64,000 bases of DNA from Acidobacteriota bacterium (GCA_028749115.1 JAQURD010000001.1:214218-278217), one strand, 5' to 3'. Positions 1-64,000 are shown, numbered from the stretch's first letter. The notes: generated from the sequence alone by a model not told the origin. Numbers and translations are program-made.

Positions 1-97
1 AAAGCGAAATAGATCTGGCTACCAGGTACTTGGTCAGTTGATCAACGCCCAACCAGAATAAAATAAACAAAAAATAGAAATAATTTTTAATTTTCAT
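1..97 (-). CDS. lspA: Signal peptidase II (lipoprotein signal peptidase), N-terminal part only
   Basis: The first 32 codons of a gene that runs off the left edge of the window. The translation is a hydrophobic first helix followed by GVDQLTKYLV, the conserved first motif of type II signal peptidases, the inner-membrane aspartyl proteases that cut prolipoproteins. The ATG lies at 95-97 inside the last codons of ileS, an 11-bp overlap. The order ileS then lspA is a common bacterial arrangement and supports the call. Both catalytic aspartates lie beyond the window. Several lipoproteins in this window would be its substrates. Confidence 0.85.
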   Translation of the reverse strand, partial: MKIKNYFYFLFILFWLGVDQLTKYLVARSISL

Positions 98-2876
98 TTA
101 TCTTATAATCCGCCTTGAGTACCTGAAGACAGCGGGCACAAACCTGCGGGTAATCAGGATCCTCACCAACAGTGGTTGAAAAATTCCAGCACCGTTCACA
201 TTTCTGTCCGGCTGCCCGGCCTACCATGATTTTCAATTCATTAGTAGAGACCGGTTCAACGCCGACCGCGGAAACAATGAAAATCATGGGTAAGTCTGGC
301 CAGAATTCAGCTAACAGATCAAAATCCCCGGGCGGTGCTTGAATGACAATCTGTGCCTCCAGCGAATTTCCCACCAGTTTGTCTTCCCGCGCCTTTTCTA
401 GTTCTTTTTGAACTTCAGCTCTTATGTGCAGCAACCGCCCAACCTTCTTCATACTGTCATCAGCCAGCCAGGCCTTTTTCTCTTCAGGAAAAGTGCTAAG
501 ATGAACCGACTCTTCTTTTCCAGGGTAAGCCGGCATGACCTCCCAGGCCTCTTCACTGGTAAAAGGTACAATTGGAGCCATCAGGCGGAGAGTATTATTT
601 AGAATTTGAAACATAGCTGTCTGCCCGGAACGCCTCTCAGCCGACCTGGTTCCAGAGCAATACATCCTGTCTTTTATAACATCAAGATAAAATGCGCTCA
701 GGTCAACAGTAAAGAAATTATAAAGAGTATGAAAAACAATATGAAATTCATATTGATCATAAGCTTCCACCACTCTACTGGCCACCTGATGCCCTCTCTC
801 CAGGATCCAGCGGTCAAGCCAGTGAAGTTTCCCGGAAGGAATCATGTCCTCAGCCGGCTTAAAATCAGACAGATTGCCCAGAAGAAACCGCCAGGTATTT
901 CTAATTTTCCTGTAAGCTTCCACCAGGCGCTGAAGAATTTCCTGGCCAAAGCGAGCGTCCTCTTTATAATTGAGCATGGCTACCCAGAGCCTCAATATTT
1001 CAGCACCATGCTGCTTAATGATTTCTCCCGGTTCAATAACATTGCCAAGCGATTTAGACATGGCCCGACCCTGTTCATCTAATACAAAACCATGGGTCAG
1101 GCAGGTTTTAAAAGGCGAGCCCCGGCGTGCCCCCACGCCAATCACCAGGGAACTATTAAACCAGCCGCGATACTGGTCATGTCCCTCGACATAGAGATCC
1201 GCTGGCCAGGGAAGTTCCGGCTTTTTTCCCAGCAGGCCATGACTTGCTCCGGACTCAAACCAGACATCGAGAATATTATTTTCTTTTCTGAACTGGCTTG
1301 AATGGCACACCGGACATTTTGTCTCTGGAGGCAGCAGTTCAGAAGCTTCTTTCTTAAACCAGGCATTTGATCCTTCTTTCTCAAAAATATCGGCTACAAA
1401 ATTGGTCGTGCGCTCATCCGCCAGAATCTGACCGCAGTTTTCACAATAAAAAGCAGGAATGGGGACTCCCCAGGACCTCTGTCTGGAAATGCACCAATCA
1501 GGCCGAGCGGACATCATATTGGCTATTCTTTCCTCGCCCCAGTATGGAATCCACCTGACTTTTTTTATCTCATCAAGGACATTTTCCCTCAGGTTGCTTT
1601 TATCCATAGAAATGAACCACTGTTCGGTTGCTCTGAAAATAACCGGATTTTTGCATCTCCAGCAATGGGGATAGGAGTGGCTGATTTCGTCTGTCTTAAG
1701 AAGTGTCCCTTCCTTTTTCATATCTTCAATAATCAGGGCATTGGCCTGGAAAACGTTCATCCGGCTATATTTTTCCACCTGAGGTAAAAACTTACCTTCC
1801 TCATCCACAGGCGTATAAATATCAAGCCCATAGGCCAGTCCAGTCAGATAATCATCATAACCGTGACCTGGCGCGGTATGAACGCAGCCGGTTCCATCCT
1901 CCAGGGTGACATAATCAGCCAGGACAAGCAGAGACTCACGATCAATAAAAGGGTGTTTTGCCTTGAGGCCTTCCAGCTTCCTCCCGGGAAAAACCGCTAG
2001 TTCCTTATAATCTCTAAAGCCAAGCTCCTTAGCAACCACGGGCAGAAGCCGCCGGGCAATAATATAAGCTTCCTCTCCGGCTTCAACCGCTACGTATTCA
2101 TACTCTGGGTGAACGGCGATGGCCAGGTTAGCCGGCAGAGTCCAGGGGGTCGTTGTCCAGATAATAACCGAGACCTTTTTCCCTTTAAGAGCCGGGAATT
2201 CCTGAGACAAATCTGAAATCAAAGGAAACTTGACATAGATCGAAGGTGATTTGGTATCTTTATATTCAATCTCCGCCTCAGCCAGAGCTGTTTGACAGTG
2301 CAAACACCAGTGAACCGGCCTTTTGCCTTTATAAACATTACCAGAGGCAAAGAAAGCCGAGAGCATTCTCAAAATATCAGCTTCATATTCCGGGTTCATG
2401 GTCAAATAGGGCTTTGACCATTCCCCGAAAACCCCTAAGCGTTTAAATTCCTCTCTCTGAATATCAATAAATTTCAGGGCATACTGACGGCATTCTTCCC
2501 TTATCTCAATTATTGACATCTCCTTCTTTTTTGAGCCGAGGAGCTGATCTAGCCTGATTTCAATGGGCAGGCCGTGGCAATCCCAGCCAGGAATGTAAGG
2601 AGAAAAATAGCCTCGCATCGTTTTAGATTTAACAATGAAATCCTTAAGAATCTTATTGAGAGCTGTGCCTAAATGTATATGGCCATTGGCATAAGGCGGA
2701 CCATCATGAAGGATAAATGCCGGTTGGCCTGTCCGGCTGGCTATAATTTTATGATAAAGATCAATTTTCTCCCACTTTTTTTGAATCTCAGGCTCCTTTT
2801 GAACCAGTTGGGCTTTCATAGCAAAGGAAGTCTGAGGCAAGTTCAGAGTCTTTTTTAGATCACTCTTCTCAGCCAT
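87..2876 (-). CDS. ileS: Isoleucyl-tRNA synthetase
   Basis: Class I aminoacyl-tRNA synthetase that charges tRNA-Ile in the cytoplasm. At 929 residues it has the usual bacterial length. The HIGH motif appears as HIHLG at residues 66-70, after PPYANG. The second class I signature is AMSKS near residue 608, where most homologues have KMSKS. The central WTTTPWTLPAN segment belongs to the editing (CP1) domain. A C-terminal zinc finger with two CxxC pairs (CERC and CARC) lies in the last 40 residues, as in bacterial-type IleRS. The start has a TGGAG ribosome binding site about nine bases upstream. It is probably co-transcribed with nadC-nadB upstream and lspA downstream. Confidence 0.97.
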   Translation of the reverse strand: MAEKSDLKKTLNLPQTSFAMKAQLVQKEPEIQKKWEKIDLYHKIIASRTGQPAFILHDGPPYANGHIHLGTALNKILKDFIVKSKTMRGYFSPYIPGWDCHGLPIEIRLDQLLGSKKKEMSIIEIREECRQYALKFIDIQREEFKRLGVFGEWSKPYLTMNPEYEADILRMLSAFFASGNVYKGKRPVHWCLHCQTALAEAEIEYKDTKSPSIYVKFPLISDLSQEFPALKGKKVSVIIWTTTPWTLPANLAIAVHPEYEYVAVEAGEEAYIIARRLLPVVAKELGFRDYKELAVFPGRKLEGLKAKHPFIDRESLLVLADYVTLEDGTGCVHTAPGHGYDDYLTGLAYGLDIYTPVDEEGKFLPQVEKYSRMNVFQANALIIEDMKKEGTLLKTDEISHSYPHCWRCKNPVIFRATEQWFISMDKSNLRENVLDEIKKVRWIPYWGEERIANMMSARPDWCISRQRSWGVPIPAFYCENCGQILADERTTNFVADIFEKEGSNAWFKKEASELLPPETKCPVCHSSQFRKENNILDVWFESGASHGLLGKKPELPWPADLYVEGHDQYRGWFNSSLVIGVGARRGSPFKTCLTHGFVLDEQGRAMSKSLGNVIEPGEIIKQHGAEILRLWVAMLNYKEDARFGQEILQRLVEAYRKIRNTWRFLLGNLSDFKPAEDMIPSGKLHWLDRWILERGHQVASRVVEAYDQYEFHIVFHTLYNFFTVDLSAFYLDVIKDRMYCSGTRSAERRSGQTAMFQILNNTLRLMAPIVPFTSEEAWEVMPAYPGKEESVHLSTFPEEKKAWLADDSMKKVGRLLHIRAEVQKELEKAREDKLVGNSLEAQIVIQAPPGDFDLLAEFWPDLPMIFIVSAVGVEPVSTNELKIMVGRAAGQKCERCWNFSTTVGEDPDYPQVCARCLQVLKADYKINEN

Positions 2877-2979
2877 TAACTTAACTCCAGCCGTTACTAA
2901 ATTTTTCTTATTATAAAACAGGTCAGCCCAAACTGCCAGATTTTCGGGTGACTTTTTTGAAATGGACTTCAGAAGCGGG

Positions 2980-4560
2980 TTAGTCCAGCCGAAAATGGGC
3001 TCCCCTGCTTTCGGGATTGGCCAGAGCTGCCAGGGTAATCATCAAGGCTACCTGTAAGCCGTGTCTGAGTTCTACCAGTTGTGGATCCATCGGGGCTTCC
3101 TGATAAAACTTATCCACCCGGTGCTTCAAGTATTCAAGATCAGCCCGAGCTCTTTCCAGACGCTTGGCTGTCCGGATAATACCGGCATAATTCCACATGG
3201 TCGAACGGATGGTGGCCCAGTCCTGGTAGATTAAAGCTGGATCAATAGGCTCTTCCTGTTCAGGGTAACGCCAGGAACGGATATGGCCGGGATAACCGCT
3301 AAGTGCCGGTTCAAAGTGTTCGGCTAAATACCTGGCTACTATGATCCCCCAGACCAGTCCTTCCAGTAGAGAAGTTGAAGCCAGCCGGTTGGCCCCATGA
3401 AGCCCGGTACAGGCCACTTCACCAACAGCAAAAAGCCGCGGTAACGAAGAACGGCCACACGTATCGACCAGGACGCCGCCGCAGCAGAAGTGGGCAGCTG
3501 GTACAACCGGGATAGGCTGCCGGGTAATATCGATGCCATAGCCAAGGCAGGTGCGATAAATATAGGGGAACCTCTTCTTGATATCAACCCGGGTATGTCC
3601 AGCCAGATCTAGCAAGACAAAATTGGAATTAGTATTAATCATTTCCTGATAAATGGCCCTGGTAACTTCATCCCGGGGAGCTAAATCTCTGAGCGGACTG
3701 TATTTTTCCATGAATGTCCGTCCATCTCTTGTTTTTAATCTGGCTCCTTCCCCTCTGACCGATTCAGAAATTAAAAAATTATCAGCTTCACGGTGATACA
3801 GGGCAGTCGGGTGGAACTGAATATATTCCATGTTGACAATTCTGGCTCCTGCCCGCTGGGCCATGGCATAACCAGAGCCGATAGCCGTCTTCGGATTGGA
3901 AGTAAATTCAAAGATAGCTCCGCACCCACCAGTAGCCAGAATAGTATAAGCAGCAATGAACTTTTTAACCCGCCGGGATTTATTATCAAGGACATAAGCC
4001 CCAAGACAGGAAGGTTCCCGGTAGGCGGCTAAAGGATCAAGAAAATGATGAGGACTGGTCAGCAGGTCAACAGCCGTGTGGTCAAAATAAAAATGGATAT
4101 TTGGAAAATCCTTCAGCCGGTTATATAAAGCAGTAGCAATTGTCCGCCCAGTAGCATCAGCCACATGAAGGATCCGGCGGCGTGAGTGTCCGCCTTCCAG
4201 GGCATAATCGAGTTTATCAGGAGAAGAACGGGCAAAAGGTATTTTTAATTCGTTGATCAAAATCCGGTCTATAGCTTTTTTCCCTTCAGCTACCAGCAGA
4301 TCAACTGCCTCTGGACTATTAACATAATCACCTGCCTTAAGAATATCTTCTTTCAACAGTTCTGGTTGATCATCCTGCCCGAAAGAAACTATGCCTCCCT
4401 GAGCCCAAAAAGTATTTGAGCCTTCTATGCCTGGCGACTTGGCCACAATGTTTATTTCAAATCCCTGCCTGGCTGCTTCCAGAGCGGCAATGCCGCCCGC
4501 TATTCCTTCTCCAATCACCAGAAGATCAGAGTATATTTCTTCCTCGACTCGTTTGGTCAT
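2980..4560 (-). CDS. nadB: L-aspartate oxidase
   Basis: Flavoprotein that oxidises L-aspartate to iminoaspartate, the first step of de novo NAD synthesis. The N-terminal dinucleotide-binding motif is VIGEGIAGG. The GGHSRRRILHVADATGR stretch and the AAHFCCGGV motif are typical of NadB, which belongs to the succinate dehydrogenase flavoprotein family. The C-terminal helical domain is present. I chose the ATG at 4560 (526 residues). A 12-codon extension to 4596 is possible but would overlap nadC, and the chosen start has AAAAGGG upstream. The gene follows nadC by 10 bases, so the two form an operon. nadA, the usual partner, is not in the window. Confidence 0.95.
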   Translation of the reverse strand: MTKRVEEEIYSDLLVIGEGIAGGIAALEAARQGFEINIVAKSPGIEGSNTFWAQGGIVSFGQDDQPELLKEDILKAGDYVNSPEAVDLLVAEGKKAIDRILINELKIPFARSSPDKLDYALEGGHSRRRILHVADATGRTIATALYNRLKDFPNIHFYFDHTAVDLLTSPHHFLDPLAAYREPSCLGAYVLDNKSRRVKKFIAAYTILATGGCGAIFEFTSNPKTAIGSGYAMAQRAGARIVNMEYIQFHPTALYHREADNFLISESVRGEGARLKTRDGRTFMEKYSPLRDLAPRDEVTRAIYQEMINTNSNFVLLDLAGHTRVDIKKRFPYIYRTCLGYGIDITRQPIPVVPAAHFCCGGVLVDTCGRSSLPRLFAVGEVACTGLHGANRLASTSLLEGLVWGIIVARYLAEHFEPALSGYPGHIRSWRYPEQEEPIDPALIYQDWATIRSTMWNYAGIIRTAKRLERARADLEYLKHRVDKFYQEAPMDPQLVELRHGLQVALMITLAALANPESRGAHFRLD

Positions 4561-4570
4561 ACCAGCCCTT

Positions 4571-5407
4571 TTAATCAAATTCAAGTGAAATATCAACCGA
4601 ACGGAAGGAATGAGTCAGAGCTCCAACTGAAATAAAATCAACACCGGTCAGTGCCAGCTCTCTAACCGTGCTCAGGTTAACTTTACCAGAGACTTCCAGC
4701 GGAACCAGTGAAGAAACAAGTCGAACCGCTTGTCTGATCAAACTCAACTCCATATTATCAAGCATGATAATATCCGCTCCCCCCTCGAGCGCCTCTTCCA
4801 CCTCTTCTAGATTGGTTGCCTCAATTTCTATTTTTATCCCCGGTCTTACCTGCTTTTTGGCTTTTTCCAGGGCAGCCTTTATTCCCCCGGCCAGTCTGAT
4901 ATGATTGTCCTTAATGAGCATCATATCTGACAGGCTCATTCGATGATTTTTCCCGCCACCAATCCGGACCGCATATTTTTCAAGCTCCCTCCAGCCAGGA
5001 GTTGTCTTCCTGGTATCCAGGATAGAAGCTCTTGTCCCTTTTACCTCTTCAACAAAAGTCCTGGTAATGGTAGCAATCCCTGACAATCTCTGAAGAAAAT
5101 TCAAGGCGCTTCTTTCAGCTTTTAAGACTGAAACAGCTGGACCAGAAAAGTCAGCCAGAATATCCCCTCCCCTGAATTCATAGCCATCTTTTTTAGCGTT
5201 TCTTAATTCAATGGCCGGGTCAACGGCTGCCATCAGTCTGGCCGCCACTTCCAGACCAGCCAGTACCCCGTTTTCTTTAGCCAGGAAAACCCCGGAAGCC
5301 AGATACCCCGGGGAAACAATAGCTTCAGTAGTAATATCACCAGCAGGCAGGTCCTCATCCAGAGCCAGAGCAATCAAGGCGTCAAGTTTTTTAAGATTTA
5401 CATCCAT
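4571..5407 (-). CDS. nadC: Nicotinate-nucleotide pyrophosphorylase (carboxylating)
   Basis: Quinolinate phosphoribosyltransferase, which makes nicotinate mononucleotide from quinolinate and PRPP. At 278 residues it has the normal length. Diagnostic motifs are LDTRKTTPG, the RIGGGKNHR loop and LIKDNH, followed by the EIEA and MLDNM strands of the barrel active site. It is the first gene of the nadC-nadB unit. A strong sigma-70 promoter ends nine bases before the ATG, and there is no Shine-Dalgarno sequence, so the mRNA leader would be only about three bases long. Confidence 0.96.
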   Translation of the reverse strand: MDVNLKKLDALIALALDEDLPAGDITTEAIVSPGYLASGVFLAKENGVLAGLEVAARLMAAVDPAIELRNAKKDGYEFRGGDILADFSGPAVSVLKAERSALNFLQRLSGIATITRTFVEEVKGTRASILDTRKTTPGWRELEKYAVRIGGGKNHRMSLSDMMLIKDNHIRLAGGIKAALEKAKKQVRPGIKIEIEATNLEEVEEALEGGADIIMLDNMELSLIRQAVRLVSSLVPLEVSGKVNLSTVRELALTGVDFISVGALTHSFRSVDISLEFD

Positions 5408-5416
5408 GAGATGTTG

Positions 5417-5445
5417 ATTATATGAATTGTTTCCTGATGAGTCAA
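5417..5445 (-). promoter_or_regulatory. Sigma-70 promoter of nadC-nadB
   Basis: On the minus strand TTGACT (5440-5445), a 17-base spacer and TATAAT (5417-5422). Predicted transcription start is near 5410, about three bases before the nadC ATG at 5407. Confidence 0.65.
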
Positions 5446-5571
5446 TAAAGGAACATATCTAAAGACAGTGCCCCGTGGTTTCTCTTGATTATCTTGATTA
5501 TTCAGATGATTTATGGCAAAATAATTTTTAATTTTTCTTGTTGGGTGCTAACAAAATTGAATAAGAGATTG

Positions 5572-6996
5572 ATGAGCAACTCTGTCTATCAATATCCTCT
5601 CCGCCTGGATACTTCTCTTCTTAAAAAAGTTCTGATGGACGCCTTGAGCAGCGGCGGTGATTTTGCTGATTTATTCATTGAATACCGGACATCTCTGTCA
5701 ATTTCCATGGAAGAAGACTTAATAAAAGAAACAGATGAAAACCTGAGCATGGGATTGGGTATCAGGGTAATTAAAAAAGAACGGACTGGCTATGCTTATA
5801 CTAATGACCTGGACGAAGAAAAACTCATAGAGGCAGCCAGACTGGCGGCAGCCATTGCCGGGACAGGAAAGCCACCTCAGAAAAATATTCGTTTCAAGCC
5901 GGTCAAGGCCAAAAGCCAGGCGGTCAGGGTTAAAAACCTGGCCACTGCTTCTTCCCTGGCAGAAAAGATTGACCTGGTCAGGAGGGCTTACCAGTCCGCT
6001 CTGAATTATGAACGGGCCATAAAAAAAGTACAGGTAACTTACAGGGAATCTACTCAGCATGTCTGGATACTAAATTCAGAAGGGTTATCAATTAAAGACT
6101 GCCGGCCGATGGTCAAGCTAGCTGTTCGATCCCTGGCAGAAAAGTCCGGACGCCGTGAAGCCGGCTATTATGGGGGCGGAGGCCGGGTCGGCCTGGAGTT
6201 CTTCAATCAGTCGCTGGCACCTGAGGCGATTGGAGAAGAGTCGGCTCGTGAAGCTTGCCTGTTGCTGGAAGCGGTTGAGCCCCCAGCCGGACAATGGCCA
6301 GTGATTCTATCTCCAGGGCATAGCGGGGTGCTGGTTCATGAAGCAGTTGGACATCTCCTTGAGGCTGATTTTATCAGGAAAAAGACTTCAATTTTCTGGG
6401 ATAAGCTCGGCCAGCAGGTAGCTTCCGGACAGATAACCATTTATGATGATCCGACCATCCCTGGTTTTCGCGGCTCATATAATATTGATGATGAAGGGAC
6501 CCCGGCGGAAAAGACTCTTCTGGTCGAGAAAGGCTCCATCAGAGATTTCCTTTATGATAAGCTTTCGGCCAGGTTAATGGAGAAAAAGGCCAACGGACAC
6601 GGGCGCAGAGAAGATTTTACCAACTGGCCGCTACCAAGAATGAGTAACACATATATTGCCCGGGGAGAATATTCACCGGGGGAAATAATCAAGTCAGTCA
6701 AAAAGGGTTTTTATGTCAACCATCTGTCAGGTGGCCAGGTGGAAGATTCTGGCCAGTTTACTTTTTCTATCAGCCTTGGTTTTCTTATTGAAAACGGCCG
6801 GCTGACCAGGCCGGTTAAACAGGCGACCCTGATCGGCAATAACCTGGACATTCTCCAAAAAGTGGAAATGGTCGGCTCAGATCTCGAATTTGGGCTGCAG
6901 ACAGCAACCTGCGGTAAGGAGAGTCAGGAAGTCCCGGTTAACGATGGCTGTCCAACGATGAAAATTACCCGCATGACTATAGGAGGACAGCCATGA
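5572..6996 (+). CDS. tldD: TldD-type metalloprotease subunit
   Basis: Subunit of the TldD/TldE heterodimeric metalloprotease, which degrades or matures small peptides in the cytoplasm. The zinc-binding HExxxH motif is seen as HEAVGH in VLVHEAVGHLLEADF, followed by the conserved DDEGTPA region and a glycine-rich C-terminal half. I chose the ATG at 5572 (474 residues, the usual size). An upstream in-frame ATG at 5485 would add 29 residues of non-conserved, AT-rich sequence. The stop overlaps the tldE start by four bases, indicating translational coupling. Confidence 0.93.
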   Translation: MSNSVYQYPLRLDTSLLKKVLMDALSSGGDFADLFIEYRTSLSISMEEDLIKETDENLSMGLGIRVIKKERTGYAYTNDLDEEKLIEAARLAAAIAGTGKPPQKNIRFKPVKAKSQAVRVKNLATASSLAEKIDLVRRAYQSALNYERAIKKVQVTYRESTQHVWILNSEGLSIKDCRPMVKLAVRSLAEKSGRREAGYYGGGGRVGLEFFNQSLAPEAIGEESAREACLLLEAVEPPAGQWPVILSPGHSGVLVHEAVGHLLEADFIRKKTSIFWDKLGQQVASGQITIYDDPTIPGFRGSYNIDDEGTPAEKTLLVEKGSIRDFLYDKLSARLMEKKANGHGRREDFTNWPLPRMSNTYIARGEYSPGEIIKSVKKGFYVNHLSGGQVEDSGQFTFSISLGFLIENGRLTRPVKQATLIGNNLDILQKVEMVGSDLEFGLQTATCGKESQEVPVNDGCPTMKITRMTIGGQP

Positions 6997-8342
6997 AAAG
7001 GCAGAACAAGAAAAATAATAACTTCAGATTGCTGGCTGAGGAGCTGATCGATTTTGGAGGCCACAAAGGAGCTGATGAAATTGAGGTCACCATCTACGAT
7101 GGCCGTGAATTCGAAGTTCAAGCCAGGCAGGGACAGGTGGAGAATCTCATTCAGGCAGATTCTAAATATTGCTCGGTGCGGATTTTTAAAGATAAAAGAA
7201 CAGCTTCTTTTAGCACTTCCGATCTTTCCCGGCCGGCACTTCATTCTCTGATTGAAAAAGCTGTCAAGAGGGCCAGCCAGACTCAAGCTGATGAATTTTC
7301 TGGTCTGCCAGAAGACCCTAAATATAAAGTTGAAGAGTTATCATTAAAACTCTTTGACCCGGCGCTGACTGAACTAAAACCCAAAGAAAAAATAAAGCTG
7401 GCGGCAGAAACAGAAAAAATAGGCCTGGCTGACAGGCGAATCACAAATTCCTTCGGAGCCCGTTTGGTCACCAATGAACTTAAAACCTTTCTGGTCAACT
7501 CCAATGGTTTTAGCGGCAACTATCTTCAGACTTACTCCAGCCTGAGTCTTGGCCTGCAGGCTGGTCAGGGAAATCAATTAGTTGAAGATTACTGGTTTTC
7601 CGCTGCCCGCCATTTTAAAGATCTGGCTTCTCCTAAAGAAATAGCCAGAAAGGCAATCAACAGAACTGTGCGTCAGCTTCATCCCCGCCAGCTAAAGACC
7701 CAAAAAGTTCCTGTTATTTTTGAGCCAATGATGACTTCCTGGCTACTAAGTTTTCTTTTTCATTGTCTGTCGGGCCAGGCTGTCTATCAGAAAACTTCTT
7801 TTCTGGCAGGTAGGCTCGGAGAAAAGATAGGGAATAAAAACCTAACCATCATTGATAACGGTCTGCTGCCTGGAAAACTTGGCTCAAGACCATTTGATGC
7901 CGAAGGAGTTCCTCCTCAAAAAACAACTGTTATTGAGGCAGGATATTTAAAGCACTTTCTCTGCAATACCTATGCCGGGAGAAAGCTGGGCCTGAGTTCC
8001 ACTGGCAATGCTGATGGAAACGGCATCGGGCCAAATAATTTTTATCTTAAACGGGGAACTTATTCTCCAGATGAAATTATCAGCTCGACCAGAAAGGGCC
8101 TGTTACTGACCAGGACAATAGGACAGGGGCTCAATCCTGTAACCGGAGATATTTCCCGGGGCGCTTTTGGCCTGTGGATCCAGGATGGTCGAATAGCCTT
8201 TCCCGTGTCTGAAATCACTATTGCCGGTAATCTGGGCGAAATATTGAACTCTATAGAAATGATTGGCTCTGACCTGAATTTTTATAGCCCGGTCTGTGGC
8301 CCGACCATCAAGGTAGCTGAAATGACAGTGGCCGGTTCCTAA
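6993..8342 (+). CDS. tldE: TldE/PmbA-type protease subunit
   Basis: Partner subunit of TldD, of the PmbA/TldE family (449 residues). The position that holds HExxxH in TldD is FHCLSG here, so the metal-binding residues are missing, as is normal for TldE. The shared C-terminal core is present (DNGLLPG, FDAEGVPPQ, a glycine-rich NGIGPNN loop). It overlaps tldD by the ATGA sequence at 6993-6996. Its stop codon also overlaps the stop of the convergent nitroreductase gene by four bases, leaving no room for a terminator between them. Confidence 0.92.
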   Translation: MKRQNKKNNNFRLLAEELIDFGGHKGADEIEVTIYDGREFEVQARQGQVENLIQADSKYCSVRIFKDKRTASFSTSDLSRPALHSLIEKAVKRASQTQADEFSGLPEDPKYKVEELSLKLFDPALTELKPKEKIKLAAETEKIGLADRRITNSFGARLVTNELKTFLVNSNGFSGNYLQTYSSLSLGLQAGQGNQLVEDYWFSAARHFKDLASPKEIARKAINRTVRQLHPRQLKTQKVPVIFEPMMTSWLLSFLFHCLSGQAVYQKTSFLAGRLGEKIGNKNLTIIDNGLLPGKLGSRPFDAEGVPPQKTTVIEAGYLKHFLCNTYAGRKLGLSSTGNADGNGIGPNNFYLKRGTYSPDEIISSTRKGLLLTRTIGQGLNPVTGDISRGAFGLWIQDGRIAFPVSEITIAGNLGEILNSIEMIGSDLNFYSPVCGPTIKVAEMTVAGS

Positions 8343-8947
8343 AATTTAAAGTCCTCAGGAAATTTCTGGCCATAAAGGTTCAAATGAGCAACTTCCAGCA
8401 GGTTTCTTTTTGGCACATGCAGACAAGCATTTTCATCTTTCCAGTATTTAACTGAACCGCTATAGTTTTCCACAACTGGCTGCTCTGCCGGGTAGCCAAG
8501 GGCAATGACTGAATCAATTTTAAGTGTTTCAGGCAGCCCCAGAACAGGACAAAGTCTGTCACGGTCAATAGAGATCAGCCAGCAACTGCCCAGTCCAGCA
8601 GCAAGTCCACCCAGGATAATATTTTCGGCGGCTGCTCCAACATCATATTCAAAACCTTTAGTCCGGATCAGACTATTAACCAGAATAATGATATAAGCAG
8701 TTGGTTCCTGCCCTGGTTGTGGATCGCCAGCCGGGTTTATATAGGCCGCCCAGCGCAGGCAGGAAAATACCACCTTTCTGATTTGCTGATCAGTCACCGC
8801 CAGGAACTCCAGTGGTTGAAGGTTGGAGGCTGAAGGAGCCAGATGCCCGAGATCAATCAGTTTATATAAGATTTCAAGAGAAACTTCCCGTGGCTGAAAC
8901 TGGCGGATGGTTCTCCTCTTTCTGATTAAATTCATGAGATTTTCCAT
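8339..8947 (-). CDS. Nitroreductase family FMN oxidoreductase
   Basis: A 202-residue protein with the nitroreductase fold: an N-terminal RKRRTIRQF motif that binds the FMN phosphate, the LAPSASNLQP loop, and the GLGSCWL segment of the substrate pocket. Such enzymes reduce nitro compounds, quinones or flavins with NAD(P)H in the cytoplasm; the true substrate cannot be read from sequence. The start has GAGGAG as ribosome binding site. It follows the MFS transporter by two bases on the same strand, so the two genes are co-transcribed. Confidence 0.88.
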   Translation of the reverse strand: MENLMNLIRKRRTIRQFQPREVSLEILYKLIDLGHLAPSASNLQPLEFLAVTDQQIRKVVFSCLRWAAYINPAGDPQPGQEPTAYIIILVNSLIRTKGFEYDVGAAAENIILGGLAAGLGSCWLISIDRDRLCPVLGLPETLKIDSVIALGYPAEQPVVENYSGSVKYWKDENACLHVPKRNLLEVAHLNLYGQKFPEDFKF

Positions 8948-8949
8948 TT

Positions 8950-10164
8950 CTAATCTCCTCTCCAGGCAGTTTTTTGCCGGCGGCCTGGTTCTGGTGCTAT
9001 AAAATTAAAAAAGAGGTTAATCACCAGCAAAATGAGGCCAGCAACCAGATACATGTGTTTCAGCCCAACTATTTCCGACATCCAGCCATAAAATATTGAA
9101 CCAAGCCCCATGCCGGCATCAAATAAGGAATTATAAAGGCTTATAGCCAGGCCTTTATTACCGCGACCCATGAAATCAATCAGGTAGGCACTCAAAGCGG
9201 GGAATATTAATCCCTGGCCGAAGCCGCCCAGGAAGCCGGTAGTGAGCAAAAGCCACTGGCTGTTAATTTGTGAAATCAAAACCAGGTTAAAGCAAATCAA
9301 AAGAGCTGAAATAAAGACCACCTTTTTTCGGCCATATTGATCAGAAACTCCACCAAACCGGAAGCGTGAGATGATAGCGGCAGCAGAAAAAACAATGAAA
9401 AATGGCCCTACCCGGCCGAGTTTAAGAGAGTTTACCAGCAAAGGCATGAAATAAATCATGGCTCCCCTGACCGAGCCATGGGCAACCGGCATCAAGCCAA
9501 TAATAAGTAAAATAAACCAGGTGGCGTATTTCCAGCTTTTTTCGCGTCCGGAGGCTGCCAGCTCCTCATCCAGTTCTTCTCTGGGAAGTTCTTTGGTCAC
9601 CAGAACCAGGATTAAAGACAGAACAAGAAAAATCAGGGCAAAATTAACCAGCCAGGGAAAACCCCAGCGGGTGATGATCTCTTCACCCAGTGAGGGACCA
9701 ACCGCATTAGCAATCAGGCCGGCCACACCGACAATACCAATTGATCGGGCCACACTCTGCACCGGAGCTAAATCTGTGCACATGGCGATATTGGCTGTCA
9801 TGCTGATACCCCAGCCAAGTCCAGTTATGGCGCGTAGAATTACCGGCAAGTAGCCAGCATCTTTTACCAGATGAAAGAAAGGCACAACACTGATCAAGAT
9901 AATCAGCCCAAGAAGTGAAATCTTCTTACCGCCCTGCTTGTCGATCAACCGGCCAAAAAAAGGTCGGATTAAAATGGCAGTAACACTGTGGATACCCATG
10001 ATGAGCCCCACCTGGCTTGTCCGGGGATTAAACTGCTTAAAAAAAAGTGGGAGAATAAAAAAGAGACTGATCGACAGATAGAGAAAAAAATAGGCTGAAA
10101 GGCCCAGGACAAAATCTAAGGTCCAGAAATGATTAGGTTCATTTATCTGGCCTGACCGGACCAT
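8950..10164 (-). CDS. Major facilitator superfamily transporter
   Basis: A 404-residue inner-membrane protein with about twelve hydrophobic segments. The loop between helices 2 and 3 carries the MFS signature GRLIDKQGGKK, and the equivalent loop of the second half carries GVSDQYGRKK. The fold resembles drug or sugar efflux carriers. The substrate is unknown. It precedes the nitroreductase gene in a two-gene operon. The start has GAAGG upstream. Confidence 0.9.
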   Translation of the reverse strand: MVRSGQINEPNHFWTLDFVLGLSAYFFLYLSISLFFILPLFFKQFNPRTSQVGLIMGIHSVTAILIRPFFGRLIDKQGGKKISLLGLIILISVVPFFHLVKDAGYLPVILRAITGLGWGISMTANIAMCTDLAPVQSVARSIGIVGVAGLIANAVGPSLGEEIITRWGFPWLVNFALIFLVLSLILVLVTKELPREELDEELAASGREKSWKYATWFILLIIGLMPVAHGSVRGAMIYFMPLLVNSLKLGRVGPFFIVFSAAAIISRFRFGGVSDQYGRKKVVFISALLICFNLVLISQINSQWLLLTTGFLGGFGQGLIFPALSAYLIDFMGRGNKGLAISLYNSLFDAGMGLGSIFYGWMSEIVGLKHMYLVAGLILLVINLFFNFIAPEPGRRQKTAWRGD

Positions 10165-10264
10165 TAGCCGCCTTCACTAAAATCAAATTAAAGTAATTTA
10201 ATAGCTTAAATTCTCCTGTTTGTAAACAGCCGACAGTCAGTCTTCAGGGGAAAAAGCCTGCGGT

Positions 10265-10294
10265 TTGACAGATAATAACTAAAGTGATAATAAT
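10265..10294 (+). promoter_or_regulatory. Sigma-70 promoter of the YitT gene
   Basis: A perfect TTGACA (10265-10270), then an 18-base spacer and AATAAT (10289-10294). GATAAT three bases earlier is an alternative -10. It lies about 30 bases before the ATG at 10324. Confidence 0.55.
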
Positions 10295-10323
10295 CATAAA
10301 ACTTTATTTCGGCAGGGCAAAAC

Positions 10324-11208
10324 ATGAAAAAACTAATTCTTTCTGACAGGACGGCTATAAAAAGATTGAGCCTGGACTTTTTATTGATCCTCTCGGGCTC
10401 AATAGTAATGGGAATAGGTTATACTTTATTTTTAATTCCATTTCACTTAGTTCCAGGCGGGTTGTCTGGCATTTCCATTATGATCAACTATCTTTTCCCC
10501 CTGCCGGTCGGCCTGGTCATCATTGTTCTGAATGTACCAATTCTTCTTATCAGTTATAGATTTCTCAGCCGCAAATATGTTTTCACCACCCTGGCTGGTA
10601 TGATAACTTCTTCCCTTTTGATTGATTTTTTCAATCAGATTCTTAAATGGCCCCGCGGTACTGATGATATGCTACTGGCTGCTATTTATGGCGGGCTGCT
10701 TCTTGGCATCGGCCTCGGCCTGGTCTTCAGAGGGGAAGCCTCGACCGGAGGCTCAGATGTCATTGGACTGATACTTAACAAATATCTGGGAGTAACAGTC
10801 GGCATTGGCATTATGCTGACTGATTTCATAATTATCTCTACCTCAGGCCTGGTTTTCAAACAGCTCGAAGCCCCGCTTTATGGTTATATTGTTCTTTTTA
10901 TTTCATCCAGGATGATTGATGTGGTACTGGAAGGCTGGAATTTTTCCAAAATGGTAATCATAACTTCCAGTCAGCCGGAAAAAATTTCTGATTTCATTTT
11001 GCACAGTCTCGATCGCAGCGGCAGTGCTTTAAAATCCCGCTCTCTTTATCTTAACCGCGAAGGCGAAATCATAATCACGGTTATTCACCGGAAACAATTG
11101 GCCGAGCTCAAAGCTTTTATAAAAAAGACCGATCCTGAAGCTTTTGTTATTATTAATGATACCCATGAAGTGCTGGGCAAGGGATTTAAAGCCCGTCTGT
11201 CAGGCTAA
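10324..11208 (+). CDS. YitT family membrane protein (DUF161 plus DUF2179)
   Basis: A 294-residue inner-membrane protein. Residues 15-200 hold five to six hydrophobic helices with the FxLIPxxLVPGGLSGISI and GEASTGGSD motifs of the YitT_membrane domain. Residues 205-290 form the soluble DUF2179 domain. Members are poorly characterised, and no transport substrate is established. The gene stands alone between a divergent MFS unit and a convergent secreted-protein gene. Confidence 0.9.
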   Translation: MKKLILSDRTAIKRLSLDFLLILSGSIVMGIGYTLFLIPFHLVPGGLSGISIMINYLFPLPVGLVIIVLNVPILLISYRFLSRKYVFTTLAGMITSSLLIDFFNQILKWPRGTDDMLLAAIYGGLLLGIGLGLVFRGEASTGGSDVIGLILNKYLGVTVGIGIMLTDFIIISTSGLVFKQLEAPLYGYIVLFISSRMIDVVLEGWNFSKMVIITSSQPEKISDFILHSLDRSGSALKSRSLYLNREGEIIITVIHRKQLAELKAFIKKTDPEAFVIINDTHEVLGKGFKARLSG

Positions 11209-11235
11209 AAGAGCATTTTTGCTGCTTGCCGGTCG

Positions 11236-11277
11236 CCCTCGATTTGTTTTTTGCTTTTTTGTTTAAAATAGCGAGGG
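11236..11277. terminator. Long-loop inverted repeat between convergent genes, possible terminator
   Basis: CCCTCG (11236-11241) pairs with CGAGGG (11272-11277) around a T-rich loop of 30 bases. It is the only dyad between the stop codons of the YitT gene and the convergent secreted-protein gene. The long loop makes it a weak terminator candidate. Confidence 0.3.
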
Positions 11278-11285
11278 GGTAAACT

Positions 11286-13175
11286 CTATAATTCCAGGCT
11301 CTTAATCTCTCGTAGAACCTGAAGAATTGATGCCAGGTCAACCCGGCTCCAGGCCTGATCGAGACGGCTAATTAGCCTGGCCAGTTGCCAGGCAGTATCA
11401 GACTTTAAAAAAGAGCCGACCTCTCTTGGACTGCGGACATTGGAGGGATCAAGATCTCCAGGCCTCTGGCCAGGTCTGATATCTGTCTGGAAAAGAATCT
11501 GATTAGCCAGAGTTAAATAATGATCCCTGAGATTTATAAAATAAAGAAGGCAATAAACATCAAGGAGATAACGTTTCTCATTTTCAGGTGCCGCCTCGAT
11601 TCCGGCCAGCAGTCCAGCTGGAGGCTCATATTTATAGACTTCTTTCATGGCCGTCAGCAATCTGTGATCCCGGTCAAAAGCTGCTGGCAGGACTTCCTTC
11701 TTATAAAATTCCTGAAGATGCTGCAGGTCAAAGGGAATTTTCCTGACCTTTGCCCAGGCAGAGGAAATAATCAGGACAGGTCTGGAGCTATTAATCAAAT
11801 AAATTTCCTGCCGGTCAAAAAAACCATTCTGGTCGGTATCAAAATAACGAATTTCTCCAAGTCCAGGGCAGCCAGCCATGTTTCCGATCTGGCACCAGCC
11901 TTCTTTTGAACCAAATAAATGAATCTTCTGATCAAGTTCACTATAATAAAATTCAACTGGCCCAATTAAATCAGGAGCGACTTCCCTTCTGATATTCCAT
12001 TTCTGAAGATAAGAAGAACTGCCTGGTAATCTGACTCTTTCCGGCAGCCAGCCAACACCCTCCCCGAGATTCTCTAGACTTGAAGTTGCCCCTGCCGCTG
12101 AGCTGGTAGAAAACTCCTGCCAGGAAAAGCCCACCGCCTGAGGCGAGTATGAAAAGGCTAATGCTTTTAAATTTTCACGGCTGATAAAGTAAACTTCTTG
12201 AGGAGGACGCCTCAATGGAGAAAAGTTTCTGGCTGACTCTAAATCAAAGGGCAGGCTACCTGCCTGAAGCAGGCCAACATCATAATCAAAAGGTTTTTCC
12301 TGGCTATTTTCTCCAGCCAGATCAAAACTGATTTCAAGGCTTTTAATAACCGGATCTTTAAGCTCCCTCAACCAGCTATTTACCGGTTCAATAAAATTAT
12401 CCTTAGACACGGCCGGCTGCACATGGCTGCGGATAACCAGATCACTCAACCCGTCCTGGTCTAAATCATAACTGGCTAACGGGCACAAATCAGCCGGCCA
12501 GAAAGTTCCGGTAAGAGGATTAAAGACATTCTTAAAATATAGTTTATCGCCGGTCAGGTTCTTGAAAAAGTTGCCTGAGATTAGATCAAATGGCGTTCTA
12601 AATTTAAAAATTTCCCCTATTTTTTCATAATCATAACCGCCCCACATGAGACTGAGATATCCACGCTCATAAAGCCTGATCTCCATAAAATCGGCCTGTC
12701 CGTCATCATCTTCGTCAACATAATCAATCATGACCTCAACCAGTCCATCCCGGTTAAGATCATAAAGATAGCAGTCCTGGCTATAGTCGCCTCCCGTCAA
12801 CAGGCTGCCGTTAGCATCATCATCAATGATCCAGGTTAGAACCTCTGCCAGATAGCCATCATCAGCCTGAAAAGCTTCAGCCCTGACCAGCATTCTGTCT
12901 TTAGCCTCTCCTCTTTCCTGAATAATAAAACTTTCACCAGGTTCAAGAGCAAGAGCCTTTTTCCACCATTTTTTTGATTTGAGGCTAATTAAGCGCCCGT
13001 TGGTTGACATGGCTGTCTGCTTCATCCACCAGGTCCCTGCTTTTTCTTCACCAGCTTTTAAGGCTTTGCTTATTTTTTCGTCTGCAGCTAAACTCCGGGC
13101 TGCTGCCAGAAAAAAAATAAAGGTAATAATAAACATTCGCCAGCCGGCTGCTTCTAGTCTTAAAATTTTCTTCAT
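11286..13175 (-). CDS. Secreted protein with EF-hand-like calcium-binding loops, function unknown
   Basis: A 629-residue protein I do not recognise. The ATG at 13175 gives a clean signal peptide: MKK, a hydrophobic stretch, then a cut after ARSLAA. Three segments look like EF-hand or dockerin-type calcium loops with alternating Asp and Asn: DLNRDGLVE followed by DEDDDGQAD, DLDQDGLSD, and DTDQNGFFD. Such spacing also occurs in FG-GAP or VCBS-type propeller proteins, and the protein may be a periplasmic or surface propeller. An alternative ATG at 13187 lies four codons upstream. It is divergent from the ROK kinase gene; no operon partner is visible. Confidence 0.75.
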   Translation of the reverse strand: MKKILRLEAAGWRMFIITFIFFLAAARSLAADEKISKALKAGEEKAGTWWMKQTAMSTNGRLISLKSKKWWKKALALEPGESFIIQERGEAKDRMLVRAEAFQADDGYLAEVLTWIIDDDANGSLLTGGDYSQDCYLYDLNRDGLVEVMIDYVDEDDDGQADFMEIRLYERGYLSLMWGGYDYEKIGEIFKFRTPFDLISGNFFKNLTGDKLYFKNVFNPLTGTFWPADLCPLASYDLDQDGLSDLVIRSHVQPAVSKDNFIEPVNSWLRELKDPVIKSLEISFDLAGENSQEKPFDYDVGLLQAGSLPFDLESARNFSPLRRPPQEVYFISRENLKALAFSYSPQAVGFSWQEFSTSSAAGATSSLENLGEGVGWLPERVRLPGSSSYLQKWNIRREVAPDLIGPVEFYYSELDQKIHLFGSKEGWCQIGNMAGCPGLGEIRYFDTDQNGFFDRQEIYLINSSRPVLIISSAWAKVRKIPFDLQHLQEFYKKEVLPAAFDRDHRLLTAMKEVYKYEPPAGLLAGIEAAPENEKRYLLDVYCLLYFINLRDHYLTLANQILFQTDIRPGQRPGDLDPSNVRSPREVGSFLKSDTAWQLARLISRLDQAWSRVDLASILQVLREIKSLEL

Positions 13176-13321
13176 TAAACATTCCAAAAAATTAAAGTTG
13201 CCACCAGAGCCTGCTTTTATGCTATTTTAGAAAAAGGGGTATGTCAATTATGATAATCAATTATAATGAATGACCTAGCTCTTTTTTGCCTGATGAAATC
13301 AGGTCCTTGAACAGCCAATTT

Positions 13322-13330
13322 TGCTATAAT
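13322..13330 (+). promoter_or_regulatory. Extended -10 promoter element before the ROK-like gene
   Basis: TGCTATAAT fits the TGnTATAAT extended -10 element, 27 bases before the start at 13358. No good -35 hexamer is seen at the usual spacing. Confidence 0.45.
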
Positions 13331-13357
13331 TCTTTTAATTGAAACTGAGGTTAATGG

Positions 13358-14761
13358 ATGGACTGGCTAAAAACTTTAAGGGCAAAATCAAAGCTATCAA
13401 TTTCTCCGGCTTTTGATCCAGGTTTTTTCCCGCTTAGCTTGTTTTTTAGCTGGTACCAAGCAGCCGCCGGCTCCAGCCAGGAAGAGATGAGATTGGCTCT
13501 AGAGCGGGAAAATGGATTAATTTCACGCTGGCAAACAAACCTTCTACCTTTGAGCGAAAAAAACCTGCCGCTGACCAGGCGGTTTGTTGATAGGCTGATC
13601 AAATTTCTTTTGTGGCAAAAAGGTGCTTTTAAAATTTACTTTTATGGTCCGGAAATTATTTATCAGGAGATAAAAAATCTTTATTCTCCACAGGGAGAGC
13701 GGGCCTTTGATGTTGATCTGATGAGCACCGTCTATAACCAGCCGTTTACTGTGGTCAAAGTCAAAAAGACTGAACTGCCAGAAGAGCGTCAGAGCGCCAT
13801 TTCTCTCGGCGGCCATCTTGACGGCTGCCGCCTGGGCTTTGACCTGGGAGCCAGTGATTTTAAGCTGGCTGCTCTTAATAATGGCCACGTAGTTTTTAGT
13901 GAAGAAATTCCCTGGCAGCCACAGGCAGAAGCTGATCCGGCTTACCATTTTGAGCATCTTCAAGCAGGATTGAAAAAAGCTGCCGCCAGTCTGCCACGGG
14001 TAGATGCGATTGGGGGAAGTGCTGCTGGTATTTACATCAATAACCAGGTAAGAATTGCCTCTCTTTTCCGTGCTGTTCCCAGGGACATTTTCGATCAGAA
14101 GGTGAAAAATTTATTCCTGGATTTACAGCACCAATGGGAAGTTCCCTTAGAGGTCATTAACGACGGTGAAGTCACTGCCCTGACTGGTTATCTCAGCCTG
14201 AAAGAACCGGCTGTTCTGGGGGTAGCTATGGGCTCAAGCCAGGCAGGCGGTTACCTTGATCCTTCTGGCCATCTGCCAGGCTGGCTGGACGAGCTGGCCT
14301 TTGCTCCGCTTGACCTCAATCCGGAAGCAGCCAGAGATGAATGGTCTGGCGATCTTGGCGTTGGCGCCATGTATTTTTCTCAGCAAGCAGTGAACAAACT
14401 GGCTCTTCAAGCAGGGTTTAGTTTCTCCGATGGGATGAAACTTCCTGACAGGCTAATGCAAGTCCAGTTTCTGGCTGATAAAAACAATAAAACCGCCACC
14501 AGGATTTTCCAGGATATAGGTGTTTATTTGGGTTACACGGCTCATCTTTACTCACTTTTTTATGATTACCGGCACTTGCTGATTCTCGGACGGGTAACTT
14601 CCGGTTCAGGAGGCGAGCTGATTAAGCAACAGGCAGAAAGTGTCTTAAAAACAGACTTCCCTGAACTCAAAGGAAAAATTACCTTTCATCTCTTTGATGA
14701 AAAAAGCCGCCGGTTAGGCCAGGCAGTGGCCGCCGCCACCCTGCCTGAAATAAAAAAATAA
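13358..14761 (+). CDS. ROK-family-like sugar kinase with N-terminal extension
   Basis: A 467-residue protein. Residues 155-460 look like an ASKHA-fold ROK kinase: phosphate-1 motif RLGFDLGASDFKLA, the catalytic-type VINDGEVTALTG segment, and a glycine-rich LGVAMGSSQAGGYL strand. ROK kinases phosphorylate hexoses or amino sugars with ATP. Two features are unusual. About 150 residues precede the kinase domain, and the CxCGxxGC zinc motif normal in ROK proteins is absent. It lies 34 bases upstream of nagB and near a symporter and a NamZ-like gene, which suggests an amino-sugar substrate by context. GAGG precedes the start. A non-kinase role cannot be excluded. Confidence 0.75.
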   Translation: MDWLKTLRAKSKLSISPAFDPGFFPLSLFFSWYQAAAGSSQEEMRLALERENGLISRWQTNLLPLSEKNLPLTRRFVDRLIKFLLWQKGAFKIYFYGPEIIYQEIKNLYSPQGERAFDVDLMSTVYNQPFTVVKVKKTELPEERQSAISLGGHLDGCRLGFDLGASDFKLAALNNGHVVFSEEIPWQPQAEADPAYHFEHLQAGLKKAAASLPRVDAIGGSAAGIYINNQVRIASLFRAVPRDIFDQKVKNLFLDLQHQWEVPLEVINDGEVTALTGYLSLKEPAVLGVAMGSSQAGGYLDPSGHLPGWLDELAFAPLDLNPEAARDEWSGDLGVGAMYFSQQAVNKLALQAGFSFSDGMKLPDRLMQVQFLADKNNKTATRIFQDIGVYLGYTAHLYSLFYDYRHLLILGRVTSGSGGELIKQQAESVLKTDFPELKGKITFHLFDEKSRRLGQAVAAATLPEIKK

Positions 14762-14795
14762 AAATGAACTCAAAAAAATAAGGAGAGATAAACTC

Positions 14796-15578
14796 ATGGA
14801 AGTTATCATTCAGGCTGATAGTGAACAAGCCAGCCTGCTGGCTGCCAGATTAGTTAGCAGGATAATAAAAGAGAAAGAGAAGCCGGTTATCGGACTGGCC
14901 ACAGGCAGTACACCTTTACTGCTTTACCGGTTTCTGGTCAAAATGCACCGGGAAGAAGGACTGGACTTCAGCCGCAGTATTACTTTTAATCTTGATGAGT
15001 ATGTTGGTCTGGCACCTGAACATCCTGCTTCTTTTCACCATTTTATGTGGAAAAATCTTTTCAGCCAGGTGAATATTAAGCCTGAAAATGTTCATATCCC
15101 TGACGGTCTGGCCAGCGACATGGAGGCTTATTGCCGTCAATATGAAGAAGATATAAAGGCTGCAGGCGGACTGGACATACAGATTCTGGGGCTGGGAACA
15201 GATGGTCATATTGGCTTCAATGAGCCCTCCTCTTCCCTGTCTTCAGATACAAGAATTAAGACTTTGACCGACCAGACCAGAAAAGACAATGCGATTTTTT
15301 TTGAAGCTGAAGAGAACGTTCCCTATCATGCCATTACCATGGGGATAGGAACTATCCTCCAGGCGAGAATTTGCCTCTTAATGGCCTTTGGTAAAAAAAA
15401 GGCCAGGGCGGTTTCCCGGGCAGTCGAGGGGCCGGTGACTTCCATGGTTCCAGCTTCAGCTCTCCAGCTACACCCCAGAGCCATCATGCTGCTCGATAAG
15501 GAGGCAGCTTTTAAGCTTGACCAGATTGATTATTACCATTGGGCCTATGAACACAAACCAGAGTGGCAGAAATTTTAA
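14796..15578 (+). CDS. nagB: Glucosamine-6-phosphate deaminase
   Basis: Converts glucosamine-6-phosphate to fructose-6-phosphate and ammonia, feeding amino sugars into glycolysis. At 260 residues it has family length. Motifs are GLATGSTP near the N-terminus, NLDEYVGL with the catalytic Asp, GLGTDGHIGFNEP with the His-Glu relay, and the TMGIGTIL strand. A strong AAGGAGAG ribosome binding site precedes the ATG. It is downstream of the ROK-like kinase and upstream of a symporter. nagA is not in the window. Confidence 0.95.
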   Translation: MEVIIQADSEQASLLAARLVSRIIKEKEKPVIGLATGSTPLLLYRFLVKMHREEGLDFSRSITFNLDEYVGLAPEHPASFHHFMWKNLFSQVNIKPENVHIPDGLASDMEAYCRQYEEDIKAAGGLDIQILGLGTDGHIGFNEPSSSLSSDTRIKTLTDQTRKDNAIFFEAEENVPYHAITMGIGTILQARICLLMAFGKKKARAVSRAVEGPVTSMVPASALQLHPRAIMLLDKEAAFKLDQIDYYHWAYEHKPEWQKF

Positions 15579-15603
15579 CATGTCTGGACATATAAATGAG
15601 CTT

Positions 15604-15633
15604 TTGACTTAATTTTCTGGCCTGTGGTATAAA
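15604..15633 (+). promoter_or_regulatory. Sigma-70 promoter of the symporter gene
   Basis: TTGACT (15604-15609), an 18-base spacer and TATAAA (15628-15633), lying just after nagB. The symporter can thus be expressed independently of nagB. Confidence 0.5.
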
Positions 15634-15670
15634 ATTCCAACTGATATCTTAAGACGGAAAGGACCGGAGC

Positions 15671-17467
15671 ATGCAGTTAAATACAGTTGATTGGTTGATT
15701 GTCACCCTTTCTATTGTCATCTGCTTTTTGCCGCCACTTATTCTTAGCCGCCGGGCGGGGAAAAACACGGCAGAATTTTTTACTTCCGGGCGGGCTGCAC
15801 CCTGGTGGCTGATCGGGATTTCCATGGTGGCTACAACCTTTAGTACTGATACTCCCAATCTGATTACCAATATTGTCCGCAATAATGGCTATGTCGCTGG
15901 CAACTGGGTATGGTGGGCCTTTCTTCTAACCGGTATAATGACCGTCTTTTTTTATGCCCGGCTCTGGCGCCGGTCACGGGTCTTAACTGACCTTGAATTT
16001 TATGAAGTGCGTTATACAGGCAAGCCGGCTTCTTTTGTCCGGGGTTTTAGAGCCATCTATCTTGGGCTCTTCTTCAATTGTGTCATCATGGCTTCAGTCA
16101 ATCTGGCAGCCGCTAAAATTGCCAATGTCATTCTTGGCTGGCCAATGACTAAAACCTTGATCGTTTGCAGTATCATCAATGTCATTTTTGCCGCCACTGC
16201 CGGATTATGGGGGGTACTGGTAGTGGATTTAATCCAGTTCGGTATCGCCATGACTGGAGCTTTTGCCGCCGCTATTTTTGCTCTGAAACAGCCAGAAATT
16301 GGCGGCCTGCCAGGTCTTTTCCAGAAGCTGGAGGTGCTCAATCCGAAGATAATCAGTTTTCTTCCAGACTTTGGCGACTGGTCAATAGCTTTATCAATTT
16401 TCATTATTCCCTTCTTTATTCAGTGGTGGTCAGTCTGGTATCCAGGAGCTGAGCCAGGAGGAGGCAGCTATATTGCTCAGAGGATGCTGGCTGCTAAAAG
16501 TGAAAAGGACGCTTTATCAGGAACATTGTTTTTTAATTTTGCTCACTATGCCATCAGACCCTGGCCCTGGATCCTGGTAGCACTTTGTTCTTTTATTATT
16601 TACCCAAATCTGAGCGATATTCATTTGGCTTTTCCTAATGTTGATCCAAGATTAATCGGCCATGATATGGCTTATCCGGCCATGCTCCGCTTTCTGCCCC
16701 ACGGGTTTCTGGGGATTATGGTTGCCGGTTTGCTGGCCGCTTATGTCTCCACTTTAGTAACTCATTTAAATTGGGGCAGTTCCTATCTCGTTCATGATTT
16801 TTACCGCCGCTTTCTCAACCCAGGAGCTTCAGAGAAGCACTATGTCGGAGTAGCCCGCCTGACGACAGTTGTTCTGATGATTCTGGCCAGCCTGCTAACC
16901 TTCATTCTTGAATCGGCCAAGGCCAGTTTTGACCTGATGTTATCAATTGGAGCCGGCACAGGTCTGATTTACCTTTTACGCTGGTTCTGGTGGAGGATAA
17001 ATGCCTGGTCGGAAATCGCCGCTATGGCCAGCTCCTTTAGTGTAGCCGTTTTCTTTTTTGTCCGTGGTAAACTCGGTCATCCGATACCGTCACACATCAC
17101 ACTTTTAATTACCATCGCTTTTACCACTGTCGTCTGGCTGGCAGTAACTTACCTCACCAGGCCAGTTGAGAAAAACAAGCTAATCTCTTTTTACCAGCTG
17201 GTAAAACCTGCTGGCCCTGGCTGGAAAAAAATAAGGCAGGAAGCTAACCTGGAAGCTTCGCCTGACAAATTGACACTCTGTCTGGCCGGCTGGGTGACGG
17301 GATGTTTGTTTGTCTATTCGGCTCTGTTCGGTGCCGGCGCTTATATTTATGGCCGGCAGAATCTTGGTATTTTCTGGAGCTTGTTATTCGTGGTCAGCAC
17401 TCTGGCCCTGATCAAAATCATGTCTAAAATCTGGGCTGAGCCTAAAACTCAAGAGACACGAAGTTAA
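15671..17467 (+). CDS. Sodium:solute symporter family protein
   Basis: A 598-residue inner-membrane protein with 13 to 14 hydrophobic helices and the SSS-family N-terminal pattern (FFTSGRAAPWWLIG, then TFSTDTPN). Family members import sugars, amino sugars, amino acids or vitamins with Na+. The variant with many aromatic residues (FIQWWSVWYPGAEPGGG) is frequent in Bacteroidetes- and Acidobacteria-type genomes. Its position after the ROK-like gene and nagB, and near the NamZ-like muramidase, suggests uptake of an amino sugar or muropeptide sugar; that is inference. The ribosome binding site is GGAAAGGACCGGAG. Confidence 0.88.
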   Translation: MQLNTVDWLIVTLSIVICFLPPLILSRRAGKNTAEFFTSGRAAPWWLIGISMVATTFSTDTPNLITNIVRNNGYVAGNWVWWAFLLTGIMTVFFYARLWRRSRVLTDLEFYEVRYTGKPASFVRGFRAIYLGLFFNCVIMASVNLAAAKIANVILGWPMTKTLIVCSIINVIFAATAGLWGVLVVDLIQFGIAMTGAFAAAIFALKQPEIGGLPGLFQKLEVLNPKIISFLPDFGDWSIALSIFIIPFFIQWWSVWYPGAEPGGGSYIAQRMLAAKSEKDALSGTLFFNFAHYAIRPWPWILVALCSFIIYPNLSDIHLAFPNVDPRLIGHDMAYPAMLRFLPHGFLGIMVAGLLAAYVSTLVTHLNWGSSYLVHDFYRRFLNPGASEKHYVGVARLTTVVLMILASLLTFILESAKASFDLMLSIGAGTGLIYLLRWFWWRINAWSEIAAMASSFSVAVFFFVRGKLGHPIPSHITLLITIAFTTVVWLAVTYLTRPVEKNKLISFYQLVKPAGPGWKKIRQEANLEASPDKLTLCLAGWVTGCLFVYSALFGAGAYIYGRQNLGIFWSLLFVVSTLALIKIMSKIWAEPKTQETRS

Positions 17468-17560
17468 AATACAACCTTGATGAATCTGACTTTCAAAAAT
17501 TATCCTGCCCGCCAGGAGCTCAGGTCAATTGAAAATCCGGCAGGCTTAACTCTGGCCAGC

Positions 17561-19144
17561 TCAGTGTTTATGAAGGTCTTTATGCATGATCTTTCTGATT
17601 TTATGCAGTCGGTCATCAGCCGGCAGATCAAGCAGCTTTTTATTCATAAATTCATCATTCTCCGCCTGCAGCATTCTGACCACATAATCAATAACGCTTG
17701 GGGGGAAAATCCCATCCCGCTCATATAATTCTCTTTTTTCGTTGAGAATTCTCGAAGATTCGACACAACTGCCAGGAAGTTTAGGTAATGTTTCGAGGAG
17801 TTTCTGATCTTCAAAGATATTCCCCTTAACATATAGCCTGGCAGCCAGTTCGAGAGGCTGGCTTCCTTGGAAAACGGGAATATCAGGCCTGAAAGCCCAA
17901 TCAGCCGCCATGGTCAGACCAGCCAGTAAAAGGTGAATAAGAGCACTGCCATCAGGAGAACGGAGCTCAACCGTCTGTCGGCCCTGCTTCTTGGTATAGC
18001 CAGTTCGATCGGCCGGATTGACCAGCCTGGCCAGGTTTTTAAGGCCAGTCCAGCCAAGAGGAACCCTGATCAAGGCACTACGGTTGAGATCACTCCAGCA
18101 AATTCTGGTTGGGGCTTCCAGATTGGGCACAAGTCGGAGATAGGAAGATGAAACTGTATTGCCAAAAGCTGTTAAAGAATCAGCATAATGGCACAACCCG
18201 CCGATGAGCCGACTGGCTTCCTGACTGAGCTGTCCATCCTGGCCAACCATGATATTTAAACCGTCTTTAACCAGTTCGAGGTGGAAATGAAGGCCACTGC
18301 CAGCCACTCCTTCCTCTATCTTCGGAGTAAAGGTGGCTACCATTCCATATTTATAAGCTACGTTTCTGATCAGCCAGCGGGCCAGGATTAAATAATCCCC
18401 CATATCTTCAACCGGCCGGGGCAGAAACTCTATTTCCACTTGCTCGGCTTGCTTGCCTTTGATTTCATCAAGATAGCTGTTGACGCTGTCCACATAACCA
18501 GCTTCACTGTGAGCATATTTGACTGCACCGGTTATCTGCGTAATGTACCTGACCATTTCATCCAGAACATGGCCGCTCTTAACAAAAGGCGAAGTAGCAT
18601 GATAACTTCTTTTCTTCTCAACCGGATAAATTTTCGGGCCAAAATCGCCCAGCAGGAAAAATTCTAACTCTCCCATTGCCCTGAGCTCCAAACCTGAATT
18701 CTTCTGGAATAAGCGGTGAGCTCTGGCTAGAATATTATCGAGGGCAAAAGGAATGGGCTGTCCCTGGCCATCAAGATAACGGCAAACAAAATCCAGGCTG
18801 CGCTCATCAAAAGGGTTAAGAAAGGCTGATTTATAGACCGGCAGCACATACAAATCTGACAGCCCCATATCAACCAGGCCTTTATAAAGTGAAGAGCCGT
18901 CAACTCTTTCCCCTTCAGCCAGAATGGTTTCAGCCTGGCTGAGGCTAGCCACCGGCACCTTGAGCTCTTTCAGTTTTCCATCGAGCCCGACATAGTGAAA
19001 AGTGATCCTTTCCAGTTGTTTTATTTCAATGAGTTTTAAAAAGTCTTTCCGCCTAAAATCGGCTGGCTCTTTGTGCAGGAGAAGCGAAACCGGGTTGCTC
19101 AGGGCTAATTTTTCTCTTTCCTTCATATCTTTCTCTACCTCCAT
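17561..19144 (-). CDS. glnA: Glutamine synthetase (type I-like)
   Basis: Makes glutamine from glutamate, ammonia and ATP. The C-terminal catalytic domain is clear: GSGLHFHLEL (metal and glutamate binding), NLEAPTRICWSDLNRSALIRVP (ATP and glutamate binding) and VELRSPDGSA. An N-terminal beta-grasp domain precedes it. Total length is 527 residues, longer than the typical 440-470. The segment aligned with the adenylylation site NLYDLP reads LLETLPKLPGS, so the Tyr is missing and classical GlnE control is unlikely. Two starts are possible: 19144, or 19126, which has GGAGG upstream. Upstream 19145-19402 holds AATAAT (19151-19156) six bases before the first ATG, but no good -35. Confidence 0.9.
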   Translation of the reverse strand: MEVEKDMKEREKLALSNPVSLLLHKEPADFRRKDFLKLIEIKQLERITFHYVGLDGKLKELKVPVASLSQAETILAEGERVDGSSLYKGLVDMGLSDLYVLPVYKSAFLNPFDERSLDFVCRYLDGQGQPIPFALDNILARAHRLFQKNSGLELRAMGELEFFLLGDFGPKIYPVEKKRSYHATSPFVKSGHVLDEMVRYITQITGAVKYAHSEAGYVDSVNSYLDEIKGKQAEQVEIEFLPRPVEDMGDYLILARWLIRNVAYKYGMVATFTPKIEEGVAGSGLHFHLELVKDGLNIMVGQDGQLSQEASRLIGGLCHYADSLTAFGNTVSSSYLRLVPNLEAPTRICWSDLNRSALIRVPLGWTGLKNLARLVNPADRTGYTKKQGRQTVELRSPDGSALIHLLLAGLTMAADWAFRPDIPVFQGSQPLELAARLYVKGNIFEDQKLLETLPKLPGSCVESSRILNEKRELYERDGIFPPSVIDYVVRMLQAENDEFMNKKLLDLPADDRLHKIRKIMHKDLHKH

Positions 19145-19402
19145 TGTTAAATTATTAAATTATCTGAAAAAGTTGAGTTATTATTTTAAGGGAAAACCTG
19201 AGCTGATAGCAACCTTCTTTAGCATTTTATTTACAATCATTATGGCTGAATGGCTGAAAGGTCAACTCTTCTTTCTGAACTGTCTATCAGCAGGTCATGA
19301 GGCTTGTGGTAGCTGTTAGATTCTAGGCACCATTCATCAGTCAATTTTTGTCTGGTTTGGCTTCAGCTCAGCTCATTATTTCTTTGATTGCTAAAAGTTC
19401 GC

Positions 19403-20773
19403 TTAATAGAGTAAATATTTTTGTCTTAAGTCATCAAATGCCTTTAATTCTGCCTCCAGATGACCTGTTATTATTTCAGGGCTCTCACCCGACTCAAGGG
19501 CCAGCCTGATATCAGAGTTACCCATGATCTTATCAAAATACTCTGGATGAAATTTAAATTTATCCGGATACATTTCTCTGACTGTTCTTATGATCCAGAG
19601 GCTGGTTAAAAATGGCCGGAAAGATTCCCGATCAATAACATGAAGCTGGCAGCCGCCGCATCTCTCACCCTGAAACTTGGAAAAAGTCGGGCTGAACCAG
19701 GCCTCCCTGAAAATAACTCCGGGGAGTTGCAGTCTGTTGAGCCTTTGAGTCAATTCCCAGCCATCAATCCAGGGAGCGCCGAAAAGTTCAAAAGGACGAG
19801 TAGTGCCTCGCCCTTCTGAGAGATTGGTTCCTTCTAAATAGACCTGGCCCGGATAAACAGTGGCTGTCTCCAGAGTCGGCATATTGGGTGAAGGCATAAC
19901 CCAGGGCAGTCCTGTTTGATCAAACCACCAGTCTCTTTTCCAGCCTTCGGCCGGGATAACGGTCAGCCTGGCCTTCTTTTTCAGGAACCTATCATTGAAT
20001 AACAGAGCCAGCTCCCCTATGGTCATAGCATGCCTTTCAGGAATCGGATAGAGACCGACAAATGAACTGAATTCAGGATATTTTAAAACTGCACCTTCTA
20101 AAATCTTGCCGCCTAGCGGATTCGGACGGTCAAGAACAATAAAATCCACGTCAAGCTCAACACAGCTTTCCATAGCCAGAGCCATCGTGGCCAGATAAGT
20201 ATAGACTCTGGTGCCAATATCCTGAAGATCAAAAACCAGGACATCTATCCCCTTAATCATGCTGCTTTCCGGTATCTTACCTGCCGACCTGGTATCAAAA
20301 TGACGCATCAATTCATCTATGTTTTTTAACATCTCAGGCTCTGGCTTTAACGACTGTCCATAGAGGCTGAAAACCGGCAGGTTAAATTTTTCATCAAAAT
20401 AGAAAGGAACATATTCACCGGCTTGAGCTTCACCTCTGACACCATGCTCCGGCCCATAAAGGGCAACCAGATTAATTTCTGGATTGTTTTTAAATAGCCA
20501 GGCAGTGCTTTCCAGTTTTGGATTAACACCAGAAGGATTGGTAATCAGTCCGACCTTTTTATCTTTGACCAGGGCCAGATGTTTTTCCAGAAAAACTTCA
20601 CTCCCGGGCTTAACCCGTGGTTTGACTTCTGTTTGTTTAGAGGCATCCTGGTCACCTGGCCGGCAACTTGAACTCAGAATGAAAATTATGATTGTTATAA
20701 ATGACAAAGCTGTCAGGAAATTATTTTTAAAATTGTTATTACTGATGAAAGCTCTAAAATCCTTTTTTCTCAT
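19403..20773 (-). CDS. DUF1343 / NamZ-type exo-beta-N-acetylmuramidase, lipoprotein
   Basis: A 456-residue protein with an N-terminal hydrophobic segment ending in a lipobox (ILSSSC, Cys at about residue 38), so it is a predicted lipoprotein. The core has DUF1343 signatures: VGLITNPSG, LYGPEHGVRGEAQAGE, VFDLQDIGTRVYTY, LDRPNPLGG, EGTNLSEGRGTTRPFE. In Bacillus subtilis this family (NamZ) removes MurNAc from muropeptide ends. Here it would act in the periplasm in wall recycling. Neighbouring nagB, ROK-like and symporter genes fit amino-sugar salvage. GGAG lies seven bases before the start. Confidence 0.9.
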   Translation of the reverse strand: MRKKDFRAFISNNNFKNNFLTALSFITIIIFILSSSCRPGDQDASKQTEVKPRVKPGSEVFLEKHLALVKDKKVGLITNPSGVNPKLESTAWLFKNNPEINLVALYGPEHGVRGEAQAGEYVPFYFDEKFNLPVFSLYGQSLKPEPEMLKNIDELMRHFDTRSAGKIPESSMIKGIDVLVFDLQDIGTRVYTYLATMALAMESCVELDVDFIVLDRPNPLGGKILEGAVLKYPEFSSFVGLYPIPERHAMTIGELALLFNDRFLKKKARLTVIPAEGWKRDWWFDQTGLPWVMPSPNMPTLETATVYPGQVYLEGTNLSEGRGTTRPFELFGAPWIDGWELTQRLNRLQLPGVIFREAWFSPTFSKFQGERCGGCQLHVIDRESFRPFLTSLWIIRTVREMYPDKFKFHPEYFDKIMGNSDIRLALESGESPEIITGHLEAELKAFDDLRQKYLLY

Positions 20774-20937
20774 CTTATTTCTCCAAAAATAATTTATTTT
20801 GACCTTTTATTAATTTTTGAAGCTAAATAAATTATAAACTATCAACTATAGCTGACAAAATCAATCTTGATTAAAAGCCTGCCACGCAAAAAGACCTCTA
20901 AGATAAACTTCCGAATAAAATCAAGTCAGTCGCCATC

Positions 20938-20966
20938 TTGAATCAGATTAGAGTCAAGATTAAAAT
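20938..20966 (+). promoter_or_regulatory. Sigma-70 promoter of the transglutaminase-like gene
   Basis: TTGAAT (20938-20943), a 17-base spacer and TAAAAT (20961-20966), about 27 bases before the ATG at 20994. It lies in the divergent region shared with the NamZ-like gene. Confidence 0.55.
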
Positions 20967-20993
20967 ATCAACAAAATGATTTAAGTAGATTGT

Positions 20994-23243
20994 ATGGATA
21001 ACAAGAAACCAATTGTCAAACGTTTTTTTATGGCCTCTGCCTTTGTTCTGGCCATAATCCTCCTGGGAGTAGTAGCCATCCGCTGCCGGCCATCACCACA
21101 CTTTATTTCTGACCCTGGGTATCGCCAGCTTGTCCATCAACAATTTGAGAAGCGAATAATTATGGCTGCCGGGCGGAAACAGGCACTTTTTGACATCTTC
21201 CATAAAACTTTATTGCGCCAGGAAAGAGAAGCCCTGGAATTCTTATATGCTTTTATGCCGCTGAGTGATCTGGCCAATCTGCATGGACAGTATTTTCTGA
21301 ATCAGGTCAGATCAGCCCTGGAGGCCAGGGAATTTTTCTCCTGGGGAAAGATTATCCCTGAAGATATTTTCCGTCATTTTGTGCTGCCTTATCGCGTTAA
21401 TAACGAAAATCCAGATGAAGCCAGGCAGGCTTTCTTTGATGAGCTTAAAGACAGAATAAAAAATTTAGATATGTATCAAGCGGCTCTGGAAGTTAATCAC
21501 TGGTGTCATGAAAAAGTCACATATAAGGGAACTGATGAGCGGACTTCTGCCCCTCTGGCCACGGTCAGGACAGCCTTCGGTCGCTGCGGTGAAGAATCAA
21601 CCTTTACCGTCATTGCCTTAAGGGCTGTCTGCTTGCCTGCCAGGCAGGTCTATACCCCGCGGTGGGCTCATACTGATGATAATCATGCCTGGGTGGAAGT
21701 CTGGGTCAACGGCCGCTGGTTCTATCTTGGCGCCTGTGAGCCAGAGCCCGAACTTAACCGCGGCTGGTTCACCGGGCCAGCCATGAGGGCCATGATGGTC
21801 CATACCACTGTTTTTGGCCAGTATCAGGGGCCAGAAGAAATCATTACCAGGTCCGAGCTTTTTACCCGTATAAATCAACTGGCCTTTTATGCACCAATTA
21901 CTCAATTAAAAGTTCAGGTTAAAAACACCTCCCGTCAGCCTGTTCCCGGAGCAAGAGTTGATTTCTGTCTCTATAATTATGCTCAATTTTACCCGGTGGT
22001 GAGCCTTGTGGCAGATGAGGAGGGAGAAGCCAGTATTACGACCGGCCTGGGTGATATGTTTATCTGGGCAGAAAAAGACGGACAGGTCGCCTGGAAGAAA
22101 GTTACGACAGGCCAGATTGGCCCGCTCGTCCTGGTTCTTAACAGAGGTGAGCTGGGTAATGAGGAAGTTGATCTCGATTTTATTCCACCGGTAGCCAGAA
22201 ACATTCCTCCCTTAGACCAGGCCCGGGTTGAGGAAAATAATCAACGTCTGCGTCAGGAAGATGCTATCCGCCAGGCTTATGAAGCCACTTTTATTTCTGA
22301 AGATAAAGCCCGCGAGTGGGCTCAAGAAAAGGGCTTCCCGGCTGATACAGCCTGGACCTACCTTCAAAAAAGCCGTGGAAACTGGCAGGAAATTATTAAA
22401 TTCCTGGAAAATCTAAAGCCCGTAGAAAAAGCTCTTGGCCTGAAGCTTCTTGGAGCTATATCCGAAAAGGACTTAAGGGATACGCCGGCTAACGTTCTGC
22501 TCCACCATCTGGCCTTAAGGCCAGAAAAAATGGCTGGCCTGAATGATGACACCTATGTGCTTTATGTCGTTTCACCCAGAATCGGACAGGAATTATTGAC
22601 AGCCTGGCGTTCAAACCTTCAGCAGAAATTCAGCCAGAGCCAGCAAAAAGAATTCCGAGAAAATCCTCATTTGATAAAAGACTGGATAAGAAAAAATATT
22701 AAACTGGATGATAGCAACTATTATCAGGTGCCGTTATTCCCTGACCGGGTTCTGGAGCTGGGACGGGCTGATGATTATTCGCTTAAAATTCTTCTGGTGG
22801 CTATTGCCCGGACAGCCGGCTTTCCGGCCAGAATAAACCAGGTCAGCGGACAGGCTGCTTTCCTCATGGCTGGGAACTGGGTGGAAATCAAACTTGAAGG
22901 AGAAGAGAAAGAAGCCTCACCGCTAGAAACAAAAGGAACAGCCAGTTTGCGGCTGACATACCAGCCAGTAGCTGGCCTTGAGCGGCCTGTTTATTACACG
23001 CATTTTACCCTTGGCCGTTTCGATGGTCACCGCTATCAGACATTCAATTATGAAAATGATCCTTTATTAGCCTCCTTTCCGGTTGAACTTCAGCTTGAAC
23101 CCGGCCAGTACAACCTCGTTACTGGCAATCGCCAGGCAGATGGCTCTGTTCTCTGTCGTTTGCTATTTTTTAAACTTCAATCCGGAGAGAAAAAAGAAGT
23201 TAACCTGGTCTTAAGAAAGGAGAAAAATCATGCCACTGGTTGA
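20994..23243 (+). CDS. Transglutaminase-like lipoprotein or membrane-anchored protein, two-part
   Basis: A 749-residue protein with an N-terminal hydrophobic anchor; Cys in VAIRCRP could be lipidated. Residues 165-265 form a transglutaminase core: catalytic Cys in FGRCGEES, His in DNHAWVEV, and GACEPEPE where the third residue (normally Asp) is Glu. An Ig-like or carboxypeptidase-regulatory-like segment follows (VPGARVDFCLYN). Near residue 590 a second core-like stretch (RADDYSLKILLVAIARTAGFPAR, quoted by key residues) keeps the fold pattern but has Asp-Tyr where Cys would be, so it is probably inactive. Such proteins may act on peptides or wall in the periplasm; the substrate is unknown. No clear ribosome binding site is seen. 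Confidence 0.82.
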   Translation: MDNKKPIVKRFFMASAFVLAIILLGVVAIRCRPSPHFISDPGYRQLVHQQFEKRIIMAAGRKQALFDIFHKTLLRQEREALEFLYAFMPLSDLANLHGQYFLNQVRSALEAREFFSWGKIIPEDIFRHFVLPYRVNNENPDEARQAFFDELKDRIKNLDMYQAALEVNHWCHEKVTYKGTDERTSAPLATVRTAFGRCGEESTFTVIALRAVCLPARQVYTPRWAHTDDNHAWVEVWVNGRWFYLGACEPEPELNRGWFTGPAMRAMMVHTTVFGQYQGPEEIITRSELFTRINQLAFYAPITQLKVQVKNTSRQPVPGARVDFCLYNYAQFYPVVSLVADEEGEASITTGLGDMFIWAEKDGQVAWKKVTTGQIGPLVLVLNRGELGNEEVDLDFIPPVARNIPPLDQARVEENNQRLRQEDAIRQAYEATFISEDKAREWAQEKGFPADTAWTYLQKSRGNWQEIIKFLENLKPVEKALGLKLLGAISEKDLRDTPANVLLHHLALRPEKMAGLNDDTYVLYVVSPRIGQELLTAWRSNLQQKFSQSQQKEFRENPHLIKDWIRKNIKLDDSNYYQVPLFPDRVLELGRADDYSLKILLVAIARTAGFPARINQVSGQAAFLMAGNWVEIKLEGEEKEASPLETKGTASLRLTYQPVAGLERPVYYTHFTLGRFDGHRYQTFNYENDPLLASFPVELQLEPGQYNLVTGNRQADGSVLCRLLFFKLQSGEKKEVNLVLRKEKNHATG

Positions 23244-23433
23244 AATTCACCTGCTTCAGGGACGGACAAAAGAGCAAAAAAAGGCATTGTTGACTGCTGT
23301 CACCGCTGCTGTTCATCAATCAATTCAGGCACCCCTTGACTCCATTAAAGTCTGGATTCAGGAATTTCCACCCGATGAATATATGTCAGCCGGCGTTCTG
23401 GCAGCAGAAAAAAAACAGGCTAACAAACCATAA
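23230..23433 (+). CDS. 4-Oxalocrotonate tautomerase family protein
   Basis: A 67-residue protein with Pro directly after the initiator Met, the catalytic base of the tautomerase family, then VEIHLLQGRTKEQKKAL, a typical beta-alpha start. Family members tautomerise enol-keto acids as small oligomers. The natural substrate is unknown. It overlaps the end of the transglutaminase-like gene by 14 bases in another frame, and GAAAGGAG lies upstream, so the two are translationally linked. Confidence 0.88.
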   Translation: MPLVEIHLLQGRTKEQKKALLTAVTAAVHQSIQAPLDSIKVWIQEFPPDEYMSAGVLAAEKKQANKP

Positions 23434-23438
23434 TAAAA

Positions 23439-23507
23439 CTCGGGCACCTTCAGGCAATCTTTCTTCGTTTAATTGTTTTCCCGGCTTTAAACAGGTTTAA
23501 ACCCGAG
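23439..23507 (-). terminator. Long-loop inverted repeat at the end of the TonB receptor gene
   Basis: CTCGGG (23439-23444) pairs with CCCGAG (23502-23507). Read on the minus strand, the second arm is followed by TTTTATT, as in a terminator, but the loop is 57 bases. The loop contains a perfect GGTTTAAACC palindrome (23494-23503). Confidence 0.3.
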
Positions 23508-23529
23508 CACTTCTATAAAATCTGCTGCC

Positions 23530-26283
23530 TCAATATGAGACATAAAAAGTCAGCATAAATGTCCGTGGTGGAGCAAAAGAGGTAGGCATCATATAGGTCG
23601 GCTGATCGCCGCGAACATCAACTCTCAGGGCTGGCTGCATATCAAACAGATTCATCATCCTGGCTTCAATCATTCCCCTGAATTTACCCAGGGGGATTTC
23701 ATAGGCCAGTTGCAGGTCGCAATTAACCCAGGTTTTTGTGGAGTGAGAACCAGCCGGTTCGAGGTAAGCATAATAGTTGCCATAATAATCAAGCCCGCGT
23801 TTTTCCCACGGAGTTCCGCTTTGAATTCTCAGATAGCCACCCAGACTGAAACGGCGAGCAAATTCCCAGGTGCCAAATAACTTTAAAACATGCGTCCTGT
23901 CGCCTAACAATTTTCCACTACGGTTGGGATCGCTCAGATAAAGGCCAGGAGCATCTTCTATGTAGGAAGAGGCATAGAATAAGGCTGTCCCGGCTGCATA
24001 ATCAAGATCCCAGTTGCCGCCCAGCCGGCTGAGTGTATAGGACAGGTTAAATGACCAGCGATCAGCGTACTGTCTTTTCAATTCAAAGGTTATGGCTTTA
24101 TAGGTTCTCCTTGCCTTGCCGGCATAAAAATCAGTAAAACCAGCCTGAGGGATCAACGCCTGAATCTCTGGTGGCAAATTCTCCCAGGACATTAACTGGC
24201 CATCAAGATTGCCATAAACGTAGCTGGATGGATTAGTATCACGATTGCGGGTAGGAAAATCTTCGATAACATGCCCGACATAACGGTAATCGCCCCAGAT
24301 TTCAACACTCCAGTGATCAGGCAGCGGACGGCTGTAACCGGCCACAAATTCATCTGTGTACATCGGTTTGAGATCAGGCAGGATAATCTTGCCAGTTTCA
24401 TTGCCCTGGACAACAGTTTCAATCAGACTACCATCAACCCTGGAAAAATAAGCTTCTGTCCGGTAAATGCGGATGGGCGCGGCCGCCCTGGCAATTGACC
24501 TGTTGTCCATGTTATTGTAGCGGCCATAACTGGCAAAAAGTTTATCTCCAACTTTCAGGCTGGGAGTAAAAGTAAATCCTAAACGGGGCTGGAGTTCCTT
24601 ATCAAAATTGAATTTTAAGAAAGTGCGCTTTTCATCAGTCTTACTGCTAAACTCATCCCGGTTAGCTAGCAAGCCAAGAGTTAGTGTAAAACGTTCCCCG
24701 ATGGTGATGTTATCCTGAAGAAACAGGCCGTAAGTTCGCCCGCGGGAATCCTGAGCCGGCTGCTCTGAATAATAACGGGCTCTGAAGGCATCCTGGCTAT
24801 TACGGGTAGCAGTAACAATACTTCCCCAGCCATTGGTCAACCGTTCCAGATATTCTCCGCCGTCATCATAGCTGAAACCTGCTTTGATCACATGGGAATG
24901 ACCGGTAAAATCCAGATATTTAGTCAGAACCAGCTTAAATTCATTACGGAAAAAGTTCTGGGTATTATATTCTGAAGCCGCACCAACATATTGACCAGTA
25001 GTAGTGGCCCCACCTCCAATATAACCAGTATCCGTTTTAAAATAGCCCATTTTCCAGGGTTCTACATAATTAAAAGGTTCAGGCAAATAGCCCAGTTCAT
25101 TTATGGGCACACTCTTATAATTTTCATTGACATGGTCATATTTGGCTTCCAGTATGGTAGATTGATTAATTGTCCAGACCCAGGAAGCATAGATAATTCT
25201 GGAGAGTCCATCCCCGTTAATGGCCACCGCCGGATGATCATTGACTCCTATGCCAGCATTTTTTTCTGTGTAGTCGTTATTTCTAAAGCTGACTGAAAAC
25301 AAATGTGACCGCCAGGGGTTGGCGGTAATTTTAGCAAATAACTCGGTGGAAGTTGTCTTGGTATCTGGCACCGGCCCAAGATTATTTATCCGGCCACTTG
25401 TTCTGTTATAAGGTAAATTAGCTGAAACATACCACCAGATTTTATCCTTAATGATTGGCCCTCCTATGCCAATTGAAGGTGAATAAGAGTCATACTTGGT
25501 AACTAAATTCGGATCATGGCTATCCCAGGTTAAATCAGCTGGGGCAAAGATAAAGCGCAGAGTTCCAGAAATCCTGTTTGAGCCTGACTTGGTAATGGCA
25601 TTGGTGACCATGCCGGCTGAACGGCCAAACTCAGCACTTATCCCTCCCCTCTTTATGTTAACTTCCTGAATATCCAGCTCTGAAAAATTAGCCCCGAGAT
25701 ATCCATAAAAGGGGTTGGTAATGTTAGATCCATCATAAAGATAGATATTATCCTGTTTGTTACCACCAGCATTGGGAGCAAAATCACGGTTATCAGCGAC
25801 ACCTGGAGCCAGTTGAAAAAGCGAAGCATAGGAACGTCCCAGTGGTAATTTCTGAACTATATCGGACACCCAGTTAGATGAGACTTCAGTTGATTTGAGG
25901 TCAATAACTGGAGTCGCCGCCACAACTGTCACCTCTTCGTGAATCTTACCCAGGGGCTGCATCAGAGCGTTGACAAATGTTTCTTTAGCCATAGCTACGA
26001 TGACCTGGGCAGTAAAATCAATCATTTCGGGGTGAGTAACAACCAGAGTATATTTTCCGGGTGGCAAAGCCTGAAATATAAAACTACCATCTCTACCGGT
26101 TATGTACTCTCTCCCCATGGGTAAGGCCGGGCCAGAAATCACCACAGTGGCATTATCCAGAGCCACACCATCAACACTTTTTGCCAGCCCCCTGATTGAA
26201 CCTCTCTCCTGAGCAAACCCAAAAGAAACGAGCAAAAAAAGGCAGAAAAGAGCATTAAAAAATAATTTAAATTGCTTAGCCAC
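23530..26283 (-). CDS. TonB-dependent outer-membrane receptor with N-terminal carboxypeptidase-regulatory-like domain
   Basis: A 917-residue outer-membrane protein. A signal peptide ends at about FGFAQ (residue 24). Residues 28-115 form a CarboxypepD_reg-like beta-sandwich (GSIRGLAKSVDG, FIFQALPPGKYTLVVTHPEM). A plug domain follows (IQEVNIKRGGISAEFGRSAGMVTNAITKSG by key motifs EFGRSAG and NAITKSG). The rest is a large beta-barrel rich in aromatic alternation, ending in TFYVSY with a terminal aromatic, as in BAM substrates. This architecture imports glycans, peptides or metals; specificity cannot be read. No SusD partner is adjacent. The start is GTG with AAGGAGG upstream. Confidence 0.92.
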   Translation of the reverse strand: MAKQFKLFFNALFCLFLLVSFGFAQERGSIRGLAKSVDGVALDNATVVISGPALPMGREYITGRDGSFIFQALPPGKYTLVVTHPEMIDFTAQVIVAMAKETFVNALMQPLGKIHEEVTVVAATPVIDLKSTEVSSNWVSDIVQKLPLGRSYASLFQLAPGVADNRDFAPNAGGNKQDNIYLYDGSNITNPFYGYLGANFSELDIQEVNIKRGGISAEFGRSAGMVTNAITKSGSNRISGTLRFIFAPADLTWDSHDPNLVTKYDSYSPSIGIGGPIIKDKIWWYVSANLPYNRTSGRINNLGPVPDTKTTSTELFAKITANPWRSHLFSVSFRNNDYTEKNAGIGVNDHPAVAINGDGLSRIIYASWVWTINQSTILEAKYDHVNENYKSVPINELGYLPEPFNYVEPWKMGYFKTDTGYIGGGATTTGQYVGAASEYNTQNFFRNEFKLVLTKYLDFTGHSHVIKAGFSYDDGGEYLERLTNGWGSIVTATRNSQDAFRARYYSEQPAQDSRGRTYGLFLQDNITIGERFTLTLGLLANRDEFSSKTDEKRTFLKFNFDKELQPRLGFTFTPSLKVGDKLFASYGRYNNMDNRSIARAAAPIRIYRTEAYFSRVDGSLIETVVQGNETGKIILPDLKPMYTDEFVAGYSRPLPDHWSVEIWGDYRYVGHVIEDFPTRNRDTNPSSYVYGNLDGQLMSWENLPPEIQALIPQAGFTDFYAGKARRTYKAITFELKRQYADRWSFNLSYTLSRLGGNWDLDYAAGTALFYASSYIEDAPGLYLSDPNRSGKLLGDRTHVLKLFGTWEFARRFSLGGYLRIQSGTPWEKRGLDYYGNYYAYLEPAGSHSTKTWVNCDLQLAYEIPLGKFRGMIEARMMNLFDMQPALRVDVRGDQPTYMMPTSFAPPRTFMLTFYVSY

Positions 26284-26334
26284 GTTTAGGCCTCCTTTCC
26301 ATTATGCCTTTCAGTTGGCTTGTCTCCAGTCTTG

Positions 26335-26363
26335 TTTATATTTTTTTAGCTTATGGTTGTCAA
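26335..26363 (-). promoter_or_regulatory. Sigma-70 promoter of the TonB receptor gene
   Basis: On the minus strand a perfect TTGACA (26358-26363), a 17-base spacer containing a run of seven A, and TATAAA (26335-26340). Predicted start near 26328, leaving a leader of about 45 bases with a strong AAGGAGG site. The remaining gap up to 26587 shows nothing else I recognise. Confidence 0.7.
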
Positions 26364-26587
26364 CAAATAAATTAACCGCTCAATTTTCTGGCTAACAACA
26401 CTTTTCCAGAAATATCTGACTCAAAACAGTTCGGCCTCTATAATATATATAAAGCTAATATCACGGTTATAATAGATTAATGACAGCCAGATTCTTGAGG
26501 CTCTGGCCAGATTACACATTAAGTCAGATTAGGACGGAGGATTAACATTTTTTATCTTTTATCTCATATTTCAGGAAAAGATTGATT

Positions 26588-26625
26588 AAAAGACTCTTCT
26601 TGAGCTGTCTGATTCTCAGAAGAAG
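26588..26625 (-). terminator. Hairpin terminator after tRNA-Leu
   Basis: On the minus strand CTTCTT, an inner TCTGA-GAA-TCAGA hairpin, then AAGAAG and AGTCTTTT. The first arm starts at the base directly after the mature tRNA 3' end. Confidence 0.5.
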
Positions 26626-26711
26626 TGCCGGAGGAGGGAGTCGAACCCACACCCGAAGTGAATCGGACTGGATTTTGAGTCCAGCGCGTCTGCCTGTTCC
26701 GCCACTCCGGC
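26626..26711 (-). tRNA. tRNA-Leu, anticodon CAA
   Basis: An 86-base class II tRNA read on the minus strand. The acceptor arms are GCCGGAG and CTCCGGC with discriminator A. The anticodon stem CTGGA/TCCAG encloses the loop CTCAAAA, giving anticodon CAA. A long variable arm (GTCCGATTCACTTCGGGTGT region) and the T-loop GTTCGACTC follow. The 3' CCA is not encoded (the next bases are CTT), so it must be added by CCA-adding enzyme. Confidence 0.95.
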
Positions 26712-26720
26712 TTTCATCTG

Positions 26721-26749
26721 ATTATAGCGGAATTGTGACTTTTTTTTAA
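26721..26749 (-). promoter_or_regulatory. Promoter of tRNA-Leu
   Basis: On the minus strand TTAAAA (26744-26749), a 17-base spacer and TATAAT (26721-26726), with predicted start a few bases before the mature 5' end at 26711. It lies in the short gap after the pilin-like operon. Confidence 0.5.
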
Positions 26750-26769
26750 GCTTTTTAGATGCTCTCTTA

Positions 26770-29091
26770 CTAGCTTTTCTTCAGAGAACCATTTGAATAC
26801 ACGACAGGTCTGGGCAGATACATAATTGTCAGAGTACTGACTATCTCTCCAGGCTTGAGCTTAACTTTCAGCGGCAGTTCAGTGTGCAGTTTTATTCCCC
26901 TGGGCAGGGTTTCTTCATCAATAAACAGTTCATATGAACCAGGCAGAATGTTCTCAAAAACGAATTGGCCCTTCTCATCGGTATAGCTGGTCAGCTCTTC
27001 ACTTCTTAATTGCTCTATAGCTTCGGCTAATTCTTCTTCCTTGACTGCCCTCAAAATGACAAGGACATCTTTCAGTTGTAGATCCTGTTCATCCAGCAAA
27101 TTATTTTGATTGACATCTTCAAAAATCATCCCGCTGATGGTGGCTCCTTCTAGCAGAAGGTAATTTATCCTCGAGGTTTTTCTCTTTTCTACTACCGCCA
27201 TCTGCCGTTCAGGACTTAACAGGTAATATTGAGCCGGAATATTTCGGACATCAAGGCTGATGGTGTGGAGGCCCTCTGGCACCCGATCAAAAAGAAAATG
27301 ACCTTCCTGATTTGAACTAACACTGCTCCCATCTTCGAGGCGGAAATCAATGCCAGAAAAACTTCTGTCCCCTTCGTCATAAACCCCGTTCAGATTTTCA
27401 TCACAGAAAATTAGACCATCTATTTTTCCAGTTCCGGTCAGCACAGGGCCTGGCGTCCGGCCATGATAAACAGGCATTTCTCCCCAATTGAAACGGCGGT
27501 CTAACTTTAAGGTCAACCAGTAATTAGCAGGCTGGTTTGATTGGAGAGGCCAGCTAGTTCGTAAATCAAGTCTGGCCCTAATTCCCCAGGGTAATATCCT
27601 GCCCAGCCCTAGATAGAGTTCAATACCTTTCCTGGACTGGGTGGTAAAATACCATGATTTTGAGTCCTGGTAGGAAACTTCGGCATAAATATCAGTTCCC
27701 ATAAAAAAAGGCGAATAGTGAGCCAGCCGCAGGCGGTCTAGAGTGGAAGTTCTGTTTTTAAGATAGTCATAATAGCGGCTATCTTCAACCTCAATTAAAA
27801 AATAAGAACTTCTCTGATAATTATATCTTAAGCCAAAATAATACGATGGATAGGTAAAATCACGCTGATTTTCTACCCGGTCGTTGTAATGGTGAAAATT
27901 AACTCTCAAATAGGGATAAAACTCGCCAAATTTCTTAGCTAGCTGTAAATAGAAACCAGGGCTCAAGAAGCTACGGTAATTTTCATCCTGCCGGCGTGAT
28001 TCAGCCGCACTAAAATCAAGTCTGAAAGTCAATTCAGGCCAGGGAGGACTAATTAATGAAAAACCGGAATAAACCCGGTAGAAATCAGTGGTGTTAAGTT
28101 CCGGTAAACGGTTGACATTATTATGGTAATAATCAAAAGAGCCAAAAAGGAAAACAGGCCGCCAGGGCTGGTAACGCCAGGAAGTGAACAGGCCTTCCTG
28201 GTCGCGGTCATAAACAAACTCGCTGTTCAAATCCCTGTACTCAGCATCGACCCGGCGATAATTGATTTCCAGAGACCAGCGATTACGGTTGATAAGCTGG
28301 CCAAATCTAATTGAAGTCCCGGTAATTTTTGCCGGGTCAGTTCCCCCCTCAGTAAAACTGGCTCTGGTATCCATGACCAGCTTACTGCCCTCATTAAACC
28401 GGAGTTCTGATTCTAACATAAGAATATCATTGTTCCGGGTCAGCAATTCTCCGCTCCAGCTTTTTTCATTTTCGCTATGCAGAAAGCCAAAACCAAGATA
28501 ATATTTATCCTCTGTCTCAAAATGGCCAAGGAAGCCGGTAGCCGTCTGGTCAGTTAATGAATAAAAATTTCCCAGCAGCCCGGTAAGCCTGGCCACTTTT
28601 CCACTGATAAAATCCAGGCCAAACTTTTTATGCTGAAAGCCAGCAGTTATCCCCCGGAGGTAATTATAAGCGGGGTAATAATTGGTGAAACGATAGCCCA
28701 GGTTGGTAAACTGAAAGTTATGATCCCCCAGAGTTAAATTAAAAGTCAGTTTTCCGGCCTGGAAACCTTTCCAGTTTAGGTACCAGTGAGCTGCTTCAAA
28801 TTGGCCAGAAGAAAGCCGCCCGTCAAACCAGGCGGTAAAATTTCCATAATTCAGAGTCTTCTGGTAGAGATCCAGGTGCAGTATATTTTCATATTCATTA
28901 AAATAATAAGGCCCGGTTACAGAGTATAGCCGGCTACGGTTCCAGTAAGAAAAGTTCAGATAACCCTGCTGAGCATAAATAACAGATGAGCCAAAAAGCA
29001 ACACCAAGAAAAAAGATAGAAAACACCACTCTTGGACAGAGATTCTTCTGATGCTGTGATTTTCTTTCTGGTTCGACCTGCTATTTTTCAT
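26770..29091 (-). CDS. Predicted outer-membrane beta-barrel with two C-terminal SdrD-B-like domains
   Basis: A 773-residue protein, last gene of the chaperone/pilin-like operon. A signal segment (residues 22-41) ends at VIYAQQ. Residues 42-540 are rich in alternating aromatic and polar residues (LNFSYWNRSRLY, YYLGFGFLHSE, YRVYSGFSL), as in an outer-membrane barrel. Residues about 550-650 and 650-760 are two SdrD-B or CNA-B-like sandwich domains: IDGLIFCDENLNGVYDEGD with FLFDRVPEGLHTI, and ISGMIFEDVNQNNLLDEQD with FVFENILPGSYEL. It has no recognisable usher domain, although the size is usher-like. It could be a translocation pore, an anchor or a tip adhesin. It begins 14 bases after the preceding subunit gene. 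Confidence 0.75.
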   Translation of the reverse strand: MKNSRSNQKENHSIRRISVQEWCFLSFFLVLLFGSSVIYAQQGYLNFSYWNRSRLYSVTGPYYFNEYENILHLDLYQKTLNYGNFTAWFDGRLSSGQFEAAHWYLNWKGFQAGKLTFNLTLGDHNFQFTNLGYRFTNYYPAYNYLRGITAGFQHKKFGLDFISGKVARLTGLLGNFYSLTDQTATGFLGHFETEDKYYLGFGFLHSENEKSWSGELLTRNNDILMLESELRFNEGSKLVMDTRASFTEGGTDPAKITGTSIRFGQLINRNRWSLEINYRRVDAEYRDLNSEFVYDRDQEGLFTSWRYQPWRPVFLFGSFDYYHNNVNRLPELNTTDFYRVYSGFSLISPPWPELTFRLDFSAAESRRQDENYRSFLSPGFYLQLAKKFGEFYPYLRVNFHHYNDRVENQRDFTYPSYYFGLRYNYQRSSYFLIEVEDSRYYDYLKNRTSTLDRLRLAHYSPFFMGTDIYAEVSYQDSKSWYFTTQSRKGIELYLGLGRILPWGIRARLDLRTSWPLQSNQPANYWLTLKLDRRFNWGEMPVYHGRTPGPVLTGTGKIDGLIFCDENLNGVYDEGDRSFSGIDFRLEDGSSVSSNQEGHFLFDRVPEGLHTISLDVRNIPAQYYLLSPERQMAVVEKRKTSRINYLLLEGATISGMIFEDVNQNNLLDEQDLQLKDVLVILRAVKEEELAEAIEQLRSEELTSYTDEKGQFVFENILPGSYELFIDEETLPRGIKLHTELPLKVKLKPGEIVSTLTIMYLPRPVVYSNGSLKKS

Positions 29092-29105
29092 CTCCGTTCT
29101 ACCGT

Positions 29106-29609
29106 CTAAATCCAGGAGACGGTAAAGCTAATCACCTGATTATATTCGCCTGCTGCCTGCTCCCATGAATTTCGAAAATAGAAAAACAATTCCCCTTCTA
29201 TATTCCCCCTGGCCTGACTTATCAGCATAATATTCTGACCTGGAGATAGAACTCCGTCACCAAAGGGTGGGTTGGGTGTGGCTGTCCAGGAAATGCAATT
29301 AATAGGAATCACTTTGCCGCCGTTGCTTACCAGATTACCCTCAGCTCTGACCTGAAGATTCCAGCTTCTCTGCGGTTCAGCCGTGACCATCACCCTGATA
29401 GAAGTGTTAGCTTGAATTACTGGCTGAAGGTCGGGGTCAGCCGAGTTAAAAACAATCGTCGCTGGAGATACACTGAGCGTCAGCCCCCAGGGAGAACCCT
29501 GAATATTTTCTTGAGAATAAAGACTGGTTATAACTAGAACTGAAACAAGGAGGGAAAGAAAAAAAAGTTGTCCTGTCTTCTCCCACTGACACTTAATCAT
29601 TAGCTTCAT
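29106..29609 (-). CDS. Secreted pilin-like subunit D
   Basis: A 167-residue secreted protein with a signal peptide (to about TSLYSQ). The mature part is a predicted all-beta domain with the pattern shared by its two neighbours: LVSNGGKVIPINCISWTA, a GxLSPG turn, GNIEGELFFYFRNSW, and a final GEYNQVISFTV strand. The final alternating strand resembles chaperone-donated strands in pilin-type subunits, but no named family is certain. It starts six bases after subunit C ends; AAGGAAA is the ribosome binding site. Confidence 0.72.
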   Translation of the reverse strand: MKLMIKCQWEKTGQLFFLSLLVSVLVITSLYSQENIQGSPWGLTLSVSPATIVFNSADPDLQPVIQANTSIRVMVTAEPQRSWNLQVRAEGNLVSNGGKVIPINCISWTATPNPPFGDGVLSPGQNIMLISQARGNIEGELFFYFRNSWEQAAGEYNQVISFTVSWI

Positions 29610-29615
29610 TTTCCT

Positions 29616-30161
29616 TTATATACCCTCCACCAGGATAGTTACATTAGCCCGGTAGCTTCCCGGCGCAAAATTGGGACTTTCAGCAAAGGAAAAGTTAAGA
29701 TTGCCGGTAAAAATACCTGCTCCCTTTGTTTTGGCTAAAAGACAGGGCGAAGCCAGATTCAGACTCCCCGGGTAAAAGCCCTGGCCTTCTGCCGCCCAGT
29801 TTATCTTGTTAATGGGGATAGTAATACCACTGGAACTATCCACCAGATCTGATTTGGCCACAAGCCAGACAGTTGTGCCAGAATCACAATTGGTCTTGAT
29901 AGTAAGAGTAAAGCTATCTTCTCTTGCCTGAAGTATCTGAGGTGAAACTGATCGGAAACCAGGCATAAAAGAAACCATTGAGCTGCTGACTTCAATCTTA
30001 AAACGCTTTTCCACCACCACTCTCAGATTAACCGGGTTGGTATTCTGACCGGAGAGATAGGCCGGACCCAGACCCAGAAAGACAGACAGAAATATCAGCC
30101 AGTTGTTTAATTTCCATCTTTTACTGCCTTCTTTCTTGACAAGAGAGGTTACTTTATTCAT
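29616..30161 (-). CDS. Secreted pilin-like subunit C
   Basis: A 181-residue secreted protein with a signal peptide ending near YLSGQ. The mature all-beta domain carries GITIPINKINWAAEG, a GSLNLASPC stretch, GIFTGNLNFSFAES, and a closing GSYRANVTILV strand, matching subunits B and D. It has two Cys (TNCDSG and ASPCLL) that could form a disulfide, as in many chaperone-usher pilins. It starts 15 bases after the chaperone-like gene and ends six bases before subunit D, so it is co-translated with them. Confidence 0.72.
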   Translation of the reverse strand: MNKVTSLVKKEGSKRWKLNNWLIFLSVFLGLGPAYLSGQNTNPVNLRVVVEKRFKIEVSSSMVSFMPGFRSVSPQILQAREDSFTLTIKTNCDSGTTVWLVAKSDLVDSSSGITIPINKINWAAEGQGFYPGSLNLASPCLLAKTKGAGIFTGNLNFSFAESPNFAPGSYRANVTILVEGI

Positions 30162-30176
30162 TTTTTTTCCGTCAGA

Positions 30177-30986
30177 TTATCTCACTGTAATTTCTTTTAT
30201 CAGCCCGAGGAGTTCATCCCGGCCAATATCCAGTCTGGCTTCAGCCTCATAACGGCCAGGCGGCAAATTTTCTTTTAGCCGCAAGGACAGCCAGCGCTGG
30301 CTGTCTGGCAGAACAGGCTCATCGGGAATATCAACTCTGGCCAGTTCCTTTCCTTCTTCTGTTCTGATTTGAATCTGACCTTTTAGCCTGAAATGTGTTC
30401 TCCCCGAATTTATCAGCTTGAGTTTGATCAATTGCCCGCTGCCTGAAGACTCAAAAACCAGATCTTCCAGAGTGCCCTCTGGCTGGACCTTACCTACTGA
30501 GATATAGATAGCCACCACAATTTTTCCTGAAAGGGCTACCTGGTTTATTCCACTCACTGGAGATTCAGGAATTTGTTCAAAAGAAATAGCGGCGTGATAA
30601 CCACCGGGTTCTGTCCCTGACGGGACAGTCACTGTAAAGCGAACAGTTTTTAAGTCTTCTGGTTGAAGCCTGAAATCAAAAGGATTGACTTTGATCCAGT
30701 CCCGGCAGGAAAAGGAGACAGGCTGATTGCCGACAAAATTTCTTGTCCCATCTTCGGCCAGATACCAATTCTCAGCATAAACCTTAAGCCGTATTGGTTT
30801 GGGAGAATTATTTCTAACTTGAATAATCTCAGTTGTCTGACCACCTGGTTTAACTTTGAGGTCAAACCTTATAGTCGTAACACCAAAAGAAATCTGAGAG
30901 TTAAGACCTGTCGGCAATAAAACCAGCACTACCAAAATAGCTATAGTCTCAGGGAAAAATCTACTTTTAGAGCCAGGTTTAACCAT
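30177..30986 (-). CDS. PapD-like periplasmic pilus chaperone
   Basis: A 269-residue protein with a signal peptide (to about TGLNSQ), then an N-terminal Ig-like domain of fimbrial-chaperone type. After the signal it reads ISFGVTTIRFDLKVKPGG with VRNNSPKPIRLKVYAENW, then a DFRLQPEDLKTVRFTV strand, comparable to the G1 donor-strand region, and a second Ig-like domain (VFESSGSGQLIKLKLINSG). Chaperones of this class fold and cap pilus subunits in the periplasm. I chose ATG 30986, which has AAGGGG seven bases upstream and gives a normal signal peptide; a TTG start at 31028 would add 14 residues. The subunit genes on both sides support the role. Confidence 0.75.
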   Translation of the reverse strand: MVKPGSKSRFFPETIAILVVLVLLPTGLNSQISFGVTTIRFDLKVKPGGQTTEIIQVRNNSPKPIRLKVYAENWYLAEDGTRNFVGNQPVSFSCRDWIKVNPFDFRLQPEDLKTVRFTVTVPSGTEPGGYHAAISFEQIPESPVSGINQVALSGKIVVAIYISVGKVQPEGTLEDLVFESSGSGQLIKLKLINSGRTHFRLKGQIQIRTEEGKELARVDIPDEPVLPDSQRWLSLRLKENLPPGRYEAEARLDIGRDELLGLIKEITVR

Positions 30987-31066
30987 CGTCTTCCCCTTTA
31001 TCCATTTGCCCATCAATTTTTTGCCCAATATCCAGAAAGAGGCCTACCAATTAATTATGAAATTGC

Positions 31067-31091
31067 GGGGAGAGATAAATTCTCTCTCCCC
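31067..31091 (-). promoter_or_regulatory. Stable intercistronic hairpin after subunit B
   Basis: A perfect nine-pair GC-rich stem: GGGGAGAGA (31067-31075) and TCTCTCCCC (31083-31091) with a seven-base loop. It lies between the stop of subunit B (31116) and the chaperone start (30986). On the transcribed strand no U-run follows, so it fits an mRNA-stabilising or processing element better than a terminator. Confidence 0.6.
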
Positions 31092-31115
31092 CAGCTTTTA
31101 CCTAATAGATAGGGT

Positions 31116-31637
31116 TCAAACTTCAGAAAGAGTATAAGTAGCAGTCAGAGAATAGTTACCCGGTTTTTGGGTAGCATAGTTACGGAGAAACTTAAAGTTG
31201 AGCGTTCCTACATGATAATGCAAAATGGCACTTGACCAGGAACCGACGGTCACGGCCGTGCTTTTTGACAGGCTACCCGACACATAGCCACTACCAGAAG
31301 CTACTTCCCAGCTTACAGTGCTAGCCGGAACAGTATCACCAAAATCATCAGAAACAGTTACCGTTAGCTTTAAAGGCTCCAAAAGTGTGATGGCGGCAGC
31401 AGTCACTGTCACCGGATTTTCGTTAGCACTAATCGACAAAGTACCTGGATTAGACATATCAGCCGGGGGAACATCAGTAAAAGTTATGGCGGTCTTGTCA
31501 ATGGTGAGACTATAAAGACCAGCTAGATTCACTGAAAAAGTTACATCCTGAGTGGCCTGGGCTAACGCTAGATTAGCACTACCCAATAATAAAATCGCTC
31601 CGATAATACTTAAAAAAACAATTGCCTTTTTATTCAC
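31116..31637 (-). CDS. Secreted pilin-like subunit B, candidate major subunit
   Basis: A 173-residue secreted protein. The signal peptide ends at ANLALAQ. The mature part is Thr-, Ser- and Val-rich and all-beta: TVPASTVSWEVASGSG, a SGSLS turn, GTLNFKFLRNY, and a final PGNYSLTATYTL strand, the same layout as subunits C and D. It lacks Cys. The start is GTG with AAGGAGG eight bases upstream. It has its own strong promoter and a following stable hairpin, which suggests high expression as the main structural subunit. Polymer formation is inference. Confidence 0.72.
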   Translation of the reverse strand: MNKKAIVFLSIIGAILLLGSANLALAQATQDVTFSVNLAGLYSLTIDKTAITFTDVPPADMSNPGTLSISANENPVTVTAAAITLLEPLKLTVTVSDDFGDTVPASTVSWEVASGSGYVSGSLSKSTAVTVGSWSSAILHYHVGTLNFKFLRNYATQKPGNYSLTATYTLSEV

Positions 31638-31670
31638 CTGGCAATCCTCCTTGGATGGAATTTTTAATTA

Positions 31671-31699
31671 ATTTTACCTTAGGAGGAAACCAGTGTCAA
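31671..31699 (-). promoter_or_regulatory. Sigma-70 promoter of subunit B
   Basis: On the minus strand a perfect TTGACA (31694-31699), a 17-base spacer and TAAAAT (31671-31676). Predicted start near 31664, giving a 27-base leader that contains the AAGGAGG site of the GTG start at 31637. Confidence 0.7.
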
Positions 31700-31850
31700 G
31701 AGGACATAAGAAATTTTCTTTAGCCTAAGTATCAGGCCGCAAATATTATTTATTCTGATTTTTATCTTTTTGAGCCCTAAATCCTCCTCTCTTCACTCGT
31801 CCTAATCTTAAAATAATATACTTTTTAACCTCCTTAACACTCTGAAAATC

Positions 31851-32363
31851 TCAAATAGCACTGATTGAGAAGACCGCTCTGTATTTAGTCTCGCCCGATT
31901 GGCCACTATCCCAAAAAATTAACGTTCCATTTTTTAAACCCTGTCCTTTCCAGATAGCAAAAGTCACCTCTTCCTGAAGAGAAACCGCACCGGCTCCGCT
32001 CAGATCTGCTCCCCCTACCCAGTAAAGAACAGTCTCATTTTGTCTGGCATGGCTTTCCGGGTAGATGCTTCCTTTTAAAGACACGGTCTTTTCATTACCG
32101 GCTGATAACAAAGCCTTGATATAAACAGGCTGGCCAACGATAATACAGGTTGAGACTGCCGCCTCACTATTTCCATAATCAGATAAGTTTTCCGCTCCTG
32201 AATTAATTTCTAGAACCAGCCATTCTTTGATTTCAACCGAGAATCTGGCGATAGTGGAAGAACCTGCTTGAAGATAGGCTGGAAGGCCTGCAATCAGCAA
32301 GACAACCGCCACTGCCATTATTATCGTTTTTCCAGCCTGCCTTTTTATCTTTTTGTACTCCAT
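31851..32363 (-). CDS. Secreted pilin-like subunit A, first gene of the operon
   Basis: A 170-residue protein with a long charged N-region, a hydrophobic core (residues 14-27) and a likely cut near YLQAG. The mature part is a predicted beta-sandwich (FSVEIKEWLVLEINSG, LYWVGGADLSG, NGTLIFWDSG, closing YRAVFSISAI strand). It is more diverged from subunits B, C and D but keeps the Trp followed by a GTLxF strand. AGGAG precedes the ATG. It is directly behind the sigma-54 promoter and about 210 bases before subunit B. It could be an initiator, tip or regulatory subunit. Confidence 0.65.
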   Translation of the reverse strand: MEYKKIKRQAGKTIIMAVAVVLLIAGLPAYLQAGSSTIARFSVEIKEWLVLEINSGAENLSDYGNSEAAVSTCIIVGQPVYIKALLSAGNEKTVSLKGSIYPESHARQNETVLYWVGGADLSGAGAVSLQEEVTFAIWKGQGLKNGTLIFWDSGQSGETKYRAVFSISAI

Positions 32364-32390
32364 TATCTCCTCTTTTCCGTTTTATTAATA

Positions 32391-32406
32391 AGCAACTTAC
32401 GTGCCA
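32391..32406 (-). promoter_or_regulatory. Sigma-54 (RpoN) promoter of the pilin-like operon
   Basis: The minus strand reads TGGCACG, TAAG, TTGCT, an exact match to the -24/-12 consensus TGGCACG-N4-TTGCW. Predicted transcription start near 32380, 17 bases before the ATG of subunit A at 32363, with an AGGAG site between. The gene for a sigma-54 activator lies directly upstream. The gap 32407-32734 contains dyads but no gene. Confidence 0.88.
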
Positions 32407-32615
32407 GCAATCTCATATATAACTAATTGATAATAAATAAGTTGCCCGACTGGCTGGGCTCACCAGGTGTCCGTAAATGTGACATTAATAGGGACTGGTA
32501 TTCTGCTAACTTATTAAAAATAGAGGCATTGTAAAATTATCAGGTAAATGACCGGTTTCGTTACACATCTGTCCGGGCAGGCCGAGTAGTTGAAGTAAAA
32601 TTATGAGGCTGTTTT

Positions 32616-32631
32616 ATCAGGCAAGCCTGAT
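32616..32631. promoter_or_regulatory. Perfect palindrome, candidate upstream activator site
   Basis: ATCAGGC, AA, GCCTGAT: seven-base arms with no mismatch, about 210 bases upstream of the sigma-54 promoter. No U-run follows on either strand, which argues against a terminator. Weaker dyads in the same gap are CACC-A-GGTG (32461-32469) and TGTC-N9-GACA (32468-32484). NtrC-type activators bind such dyads 80-250 bases upstream of their promoter. Confidence 0.5.
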
Positions 32632-32734
32632 CGCTGAAAAAATCCAAAGATCCATATCATTTTTGGCCTGGAAAATAACAGACAGGAATTATCAAAACCA
32701 ATTTATAGATTATTAAATGGATTAGCCAGGCTCG

Positions 32735-34102
32735 TTAAACGGAGATGCCATACTTACTGAGCTTCCGGTAAAGAGCTTGCCTGGTAATGCCGAGCAAGCT
32801 GGCTGCCTTTTGTTTGTTAAAATTAGCCGCTTTAAGTACTTCCAGCAAATGCTTTTTTTCTATCTCAGCCAGTGTTAGATGACCATAGGGATAAGGCTCG
32901 TCTTCCCCTTCTGACTGTTCAATCTTATTAACTTTATTGAGCAACTCCTCTGGCAAATGCTGGACATCTATAAAATTCTCGGTTGTCAATGTCACCGCCC
33001 GTTCTATAACCTTTTCCAGTTCGCGGATGTTCCCAGGCCAATCATATTCAAATAAAATCTTCTTTACCCGGTTAGAAATACCCCTGACCGCCTTGCCATA
33101 ACGCCCATTATAACGGTCTATAAAATAATAACAAAGAAGAGAAATATCTTCCTTTCTTTTTCTTAAGGCTGGTATATTTATCTCAGCCACATTTATCCGG
33201 TGAAACAGGTCTTCTCTGAAACGCCCCGCCCTCACCTCTTCCCTCAGGTTCCGGTTAGTGCTACAGATCACCCGGGTGTTAACCTTGACTGACCGGTTGC
33301 TGCCCAGAGGCCTGAAAGTCCCTTCTGATAAAAATCTCAGCAGTTTGGCCTGGCTGGTCATCGGCATCTCACTTATTTCATCAAAAAAAATCGTGCCGCC
33401 ATCAGCTTCTTTCAACAGTCCGGCTTTCTGGCGATCAGCGCCAGTAAAAGCACCACGTTCATAGCCAAATACTTCTGACTCAAACAGACTTTCAGGCAGC
33501 GAAGTGCAATCGACCACTACCCACGGCCTTTGACTTCGGACGCTGAGATGATGAATGGCCCTGGCGGCTAATTCTTTTCCTGTTCCTGTCTCGCCGGTGA
33601 TTAAGACTGTAATCTGATGTTTAGCCAATCTTTCTATCATAGAAAATATTTCTAACATAGCCGGATGGCGGCCAACCATTCCTTCAAACAGGTATTTACC
33701 AGTCAGCTCTCGTTCAAGATGGTAGGTTTCCTGGCGGATAGAAATTTTCTCTCCAAGTTTCCTCAAGCTTTCGACCAGAGCTTCAACTTTCAACGGCTGC
33801 TCCAGATAATCAAGCGCACCAGCTCTGATCACCTCCGCTATTCTGGTTTCTCTTTCTGGCAGCCCCAGGATTATGACCTCCAGAAGCTGATCATACTCCT
33901 TGATTTTTCGCAATCTCTCAAAGGCTTCATTCAGCCGCTGACCTCTTTCCAGAATAACCACCCGGGGCCTGATATCTTTAATTCTGGAGATACAATCTTC
34001 TTCCGGACTGACCCAGAATATCTCGTATTCATCCGCAGCCAAAAACTGCCGGATATTCTTTACTGTTTCTGCCTCTAAGGAAATTACCAGGATCTTAATC
34101 AT
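32735..34102 (-). CDS. Sigma-54-dependent transcriptional activator with degenerate receiver domain
   Basis: A 455-residue NtrC-type protein. Residues 1-115 have receiver-domain fold pattern, but the acidic pair after the first strand is missing (ILVISLEAE) and the phospho-acceptor Asp is replaced by Glu (VVILERGQ). Residues 133-365 are the AAA+ domain: Walker A GETGTGKE, the sigma-54 contact loop GAFTGA, Walker B IFFDEISEM. The C-terminus is a Fis-type helix-turn-helix (KQKAASLLGITRQALYRKL). No kinase gene is adjacent. It is transcribed toward the sigma-54 promoter of the pilin-like operon, its most likely target. AAAGG precedes the ATG. Confidence 0.9.
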   Translation of the reverse strand: MIKILVISLEAETVKNIRQFLAADEYEIFWVSPEEDCISRIKDIRPRVVILERGQRLNEAFERLRKIKEYDQLLEVIILGLPERETRIAEVIRAGALDYLEQPLKVEALVESLRKLGEKISIRQETYHLERELTGKYLFEGMVGRHPAMLEIFSMIERLAKHQITVLITGETGTGKELAARAIHHLSVRSQRPWVVVDCTSLPESLFESEVFGYERGAFTGADRQKAGLLKEADGGTIFFDEISEMPMTSQAKLLRFLSEGTFRPLGSNRSVKVNTRVICSTNRNLREEVRAGRFREDLFHRINVAEINIPALRKRKEDISLLCYYFIDRYNGRYGKAVRGISNRVKKILFEYDWPGNIRELEKVIERAVTLTTENFIDVQHLPEELLNKVNKIEQSEGEDEPYPYGHLTLAEIEKKHLLEVLKAANFNKQKAASLLGITRQALYRKLSKYGISV

Positions 34103-34338
34103 TAACCTTTTGTTTCAGGCCACTAGATATTTTATATTATACTCCGAAATCTTCAGCTATAAAATCTTCTTGTCTTCTTAGGTGGGACAAACCTTAAAAA
34201 AAATATTTCCCATCAGCCAGGATGCCAGGTCTTTTAGGAACATCATCCCCACCCCTGCCTATTCCTTCTGTCAGTTATTTCAGTTCGAGACTATCAACCA
34301 CCCTCTCCTTCTTTTATCTTTTAATAATACGATACGAG

Positions 34339-34367
34339 TTGTCAACCCTGGGCAGCTCTGCTATAAA
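34339..34367 (+). promoter_or_regulatory. Sigma-70 promoter of trmH, leaderless arrangement
   Basis: TTGTCA (34339-34344), a 17-base spacer and TATAAA (34362-34367). The predicted start base, seven positions after the -10, is 34374, the G of the chosen GTG start codon. Confidence 0.6.
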
Positions 34368-34373
34368 TGCTGT

Positions 34374-34988
34374 GTGACAACCGAAGCCAGAAAAGAAAAG
34401 CTAACAAAAGTTCTGTCCAGACGGCAGCCTGATCTTCATGTCGTTCTCGAGGAGGTGACCATCGCTCATAATGCCAGTGCCGTGGCCAGGACCTGTGAAG
34501 CAGCCGGCATCCTGAACCTGCACATTATCTCTCCCCACCCTGAAAATATCGTCTTCAATGAAGCCATCACGACCAGAGCTGAAAAATGGCTTTTAATCCA
34601 TTTTCATCAATCAACAGCAGAGTGCTTGAGCTTATTAAAAAGCCAGGGATTAAAAGTGGCAGCTACTACTCTTTCCAGCCAGGCTGTGCCTCACACAGAA
34701 ATAGATTATTGCCAGCCATTGGCTCTGGTTTTTGGCAACGAAGCTGAAGGCGTATCCTCCGATGCCCTTACCCTGGCGGATTATCAAATCCACATTCCAA
34801 TGGTTGGCCTTGTCCAGAGCCTTAATCTTTCAGTCTCGGCAGCCATTATTCTTTATGAAGCCTTCCGCCAACGGCAGACAAAAGGCTGGTACTCAGAGCG
34901 GCGGCTTCCTTCCCCTGAATTTGAACAAGTATTAAAAATCTGGCTGGCTAATGAGCGCCCACGTCGTCCCTTTCATGAAAAAAAGTGA
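34374..34988 (+). CDS. trmH: SpoU/TrmH-type RNA 2'-O-methyltransferase
   Basis: A 204-residue SPOUT methyltransferase, most like tRNA (Gm18) 2'-O-methyltransferase TrmH. Motif 1 is AHNASAVARTCEAAGI with the catalytic Arg. Motif 2 is LALVFGNEAEGVS, and motif 3 is IPMVGLVQSLNLSVSAAI, which forms the SAM-binding knot. An open frame extends upstream to 34182, but its first 64 codons are not conserved-looking and the promoter lies inside it, so the GTG at 34374 is preferred. No Shine-Dalgarno sequence precedes it; the transcript would be leaderless. The function as TrmH rather than another SpoU enzyme is likely, not certain. Confidence 0.88.
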   Translation: MTTEARKEKLTKVLSRRQPDLHVVLEEVTIAHNASAVARTCEAAGILNLHIISPHPENIVFNEAITTRAEKWLLIHFHQSTAECLSLLKSQGLKVAATTLSSQAVPHTEIDYCQPLALVFGNEAEGVSSDALTLADYQIHIPMVGLVQSLNLSVSAAIILYEAFRQRQTKGWYSERRLPSPEFEQVLKIWLANERPRRPFHEKK

Positions 34989-35030
34989 CCAGTTGAGATT
35001 ACCAATAAAGAATAGAGAAGGGCAGGATAA

Positions 35031-36467
35031 TTAATCCCGCCCTTCATTGAGAATGGAGTCAGGTATTTCTATTTCGATTTTCATCTTTTTCTTTTCTCTA
35101 ACTATTTCCAGAGCAAGTTTGTCGCCTTTTTTCTTTTTCCCGACAAACCTGGACAAAGCTCTGAGACTCTCAACCCTTTCACCATCAGCACCGATGATGA
35201 CATCTCCTACTCTAAGATCAGCTTTTTCTGCCGGACTGCCCGTAGAAACGCTGGTCACCAGCAGTCCGCGGCCGTCCGTTACACCAAAATATCTGGAAAG
35301 ATCCGGATTCAACTGTTCTAAAGAAATTCCAATCAGCTTATAATTCTGCAAGCCGAATTCAAATCTCTGACCATAAGATTTGGGCGGTAAGGGCACATTC
35401 CCTGGTGGCGGCAGAGGCCGGAAAATCTCTGGAAAGCGAAGTTCCAGTTCTCTAAAAGCTTCTTCCTCTGGTAGATTACCAAGCCTGACCTCTACTTCGA
35501 GTTGCTTACCTTGCCTGTCAATTAGCAGGGTCAATTTCTCACCCGGATGATGACTTCTAATTTCAGATATTAGCTGATCTGAATCTTTGATTTCCTGGCT
35601 ATTTATTTTTATTATTCTATCGCCTTCCTGGAGTTTAGCCAGAGCCGCCGGGCTTTCATCTTCCACATCAGTTATGATTACCTGATTCTCCGCATTTTCA
35701 GTGATAGAAATTCCGAGCCAGCCTCTTTCCACCTTTCCTTTAGTCTTTATATCTTTAAATATGTCATTCAACATTTCTACAGTTATGGCCATAGCCATAC
35801 CGCTAGCTTGAGGTTCAATCCGCTCAAAAAAATAGTTCCCGCCTAAAGCATCACCCTCATCAGGACCAGGAAAAAACAACCTATCCCCGGCATAAACCCC
35901 GCGGAGTAAACCCACCAGTTGCCCTTTTTCGTTCAGCACAGGGCCACCGCTCATGCCTGGTGTCATCCAGATATTCAGCCTCAATCTGTCTTCAGCCAGC
36001 GAGCTGACGATTCCCTGAGTAACCTGAATGCCAGTATCAGGCGAAATTCCCAGGGCACAAACCCAGCTACCAGGAGCAAGATCAGCTGTCCTGCCCATGG
36101 CAATAGCCGGCAATTTCTTCTCTTTGACCTGAAGGAAAGCGATCCTACTCTCGGGATCAAAACCAAGAAAATCAGCTTCAGCCGGCTGACCTTCCTGATT
36201 AATCACTCTAACTTTTTCTCCCCGGGGTGAAATCAGAGCGGTAGTGGCAATATAGCCATCTTTATCTATAACGACTCCAGTGGCTATCCGCCTGAAGCCA
36301 TTTCTTACCTCAACCCTGACTACTGAGGCAGAAGCTTTTTTTACAATTTGCCTGACCTCATTCCCGCCTGGCTCAGCGGCAGCCCGGGCCATAAATGGAA
36401 ATGAGGTAAGACAAAACATAATAATAGCCAGCTTCATCAATTTGGTGATGCGCTTTTTACTATTCAT
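35031..36467 (-). CDS. HtrA/DegP-like protein with two PDZ domains, predicted inactive protease
   Basis: A 478-residue periplasmic protein with a signal peptide (MKLAIIMFCLTSFPFMARAAA region). Residues 38-225 are a trypsin-like HtrA fold. The catalytic Ser is kept (TPGMSGGPVLN), but the His site, normally TNNHVV, reads TTALIS, and the Asp site, normally DxxxDLAVL, reads DPESRIAFL. Two PDZ domains follow (about 245-330, GWLGISITEN; and 370-470, GLLVTSVSTGSPAEKADLRVGD by key residues). It probably acts as a chaperone or peptide sensor. It is third in a unit behind an ECF sigma factor and a membrane protein, a position held by active htrA or rseB-type genes elsewhere. The ribosome binding site is AAGGAG. 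Confidence 0.85.
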   Translation of the reverse strand: MNSKKRITKLMKLAIIMFCLTSFPFMARAAAEPGGNEVRQIVKKASASVVRVEVRNGFRRIATGVVIDKDGYIATTALISPRGEKVRVINQEGQPAEADFLGFDPESRIAFLQVKEKKLPAIAMGRTADLAPGSWVCALGISPDTGIQVTQGIVSSLAEDRLRLNIWMTPGMSGGPVLNEKGQLVGLLRGVYAGDRLFFPGPDEGDALGGNYFFERIEPQASGMAMAITVEMLNDIFKDIKTKGKVERGWLGISITENAENQVIITDVEDESPAALAKLQEGDRIIKINSQEIKDSDQLISEIRSHHPGEKLTLLIDRQGKQLEVEVRLGNLPEEEAFRELELRFPEIFRPLPPPGNVPLPPKSYGQRFEFGLQNYKLIGISLEQLNPDLSRYFGVTDGRGLLVTSVSTGSPAEKADLRVGDVIIGADGERVESLRALSRFVGKKKKGDKLALEIVREKKKMKIEIEIPDSILNEGRD

Positions 36468-36489
36468 TTATTTTCTCCTTACATTCCGG

Positions 36490-36861
36490 TTAGTACCTGG
36501 CCTGATGAATTAGCCCGTGGTCAGATACCTTTTCCAGAATAAACAAGGTCTGAGGCTCATCGGTTGCTCTTAACATCTCATTTTCTAAATTGAGAGGCTC
36601 GAGCACCCGGATAGTTTCAACCGGAGAATTATCAGCTTTAACCTGGCGAGCCGAATATTCAGGCTGTTTGAGATGTGGAGAGAGCAAGACGGCCACCAGA
36701 AGAGCCGCGGCTACCGCTCCAGTAAAACCCCATTCCCAGCGGCGGCGATGAACAGCCCTGGCTTTTTTCTCCTTTAACCTTTCTAATACCTGACTTTCAA
36801 AGCCAGCCGGAGCCTGCACTCCGGGTAATTGGCTGACATACTTCTTTTCTTCCATTTCCAC
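36490..36861 (-). CDS. Single-pass membrane protein, candidate anti-sigma factor
   Basis: A 123-residue protein with a basic N-terminal part (residues 1-44), one membrane helix (GAVAAALLVAVLLS, about 50-64) and a 57-residue exported tail. It starts 17 bases after the ECF sigma gene and precedes the HtrA-like gene, the usual place of an RseA-type anti-sigma factor. No zinc HxxxCxxC motif is present and I recognise no family, so the role is inferred from position and topology only. Confidence 0.65.
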   Translation of the reverse strand: MEMEEKKYVSQLPGVQAPAGFESQVLERLKEKKARAVHRRRWEWGFTGAVAAALLVAVLLSPHLKQPEYSARQVKADNSPVETIRVLEPLNLENEMLRATDEPQTLFILEKVSDHGLIHQARY

Positions 36862-36878
36862 TCTCCATCTATTTTTTT

Positions 36879-37487
36879 TTAATCATTGGGCCATTTCATA
36901 CTACCTATTTCATCCCCTTCACCCCTGTTCTTAATTTCCCGGCCTTCTTCCAGCCATCTTCTCAAATATTCCCTTCCCCGGCTGATCCTGGCCTTGACTG
37001 TTCCCACAGGCAGCTTGAGCATACTGGCAATTTCTTCCTGAGAAAAGCCCTCAACGTCCTTCAAGATGACAGGCAGCCGGTAACGCGGATGAAGCCGTTC
37101 AAGTGCCAGTTTGACGTTTCTCATTAATCCGGGGTCATTGTGATCAAGGGAATAACTGCCTGCCGAGTAAGAATTGTTTATATCATCGAGAGAAATAGCT
37201 GCTTTTCTGCTTATTCTTTTTCTTTCAGTCCGGGCTAAATTGGCCGCAATGGCATATATCCAGGACGAAACCGGGGCTATCGGCCGGTATTTTTTTGCTT
37301 TGAAAAAAACTCTCAAAAAAGTCTCCTGAGATAAATCCACGGCCACCTGATAATCACCGGTGAACTGATAAAGGAAATTTACCACCCGGTCTTTATACAA
37401 AATCATCAGGTCAGCAAAGGCCACTTCGTCACCTTTTTTAATTTTTTCCATCAGTTCCTGCTCATCCATTCTCTTATTCATAAACAT
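36879..37487 (-). CDS. ECF-type RNA polymerase sigma factor (minus-strand unit)
   Basis: A 202-residue sigma-70 family protein with only regions 2 and 4. Region 2 reads LYQFTGDYQVAVDLSQETFLRVF, followed by SWIYAIAANLARTERKR; region 4 reads LPVILKDVEGFSQEEIASMLKLPVGTVKARISRGREYLR (given by key residues EEIASML and GTVKARISR). The region between them is short, as in ECF factors. It heads a unit with a membrane protein and an HtrA-like protein, so it probably controls an envelope-stress response. On the minus strand TATAAT occurs at 37541-37546 but without a convincing -35. Confidence 0.92.
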   Translation of the reverse strand: MFMNKRMDEQELMEKIKKGDEVAFADLMILYKDRVVNFLYQFTGDYQVAVDLSQETFLRVFFKAKKYRPIAPVSSWIYAIAANLARTERKRISRKAAISLDDINNSYSAGSYSLDHNDPGLMRNVKLALERLHPRYRLPVILKDVEGFSQEEIASMLKLPVGTVKARISRGREYLRRWLEEGREIKNRGEGDEIGSMKWPND

Positions 37488-37631
37488 TAACCCTGTCTAA
37501 AAAGTTGCATCCGGGCTTGCTTCTTATGTATTATCTTTGAATTATAGCCGGTCTGGCAAGCAGTTAAGCTGTTAACCTTGTTCCAGGGGCTCCCGCCGCC
37601 CGGCTGCCTGGATACTAATAATCAGGGCAAA

Positions 37632-37657
37632 GGAACTTTTCAGTCTAATTTTTCGTC
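37632..37657 (+). promoter_or_regulatory. ECF-type promoter of the plus-strand sigma gene, likely autoregulated
   Basis: GGAAC (37632-37636), a 17-base spacer and CGTC (37654-37657), matching the general ECF -35/-10 signature. The chosen start codon at 37665 follows within eight bases, so the transcript would be leaderless or nearly so. Confidence 0.55.
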
Positions 37658-37664
37658 TATCAGG

Positions 37665-38228
37665 ATGACGTGCGTGGAAGTGAAAGAATTAGTTCAAGAA
37701 TGTCTCCGTGGAGACTCAGGAGCCTGGAAAATGCTCGTTGATTCTTATTCAAAAAGGATTTTTAACCTGGCTTACAGGTTTGCTAGCAGCCGGCAGGAAG
37801 CAGAAGACCTGACTCAGGATATATTCTTGAAACTTTACAGGTCGCTGGCCAGATATAATTTAGAGCATGATTTTACTGCCTGGTTTTTGACTCTAGCCAG
37901 AAACTACCTGATTGACGAATTCAGAAGAAACAAAATTGAGAAATCACAACGGTTTAATGGCGATCAACCCGAGTTGCCATCCTCTGACCGCGATAACCCC
38001 GAAAACAGGTACCTCGGACAGGAAAAATTTTTTTTGGTTAGACAGGCTCTTCAACAGCTTCCATCTGACCTGAGAATGGCCCTGGTTTTAAGAGAGATCG
38101 AAGGTCTGAGCTATGAGGAAATTGCCCGGCAGGTAAAAGTTCCTTTAGGAACAGTCAAAAGCCGGGTTAATCGAGCCCGATTGCAACTGGCCGGAATAAT
38201 TCTTGATAAGAGTGGAGGCAAGATATGA
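37665..38228 (+). CDS. ECF-type RNA polymerase sigma factor (plus-strand unit)
   Basis: A 187-residue ECF sigma factor. Region 2 reads FNLAYRFASSRQEAEDLTQDIFLKLYRSL with FTAWFLTLARNYLIDEFRR (by key residues); region 4 has GLSYEEIARQVKVPLGTVKSRVNRAR. I chose ATG 37665 because the ECF-type promoter lies just upstream; the open frame continues to 37578 but those 29 codons look non-coding. GTG at 37674 or 37680 is also possible. The stop overlaps the anti-sigma start by four bases (ATGA), so the pair is co-translated. Confidence 0.92.
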   Translation: MTCVEVKELVQECLRGDSGAWKMLVDSYSKRIFNLAYRFASSRQEAEDLTQDIFLKLYRSLARYNLEHDFTAWFLTLARNYLIDEFRRNKIEKSQRFNGDQPELPSSDRDNPENRYLGQEKFFLVRQALQQLPSDLRMALVLREIEGLSYEEIARQVKVPLGTVKSRVNRARLQLAGIILDKSGGKI

Positions 38229-38773
38229 ATTGCCAACAAATCAGGAAGGCTCTGCCCGCTTATCTTGAGGGCGAATTAAGCCGGCCTCAAGCCATCATAA
38301 TTGAGGCCCATCTGGCTGAATGTCCGGGTTGCCGGCTATTAGCCCGAGAGATAGAGACCATCAATAAGTCTTTATCCAGCCTGTCAGAAATAGAACCTTC
38401 ACCAGCTCTTCTGGCTAAAATTTATTCTATTCCAGATTCTGTGGCTATTAAAACAGGGCTCAAAGTTCAGTCAGCGGGCAGGAGAGAAAGGACAGCCCGT
38501 GGTATTTTTAGCCGGCCATTCTGGCTGAGTCCTGCTTTTCAGCCAGTGCTGGTTTCCCTAACAATTATTTTGATTTTTATTTCCTTGACATTTTTTACCC
38601 AACCGGGCAGAAATTTCCAAAAATCTCTTTCACTGGAATTTCACCGGGCATATAGCCAGACTCAAAAAGTTCTGGTCAAAGCCGGCGTGCTAACTGACCG
38701 GATAAATGGATATAAAGAGAGCTTATTAGCTTCTCTTGATACTGACAGGCTGAAAAAGCCTGGTCAAAACTAA
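38225..38773 (+). CDS. Zinc-binding anti-sigma factor with one membrane helix
   Basis: A 182-residue protein. Residues 1-50 are a zf-HC2/ZAS anti-sigma domain with Cys3 and the motif HLAECPGC (HxxxCxxC), which sequesters ECF sigma factors. A membrane helix at about 98-118 (VLVSLTIILIFISLTFF) anchors it in the inner membrane, with a 60-residue periplasmic tail. It directly follows its sigma partner with a four-base overlap. Release would depend on an envelope signal; no protease gene is adjacent in this unit. Confidence 0.9.
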   Translation: MNCQQIRKALPAYLEGELSRPQAIIIEAHLAECPGCRLLAREIETINKSLSSLSEIEPSPALLAKIYSIPDSVAIKTGLKVQSAGRRERTARGIFSRPFWLSPAFQPVLVSLTIILIFISLTFFTQPGRNFQKSLSLEFHRAYSQTQKVLVKAGVLTDRINGYKESLLASLDTDRLKKPGQN

Positions 38774-38787
38774 ACAGGAGGTTTAAC

Positions 38788-39288
38788 GTGGAGGAAAAAA
38801 TTAAGATCGAAGAAAAAAAGCCCGCCAGGTCACCAGCGCTGGCAGGCATCTTATCTTTATTCCCCGGAGCAGGTGCCATATACAATGGGAGTTACCTGAA
38901 AGGAATAGTCATGATGATCATCTTTGCCGGACTGATCTCCATCCAGGGGCGCGGAGGGCAACCTTTTGTTGCCCTGCTATTAGCCGGCTTCTATATTTTT
39001 CAGATAATTGATGCTGTCAATGAGGCTAAATGTACAGAACTCACGCCCGAGACTGCCGGAATAACTGAAGCTTCTAAGGTCAAACTGTCTTACGAAGCCG
39101 AGATTTCTCATATATCAAAACCTGGCTCAGTCTCCTGGGGAATTATCCTGATTCTACTTGGCGGCCTCTTTCTTCTGGCTAATTTCGATCTTATTGACTA
39201 TGAATCATTTATTGATTTCTGGCCTCTAATTCTGGTCGGACTTGGCCTCAAACTCATTATTGATCATTTTTCAGCTAAGAAATCTTAA
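38788..39288 (+). CDS. Membrane protein with TM2-like and DUF5668/LiaI-like segments
   Basis: A 166-residue protein starting at GTG with AGGAGG about seven bases upstream. The N-terminal half has a TM2-like pattern (AGILSLFPGAGAIYNGSYLKG) and two helices. The C-terminal half (VSWGIILILLGGLFLLANF, then FWPLILVGLGLKLI) matches the DUF5668/LiaI-type transmembrane repeat. It is the third gene of the ECF unit, so it probably belongs to the envelope-stress regulon. Biochemical function is unknown. Confidence 0.8.
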   Translation: MEEKIKIEEKKPARSPALAGILSLFPGAGAIYNGSYLKGIVMMIIFAGLISIQGRGGQPFVALLLAGFYIFQIIDAVNEAKCTELTPETAGITEASKVKLSYEAEISHISKPGSVSWGIILILLGGLFLLANFDLIDYESFIDFWPLILVGLGLKLIIDHFSAKKS

Positions 39289-39306
39289 AAGGAGCAGGAG
39301 GAAATA

Positions 39307-39540
39307 ATGTCTAAAAAACGTAGAGATAACCTAATCTGGGGAGTAATCCTGATCGCCATCGGCCTGTTATTTCTGCTGGACAATATGGGTTATGATGCCT
39401 GGGAATTTATCTTTAAATTCTGGCCGTTAATTTTGATCATCTGGGGTGCTGATAAACTCTATTACGGCTTAAAAGACCGTCAGGCAGCTAAACAGGAAGT
39501 AGCGGAAAAGCAACACAGGGATAAAGAAGATGAGGGCTAA
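39307..39540 (+). CDS. Small DUF5668/LiaI-like membrane protein
   Basis: A 77-residue protein with two helices (LIWGVILIAIGLLFLLDNMG and FWPLILIIWGADKLYYGL), a single copy of the repeat found at the end of the preceding gene. A charged Lys/Glu-rich C-terminal tail faces the cytoplasm or forms a short helix. It starts 18 bases after its neighbour and overlaps the DUF4097 gene by 11 bases. Such proteins accompany LiaF-type stress systems. Confidence 0.85.
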   Translation: MSKKRRDNLIWGVILIAIGLLFLLDNMGYDAWEFIFKFWPLILIIWGADKLYYGLKDRQAAKQEVAEKQHRDKEDEG

Positions 39541-40903
39541 GGAAGTTATAATCCTAATCTTCATCATTCTGGCTGGAGTCGGCCTCCATTACCTTGGAAA
39601 TTTACACCTGACCGTAGAAGACGGCTGGTCAGCTAGCCACTTTGGATTAACAGCCAAACCATATGAATTTGAAGAGAATCTAATTCTTGAGCCGGCAGAT
39701 TTGATAGAAATAATTAACAGCCATGGAGAGATAGAAATCCAAGGCACTGACCGTTCAGATATCAGTTTGACTTTCAAAAAAACAGTCTGGGCCAAGAACG
39801 AAAAAAAAGCACAGCAAGTAGCGGAAAAGCTCAAGCTGCTAACCACTAAAGACGGAACCAGGCTTACTCTGACTACAAACCGCAACAATTTTCGTCAGAA
39901 AAACTTTTCACTTAATTTTACTCTGAATGTACCTGCCTCAATTTCAGTCCTGATATCCAATTCATTTGGCCCGGTCAGAATCACTAAAGTCAAAGAGGCC
40001 GAAGTCAATAATGAACATGGCCAGGTAGACCTGCTGGAAATCCCGGGTAAAGTTAAAGCCAGCAATTCTCATGAAAGAATCTCATTAATTGATATTGGCG
40101 GAGTCTGCCAGGTGGAAACCAGCCATTCGCCTGTCTCTATTGTCCGGATAGCCGGTCCAGTAATTCTTGAGGCCAGCCATGAGGAGATAGAGCTTTTTGA
40201 TCTTAAAAATTCGCTAAAAGTCACCTCGAGACACTCGCCAATAAAAGCACTAAGACTGGCCGGGCCTTCCTCCCTTGAGAGTAGCTATGAACCAGTCTAT
40301 ATCAGCGAATCAGGCCAGGCTACAATCAGAGGGCATCACTCTTCAATCGAGATAGACAACCTAACGGGACAGCTTGAAATAGAAAGCAGTTATGAACCAG
40401 TTAAATTGACCAGGATAAATGGCGATATTAGCCTCAGGGGAAAAAGTACTGAAATTAATTTCAACTCGATTCAGGCTGGAAAAATCTTTATAGAGACATC
40501 TTATGAAGATGTCAAACTGGAAAACTTTCGAGGAAATCTACAATTAAATCTGGCTCATGGAGACGCTTTTTTATCTCCGGCTAGCCTCGATCACAATATT
40601 TCTGCCAGCCTCCAGTATGGGGATCTGGACTTCATCTGGCCAGCCGGTCAGGTGGCCCGTCTGGAAGCCCGGTCAAAGGGGGGAAGAATTCACTGGGAAT
40701 TGCCTGTTCCACCCGACGAAAATTCAACCAATGGACTCAGTTTAGTCAGAGCTTTTCAATCATCTCCAGCTACCTCCGAAATAAAACTCAGCACCGCCTA
40801 TGGAGATATTGAAATCAGTCAGCCAGAAGCCGCAGCCATTCCAATTGAGGATGAGCGAAAAGATAATAAGGACAGAGAGGATGAAGACAGAGTTTATGAT
40901 TAA
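39530..40903 (+). CDS. DUF4097-type beta-strand-repeat envelope protein
   Basis: A 457-residue protein with an N-terminal hydrophobic anchor (VIILIFIILAGVGLHYLG) and a long exported part built of short repeating strands: VNNEHGQVDLLEI, VETSHSPVSIVRI, LESSYEPVYISES, IESSYEPVKLTRI, IETSYEDVKLENF. This is the repeat pattern of DUF4097 (LiaG/adhesin-like) proteins and predicts a right-handed beta-helix. The charged tail is rich in Asp, Glu and Arg. It is the last gene of the ECF unit. The exact role is unknown; association with the envelope is likely. Confidence 0.88.
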   Translation: MRAKEVIILIFIILAGVGLHYLGNLHLTVEDGWSASHFGLTAKPYEFEENLILEPADLIEIINSHGEIEIQGTDRSDISLTFKKTVWAKNEKKAQQVAEKLKLLTTKDGTRLTLTTNRNNFRQKNFSLNFTLNVPASISVLISNSFGPVRITKVKEAEVNNEHGQVDLLEIPGKVKASNSHERISLIDIGGVCQVETSHSPVSIVRIAGPVILEASHEEIELFDLKNSLKVTSRHSPIKALRLAGPSSLESSYEPVYISESGQATIRGHHSSIEIDNLTGQLEIESSYEPVKLTRINGDISLRGKSTEINFNSIQAGKIFIETSYEDVKLENFRGNLQLNLAHGDAFLSPASLDHNISASLQYGDLDFIWPAGQVARLEARSKGGRIHWELPVPPDENSTNGLSLVRAFQSSPATSEIKLSTAYGDIEISQPEAAAIPIEDERKDNKDREDEDRVYD

Positions 40904-41053
40904 TTCCAGGGCAGCCTCCCTCCTTTCTATCCTCTAATCCTGAAGGCCAGGTAAAAACCGGGATAACCAAAGACAGGTAATTAAGTAATTAGATTTTAGA
41001 TTATGATCAAACCGCCAGGAGAATCCAGAAAATTCAAGACTTAGAACCTGATA

Positions 41054-41953
41054 TCAGGAATGTTTGAAGCGGAAATTGGTAATTTTATAACCCAGGACAC
41101 CATTTATCTTGATATTAAGGTAAGATATTAGATTAGTTAAGTCTTTTTTAAATTTGGTTACATAACGGACAAATTCTGTTTCTTTTTTATATCTTAATAA
41201 ATTTTCGAATTCATCTACCTCATCTCTCAATTCGACCAGAAAATGGGTAATGTCACGATACTGGCTGTTAATCTCAATCAATTCCTTGCCTGACATTTTA
41301 TCCAGATCAAGATGAGGCGGCAGTGACTGAAGAATAAGCATACTCTCAGTGTAAGTTTCATTTATCGATTCTTTAATTTCCTGGAAAAATGACTTATATT
41401 CCATCGGATTTTCCAGGCGGGCTTCAGCCCGGTCAAGCAGCCGGTCATACTGGTCCTTAACGGAAATGACAAAATCCTTCACCCCCCAGTATTTTCTTTT
41501 AAAATTAAAAAGATCAATAAAATCCCGCCCGATGTAAATTTTGTCTTTATAGCTCGACAGGAGTTCTTTGGGTTCATGGGTGTAATACTTAATTTCATAC
41601 TTCCGCCCGTCGTTTCCCTTTTCTCTAAATCTGGCCAGAACCAGATAATTATTTTGCTCAATAAAATAACTGCTCATCTCCAGAATAACTGTATAAATAG
41701 CCAGATTTTGAATGACATATTCCTTGAGATAATTAAGCAAATTCTCTTTTTTATTCAAAAATTCCACTACAGTGTCATTGGGAACAGTATTAAGAACAGA
41801 ATAAGAGGGAGAAATTAGAAACAAAACCGGGCCGCTGCCCAGTTCCAGGTGAAGGTTCTTTAAGACATTCTGATGGAGGTCATCATAGAGCATAGGTTGA
41901 AGAGGTGGCAGGCTAGTGGCATCAAGACCTATCAATTCTTCAATCTCATTCAT
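41054..41953 (-). CDS. Uncharacterised protein, about 299 residues
   Basis: I do not recognise a family. The protein has no signal peptide or membrane segment. The N-terminal 150 residues look mixed alpha/beta (LELGSGPVLFLISPSYSVLN, YTVILEMSSYFIEQ); the rest is strongly helical and charged (EYKSFFQEIKESINETYTES, VELRDEVDEFENLL), suggesting coiled-coil contacts. A good AAGGAG site precedes the ATG. It lies 55 bases after the LipM-like gene on the same strand, so tRNA-Gly, the lipoyl gene and this gene may share a transcript. A perfect CCTGATATCAGG palindrome covers the stop codon. Confidence 0.7.
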   Translation of the reverse strand: MNEIEELIGLDATSLPPLQPMLYDDLHQNVLKNLHLELGSGPVLFLISPSYSVLNTVPNDTVVEFLNKKENLLNYLKEYVIQNLAIYTVILEMSSYFIEQNNYLVLARFREKGNDGRKYEIKYYTHEPKELLSSYKDKIYIGRDFIDLFNFKRKYWGVKDFVISVKDQYDRLLDRAEARLENPMEYKSFFQEIKESINETYTESMLILQSLPPHLDLDKMSGKELIEINSQYRDITHFLVELRDEVDEFENLLRYKKETEFVRYVTKFKKDLTNLISYLNIKINGVLGYKITNFRFKHS

Positions 41954-42008
41954 GATGGGCTCCTTCTTTCTTCCTGAACTTGAATCTTAACACCACCAGG
42001 AGGAAAAA

Positions 42009-42818
42009 TCAAATTAGCCCGGGAGCCAGTTTCCGGAGTGTCCAGTCTGCATGCCCGTATTTATCAGTCTCGATTTTTTTGATTCGATCTAATTCAGATG
42101 GGGCCAGGCTCAACGGTTGAAATTCAAAACCGAAATAAGATCTAAAACCCTCAATAAAATAGCCGGCCGCCTCCTGGTAGCTAATTGTTCGCCCCAGTTC
42201 TGAGGAAATGGACGTCATCCTTTCCTGCCTGGCCTGGGGCAGGCCAAAAGAAACAGCCATGAGCAGCTCAAGTTCAGACATCAGTGGAATTGAGCCATGT
42301 TGAATAAAATAACTGCCTGATCTTTTTTGAGCACTGCCGATTATCTTTTTGCCGGTGATTTCTATTTCATTTCTGGCCGGATAAGCAAAGCAGGGCAAAT
42401 TACTCCGGGCATAGGCCTTGGAGGTAGAAGAAGCCAGTGCCGGCTGAAGTCCCATCAGCTCCAGGCCTTTAATCAGGGCTTCTGAAATTAACCGGTAGGA
42501 ACCTTCCAGCGTGGAAGTAAAAACACCGGCCTGACCTGAAGCCACAGAATAGGTAACTTCAAGATGATGCAGAACCAGCTTTCCCCCGGTCATTCTCCGG
42601 ACGACATCCACTCCCCTCCGGTTACATTCCTCCAGGTTGACCACGCGGCTGACCTCTTGATGGCAACCAAGAGAAGCCGTTGGCCTGAGCCAGGTATAAA
42701 AACGGATATAGGTAGCCTGGGTTCGCTGAGCCTGATGAAAAAGATATTCATCGACAGCCATATTCCAGCTGCCCGGGAGAGGCTCTGGCTCAAAGAGAAG
42801 AAACCAATCTAACATCAC
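42009..42818 (-). CDS. Octanoyl/lipoyl transferase of the LipM/LplA family
   Basis: A 269-residue protein of the biotin/lipoate ligase fold. Motifs are RRMTGGKLVLHHLEVTYS (lipoyl-binding loop) and GKKIIGSAQKR with the conserved Lys. NLPCFAYPARNEI carries a Cys at the position of the acyl-carrying Cys of LipM octanoyltransferases, which favours octanoyl transfer from acyl carrier protein over ATP-dependent lipoate ligation. It would make lipoyl domains of 2-oxoacid dehydrogenases or the glycine cleavage system. The start is GTG 42818 or ATG 42815 with AAGG upstream. It begins 16 to 20 bases after tRNA-Gly. Confidence 0.85.
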   Translation of the reverse strand: MMLDWFLLFEPEPLPGSWNMAVDEYLFHQAQRTQATYIRFYTWLRPTASLGCHQEVSRVVNLEECNRRGVDVVRRMTGGKLVLHHLEVTYSVASGQAGVFTSTLEGSYRLISEALIKGLELMGLQPALASSTSKAYARSNLPCFAYPARNEIEITGKKIIGSAQKRSGSYFIQHGSIPLMSELELLMAVSFGLPQARQERMTSISSELGRTISYQEAAGYFIEGFRSYFGFEFQPLSLAPSELDRIKKIETDKYGHADWTLRKLAPGLI

Positions 42819-42834
42819 ACGACCTTAAAAAAAG

Positions 42835-42906
42835 AGCGGGCAACGGGACTCGAACCCGCAACTCCGAGCTTGGGAAGCTCGTACTCTACCATTGAGTTAT
42901 GCCCGC
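42835..42906 (-). tRNA. tRNA-Gly, anticodon CCC
   Basis: A 72-base tRNA on the minus strand. The acceptor arms are GCGGGCA and TGCCCGC with discriminator T. The D-arm has AATGGTAGAG. The anticodon stem CGAGC/GCTCG encloses TTCCCAA, giving anticodon CCC. The T-arm GCGGG-TTCGAGT-CCCGT is standard. The 3' CCA is not encoded. The LipM-like gene follows almost at once. Confidence 0.95.
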
Positions 42907-43085
42907 CCACTTTATCCTAAAAGCTGCTAACTCTTTTCGCAGGTTGAGAATCTTAATCATCAGAATTTTATCAAATAGATGGCCTCTGTCAATAAAGAAA
43001 TCCAGGATGGTCATCCATTAAACCGGCCTGCTTCATGATTTTTATTATGTTCATTAATAAATCTTTTTGGATAAGGGCTTTTTAA

Positions 43086-43113
43086 TTGACTCAAAGTAAT
43101 AATAAAATATAAT
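43086..43113 (+). promoter_or_regulatory. Sigma-70 promoter of the bactofilin gene
   Basis: TTGACT (43086-43091), a 16-base spacer and a perfect TATAAT (43108-43113). Predicted start near 43120, which places the ATG at 43122 at the very 5' end and the ATG at 43137 behind a GGAG site. Confidence 0.6.
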
Positions 43114-43136
43114 GGAAAAGAATGGAGATAACTGAA

Positions 43137-43511
43137 ATGAGTATAGACGAAAAAAAGCCAACAACCGAAATAGCTCCAGCCAGAACTGCCAGCCGTCTGG
43201 GCGCCAATCTGGCTTTTGAGGGGAAATTGACTGGCCATGAGGATCTGGAAATTCTGGGCCAGTTTAATGGCTCTATAGATCTCGCTCTTCATGATCTTGT
43301 CGTTCAAAAATCTGGGCGGGTTAAAGCTGACCTGATCAAAGTGAAAAACCTTTTTCTTCTTGGTCAGCTTGAAGGTCAGGTTCAGGCCGAGAGAATAGTC
43401 ATCAGCGAGACAGCCCTTTTCACCGGAGATATTGTTGCTACCAAACTCTCTGTTCAGAGCGGAGCCAGATTCAAAGGAACAGTAAAAATTTCAAAAGATT
43501 ATCACCCCTGA
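43137..43511 (+). CDS. Bactofilin family cytoskeletal protein
   Basis: A 124-residue protein consisting of a bactofilin (DUF583) domain, a right-handed beta-helix that polymerises without nucleotide: GANLAFEGKLTGHEDLEILGQFNGSI by key residues, then repeated hydrophobic turns (VKSGRVKADLIKV-like, LFLLGQLEGQVQAERIVI, GDIVATKLSVQSGARFKG). Bactofilins act in cell shape, wall synthesis or stalk and pole placement. I prefer the ATG at 43137 with GGAG nine bases upstream over the ATG at 43122, which would lie at the transcript start. It is a single gene. Confidence 0.9.
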   Translation: MSIDEKKPTTEIAPARTASRLGANLAFEGKLTGHEDLEILGQFNGSIDLALHDLVVQKSGRVKADLIKVKNLFLLGQLEGQVQAERIVISETALFTGDIVATKLSVQSGARFKGTVKISKDYHP

Positions 43512-43567
43512 CAGTGGTCTGGCTGATTGCCTGTTATCGGGCTATCCACCCCTGTCTGCCAATTTTC

Positions 43568-43576
43568 TGATATAAT
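43568..43576 (+). promoter_or_regulatory. Extended -10 element upstream of uvrB
   Basis: TGATATAAT fits TGnTATAAT and lies about 145 bases before the uvrB ATG. No clear -35 and no LexA-type dyad were found. The ten bases CTGATATAAT are identical to the element before uvrC. Confidence 0.45.
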
Positions 43577-43719
43577 AATTAAAAGAAGACAAGATGGTTA
43601 ATGCTACTTACTGCCCGAATTATCACCAGGGTAAGAAAGCAGTTAACAACAGCGAGGATTCCTCTGATAAGTTAAATTAAAGAAAAAAGAGTAGAGAGTA
43701 TTTTTTAATTTAAGTCAAA

Positions 43720-45714
43720 ATGAAAACATTTCGCCTGTATTCAGAGTTTTCTCCTCAAGGTGACCAGATTCTAGCTATTAAGCAGCTGACCGAAGGTCTC
43801 CAGAGCGGGAAAAAGCATCAGGTGCTGCTGGGCGTAACCGGCTCGGGTAAGACTTTTACCATGGCCAATCTGATAGCCAGGGTGAACCGTCCAGTTCTGG
43901 TCATCAGCCCCAATAAGACTCTGGCTGCCCAGCTTTACCAGGAATTCAGGCACTTTTTTCCTGAAAATGCCGTTGAGTATTTTGTCAGCTATTATGATTA
44001 TTACCAGCCTGAAGCTTATATCCCGGCCACCAATACTTATATTGCTAAAGAGGCTACGATTAATGAAGAAATTGACAGGTTACGCCTGGCCGCTACCAAT
44101 GCTCTTTATGCCCGGCGCGATGTGATTATTGTCGCCTCCGTTTCCTGCATATACGGTATTGGAGCTCCAGAGACTTATTATTCACAGAGTTTTTCTTTAG
44201 AGACCGGGCAAAACCTGACTCGCAAAGAGCTGCTCGATCGCCTGGTCGCTATCCAGTATGAGCGTTCTGATGATGACTTGAAAAGGGGCAGCTTCCGTGT
44301 TCGCGGAGACATTGTTGATGTTTTTCCCTCTTATGAAGATTTCACTTACCGGCTCGAAATTGAGGATGGACATTTAAAAGAAATATCTTTTTTTGACCAC
44401 CTGCTTGGCCAGAAGAACCAGTTGCTTGACCGGGTAGTCATTTACCCTCGGACATTTTTTTCGACGCCGCGGCCCATTCTCGAAGAAGCTATAGCCGGCA
44501 TTGAGCAAGAGCTGAAGAATCAGGTGGAATTTTTTGCCGCTCAGGGGAAATATATCGAAGCTCAACGACTTGAAGAACGAACTCTTTTTGACCTGGAGAT
44601 GCTCGGAGAATTCGGTTACTGTCCCGGTATTGAAAATTATTCTCTTTATTTAAGCCGGCGGCAGCCGGGTCAACCTCCTTATACCTTACTGGATTATTTT
44701 CCCGAGGACTTTTTAACTATTATTGATGAGTCTCATATCGCTGTGCCTCAGATTGGCGGGATGTATCACGGTGACCGTTCCCGTAAACTGACTCTGATCG
44801 AGCATGGTTTCCGGTTACCTTCGGCTCTCGACAACCGGCCACTCGACTTCCGGGAATTTGAACAGCGGGTCGGTCAGGTAGTTTATGTCTCAGCCACGCC
44901 TGGTCCCTATGAACTGAAGAAAGCAGCCGGTCAGGTAGTCGAACAGATTATCAGGCCAACTGGCCTTATAGATCCAGAGGTAGAAGTCCGACCGGTTAAA
45001 GGCCAGATTGACGATTTGATGAGAGAGATTCAGGAAAGAGCCAGACACCAGGAGCGAACCTTAGTCACAACTTTAACCAAAAAAATGGCCGAAGACCTGA
45101 CCCGTTATTACCACGAGCTGGGTCTAAATGTGCGCTATCTTCATTCTGACATAGAGACTCTGGAAAGAGTTAAGATTCTGCGTGATCTTAGGAAAGGGAA
45201 ATTTGACGCTTTAATCGGTATCAACTTGCTGAGAGAAGGACTTGATTTGCCAGAAGTTTCACTGGTCGCCATCCTTGATGCCGATAAAGAGGGCTTCCTG
45301 CGTTCGGCTTCAAGCTTGATTCAGACTTTTGGCCGGGCGTCACGACATATGGCCGGGCGAGCTATTCTTTATGCCGAGACTATGACCGAATCAATGAAAA
45401 AGGCCATAGAAGAAACTAACCGGCGGAGACAGATCCAACAACAATTTAATCAAGAGCATGGCATTACCCCCCAATCTATTCGCAAAAATATCGACCTGGT
45501 TCTGACCAGCGTTTTTGAGCGTGATTATGTTGATTATACCAGATTGGCCGAAGAGAAAGATATTTATCTCTCACCCGAAAAGCGCCAGAAAAGAATCAAA
45601 GAGCTGGAGAAAATGATGGCCGAAGCCGCCCGGAACTTAGAATTTAAAAAGGCAGCTAAGTATCGTGATGAGTTAAAACAGCTTAAAAAGCGCGAGCTGG
45701 AGTTGATGGGTTGA
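43720..45714 (+). CDS. uvrB: Excinuclease ABC subunit B
   Basis: DNA-damage recognition helicase of nucleotide excision repair, 664 residues. Walker A is [10 protein letters not shown]; the beta-hairpin that probes damaged DNA contains [12 protein letters not shown]. Helicase motifs DESH ([16 protein letters not shown]), SATPGPYE and the TFGRASRH motif VI are present. The C-terminal UVR domain ([21 protein letters not shown] by key residues) recruits UvrC, which is encoded next. No Shine-Dalgarno sequence is seen before the ATG. uvrA is not in the window. Confidence 0.97.
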
Positions 45715-45748
45715 AGCCCATAAGCTTGTCCAGACTGGCCTCATAACC

Positions 45749-45788
45749 TGATATAATATCAAGCAGAACATAATAATATCAGGCAGAA
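45749..45788 (+). promoter_or_regulatory. Extended -10 plus 20-bp-period repeat before uvrC
   Basis: TGATATAAT (45749-45757) is an extended -10. Overlapping and following it, TAATATCAAGCAGAA (45754-45768) is repeated as TAATATCAGGCAGAA (45774-45788) with one mismatch, exactly two helical turns apart. This position just downstream of the promoter would suit an operator. Confidence 0.4.
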
Positions 45789-45851
45789 AAGGAAAAATAA
45801 GTTGAGCTGGATGGGCGGGCGGAGCTGGACAGCCCCAGGCCAGAATAAAAA

Positions 45852-47639
45852 ATGAAATACGAAGCTCTCAAGCAAAAGATAAGTAAATTTCCGGATAAGC
45901 CCGGTATCTATTTTTTCAAAAACTCTCAGGGCGAAGTGATTTATATTGGCAAAGCCAGGTCCTTGCGTAACCGGGTTAAGAGTTATTTTTTGCCCCGGCC
46001 AGACCTTAAAGTCCAGAATATTCTGAGCGAGACAGATGATATCGATTATCTTCTGGTCAGCTCCGAAAAGGAAGCCAGCTTTATTGAAAATAACTACATC
46101 CAATTCTATCAGCCTAAATTTAACCTCCGGCTGAAAGATGATAAGAGCTTTCCTTTCCTGAAGCTGACCGTCAATGAGGATTTCCCCGGAATAACTCTCA
46201 CCCGCCGGGTAGAAGATGATGGTGCCAAATATTTTGGGCCATTCAGCCCGGCTGATGATGCCAGACAGGTGATGTCCTTTATTACCAGAGCCCTTAAGAT
46301 CAGAACCTGTGAAGACTCTGTTTTCAAAAACCGCCGGCGGCCCTGTCTGGAATATGACCTGAAGATGTGCAGCGCCCCCTGTGTCGGCTTGATCAGCCAG
46401 GAGGCTTACCAGCAGGATGTGGATCGGGCTCTCTTACTGCTCGAAGGCAGGAAAACCGAGCTGAAGCAGCAACTTGAAGAGAAGATGAAAAAGGCGGCCG
46501 GCGAGCTGCAGTTTGAACAGGCAGCTCACTGGCGTGATACGATTGTTTCCCTAAATAGGCTTAAAGAGACCCAGAGAGTCATCTCAACTGCTAAGGAAAA
46601 CATGGATATCATCGGTTATAAACGCCAGGCTGAACAAGCCGCCGTCTTCATTTTTCATATGCGGGCCGGCCGGATTAGATCTTCCTCCGGCCAACGCCTG
46701 AAAAACTTGCTTGATGGTGAAGAACAAAACCAGCAGGCTTTAACCCGGGCTCTCCAGGATTTTTACGTCAGACAGGAAGTGCCGGATAGAATTCTTCTGC
46801 CCTTCCACCTGAAAAAAGAACAGCAAAAAGCCTTTTATGAGGAATTAAAGAAACAAAATGCTCGAGTCAGATTTACTTTTCCAGATAATAAAAAAATGAA
46901 GATCAGGCTGGAGCTGGCCGAGCAGAATGCTTCCCTGCTGCTGGAAAGAGAAGAGAGCGTCAGCCCAACGGCTGAACTCCACCTGGTGCTGGGTTTAGAA
47001 CGGCCAGCTGGATTAATTGAGGGGATAGACATTTCCAACACTGGCGGAGACGAATCGGTCGGTTCGCTGGTCGTTTTTAACCACGGATTGCCCGTTAAAT
47101 CCGAATACCGCAAATACCGCCTTAAGACAGTCACCGGTCCTGATGATTTTGCCTCCATCCGGGAAGTTTTGAGCCGGAGATTGCAACGGCTGGTGGCGGA
47201 AAAGAAGCCTTTACCAGACCTGATTTTTATTGACGGTGGAAAAGGTCAATTAAGTGCTGCTCAAGAAGTTCTTGAAAATCTCAATCTGACATCCATTCCG
47301 GTTTGTTCCTTAGCCAAAAAGGAAGAGATTATCTTTTCTCCCAATCATCCTGGCGGGCTGCGCCTTGACCCGACTTCAGGGGCTTTAAAGCTTCTTCAGC
47401 AAGTCCGGGATGAAGCTCATCGGTTTGCTATCAGTTTTCATCGCCAGCGCCGGTCAAAAAAGAGTTTGGCTTCAGAGCTGGACGGTATTCCGGGGCTGGG
47501 CCCGGTCAGCAAGAAGAAATTATTTCTGGCTTTCGGCCACCTTGATGGTATCAAAAAAGCCTCCCGCGATTCTTTAGCCAAAGTGGTTGGCCCGAAACTG
47601 GCTCAGACGATTAAACAAATCATGGGAGGACCCGAGTAA
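45852..47639 (+). CDS. uvrC: Excinuclease ABC subunit C
   Basis: Endonuclease that makes both cuts in nucleotide excision repair, 595 residues. The N-terminal GIY-YIG nuclease (GIYFFKNSQGEVIYIGKAR) makes the 3' incision. A UVR motif near residue 215 (ELQFEQAAHWRDTI) binds UvrB. The RNase H-like domain (EGIDISNTGGDESVGSLVVF by key residues, FIDGGKGQLSAA) makes the 5' cut. Two helix-hairpin-helix motifs end the protein (LDGIPGLGPVSKKKLF). It follows uvrB by 137 bases and seems to have its own promoter. Confidence 0.97.
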   Translation: MKYEALKQKISKFPDKPGIYFFKNSQGEVIYIGKARSLRNRVKSYFLPRPDLKVQNILSETDDIDYLLVSSEKEASFIENNYIQFYQPKFNLRLKDDKSFPFLKLTVNEDFPGITLTRRVEDDGAKYFGPFSPADDARQVMSFITRALKIRTCEDSVFKNRRRPCLEYDLKMCSAPCVGLISQEAYQQDVDRALLLLEGRKTELKQQLEEKMKKAAGELQFEQAAHWRDTIVSLNRLKETQRVISTAKENMDIIGYKRQAEQAAVFIFHMRAGRIRSSSGQRLKNLLDGEEQNQQALTRALQDFYVRQEVPDRILLPFHLKKEQQKAFYEELKKQNARVRFTFPDNKKMKIRLELAEQNASLLLEREESVSPTAELHLVLGLERPAGLIEGIDISNTGGDESVGSLVVFNHGLPVKSEYRKYRLKTVTGPDDFASIREVLSRRLQRLVAEKKPLPDLIFIDGGKGQLSAAQEVLENLNLTSIPVCSLAKKEEIIFSPNHPGGLRLDPTSGALKLLQQVRDEAHRFAISFHRQRRSKKSLASELDGIPGLGPVSKKKLFLAFGHLDGIKKASRDSLAKVVGPKLAQTIKQIMGGPE

Positions 47640-47648
47640 ATCAAACTT

Positions 47649-47674
47649 AACTCTGGCCAGGGAAAGAGTTTTTT
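47649..47674 (+). terminator. Terminator after uvrC
   Basis: AACTCT (47649-47654), a ten-base loop, AGAGTT (47665-47670), then further T to 47674. It lies ten bases after the uvrC stop. Confidence 0.5.
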
Positions 47675-48026
47675 AATTAGACTTTTAATGACCAGAACAT
47701 CCAGCCAAAACCAGACTTGTTTTCATGGCTGGAAATCTGGCTATGGTAGAGTGGCTAGCTGGCAACAAGAATCAGACTGGATGTAAGGACAATAAAAAAG
47801 AGAAACAGATGGAGACAGAATTCAATCTTCGGAATAAAGAGGCAACCAGACGAATCAACCAACTGACCACTACAGCTACACTAAGGTTTAAAACCCCTGT
47901 TCAAAGTGATCAAACCAGACGACCTTCAATCTGACTTTATAGGTATCAAGAGCTGACTCACTTAAGACTTATTTAGCTTTTATTTTGGCCATAAATTTGA
48001 GATAATTTTTTATTCAGGAGGTCATC
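47675..48026 (+). other. Gene-free stretch before the S46 peptidase gene
   Basis: I see no convincing gene here. A 69-codon frame at 47725-47934 has no ribosome binding site and no recognisable sequence. Near the right end TGAGATAAT (47998-48006) is a possible extended -10, and AGGAGGTCATC directly before 48027 is a strong ribosome binding site. Confidence 0.4.
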
Positions 48027-50102
48027 ATGAATAAATTCCGTTCTAATCACTTAAAGCTGTCTTTAAGCTTGCTTGCTCTTTTCATCTGCCTGATTTTACC
48101 TCTGGCTGCTGATGAGGGCATGTGGCCTTATAATCTTGTTCCTAAAGACTATCTGGCCAAAAAATACAATTTTAAGGCAACTGATGAATGGCTGAATCAT
48201 TTACGCTTTGCTTCAGTACGCTTCGGTGGTGCTTCAGCCTCATTTGTCTCGCCTGATGGCCTGGTTTTAACTAACCATCATGTGGGACGTGGAGCGATTC
48301 AGAACCTGTCCACCCCCGAAAGAGATCTGGTCAAAAATGGTTTTTACGCCAGAACAAGAGCCGAAGAGCTTAAATGCAGGGGAGTTGAATTGTCGGTTCT
48401 GCAGGGCATTGAAGATGTAACTGACCGGGTGTTCTCAGCTGAAAAGCCTGGCATGAGTGCCCAGGAAATTATGGCTGCCCGTGAAAAAGCTATTTCTGAG
48501 ATTCAAAAAGAAGCTAGCGATAAAACAGGACTGAGATGCCAGGTTGTTTCTCTTTATTCCGGCAGCATGTATAACCTTTATAAATATAAAACCTACAATG
48601 ATGTCAGGCTGGTTTTTGCGGTGGAAGATGCAATTGCCTTTTTTGGTGGAGACCCTGATAACTTTACTTATCCACGTTATGACCTGGATATTTCTATTTT
48701 CCGGGTCTATGAAAATGACCAGCCTTTAAAAACTAAGGATTATCTAAAATGGTCAACCACCCCCCTCAAGGAAGGCGATCTGGTATTCTGCTCTGGTAAT
48801 CCTGGTTCAACCGGAAGACTCTTGACCTATGACCAGCTCCTTTTCCTGCGTGACGTGAGTTATCCTTTTACCATCAACAACCTGAAGAGAAGACAAGCCA
48901 TCCTCCACGAATATGCGACTAGGGGCCCGGAGCAGGAAAGAATTGCCAGCAATACGATTTTTGGCGTTGAAAACAGCCTGAAAGCCACCACCGGTTATCA
49001 ATCAGGGCTGATTGATAAAGACCTGATGGCTAAAAAGCTGGCCGAGGAGCAGCAGATTCGTCAGGCCATTGCAGCCAACCCGGAACTGGCTAAAGAATTT
49101 GGCCAGGCCTGGGATGAAATTGCTCAGGCTCAAAAAGAATTTGCTTCCTTTTTTAAACAGTATCAATTTTTCGAGAGAGGAAATGCATTTAATACAACTT
49201 ATTTTAACTTGGCCAAATCCTTAATCAGAATGGCCGAAGCCAAAGGCAGCCAGAACAGACCACCTATGGCTGAGGCTGGCAGGATGATGGGTTTCATGAG
49301 CCAGATAAACGATGATTTTGAAATCTGGAAGCTAACCGATTCTTTAAAGCAATTAAAGGAAGAACTGCCTGAGGAACAGGAAACCAAATGGCTGCTGGGC
49401 TGCCAGTCACCGGAAGAAGTAGCCATGTCTCTAATTACAGGAACTAAATTAAAAGACCCCGAATTCAGAAAAAAATTAATGGAAGGTGGATCAGAAGCAA
49501 TTTATCAGTCTAATGATCCGATGATCAAACTGGCCCTGATGATTGACCCGGTAGCCCGGGGTCTGAGAGAACGACATGAGAATAAAGTGCGGGCAGTCGA
49601 AGTTAAAAACGGAACTCTGGTGGCCAGGGCTCTTTTCCAGCTTAAGGGAACTTCCATTCCGCCAGATGCTACTGGCACCCTGAGATTGAGCTTTGGCGTG
49701 GTCAAAGGCTATATAGAAAACGGTAAGAAAATTCCCTTCCATACCACCCTGGCTGGACTTTATCAAAAAGCCCAGAAATTTAATTACCAACCACCTTACA
49801 GCCTGCCTGAAAAATGGATTCAGAAAAAGTCATCTCTTAATCTTAATACTTCCCTCAACTTTGTGGCGACTATTGATTCCATAGGTGGGAATTCAGGTTC
49901 ACCAGTCGTTAATAGAAAAGGAGAATTTGTCGGTGCTCTATTTGATGGTAACATTCAGTCTTTGCCAACCCGTTTCGTTTATGAAGAAAAAGTTTCCCGC
50001 TCGGTCATGGTCGATGGCCAGGCTTTGATTGAAGCCCTGATCAAGATTTACGATGCCAGGCCTCTGGCTGATGAACTGCTGGGAAGATTGCCGACCAGAT
50101 GA
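48027..50102 (+). CDS. S46 family dipeptidyl-peptidase (DPP7/DPP11-like)
   Basis: A 691-residue exported serine exopeptidase. The signal peptide ends near LILPLAA. The triad residues are visible: His in VLTNHHVG, Asp in RYDLDISIF, Ser in GGNSGSPVV. A helical domain lies between the two barrels, as in DPP7 and DPP11. After the serine the sequence reads LFDGN; in DPP7 this position is Gly (prefers hydrophobic residues at P1), whereas in DPP11 it is Arg (acidic preference). The enzyme would release dipeptides from the N-terminus of periplasmic peptides, feeding amino-acid fermentation. Strong AGGAGG before the ATG. Confidence 0.93.
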   Translation: MNKFRSNHLKLSLSLLALFICLILPLAADEGMWPYNLVPKDYLAKKYNFKATDEWLNHLRFASVRFGGASASFVSPDGLVLTNHHVGRGAIQNLSTPERDLVKNGFYARTRAEELKCRGVELSVLQGIEDVTDRVFSAEKPGMSAQEIMAAREKAISEIQKEASDKTGLRCQVVSLYSGSMYNLYKYKTYNDVRLVFAVEDAIAFFGGDPDNFTYPRYDLDISIFRVYENDQPLKTKDYLKWSTTPLKEGDLVFCSGNPGSTGRLLTYDQLLFLRDVSYPFTINNLKRRQAILHEYATRGPEQERIASNTIFGVENSLKATTGYQSGLIDKDLMAKKLAEEQQIRQAIAANPELAKEFGQAWDEIAQAQKEFASFFKQYQFFERGNAFNTTYFNLAKSLIRMAEAKGSQNRPPMAEAGRMMGFMSQINDDFEIWKLTDSLKQLKEELPEEQETKWLLGCQSPEEVAMSLITGTKLKDPEFRKKLMEGGSEAIYQSNDPMIKLALMIDPVARGLRERHENKVRAVEVKNGTLVARALFQLKGTSIPPDATGTLRLSFGVVKGYIENGKKIPFHTTLAGLYQKAQKFNYQPPYSLPEKWIQKKSSLNLNTSLNFVATIDSIGGNSGSPVVNRKGEFVGALFDGNIQSLPTRFVYEEKVSRSVMVDGQALIEALIKIYDARPLADELLGRLPTR

Positions 50103-50149
50103 AATAGCCCGATTAAAAGAAGACAGGCTAACAAAACGAACTAAAATGT

Positions 50150-50197
50150 GGCCGGGTTTCGGCTTAAAGAAATTGAACAACAGGGCTGGACCCGGCC
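50150..50197 (+). terminator. Long-loop inverted repeat after the S46 gene
   Basis: GGCCGGGT (50150-50157) pairs perfectly with ACCCGGCC (50190-50197) around a 32-base loop, followed by TATCCCTTTCTT. It is a weak terminator candidate or structured 3' end. The rest of the gap 50198-50430 shows nothing I recognise. Confidence 0.35.
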
Positions 50198-50438
50198 TAT
50201 CCCTTTCTTATAAACTGGGTACAAGGAAGAAAACTCCTCTTCGGTCATTTTGCCCGTTTTTTCCGGCTATCCTTCCAAATTCACCATGCCAGAAGGTGTC
50301 GGCAATTGGACAGATAATCTTTCACAAAATTTGCTCTGGCCTTCTACCTCGCGAGTTAATTTAAAATAGACTTCATATTGCCTGGCCAGGAGTTTCTTTA
50401 GAACCTGTTTTTGTTTTACGCCAGAGTGATATAAGGTC

Positions 50439-50444
50439 TATAAT
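50439..50444 (+). promoter_or_regulatory. -10 element of the YjbQ gene, leaderless arrangement
   Basis: A perfect TATAAT lies six bases before the ATG at 50451, so the predicted start base is the A of the start codon. No good -35 is seen at normal spacing (TTGTTT at 50411 is 22 bases away) and no Shine-Dalgarno sequence exists. Confidence 0.5.
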
Positions 50445-50450
50445 AACAAC

Positions 50451-50867
50451 ATGAAAAGCTGGACTGATTACCTCTGGTTTCAAACTGAAAAAAGGCAGGA
50501 GTTTATTAATATAACCGACCGTGTAGAAGAAGCGGTCATCAAAAGTGGAGTAAAAGAAGGTTTATGCCTGGTGAATGCCATGCACATTACAGCCAGCGTT
50601 TTCATCAATGATGACGAACAAGGCCTTCATCATGATTTTAGTGCCTGGCTGGAAAAACTTGCACCCCACTCCCCTGGCTCATACCAGCACAATTTGACAG
50701 GTGAAACAAACGCTGATGCCCACCTGAAGAGAACTATCATGGGCAGAGAAGTTGTGGTGGCAGTCACTGGTGGAAAGCTTGACCTTGGACCCTGGGAACA
50801 GATTTTTTATGGGGAATTCGATGGTCAGAGAAGAAAACGGGTGTTAATCAAAATCATTGGTGAATAA
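50451..50867 (+). CDS. YjbQ family protein (UPF0047, secondary thiamine-phosphate synthase type)
   Basis: A 138-residue protein. Family signatures are [12 protein letters not shown] near the N-terminus, [21 protein letters not shown], a central [17 protein letters not shown] with the conserved His, and [16 protein letters not shown] near the C-terminus. The family forms small trimers. A weak thiamine-phosphate synthase activity has been reported for a homologue, but the main physiological role is not settled. It is a single gene. Confidence 0.9.
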
Positions 50868-51009
50868 CGCCGGCTTTGAACTTACCCGGGAAAACAAAGA
50901 TATCAACCCGTGATCTGGAAATCTGAAAATAAGAATTCAACCTCCACCCTTCCTCCGCACCAACCATCAATTTTGATGCTGCAGCACTGCCGGCAGGTTT
51001 TGCTAGCGG

Positions 51010-52107
51010 CTATTTCTTCCATTGAAGCGAATATCTGATAAGAAGCTGGAAGCCTGCTTCATCCTCCTCTCGACAGTAAAGCTTGCCCTTTTTCCAGATT
51101 TTAGGTTCACCTGGAAGCGGGATTTTGGTTAAAAACCTGCCCTGCTCATCAAAAACATCAAAAATATAATAGCCCTCCGCTGATTTTTCGAAGGTTTGGA
51201 CCAGCAGCCAGCCTTCATCACTACAGATAAATCTTCCGCAGCCAGGATGATATGCAAACCGGGAACCCTGATGACTGGGAAGCTTTCGTTTCATTTCATT
51301 TTTTTCTTCATCTGTGATCCTGACCGGCTTATAAGCTTTTTTAACCTGTCGTATAAGCTTTCCATTATCGTCATAGTATTCAAAAATATAGCTTTCCGGA
51401 CGTGAAAAAATGACTGTATTATCAGGACCAACTTGAAAGAAAGGCGAGGACATAAAAGGGTCCAGGCCTTTTTGTGGCTCAGGTACTAAATATCTGGCCA
51501 CTTCCCCTTTAAGCTTCATTTCCTGATCAAATTTGAGCAACTTAAAAGCCGGATTATCTCCGCTCATGCCGGCTTCCAGGCCATAAATGTTTCCCCTGGC
51601 ATCCAGGCTGGTTTCCAGCAGCGAATATTGCCCGACAGAAAATGAGTTTATAAAATCCCCACTAAGCCTAAAAAATGAAATTTTCCTGGCCCGATCAGAG
51701 ATCATTACTCTGTCAGCACGAATAGATATAGCCACAGGAATTATCGACTCACCCGGTCCCTGGCCGAGGCGACCGAATTTCCTCATAAATATCCCGGAGC
51801 GATCATAAACAAAAACAGCCGCATCCTTTGTAGATAGAATGAAAATGTTCTGATCCTCATCAATGTCAACAGCCTGAAAAGAACTGAAGGCACTCTCGCC
51901 GCTCCTTCCGACTCCGCCCACCATGAGTTCTTCTTCCAGGTTCATGACCTGTCCTGAATACATGGGCTTTTCTGGGTTGCTGATAGTGATTACCCCATCC
52001 TTCTGGCTGATTGTTCCGCGCCAGCCAGCCTTTTCATGGCGACAGCCGCTGCCCAGAAAGACAATGGAGGCCAGAATCACCGAAAGCAGGCAATTTCTTA
52101 GCTTCAT
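51010..52107 (-). CDS. 6-bladed beta-propeller lipoprotein
   Basis: A 365-residue protein with a lipoprotein signal (IVFLGSGC, Cys at residue 22). The mature part has NHL-like propeller blades: FQAVDIDEDQNIFILSTKDAAVFVYD by key residues, then FMRKFGRLGQGPGESIIPVAIS, whose GxxGqGPGE pattern is typical of the 6-bladed beta-propeller family common in Bacteroidetes and Aminicenantes. Function is unknown; such proteins may bind ligands or partners at the periplasmic membrane face. It starts 31 bases after the RDD gene ends and has AGAGGAAG as ribosome binding site. Confidence 0.85.
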   Translation of the reverse strand: MKLRNCLLSVILASIVFLGSGCRHEKAGWRGTISQKDGVITISNPEKPMYSGQVMNLEEELMVGGVGRSGESAFSSFQAVDIDEDQNIFILSTKDAAVFVYDRSGIFMRKFGRLGQGPGESIIPVAISIRADRVMISDRARKISFFRLSGDFINSFSVGQYSLLETSLDARGNIYGLEAGMSGDNPAFKLLKFDQEMKLKGEVARYLVPEPQKGLDPFMSSPFFQVGPDNTVIFSRPESYIFEYYDDNGKLIRQVKKAYKPVRITDEEKNEMKRKLPSHQGSRFAYHPGCGRFICSDEGWLLVQTFEKSAEGYYIFDVFDEQGRFLTKIPLPGEPKIWKKGKLYCREEDEAGFQLLIRYSLQWKK

Positions 52108-52138
52108 TTTGTCTTCCTCTTGCTGTTAACTCTATTTT

Positions 52139-52936
52139 TTAAACCAGATAAGTATTTAGTATAAGTTGTTTTCCAAGCATCGCCAGCAAAAGAAAAGCAA
52201 CGACCAAGAATACGGCTATTATCGTTCTTAACGGACCAATCCTGAGATGCGAAATTTTAAATCCACCATTCTTATCCCAGGTAGTGATACCATTTTTGGT
52301 AAGTTTGCTATAGGCCACCGAGAGAGTTATCAATGATATTATCGGGAAACCGATTCCCAATCCATTCCACCAAACAGAAAAACTACGCCGGAGAGCACTC
52401 GAAAATGTAGGTTTCCCACCTGACGAGTCTCGCAATGTAATTCTTAATAACCACTTGCCAGGTGTCGTGCCAGGTCCAGATAAAAGAAATGCCTCTTCAA
52501 AAATCCACAAAAATAAAATTAAGAAGCCTAAGATGATAACTTCAGGAATGTCAGCAATGTCAGGAATGTCAAGAATTGATAGATTAAGGATTTCCAAGAT
52601 GCACCCTACTACCACCGAGAAACTCATTAGATCTATATATCGCGCCCAAAACCTGACCCAGGGACGTATCTGGGGAACGCTTTTCTCTTTCGTTTTAATT
52701 TCTGATTCCTGAGGGAAAGATGATATGACTTCAGATAAGCTTGTCTGTGTAGTAAAAATGGCTTTCCCCTTAAATGGATCAACCTTTGAAGCCGGAAGCC
52801 ATTCTACCATAGGTTCTGACCAGACAAGGGTGTCCTTTTCCAAAATCCCAGCCTCGAACATTTTTTGAATAGTAGCTTCTGAAACAGGACCTTCTTGTTT
52901 ATTGTCCTTAATATAATACCAGTATCCTTCAGCCAT
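52139..52936 (-). CDS. GYF_2 and RDD domain membrane protein
   Basis: A 265-residue protein. Residues 4-55 form a GYF_2 domain (GYWYYIKDNKQEGPVS, VWSEPMVEWLPAS). Residues 90-225 form an RDD membrane domain with Arg at RPWVRFWARYIDLMSF (the Arg-Asp pair), a LSGPGTTPGKWLLRI motif, and a third helix pair. A last helix follows at about 240-260. RDD proteins are sometimes sodium/proton exchangers; the GYF_2 domain binds proline-rich or partner peptides. It probably shares an operon with the propeller lipoprotein. AAGGAA precedes the ATG. Confidence 0.88.
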   Translation of the reverse strand: MAEGYWYYIKDNKQEGPVSEATIQKMFEAGILEKDTLVWSEPMVEWLPASKVDPFKGKAIFTTQTSLSEVISSFPQESEIKTKEKSVPQIRPWVRFWARYIDLMSFSVVVGCILEILNLSILDIPDIADIPEVIILGFLILFLWIFEEAFLLSGPGTTPGKWLLRITLRDSSGGKPTFSSALRRSFSVWWNGLGIGFPIISLITLSVAYSKLTKNGITTWDKNGGFKISHLRIGPLRTIIAVFLVVAFLLLAMLGKQLILNTYLV

Positions 52937-53072
52937 ATTTTTCCTTCTTTATGAACACGCTATTTTTCTCTAATGTAATCATTGAATCGTAAAGGGTTTA
53001 TAATATTTTATTTATGCAATGGCGAATATGTCAAGAAACTTTTTTAGGGCCTCATTAAAAGCGAAGCTCTGA

Positions 53073-53101
53073 TTGACTTTAAAGCTGCTTTCTGTTAAAA
53101 A
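53073..53101 (+). promoter_or_regulatory. Possible sigma-70 promoter of secA
   Basis: TTGACT (53073-53078), a 17-base spacer and TAAAAA (53096-53101). The ATG at 53109 follows at once and lacks a Shine-Dalgarno sequence. The -10 is poor, so confidence is limited. Confidence 0.35.
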
Positions 53102-53108
53102 ATAATAA

Positions 53109-55718
53109 ATGTGGAAAAGCCTCTTAAATAAGATTTTCGGGACCCAGAATGAGCGGGACCTGAAGAAACTCCAGCCTTATGTCGAGGCTATTAATGCCCT
53201 TGAGCCACAAATCAGTCAGCTGTCTGATGCCCAGCTTCAGGCAAAAACGGCCGAATTCAAGGAAAAACTCCATCAGGGTGCCACTCTCGATGATATTCTG
53301 ATTGAAGCTTTTGCTGTTGTCCGGGAAGCCTCGCGGCGAACCGTTAGAATGCGCCACTTCGATGTCCAGCTCGTTGGCGGACTCGTTCTTCATCAGGGAA
53401 AAATCGCCGAGATGAAAACCGGCGAAGGAAAAACCTTAGTCGCCACTCTTCCTGCCTACCTTAATGCCCTTGAAGGTAAAGGTGTCCACATTGTCACCGT
53501 CAATGACTACCTGGCAAAAAGAGATGCCGAGTGGATGGGTCCAATTTACAAATCTCTTGGTCTGACGGTCGGTGTGATCCAGCATGACCTGAATGACGCC
53601 CAGCGCCAGATTGCCTATAACTCTGACGTTACTTACGGCACGAATAACGAATTTGGCTTCGATTACCTCCGGGACAATATGAAGTTCCGGCTGGAGGATC
53701 TTGTCCAGCGCCAGTTCAATTATGCCATCGTCGATGAAGTTGACAGCATTCTTATTGATGAGGCCAGGACTCCGCTCATCATTTCCGGGCCAACACAGGA
53801 ATCAACTCAGCTTTATTACCGGGTTGATAATTTTGTCCGCCGGTTGCAAAAAGATAAACACTTTATTCTGGATGAGAAGACCAGAACTATTGCCTTGAAT
53901 GAAAATGGTGTGGCGGACGCTGAAAAATATTTTAATGTACCCAACCTCTATGACCTCAATTATATGGATCTGGTCCATGCCATTAACCAATCACTTAAAG
54001 CTCATTTCCTTTTCAAGCGGGATGTTGATTACATGGTCAAGGACGGGCAGGTTATTATCGTTGACGAGTTTACCGGGCGGCTGATGCCTGGCCGCCGCTA
54101 CAGCGATGGCCTCCATCAGGCACTGGAAGCCAAAGAGCGGGTCAAGGTCGAAGAAGAATATCAGACTCTGGCCTCAATTACCTTTCAGAATTATTTCCGT
54201 ATGTATAAAAAGCTGGCTGGCATGACCGGCACCGCCGCCACTGAGGCCGCCGAATTCCAGCAAATTTATAATCTTGATGTGATCGAAATACCGACTAATA
54301 AACTTCTTATCCGCACCGAGCACCCTGATGTCATTTACCGGACAGTTAAAGAAAAATGGGAGGCAGTAGTCGGAGAAATATTGGAGCTCAATAAAATCGG
54401 GCGCCCTGTTCTGGTTGGCACTATTTCGATTGAGAAATCAGAGCATCTGAGCAATCTACTCCGGAAGCGGAATATCAAGCATGTGGTTCTTAATGCTAAG
54501 TATCACGAGTTAGAAGCCCAGATTATTGCTCAGGCAGGCCGCATCGGAGCTGTGACTATTGCCACTAATATGGCCGGCCGTGGCGTTGATATTCTCCTCG
54601 GCGGCAATCCGGATTTTCTGGCTAAAGAAGCCCTGAAAAAAACCGGCGTCGATCCCTCCCAGACGACGCCTGAGCAGTACGAGCAGGCTTATAATCAGGC
54701 TCTGAAAATCACCAGTGAAGAACACGAGAAAGTGGTCGGACTTGGTGGACTGCATATCCTGGGCACAGAACGGCATGAATCAAGGCGAATAGATAATCAG
54801 TTAAGAGGCCGGGCTGGCCGTCAGGGAGACCCCGGTTCTTCCCGTTTTTATCTTTCGCTTGAAGACGACCTGATGCGGATTTTTGGATCAGATCGCCTGT
54901 CTGGTCTGATGGCCAGAATCGGCATGGGTGAAGGTGTTCCGATACAGCATTCAATGGTCAGCCGGGCTATTGAACGGGCTCAAAAGCAGGTGGAAGGCCA
55001 GAATTTCTCTATTAGAAAGCACCTGCTGGAATATGACGATGTCATGAATAAACAGCGTGAGACAATTTACCGCCAGCGGCGGGAAATCCTGGAAGGTAAA
55101 GATCTGCGCGACTATTATCTGAATCTAATTGATAGTTTAGTCGAATGGTATCTTGACCAGCATGCCAATAAAACTAAGCATCCTGATGATTGGGACTGGG
55201 AAGCCTTAAGACAGGCCGTCTTTTCCCAGTTCGGCCTTGATCTTAGCCAGCTAAACCTTGACCGGGGAACAATTACCTATGATGAGCTGTTTGAGCAACT
55301 GACCTCTGCCCTGAAAGGTCTATACGAACAAAAAGAGAAGGCTCTTGGGCCGGACAGAATGCGGGAGTTTGAGCGGTTGATTCTCCTCCAGGTGATAGAT
55401 GCCCGCTGGAAAGATCATTTACTCGAAATGGATTATCTCAAAGAAGGTATTGGACTTCGCGGTTATGGCCAGCGTGACCCGCTGATTGAATACAAAAAAG
55501 AAAGCTACGAGATGTTTCAACAATTGCTGGATAGGATAGAAGAAGATGCGGTGCGCTATCTCTTCCTGATCCAGCCAGTAGTCGAAGAAGGACAACAGCC
55601 GAGGCAGCCTCAACGTGAACGTCCTCTTTATTATCAGCGGCCGCAGGCTGGAGCGACTGCCGGGGCTGTAATCAGACAGGCCAGGCCTTTGATTCCTGGC
55701 AAAAAGAAAAAACGTTAA
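53109..55718 (+). CDS. secA: Preprotein translocase subunit SecA
   Basis: ATPase motor that pushes unfolded preproteins through SecYEG, 869 residues. Walker A is [11 protein letters not shown]; Walker B/DEAD is [23 protein letters not shown] by key residues. The preprotein cross-linking domain, the [15 protein letters not shown] segment, the [23 protein letters not shown] helicase motif VI and the helical scaffold ([15 protein letters not shown]) follow. The C-terminal tail ends in PGKKKKR and lacks the Cys-rich SEC-C zinc motif that binds SecB in many Gram-negatives. It is followed by guaB after 21 bases. Confidence 0.97.
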
Positions 55719-55739
55719 ATCCTGAGGCAGGAGAATTCT

Positions 55740-57200
55740 ATGCTCGAGGAACATTTAAAAGAAGGTTTAACCTTTGACGATGTTTTAATTCTGCCAGCCA
55801 AATCAGAAGTCCTCCCAACTGATACTGATGTCTCCAGCTGGCTGACCCCAAGGGTACCGCTCAAAACGCCGATCATTAGCTCAGCTATGGATACCGTCAC
55901 TACCTCCAGGATGGCCATTTGCCTGGCCCAGCAAGGAGGCCTTGGTATTATTCACCGTAATATGTCAATTGAAGCTCAAGCAGAAGAAGTGGATAAGGTC
56001 AAAAGACATGAAAGTGGAATGATTGTCGAACCGATTACGCTTCGTCCTCAGGATAAGATCCGTCAGGCCATTGACTTGATGAAAAAATACAAAATTTCCG
56101 GACTGCCAGTGATTGATGAAAATAACCGGCTGGTCGGGATTCTAACTAACCGTGATATCAGGTTTGAAAACAGGCTGGATATTTCCGTCTCAGAAATAAT
56201 GACCAAAGAGTTGGTGACAGTGCCGGTCGGCACTCCTCTGGAGGAAGCCGAAAAACTTTTCCAGCGGCACAAGGTCGAAAAACTGCTAATTGTCGATAAA
56301 GACTTTCATCTGAAAGGCCTGATTACCTACAAAGATATCTTAAGGCGAATTGAATATCCTTTGGCTTCTAAGGACAAACTGGGCCGCTTGCAGGTTGGAG
56401 CTGCTGTTGGAGTCGGCGCAGAAGTTCTTGACCGGGTTTCTGCTCTGTGTAAAGCCAGTTGTGATGTCATTATTGTGGACACAGCTCATGGCCATTCGCA
56501 ACGGGTGCTGGAGACAGTCAAAGCCATCAGAAAACATTTTCCTGAGATTAACCTGATTGCCGGTAACATTGCCACAGCTGAAGCAGCTGAGGACCTGATT
56601 GCTCTCGGTGTCGATGCAGTTAAAGTTGGCATCGGTCCTGGTTCGATTTGTACCACCAGAGTTATTGCTGGCATTGGTGTTCCCCAGATCACGGCGATTT
56701 CTGATGTCTATAAAGTTACCAGCCAAAATAAAATTCCACTGATTGCTGATGGCGGCATAAAATATTCAGGCGACATAACCAAGGCTATGGCGGCCGGTGC
56801 CTCCACAGTCATGCTGGGAAATCTCTTAGCCGGGACAGATGAAGCTCCAGGTGAGGTGGTTATCTATCAGGGCCGGGCCTACAAGATCTACCGGGGAATG
56901 GGCTCACTCGAAGCCATGAAAGAAGGCAGCCGTGACCGCTATTTTCAGGACACGGTTTCCGACTCAAAACTGGTGCCAGAAGGAATTGAAGGCCGGGTGC
57001 CATTTAAGGGCAGTGCTGTTTCCATCATTCAGATGCTGGTTGGCGGCCTGAAATCAGGTCTGGGTTATACTGGCTGCCGGACGATAGAAGAGCTACAGAA
57101 AAAAGCCAGGTTTATCAAAATAACCCAGGCAGCTCTTAGAGAAAGCCATGTCCATGATGTAATTATTACTAAAGAAGCACCAAATTATCATCTTGATTGA
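55740..57200 (+). CDS. guaB: Inosine-5'-monophosphate dehydrogenase
   Basis: Converts IMP to XMP with NAD+, the committed step to guanine nucleotides; 486 residues. The TIM-barrel start [14 protein letters not shown], two CBS domains (residues about 95-205) inserted in the barrel, the catalytic Cys loop [13 protein letters not shown], the [10 protein letters not shown] phosphate loop and the flap ([10 protein letters not shown], with the conserved RYF motif) are all present. An AGGAG site lies seven bases before the ATG. It is co-transcribed with secA. The stop is only three bases from the convergent panD stop. Confidence 0.97.
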
Positions 57201-57203
57201 TAT

Positions 57204-57563
57204 TCAATCCTTTACTTGTTTTATTTTGTTATTTTCATCAAGAAGAATTATCTTCGGGCGGTGAAATTCAACTTCTGCCTCTTCCAGGTAGCCATAGGAA
57301 GTTATAATGATGATATCCCCTTGCTTAATTTTATGGGCAGCCGCCCCATAAACGCCAATTTTGCCCGAGCCGGCTTTTTCTTTGATAAGATAAGTGGCCA
57401 GTCTTTCGCCATTGGTCACATTATAAACTTCGACCCGTTCATATTCCCTCATGCCAGCCGCCTTCATCAGGTCAAAATCAAGGCCAAGGCTGCCCTCATA
57501 ATCCAGATCAGACTCAGTAACTTTTGCCCGGTGGATTTTCGATTTAAGGTAGAGTGTCCTCAT
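57204..57563 (-). CDS. panD: Aspartate 1-decarboxylase proenzyme
   Basis: Makes beta-alanine from aspartate for pantothenate and coenzyme A; 119 residues. The pyruvoyl-forming self-cleavage site Gly24-Ser25 is intact (DYEGSLGLD). Lys and Tyr residues around KIHRAKVT and the NVTNGERLATYLI segment match the family, as does GAAAHKIKQGDIIIITSYG. It overlaps panC by four bases and ends the panB-panC-panD unit. Confidence 0.96.
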   Translation of the reverse strand: MRTLYLKSKIHRAKVTESDLDYEGSLGLDFDLMKAAGMREYERVEVYNVTNGERLATYLIKEKAGSGKIGVYGAAAHKIKQGDIIIITSYGYLEEAEVEFHRPKIILLDENNKIKQVKD

Positions 57564-58420
57564 TTTTCAATTACTCCAGAAATAAATCTTAAATTATCAA
57601 TTAATCTTGTCCGGCCAAAATAAACAGCCAGAGCAATCAGAGCATCGCCATCAATTTTCTCCAGGCTGTCCAGGGTCTGGACATCAACAATTTCGACATA
57701 GTCAATTCTGGCTAAAGGCTCTGCCGAGATTAAGTCAATCATAGACTGCTTAATTTTTGCCGCCTGCTTCTCACCATCTTTAATCTGTTTTTCGGCTAAC
57801 TCCAGACTTCTGTAAAGCACCAGGGCTGCCTGCCGCTCCTGACTATTTAGATAAATATTGCGTGAACTTAGTGCCAGGCCATCTTTTTCCCTGATAAGAG
57901 GCATCGGCCTGATTTTAACCGGTAGATTCAAATCCCCCACCATTTTTTTGAGGATTATTACCTGCTGGGCATCCTTCCAGCCAAAATAAGCCTCATCCGG
58001 CTGAATCAGATTAAAAAGCTTCAGCACCACCGTGCAGACACCGCGAAAATGTCCAGGACGGGAATGACCACAAAGTTTGTTCTCAAGATCCTCAACCTGT
58101 ACATAGGTCTTATAGCCAGCCGGATACATCTCTTCCACCGAAGGGCAGAAAATCAGGTCAACACCTTCCTTTTCCAGTAAGTCTGCATCACGCTTAAAGT
58201 CTCGCGGATAGATTTGATAATCCTCAGCCGGCCCAAATTGCTTGGGATTGACAAAAATAGAAACGACTGTTTTCGCACTCCTCTTTTTCGCCTCCCGCAC
58301 CAGACTCAAGTGCCCCTCATGAAGGTAACCCATGGTTGGTACAAAACCAATTCTCTCCTCTTCTCTCTTCCAGTTTTTTATTTTTTCACGGAGCTCAGTT
58401 ACAGTGGTGACAATTTCCAT
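57560..58420 (-). CDS. panC: Pantothenate synthetase
   Basis: Joins pantoate and beta-alanine with ATP; 286 residues. The HIGH-type motif is in VPTMGYLHEGHLSLV; the pantoate-binding SIFVNPKQFGPAEDYQIYPRD by key residues, the FGWKDAQQVIILKKMVGDL helix and the KMSKS-like ALSSRNIYL follow. It is the middle gene of a complete panB-panC-panD unit, 47 bases after panB and overlapping panD. panE (ketopantoate reductase) is not in the window. Confidence 0.96.
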   Translation of the reverse strand: MEIVTTVTELREKIKNWKREEERIGFVPTMGYLHEGHLSLVREAKKRSAKTVVSIFVNPKQFGPAEDYQIYPRDFKRDADLLEKEGVDLIFCPSVEEMYPAGYKTYVQVEDLENKLCGHSRPGHFRGVCTVVLKLFNLIQPDEAYFGWKDAQQVIILKKMVGDLNLPVKIRPMPLIREKDGLALSSRNIYLNSQERQAALVLYRSLELAEKQIKDGEKQAAKIKQSMIDLISAEPLARIDYVEIVDVQTLDSLEKIDGDALIALAVYFGRTRLIDNLRFISGVIEK

Positions 58421-58467
58421 TATTTACCTTCCCGACATTTATTTATCTTTTTCCCCGCTGGTCAGTT

Positions 58468-59352
58468 TTACTCATTCTGCCGGCTGAATTTTTTTCTTAA
58501 CTTCTTGAGCAATGGTCCAGCTATTTCTTTTTTTAGATGATAAGAATGCTGGTCATCAGGAAAACGCCCCTGGCGGACATCCAGCATATAATTATTGACG
58601 GCCTTAGAAATAACTTCAGTCAGCTCCGCATATTTTTTAACAAATTTAGGCATATAGCCAGCAGAAAGTCCTAACATATCGTTAATGACCAGTACCTGGC
58701 CATCACAGTCAGGCCCGGCTCCAATACCGATGGTCGGAATTTTTAGACTGGCGGATATTTCCTTAGCCAGCTCTTCAGGCACTGATTCCAGGACAACAGC
58801 AAAAGCGCCTGACCGTTCTAGAGCTAAAGCTCCGCGATAAATTTCTTCGGCTTTTTCTTCCTCCGTCCCTTGAACCTTGAATCCTCCGATTCTTCTAATT
58901 GATTGAGGGGTAAGGCCAACATGACCCATGACCGGAATTTCTGCCTCAACCAGCGCTTCGACCAGCTTGAGCCGTTCAGGGCTTGAGCCTTCCAGTTTGA
59001 CCGCATCAGCCCCGGCTTCTTTAATAAACCGGCCAGCATTAAGAATCGAATCAGACAGAGAAAGATGAAAGGAAAGAAAGGGCATATCCCCGACTACCAT
59101 AGCCCGCTTTCTGGCTCTAGCCACAGCTCGAGTATGGTGAATCATGGCCTCCATGGTCACCGGCAGTGTAGTCTCATACCCGAGAACAGCCATGCCTACC
59201 GAATCACCAACCAGAATAATATCAACGCCGCTCTCATCAAGGATTTTAGCCATCGGATAATCATAAGCAGTCAGAACTGTGATTTTCTCTTTATGTTCTT
59301 TCTGCTGATAAAGATATGGTATGGTAACTCTTTCTATTCCTGTTGTAACCAT
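58468..59352 (-). CDS. panB: 3-Methyl-2-oxobutanoate hydroxymethyltransferase
   Basis: First committed step of pantothenate synthesis, adding a hydroxymethyl group from methylene-THF to ketoisovalerate; 294 residues. Motifs are LTAYDYPMAKILDESGVD, LVGDSVGMAVLGYE with metal-binding Asp, VKLEGS, VMGHVGLTPQS and IGIGAGPDCDGQVLVINDMLG by key residues. AAGGAG lies six bases before the ATG. It heads the pantothenate operon; the kinase-like gene ahead of it on the same strand ends 122 bases away. Confidence 0.96.
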   Translation of the reverse strand: MVTTGIERVTIPYLYQQKEHKEKITVLTAYDYPMAKILDESGVDIILVGDSVGMAVLGYETTLPVTMEAMIHHTRAVARARKRAMVVGDMPFLSFHLSLSDSILNAGRFIKEAGADAVKLEGSSPERLKLVEALVEAEIPVMGHVGLTPQSIRRIGGFKVQGTEEEKAEEIYRGALALERSGAFAVVLESVPEELAKEISASLKIPTIGIGAGPDCDGQVLVINDMLGLSAGYMPKFVKKYAELTEVISKAVNNYMLDVRQGRFPDDQHSYHLKKEIAGPLLKKLRKKFSRQNE

Positions 59353-59474
59353 TGTCTCTCCTTTCTTTATCTCCCGCCGGCCTATCCAGCTGGAAGTAAA
59401 GGCTTGAGCCTGGTCAAGGGAGAAGCCTCCAGTCCCGGGGCCATGCCTGGCCTCCGGGCTACATTTCTATTTTA

Positions 59475-60149
59475 TCATCTTTTTTGTTTCTTAGCTTGAA
59501 AACTTTCTGGAACATAATAAAGAGTGCCTTTATTCATCTGCCTGATCTGATTAATTAAATCCCAGAGCTGGTCTTCCTGGCTAAGGTCAAGGTCATCAGC
59601 CTTCACCACCAGTAGTGGAGCTACTTTATAATTAAAGAAAAAATAGTCATACGCCTCAACAATATCTTCGAGATATTTCCCCGAAAGTTTCTTTTCCAGC
59701 AGTTGACCCTCGCTTTCAATTCTTTTCATCAGTGTTTTAACAGAAATTTGAAGGTAAATAACCAGGTCAGGCCTGGGCACCCTTTCAGCCAGAATATTAT
59801 AAATTCTCTCATAAACGAGAAGTTCATCATCGGTTAGAGTTTGATAAGCATAAATCTTGTCTTTCTCCAGCAAGTAATCACAGATTATCCGGTCGAGAAA
59901 CAGGTCTCTTTGCAGAAGCCGTGATTGCTGATGGTAACGATTAGCCAAAAAAATCAGTTGCGCTAAAAAAGCTGCTCCCTCCCTTTCGTTATAAAAATCC
60001 TTGAGGTAGGGGTTATCGGTTTGATCAAGGACTAACTGCCCGCCTATTTTCTGGGCCAGGAGGTGAGCCAGTAATGTTTTTCGAGATTTAAAGACTCCCT
60101 CCACAGCCACATGCTTGAAAACAATTTCTCCGCTGAGTTTCATGGTCAT
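59475..60149 (-). CDS. Deoxynucleoside kinase-like protein with degenerate P-loop
   Basis: A 224-residue protein of the deoxyribonucleoside kinase family. The DNPYLKDFY segment, the FLDRIICDYLLEKDKIYA motif (equivalent to the DRS lid region) and the LVIYLQISVKTLMKRI strand and helix fit the family. The P-loop, normally GxxGxGKT, reads GVFKSRKT: the Lys and Thr remain, but two Gly are replaced by Lys and Arg. The enzyme may have altered or lost nucleotide binding. Start is ATG 60149 or 60143; no Shine-Dalgarno sequence is seen. It lies between PspC and panB on the same strand, a neighbourhood seen in related genomes. Confidence 0.82.
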   Translation of the reverse strand: MTMKLSGEIVFKHVAVEGVFKSRKTLLAHLLAQKIGGQLVLDQTDNPYLKDFYNEREGAAFLAQLIFLANRYHQQSRLLQRDLFLDRIICDYLLEKDKIYAYQTLTDDELLVYERIYNILAERVPRPDLVIYLQISVKTLMKRIESEGQLLEKKLSGKYLEDIVEAYDYFFFNYKVAPLLVVKADDLDLSQEDQLWDLINQIRQMNKGTLYYVPESFQAKKQKR

Positions 60150-60188
60150 AGTTTTTCTGACATCAGATTTTCTATTTTTGGCTCTTAT

Positions 60189-60386
60189 TTAGTTTTTTGC
60201 TTCAAGTGGAATGACCAGCCAGGCAATCAGGTAAAAAAGAACCATGGGTAAGATGACCATCAGAAGCCCCAGCCCGACAAAAATTAGCCTGGTCAGAGAG
60301 ACATCCAGACCAAAATATTCTAATAATCCGCCGCAAACGCCATCAATCATTTTCTGTCCGCTGGAGCGATAAAGCTTTTTACCCAT
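60189..60386 (-). CDS. PspC domain membrane protein
   Basis: A 65-residue protein with the PspC signature [23 protein letters not shown] by key residues ([10 protein letters not shown]), followed by one long membrane helix ([27 protein letters not shown] by key residues). Such proteins take part in phage-shock or envelope-stress control. It is short and consists of the domain alone. Forty bases separate it from the kinase-like gene downstream. Confidence 0.9.
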
Positions 60387-60418
60387 TTTCCATTCTCAAC
60401 TAACCCTGAATAAGCTTA

Positions 60419-60446
60419 ATTGTAGCTAATTCGAGTGATTTTACAA
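60419..60446 (-). promoter_or_regulatory. Possible sigma-70 promoter of the PspC gene
   Basis: On the minus strand TTGTAA (60441-60446), a 16-base spacer and TACAAT (60419-60424), about 33 bases before the ATG. Confidence 0.4.
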
Positions 60447-60918
60447 CCTGAAAATATTATTTTATCGTCTTTTTTTATCATTTTTGTCCGCAACCTACAG
60501 GCTACATCTGGATGTCCACCATCGCTAAAAGAATCTTTTTCGACATTGTTCTCTCTTTATGTTAAATCATCTTCTCCTGCCTGAACAACCTGCCAGCCCG
60601 AATAAAAACATGATAATAACGGCATGACATAGATAATTGTGTCTCGGCGCTTATATCCATAATTAGTTCCTTTTAACGATAATTCCCTTTTCCCCCGGGA
60701 AAATTGGCATTGTTTTCCCCTTCGCCTATATCGGGAGTTAGAGCAAAAAAAATATCTTGTCAGACACTTTTCTCGTCTAGGTTTATACATTGGGTATCCA
60801 GGTCCTCAGACAATACGCAAGTTCTTTTATCCTGACGGGCAGACGAGAATAAAGGCAGACAACCAACAAAAATAGCGTTGTTACTCCTGCAAGTAGCTAA
60901 CAAAATTATCAGCTTCTT
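60447..60918. other. Gene-free stretch between PspC and the NtrC-type regulator gene
   Basis: About 470 bases with no convincing gene, tRNA or repeat. A 77-codon frame at 60557-60790 on the minus strand is Arg/Cys-rich, lacks a ribosome binding site and resembles nothing I know. I looked for a sigma-54 site ahead of the PspC gene and found none with both GG and GC elements. Confidence 0.4.
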
Positions 60919-62280
60919 CTACTCTTCAAGGCCATAAGTTTTCATCTTATAGCTAAGTATTCTCTCCGTCAGGCCCAATATTCTAGCGGCCTGACTTTTA
61001 ACTCCATGGGCTTTTTCCAGAGCTTTCTTAATTTCTCTGACTTCCAGCGCTCTAACCTTTTCAGGCAAAGGCTTTGAGCTCTCCAGCTCCAGCTCTTTTT
61101 CCGAGGTCATTTCCAGAAAAACCGGCAGGTCGGAACTGGTCACGATTTCGTTTTCGGCGAAGACCACGGCTCTCTCAATTATATTTTCAAGCTCTCTGAC
61201 ATTTCCTGGAAAATCATGGCTCAAAATAATCTGCAGAGCCTCGGCGGATATTCCTCTAGTCTTTTTTCCTTCGCGCTCGGTGTAGAGCCTGAGGAAATGA
61301 TCAACCAGAGGCGGGATATCTTCCTTTCTTTCTCTGAGAGGCGGAACACTTATCCTGATAACATTCAGCCGGTAATATAAATCGCTTCTGAATTTTTCTT
61401 CACCGACTAGCTTCTCCAGATTTCTATTAGTGGCAGCAATAATTCTGACGTCAGCTTTAAGCGGCTTGGTCGAACCCAGGCGGTAAAACTCTTTATCCTG
61501 AAGAAAACGAAGCAACTTGACCTGGACCGAAGGTGACAGCTCACCTATTTCATCTAGGAAGAGGGTGCCACCAGAAGCTGCTTCAAATTTGCCAATCTTC
61601 CTTTCCGTCGCGCCGGTAAAAGCTCCCTTTTCAGCCCCGAATAGTTCACTTTCAACCAGGGTCTCAGGTAGAGAAGGAATATTGACAGCCAGAAATGGCC
61701 CTGAGCTTCTTTTTGAAGAAAAATGAATAAGCCTGGCAATTAGATCTTTGCCCGTGCCTGTCTCACCGGTGACCAGGACGGTCGCTTCACTCTGAGCAGC
61801 TCTGGAAATAAGCCTGGCTACTTCCTGCATAGCAGCTGAAACAAAAATAAAATTTTTGAAACTGAACTTCTCCTCCAGGCGGTTTTTGAGCTCAAAGATT
61901 TCATGCTGAAGTTTAAACCGTTCTCTGGCTCTGTCGAGGACCAGCAGGAATTTTTTGAAATCTAGAGGTTTAACAACATAGTCATAAGCGCCCTGCTTGA
62001 TAGCTTCAACGGCAGTTTCGATCGAAGCAAAGGCGGTCACCATAATCGGGGTAATTAAAGGATTAGAGGCGAGGATATCTTTGATTAATTCCAGGCCTGA
62101 TTCCTGGCCGAGCTTGTAATCAACCACGGCTATTTCTACTGGATTGTCCTTAAGAAGCGCCAGCGCCTCCTGCCGGGCTGAAGCTGAGATAACTTCATAC
62201 CCTTCTCTCCGGAGATTTTTGGAAATAAGTTCCCTTTGAAGATCGTCATCCTCGACAACTAAAATAACTCCCTTAGCCAC
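60919..62280 (-). CDS. NtrC-family sigma-54-dependent response regulator
   Basis: A 453-residue response regulator starting at GTG 62280 with AGGAGGGG upstream. The receiver domain is canonical: ILVVEDDD acidic pair, phospho-acceptor Asp in IAVVDYKLG, Thr in VTAF, Lys in VVKPLDF. The AAA+ domain has Walker A GETGTGKD, GAFTGA and Walker B LFLDEIGEL. A Fis-type HTH ends the protein (VKSQAARILGLTERILSYKM). The GTG overlaps the stop region of the sensor kinase gene by eight bases, so the pair forms a two-component system. The longer frame up to 62367 overlaps the kinase and is unlikely to be used. Confidence 0.95.
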   Translation of the reverse strand: MAKGVILVVEDDDLQRELISKNLRREGYEVISASARQEALALLKDNPVEIAVVDYKLGQESGLELIKDILASNPLITPIMVTAFASIETAVEAIKQGAYDYVVKPLDFKKFLLVLDRARERFKLQHEIFELKNRLEEKFSFKNFIFVSAAMQEVARLISRAAQSEATVLVTGETGTGKDLIARLIHFSSKRSSGPFLAVNIPSLPETLVESELFGAEKGAFTGATERKIGKFEAASGGTLFLDEIGELSPSVQVKLLRFLQDKEFYRLGSTKPLKADVRIIAATNRNLEKLVGEEKFRSDLYYRLNVIRISVPPLRERKEDIPPLVDHFLRLYTEREGKKTRGISAEALQIILSHDFPGNVRELENIIERAVVFAENEIVTSSDLPVFLEMTSEKELELESSKPLPEKVRALEVREIKKALEKAHGVKSQAARILGLTERILSYKMKTYGLEE

Positions 62281-63526
62281 TTTCCCCTCCTGGCATTTCA
62301 ACTTTAAAAACTGCCCCGCCACCTGGCCGGTTGCTGGCTGAAATCCTCCCGCCATGGGCGGCCACAATTTTACGGGTTAGATAAAGCCCAATTCCGAAGC
62401 CTGAGCTTTTACTGCTGACAAACGGGTCAAAAATTTTTTCAGCCTGCGTCTCTTCAAGACCCGGGCCAGAATCTTCGACTTCCAGTATTAAACTTTTCTT
62501 CCGGGCATAGGCCTTTAAACTGATCAGGCTTCCGGCCGGACTGGCCTCGATGGCATTTTTCAGGAGATTGGCCACCACCCGGCTGAAAAGCAAGCGATCA
62601 GCCGTTAGCTTTAATCCACCTTCGGCTTTGAGATCAATTTTCAGGTTCTTCTCTTCGGCCAGATTATCCAGTTCTTTAATTTCCTCTTCGATTACCAAAG
62701 CCACTTCGAACTTTTCCGGAGAAATAGAAACAGGTTTTAAAGCTTCAGAGAAACGGTCAACCAGGGAGGCAATTTTTTCTGCTTCCTTCTTCCCTTTTTC
62801 GAGCTCTTGATTGATTTCAGGTAAATTCAGAGACTGCCAGTATTCGAAAAGAAGAGCCAGGCTGTTCAGCGGATTTTTAATTTCATGAGCAACACCAGAG
62901 GTATAAGCAGAGATCTCCTTAAATTTTTCTTTTTCTTCTGCCTGGCGGGCAGCTTCGGTGGCAGCCAGCTGGTAGGAGCGGTGCAACCGGTAAAGTCCGG
63001 CAAAAATCACCAGGCCAGCCAGAGCCAGAGCTGATAAAATATACCAGAAATTCCTTCTGGAATAAGTCAGCAGAACATCCAGGCTTTTCAAAGAATAACC
63101 AAGGTAAAAATAATATTTCCGCCCCTCAGCCGTGGTCAGGGCCGAATAATGATTAAAAATTTTTCCTTCTGGTGAATCGATAATCCATAACTCACCAGGG
63201 GGACGTTCTTTCTGGGAAAGCGGAAGATAACCTTCAAACCGGGAAGTCCAGTCCAGGACATTTTCCTGACTATCCAGGATGGCCATAAAATAAATGTCTT
63301 CAGTTGCCTGATAGGGTTTTAGAACTTCTGAAGCCGGTAGTCCTCGCTCGAGCCCGGCCCGAATGCTTTCCTTAAGTATCAGAGCAGTGGCTGATAGCTG
63401 GTCGCGGGCCAGTTCTTGCATTTTAGCCTGAATATATTGGCGGTTTAAATTAGAAAGCAGGGTAAAAAGCCCTACGACCAGCAGAAACGGAAGTATAAAA
63501 AAGAGCAGAAATTCCCTTTTCCTCAT
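62273..63526 (-). CDS. Membrane sensor histidine kinase
   Basis: A 417-residue kinase. An N-terminal helix (FLLFFILPFLLVVGLFTLL by key residues), a periplasmic sensor of about 125 residues, and a second helix near residue 160-180 precede the cytoplasmic core. The H-box is SGVAHEIKNPLNSL with the phospho-His; the N-box ANLLKNAIEA and G-boxes DSGPGL and GFGIGLYL form the ATPase domain. It phosphorylates the adjacent NtrC-type regulator. The signal is unknown; no PAS domain is obvious. AGG precedes the ATG. Confidence 0.95.
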   Translation of the reverse strand: MRKREFLLFFILPFLLVVGLFTLLSNLNRQYIQAKMQELARDQLSATALILKESIRAGLERGLPASEVLKPYQATEDIYFMAILDSQENVLDWTSRFEGYLPLSQKERPPGELWIIDSPEGKIFNHYSALTTAEGRKYYFYLGYSLKSLDVLLTYSRRNFWYILSALALAGLVIFAGLYRLHRSYQLAATEAARQAEEKEKFKEISAYTSGVAHEIKNPLNSLALLFEYWQSLNLPEINQELEKGKKEAEKIASLVDRFSEALKPVSISPEKFEVALVIEEEIKELDNLAEEKNLKIDLKAEGGLKLTADRLLFSRVVANLLKNAIEASPAGSLISLKAYARKKSLILEVEDSGPGLEETQAEKIFDPFVSSKSSGFGIGLYLTRKIVAAHGGRISASNRPGGGAVFKVEMPGGESG

Positions 63527-63744
63527 CTATTAACCTGCATTATCGATAAAGCAAGTTTCCTTGTCATTTTCAATTATCACTCATCATACCATTGGGAAAT
63601 GATATGATTTTCTTGAATCGGTCCTTGTCTCTGAGTTCCCTCGAAAATAATCCATCCAGCTCAATAATAAAACAGATTTACCAGGATGATTTGCCACTGC
63701 CCGTGTAAGTTATAAAATCAGTATATAACATTTTCGGTCTGGTT

Positions 63745-63772
63745 AAAAAGATAACCTCAAAGAAAGGTTATC
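63745..63772 (-). terminator. Intrinsic terminator of the right-edge gene
   Basis: On the minus strand GATAACCT, a seven-base loop, AGGTTATC, then TTTTT. The perfect eight-base stem overlaps the TGA stop codon at 63771-63773. The rest of the gap 63527-63744 shows no gene. Confidence 0.75.
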
Positions 63773-64000
63773 ACCCTCTTTTTCTTTGCCAGCCCTGACC
63801 ACCGCTCCAGGCTGGAAAGCCGCGGCGATCCCTTAAAGTTATGGTCTGGTTTTGCAGCCTCATTTCTCTGGCCATGATCAATTTTTTCTGTCCACTGTTA
63901 ACTTCGGTCAAAGAACCAACCAGTCTGATCTTTTCCCCTTGATGAAAGTCAACCTGGAAAAACCAGGCTGGAGCCGTCTCCACCTCATAGATTTCGCCGG
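63771..64000 (-). CDS. Small protein cut by the right window edge, OB-like C-terminal part
   Basis: The frame is open to the window edge, so only the last 75 or so residues are visible; the GTG at 63983 could be an internal Val codon. The visible part alternates hydrophobic strands (WFFQVDFHQGEKIRLVGSLTEV by key residues, then KKLIMAREMRL, TITLRDRRGFPAWSGG) in the manner of a small OB-fold or metal-responsive periplasmic domain. The Gly- and Arg-rich end is GQGWQRKRG. I cannot name a family. It ends in a clear terminator. Confidence 0.6.
   Translation of the reverse strand, partial: GEIYEVETAPAWFFQVDFHQGEKIRLVGSLTEVNSGQKKLIMAREMRLQNQTITLRDRRGFPAWSGGQGWQRKRG

Follow-up and report, generated by a model that had tools for sequence, protein, structure and literature searches.

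A probable chaperone-usher-like fibre operon with a stripped-down predicted outer-membrane platform in an uncultured Acidobacteriota bacterium

Operons of the chaperone-usher pathway (FimC/FimD and PapD/PapC, the archaic Csu system and the alternative CFA/I and Ecp systems) encode a chaperone, several pilin subunits with an N-terminal donor-strand extension and a large outer-membrane barrel, the usher, which ends in two C-terminal sandwich domains. The tip subunit of these pili has no N-terminal extension, and enterobacterial fimbrial operons are well known to have a stem-loop downstream of the major pilin gene. In the ushers FimD and PapC, recruitment of chaperone-subunit complexes falls to the N-terminal domain and gating of the channel to the plug (PMC8410936). 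The WxL/WxLIP (DUF916-DUF3324) clusters of Gram-positive bacteria encode a two-domain WxLIP together with small sandwich proteins; it is predicted that the WxLIP inserts a strand into the WxL sandwich and so completes it (PMC10599100), which by analogy would be the same principle as that used by PapD-type chaperones. The TasA/TapA fibres of Bacillus are also assembled by donor strands, there with no outer membrane and no usher, and TapA is reported to be the specific chaperone (PMC10151520).

The locus described here has much in common with the first of these systems. It lies in a stretch of 64,000 nucleotides (the window) from an uncultured Acidobacteriota bacterium of the Candidatus Saccharicenans lineage. 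Six open reading frames span positions 26770-32363, all on the minus strand, in the order A, B, chaperone, C, D and barrel (5' to 3'), with intergenic gaps of 213 nt (A-B), 87 nt (B-chaperone), 15 nt (chaperone-C), 6 nt (C-D) and 14 nt (D-barrel). Each of the six proteins has a signal-like hydrophobic segment at its N-terminus. Since orthologues with around 40-70% identity stand in identical order in Ca. Saccharicenans and in genomes related to it, the reading frames are genes rather than chance ORFs, and the six co-directional genes with short gaps described in the original prediction are borne out. The features of the locus are as follows.

32735..34102, minus strand: sigma-54 activator, probable regulator of the operon (Pfam Sigma54_activat 1.6e-66, HTH_8, Response_reg)
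32391..32406, minus strand: sigma-54 (-24/-12) promoter TGGCACGTAAGTTGCT, 27 nt before the ATG of A (consensus match)
31851..32363, minus strand: subunit A, secreted, candidate minor pilin with a donor-strand-like N-terminus (ORF; orthologues at 42-48% identity; divergent in alignment with B-D)
31116..31637, minus strand: subunit B, GTG start, pilin-like, candidate major subunit (AF2 model and PDB fold search; stem-loop downstream)
31066..31092, minus strand: GC-rich stem-loop between B and the chaperone gene, GGGGAGAGAG...CTCTCCCC (RNA folding)
30177..31028, minus strand: two-domain periplasmic chaperone, WxLIP/PapD-like, with a TTG start as listed, the exact start being uncertain (WxLIP_PGBD 9.9e-7)
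29616..30161, minus strand: subunit C, pilin-like, with a donor-strand-like N-terminus (paralogous to B and D)
29106..29609, minus strand: subunit D, pilin-like, without an N-terminal extension, predicted fibre tip (orthologue alignment)
26770..29091, minus strand: outer-membrane barrel, predicted usher-like platform (AF2 model, PDB fold search, SdrD_B/SpaA at the C-terminus)

We consider that this operon encodes a divergent chaperone-usher-like fibre pathway with a stripped-down platform, and put the probability of this at roughly 70%. The original prediction of a chaperone-assisted pilin-like operon in which a barrel replaces the usher is thereby supported, with fibre formation still a matter of what the parts would be expected to do.

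The sigma-54 promoter is the sole -24/-12 consensus match within the 64 kb (0.08 expected). Four related loci (L057, L058, L060 and L061) have a similar site at 56-63 nt upstream of A, and a sigma-54-type site also precedes B in L061 and the first subunit gene of L063, a divergent locus. The activator, a response-regulator receiver joined to AAA+ and Fis-type HTH domains, is encoded next to the operon on its upstream side, and its gene adjoins the operon in relatives too, including L063 (55% identity). A sigma-70-like promoter precedes B (31699-31671, 11/12 match). A stable hairpin lies 3' of B in all six Saccharicenans-type loci that were folded; in L062 folding gave no stable hairpin at the B-chaperone position. 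Because this stem-loop stands where one follows the major pilin gene in enterobacterial operons, B is likely, by analogy, to be the main subunit.

Subunits B, C and D are mutually paralogous, and sequence alignment places A as a more divergent member of the same group. The subunits fall outside the known pilin sequence families: a Pfam search gave zero matches for A, C and D and a sub-threshold Ig-like match for B, and profile searches with the subunits were negative against PDB and Pfam, with none of the pilin families matched by sequence. The AlphaFold2 (AF2) model of B is confident (pLDDT 88, pTM 0.72) and consists of a loose segment at residues ~25-40 and a sandwich at 41-172 with the C-terminal strand at its end. 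The first eight PDB matches of this model were CfaB, PapG, a chaperone-usher rod subunit, PapE and FimH pilin chains, and about 30 of the best 50 were chaperone-usher pilins, those matched being CfaB, PapG, PapA, PapE, FimH/FimF/FimG, CsuA/B and Caf1; TasA, from a donor-strand fibre, and archaeal fibres were also among the matches. The E-values are modest (best 2e-3, TM ~0.3-0.45). The PDB contains very many sandwich structures and, given this, the enrichment for pilins among the matches of the model is telling. Unrelated subunit folds would have counted against the original prediction; the best matches of the B model were instead to the pilins of this pathway.

An alternating hydrophobic stretch precedes the core in the alignment of A, B and C (VTFSVNL in B). 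The subunits are predicted to have the pilin fold, with a donor-strand-like N-terminus in A, B and C; for B this comes from structure prediction only, for A, C and D from alignment. In D and its orthologues, and in the relatives from L065 and L094, the aligned core strand begins soon after the signal peptide. Since D, like the tip subunits of chaperone-usher pili, has no extension, it is predicted to form the tip of the fibre.

The barrel was originally described as a 773-residue protein ending in two SdrD-B-like domains, and SdrD_B/SpaA-type matches do occur at its C-terminus; with the WxLIP_PGBD match of the chaperone and the sub-threshold match of B these are the Pfam matches across the six proteins, while an NCBIfam search of all six gave nothing of weight. 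In the AF2 model (pLDDT 83, pTM 0.59) a signal (1-41) is followed by a barrel (43-536) and by two tandem sandwich domains (~554-648 and ~650-760), a C-terminal arrangement predicted to be that of ushers. Elsewhere the model departs from the usher plan. Its first strand begins at residue 43, immediately behind the signal peptide, and the N-terminal recruiting domain is absent; there is no domain inserted between strands, and so no plug; and around 26 strands are predicted, a count that depends on the model, as against the 24 of ushers. The usher profile PF00577 has no match in the barrel, and neither Pfam nor NCBIfam profiles detected a standard usher domain there. The statement that no usher domain is visible therefore holds as far as PF00577 is concerned, but not for the C-terminal pair, which occupies the usher CTD1/CTD2 position.

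A PDB fold search with the barrel model returned FimD or PapC as all ten of the best matches (1e-16 to 1e-11), and the first non-usher barrel, MtrB, appeared at rank 16 (9e-8). The TM-scores of the usher matches are low (~0.35), and the barrel-only structure of PapC (2vqi) scored 2e-6, no better than BtuB at 2.6e-6; OccK/Opd porins also match the model. Because barrel-only PapC scores like unrelated barrels, the usher signal of the predicted model may come largely from the layout of a barrel plus two sandwiches. A barrel-only profile comparison against ushers gave no signal. The C-terminal domains, by profile, match the C-terminal part of ushers at 85% and plug-bearing relatives at 97.5%. A GD...RG motif (strands 5-6) considered as an usher signature was dropped, as it is present in 6-50% of shuffled sequences, and an MtrB-type electron conduit was rejected, since the CxxCH haem motif occurs in none of the six proteins.

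The plug-bearing relatives are usher-like systems of other Acidobacteriota (L070, L071 and L072) which share with this locus a homologous chaperone, subunit genes upstream and a GxYxLxID...LP motif in the C-terminal domains of the barrel. Unlike the window barrel, theirs possess both the N-terminal domain and the plug, and they align over their full length, plug included, with the PF00577-class ushers of the phylum (98% probability). The motif was found in 8 of 217 control ORFs, six of these eight being the window barrel's own orthologues. Against the favoured reading, SdrD_B-like domains are common.

The window barrel may descend from an usher barrel. Alternatively, an outer-membrane barrel of other origin could have been recruited independently to do the usher's work for donor-strand fibres; this and the main reading part only on where the barrel came from, and agree on how the system works. 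The strand number, the missing N-terminal domain and plug, the lack of detectable profile similarity at the level of the barrel and the rank of MtrB, another large barrel, would all fit such a recruitment. We think it doubtful, as the two C-terminal domains stand in the usher position, their similarity is continuous with the plug-bearing relatives, the gene neighbourhood is the same, and ushers are clearly the best matches in the fold search. Because PF00577, the N-terminal domain, the plug and the 24 strands are all lacking, the system is to be filed not as a member of the usher family but as a variant that probably works like one.

The chaperone was first described as PapD-like. It would be a two-domain, strand-lending type, and its sequence is nearer to WxLIP than to PapD. 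It matches Pfam WxLIP_PGBD (PF06030) at 29.3 bits against a cut-off of 27.3, and a profile of eleven chaperone sequences matches the solved EfmWxLIP1 (9i25/9i1y) over both domains at 2.5e-8; this is its best PDB profile match, CsuC appearing only at E 1.2. As judged from sequence, its closest characterised relative is thus the Gram-positive WxL-interacting protein WxLIP (DUF916), and PF00345 (PapD_N) has no match anywhere in the genome. The window chaperone matches those of G031 and G001 (the loci L070 and L071) and of G017 at 4.5e-16 to 9.5e-16 and, weakly, those encoded next to true ushers in G098 and G052; the homologue in L072 does match PapD_N. These similarities would place the chaperone between WxLIP and the PapD-type chaperones.

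The candidate G1 strand is QVALSGKIVVAIY (residues 163-175). Aligned with CsuC it keeps the alternating donor pattern, with V164, L166, G168 and I170 opposite V110, F112, M114 and Y116 (CsuC residues from PMC4654587). The archaic anchor Arg89 of CsuC falls at His145 here, a position occupied by Arg in L065, L066, L072 and L076. R54 is invariant in the eleven chaperone relatives, and we propose that R54 and K169 are equivalent to the classical Arg/Lys pair (Arg20/Lys139 of Caf1M).

With such a chaperone, the operon could instead be read as a diderm counterpart of the Gram-positive WxL/WxLIP complex, in which the chaperone-like protein stays permanently with the subunits, completing and displaying them, the barrel serves as a pore for export or anchoring, and no long fibre is made. 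The above-threshold WxLIP_PGBD match, the EfmWxLIP1 match and the predicted insertion of a WxLIP strand into WxL all suit this reading, as does the fact that every WxLIP_PGBD match in 297 Acidobacteriota genomes (8/8) falls at this locus type. Against it, the WxL domain (PF13731) occurs in 0/297 of these genomes, and the chaperone C-terminus (...GRDELLGLIKEITVR) has no hydrophobic transmembrane helix. Furthermore, the free N-terminal strands of the subunits suit polymerisation, pilins are their best matches, and homologous chaperones serve plug-bearing usher-like relatives. The host is diderm and an outer-membrane barrel is present. The system fails the WxL definition as well, and we regard a permanent complex of this kind as unlikely.

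Conservation of the gene set was surveyed in the same 297 genomes. The chaperone was found in 26 and the barrel in 32, many barrel matches outside the order covering only the common SdrD-B-like part. Fourteen genomes from several families had both, and in all fourteen the two genes shared a contig and a strand, the chaperone gene lying upstream. Most genomes of the genus have the barrel, mostly at ~60-68% identity, and subunit orthologues follow in the same order where contig and ORF calling permit; divergent forms of the gene set occur elsewhere in the phylum. The set is thus kept together in Ca. Saccharicenans and related genomes, as the original prediction needed, and from this sequence conservation the locus is presumably a functional unit. 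The PF00577 usher is present in 9/297 genomes, and was not found in the organism's own genome nor in the sampled relatives of its order. It is highly improbable that an ordinary transporter or porin has come by chance to lie beside secreted beta-sandwich proteins here: individual barrels (BtuB, OccK/Opd) do match the model, but chaperone and barrel are adjacent in 14/14 sampled genomes with both, the D-barrel gap is 14 nt, and the operon has no transport genes.

From the gene set, synteny, promoter sequence and domain content, and from the predicted folds of the subunits and the barrel, we infer strand exchange, export through a barrel platform, tip and major-subunit roles and the formation of a fibre. 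For the chaperone-usher-like pathway favoured here, the following working may be proposed. Transcription would start from the sigma-54 promoter under the control of the neighbouring activator, and subunits A-D would reach the periplasm via Sec. There the chaperone would lend its G1 strand to the incomplete sandwich of each subunit, with the C-terminus of the subunit anchored by basic residues near the chaperone's domain cleft (candidates R54, K169 and H145). The barrel would be the assembly platform at the outer membrane. Because it has no N-terminal domain, chaperone-subunit complexes would be received on its two C-terminal domains, and because it has no plug, it would be gated by some other means. 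The N-terminal strand of the next subunit would then replace the chaperone strand and the fibre would exit through the barrel, with D, which has no donor strand, first out.

A literature search found no paper joining DUF916 with the chaperone-usher pathway, which is weak evidence of novelty given that most subscription papers were outside its scope; within the same scope, titles and abstracts held no study of Saccharicenans/Aminicenantes pili of such a kind. The PF00577 and PF00345 models overlook the locus entirely, and such systems are probably under-counted in Acidobacteriota. With a chaperone that appears to stand between the WxLIP and PapD types, the origin of chaperone-usher systems becomes testable. 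More tentatively, and we would not favour it at present, the operon may belong to a separate class of donor-strand fibre export, in which a chaperone of common ancestry with Gram-positive WxLIP is paired with a large barrel of non-usher origin that has neither plug nor recruiting domain; if so, WxL and chaperone-usher systems would be branches of one family of strand-lending chaperones. A natural platform without the N-terminal domain or plug would reveal which parts of the usher can be done without and how a channel of large size is kept closed.

The tryptophan-x-leucine signature is present in the D-type subunits of the window (29106-29609; the predicted fibre tip) and of L063, a divergent locus from another Acidobacteriota genome (9219-10462), as SWNLQV and RWQLTV. 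The C-terminal strand of these subunits recalls WxL domains; the Pfam WxL model gave no match. The chaperone domain WxLIP_PGBD was also matched in a diderm control genome, that of Thermotoga maritima. The L063 chaperone (7754-9211, minus strand) carries about 230 additional residues at its C-terminus, and this extra part looks AMIN-like.

Downstream of the barrel gene lie the following:

26625-26711, minus strand: tRNA-Leu (CAA), 58 bp 3' of the barrel gene
23530-26283, minus strand: a further barrel, TonB-receptor-like, whose N-terminus is a carboxypeptidase-regulatory-like domain; it does not belong to the six-gene operon

A different Acidobacteriota genome from that of the window has a chaperone-usher locus of the true archaic kind:

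L076, 7574-11756: spore coat U pilin, PapD_N chaperone and PF00577 usher

Three related barrels bear added domains:

L066, 7255-10413: N-terminal Cu_amine_oxidN1, C-terminal SPOR
L069, 7872-10778: N-terminal T2SS-T3SS_pil_N, C-terminal SPOR
L068, 5289-7838: N-terminal Cu_amine_oxidN1

These additions may substitute for the usher N-terminal domain, or they may bind peptidoglycan.
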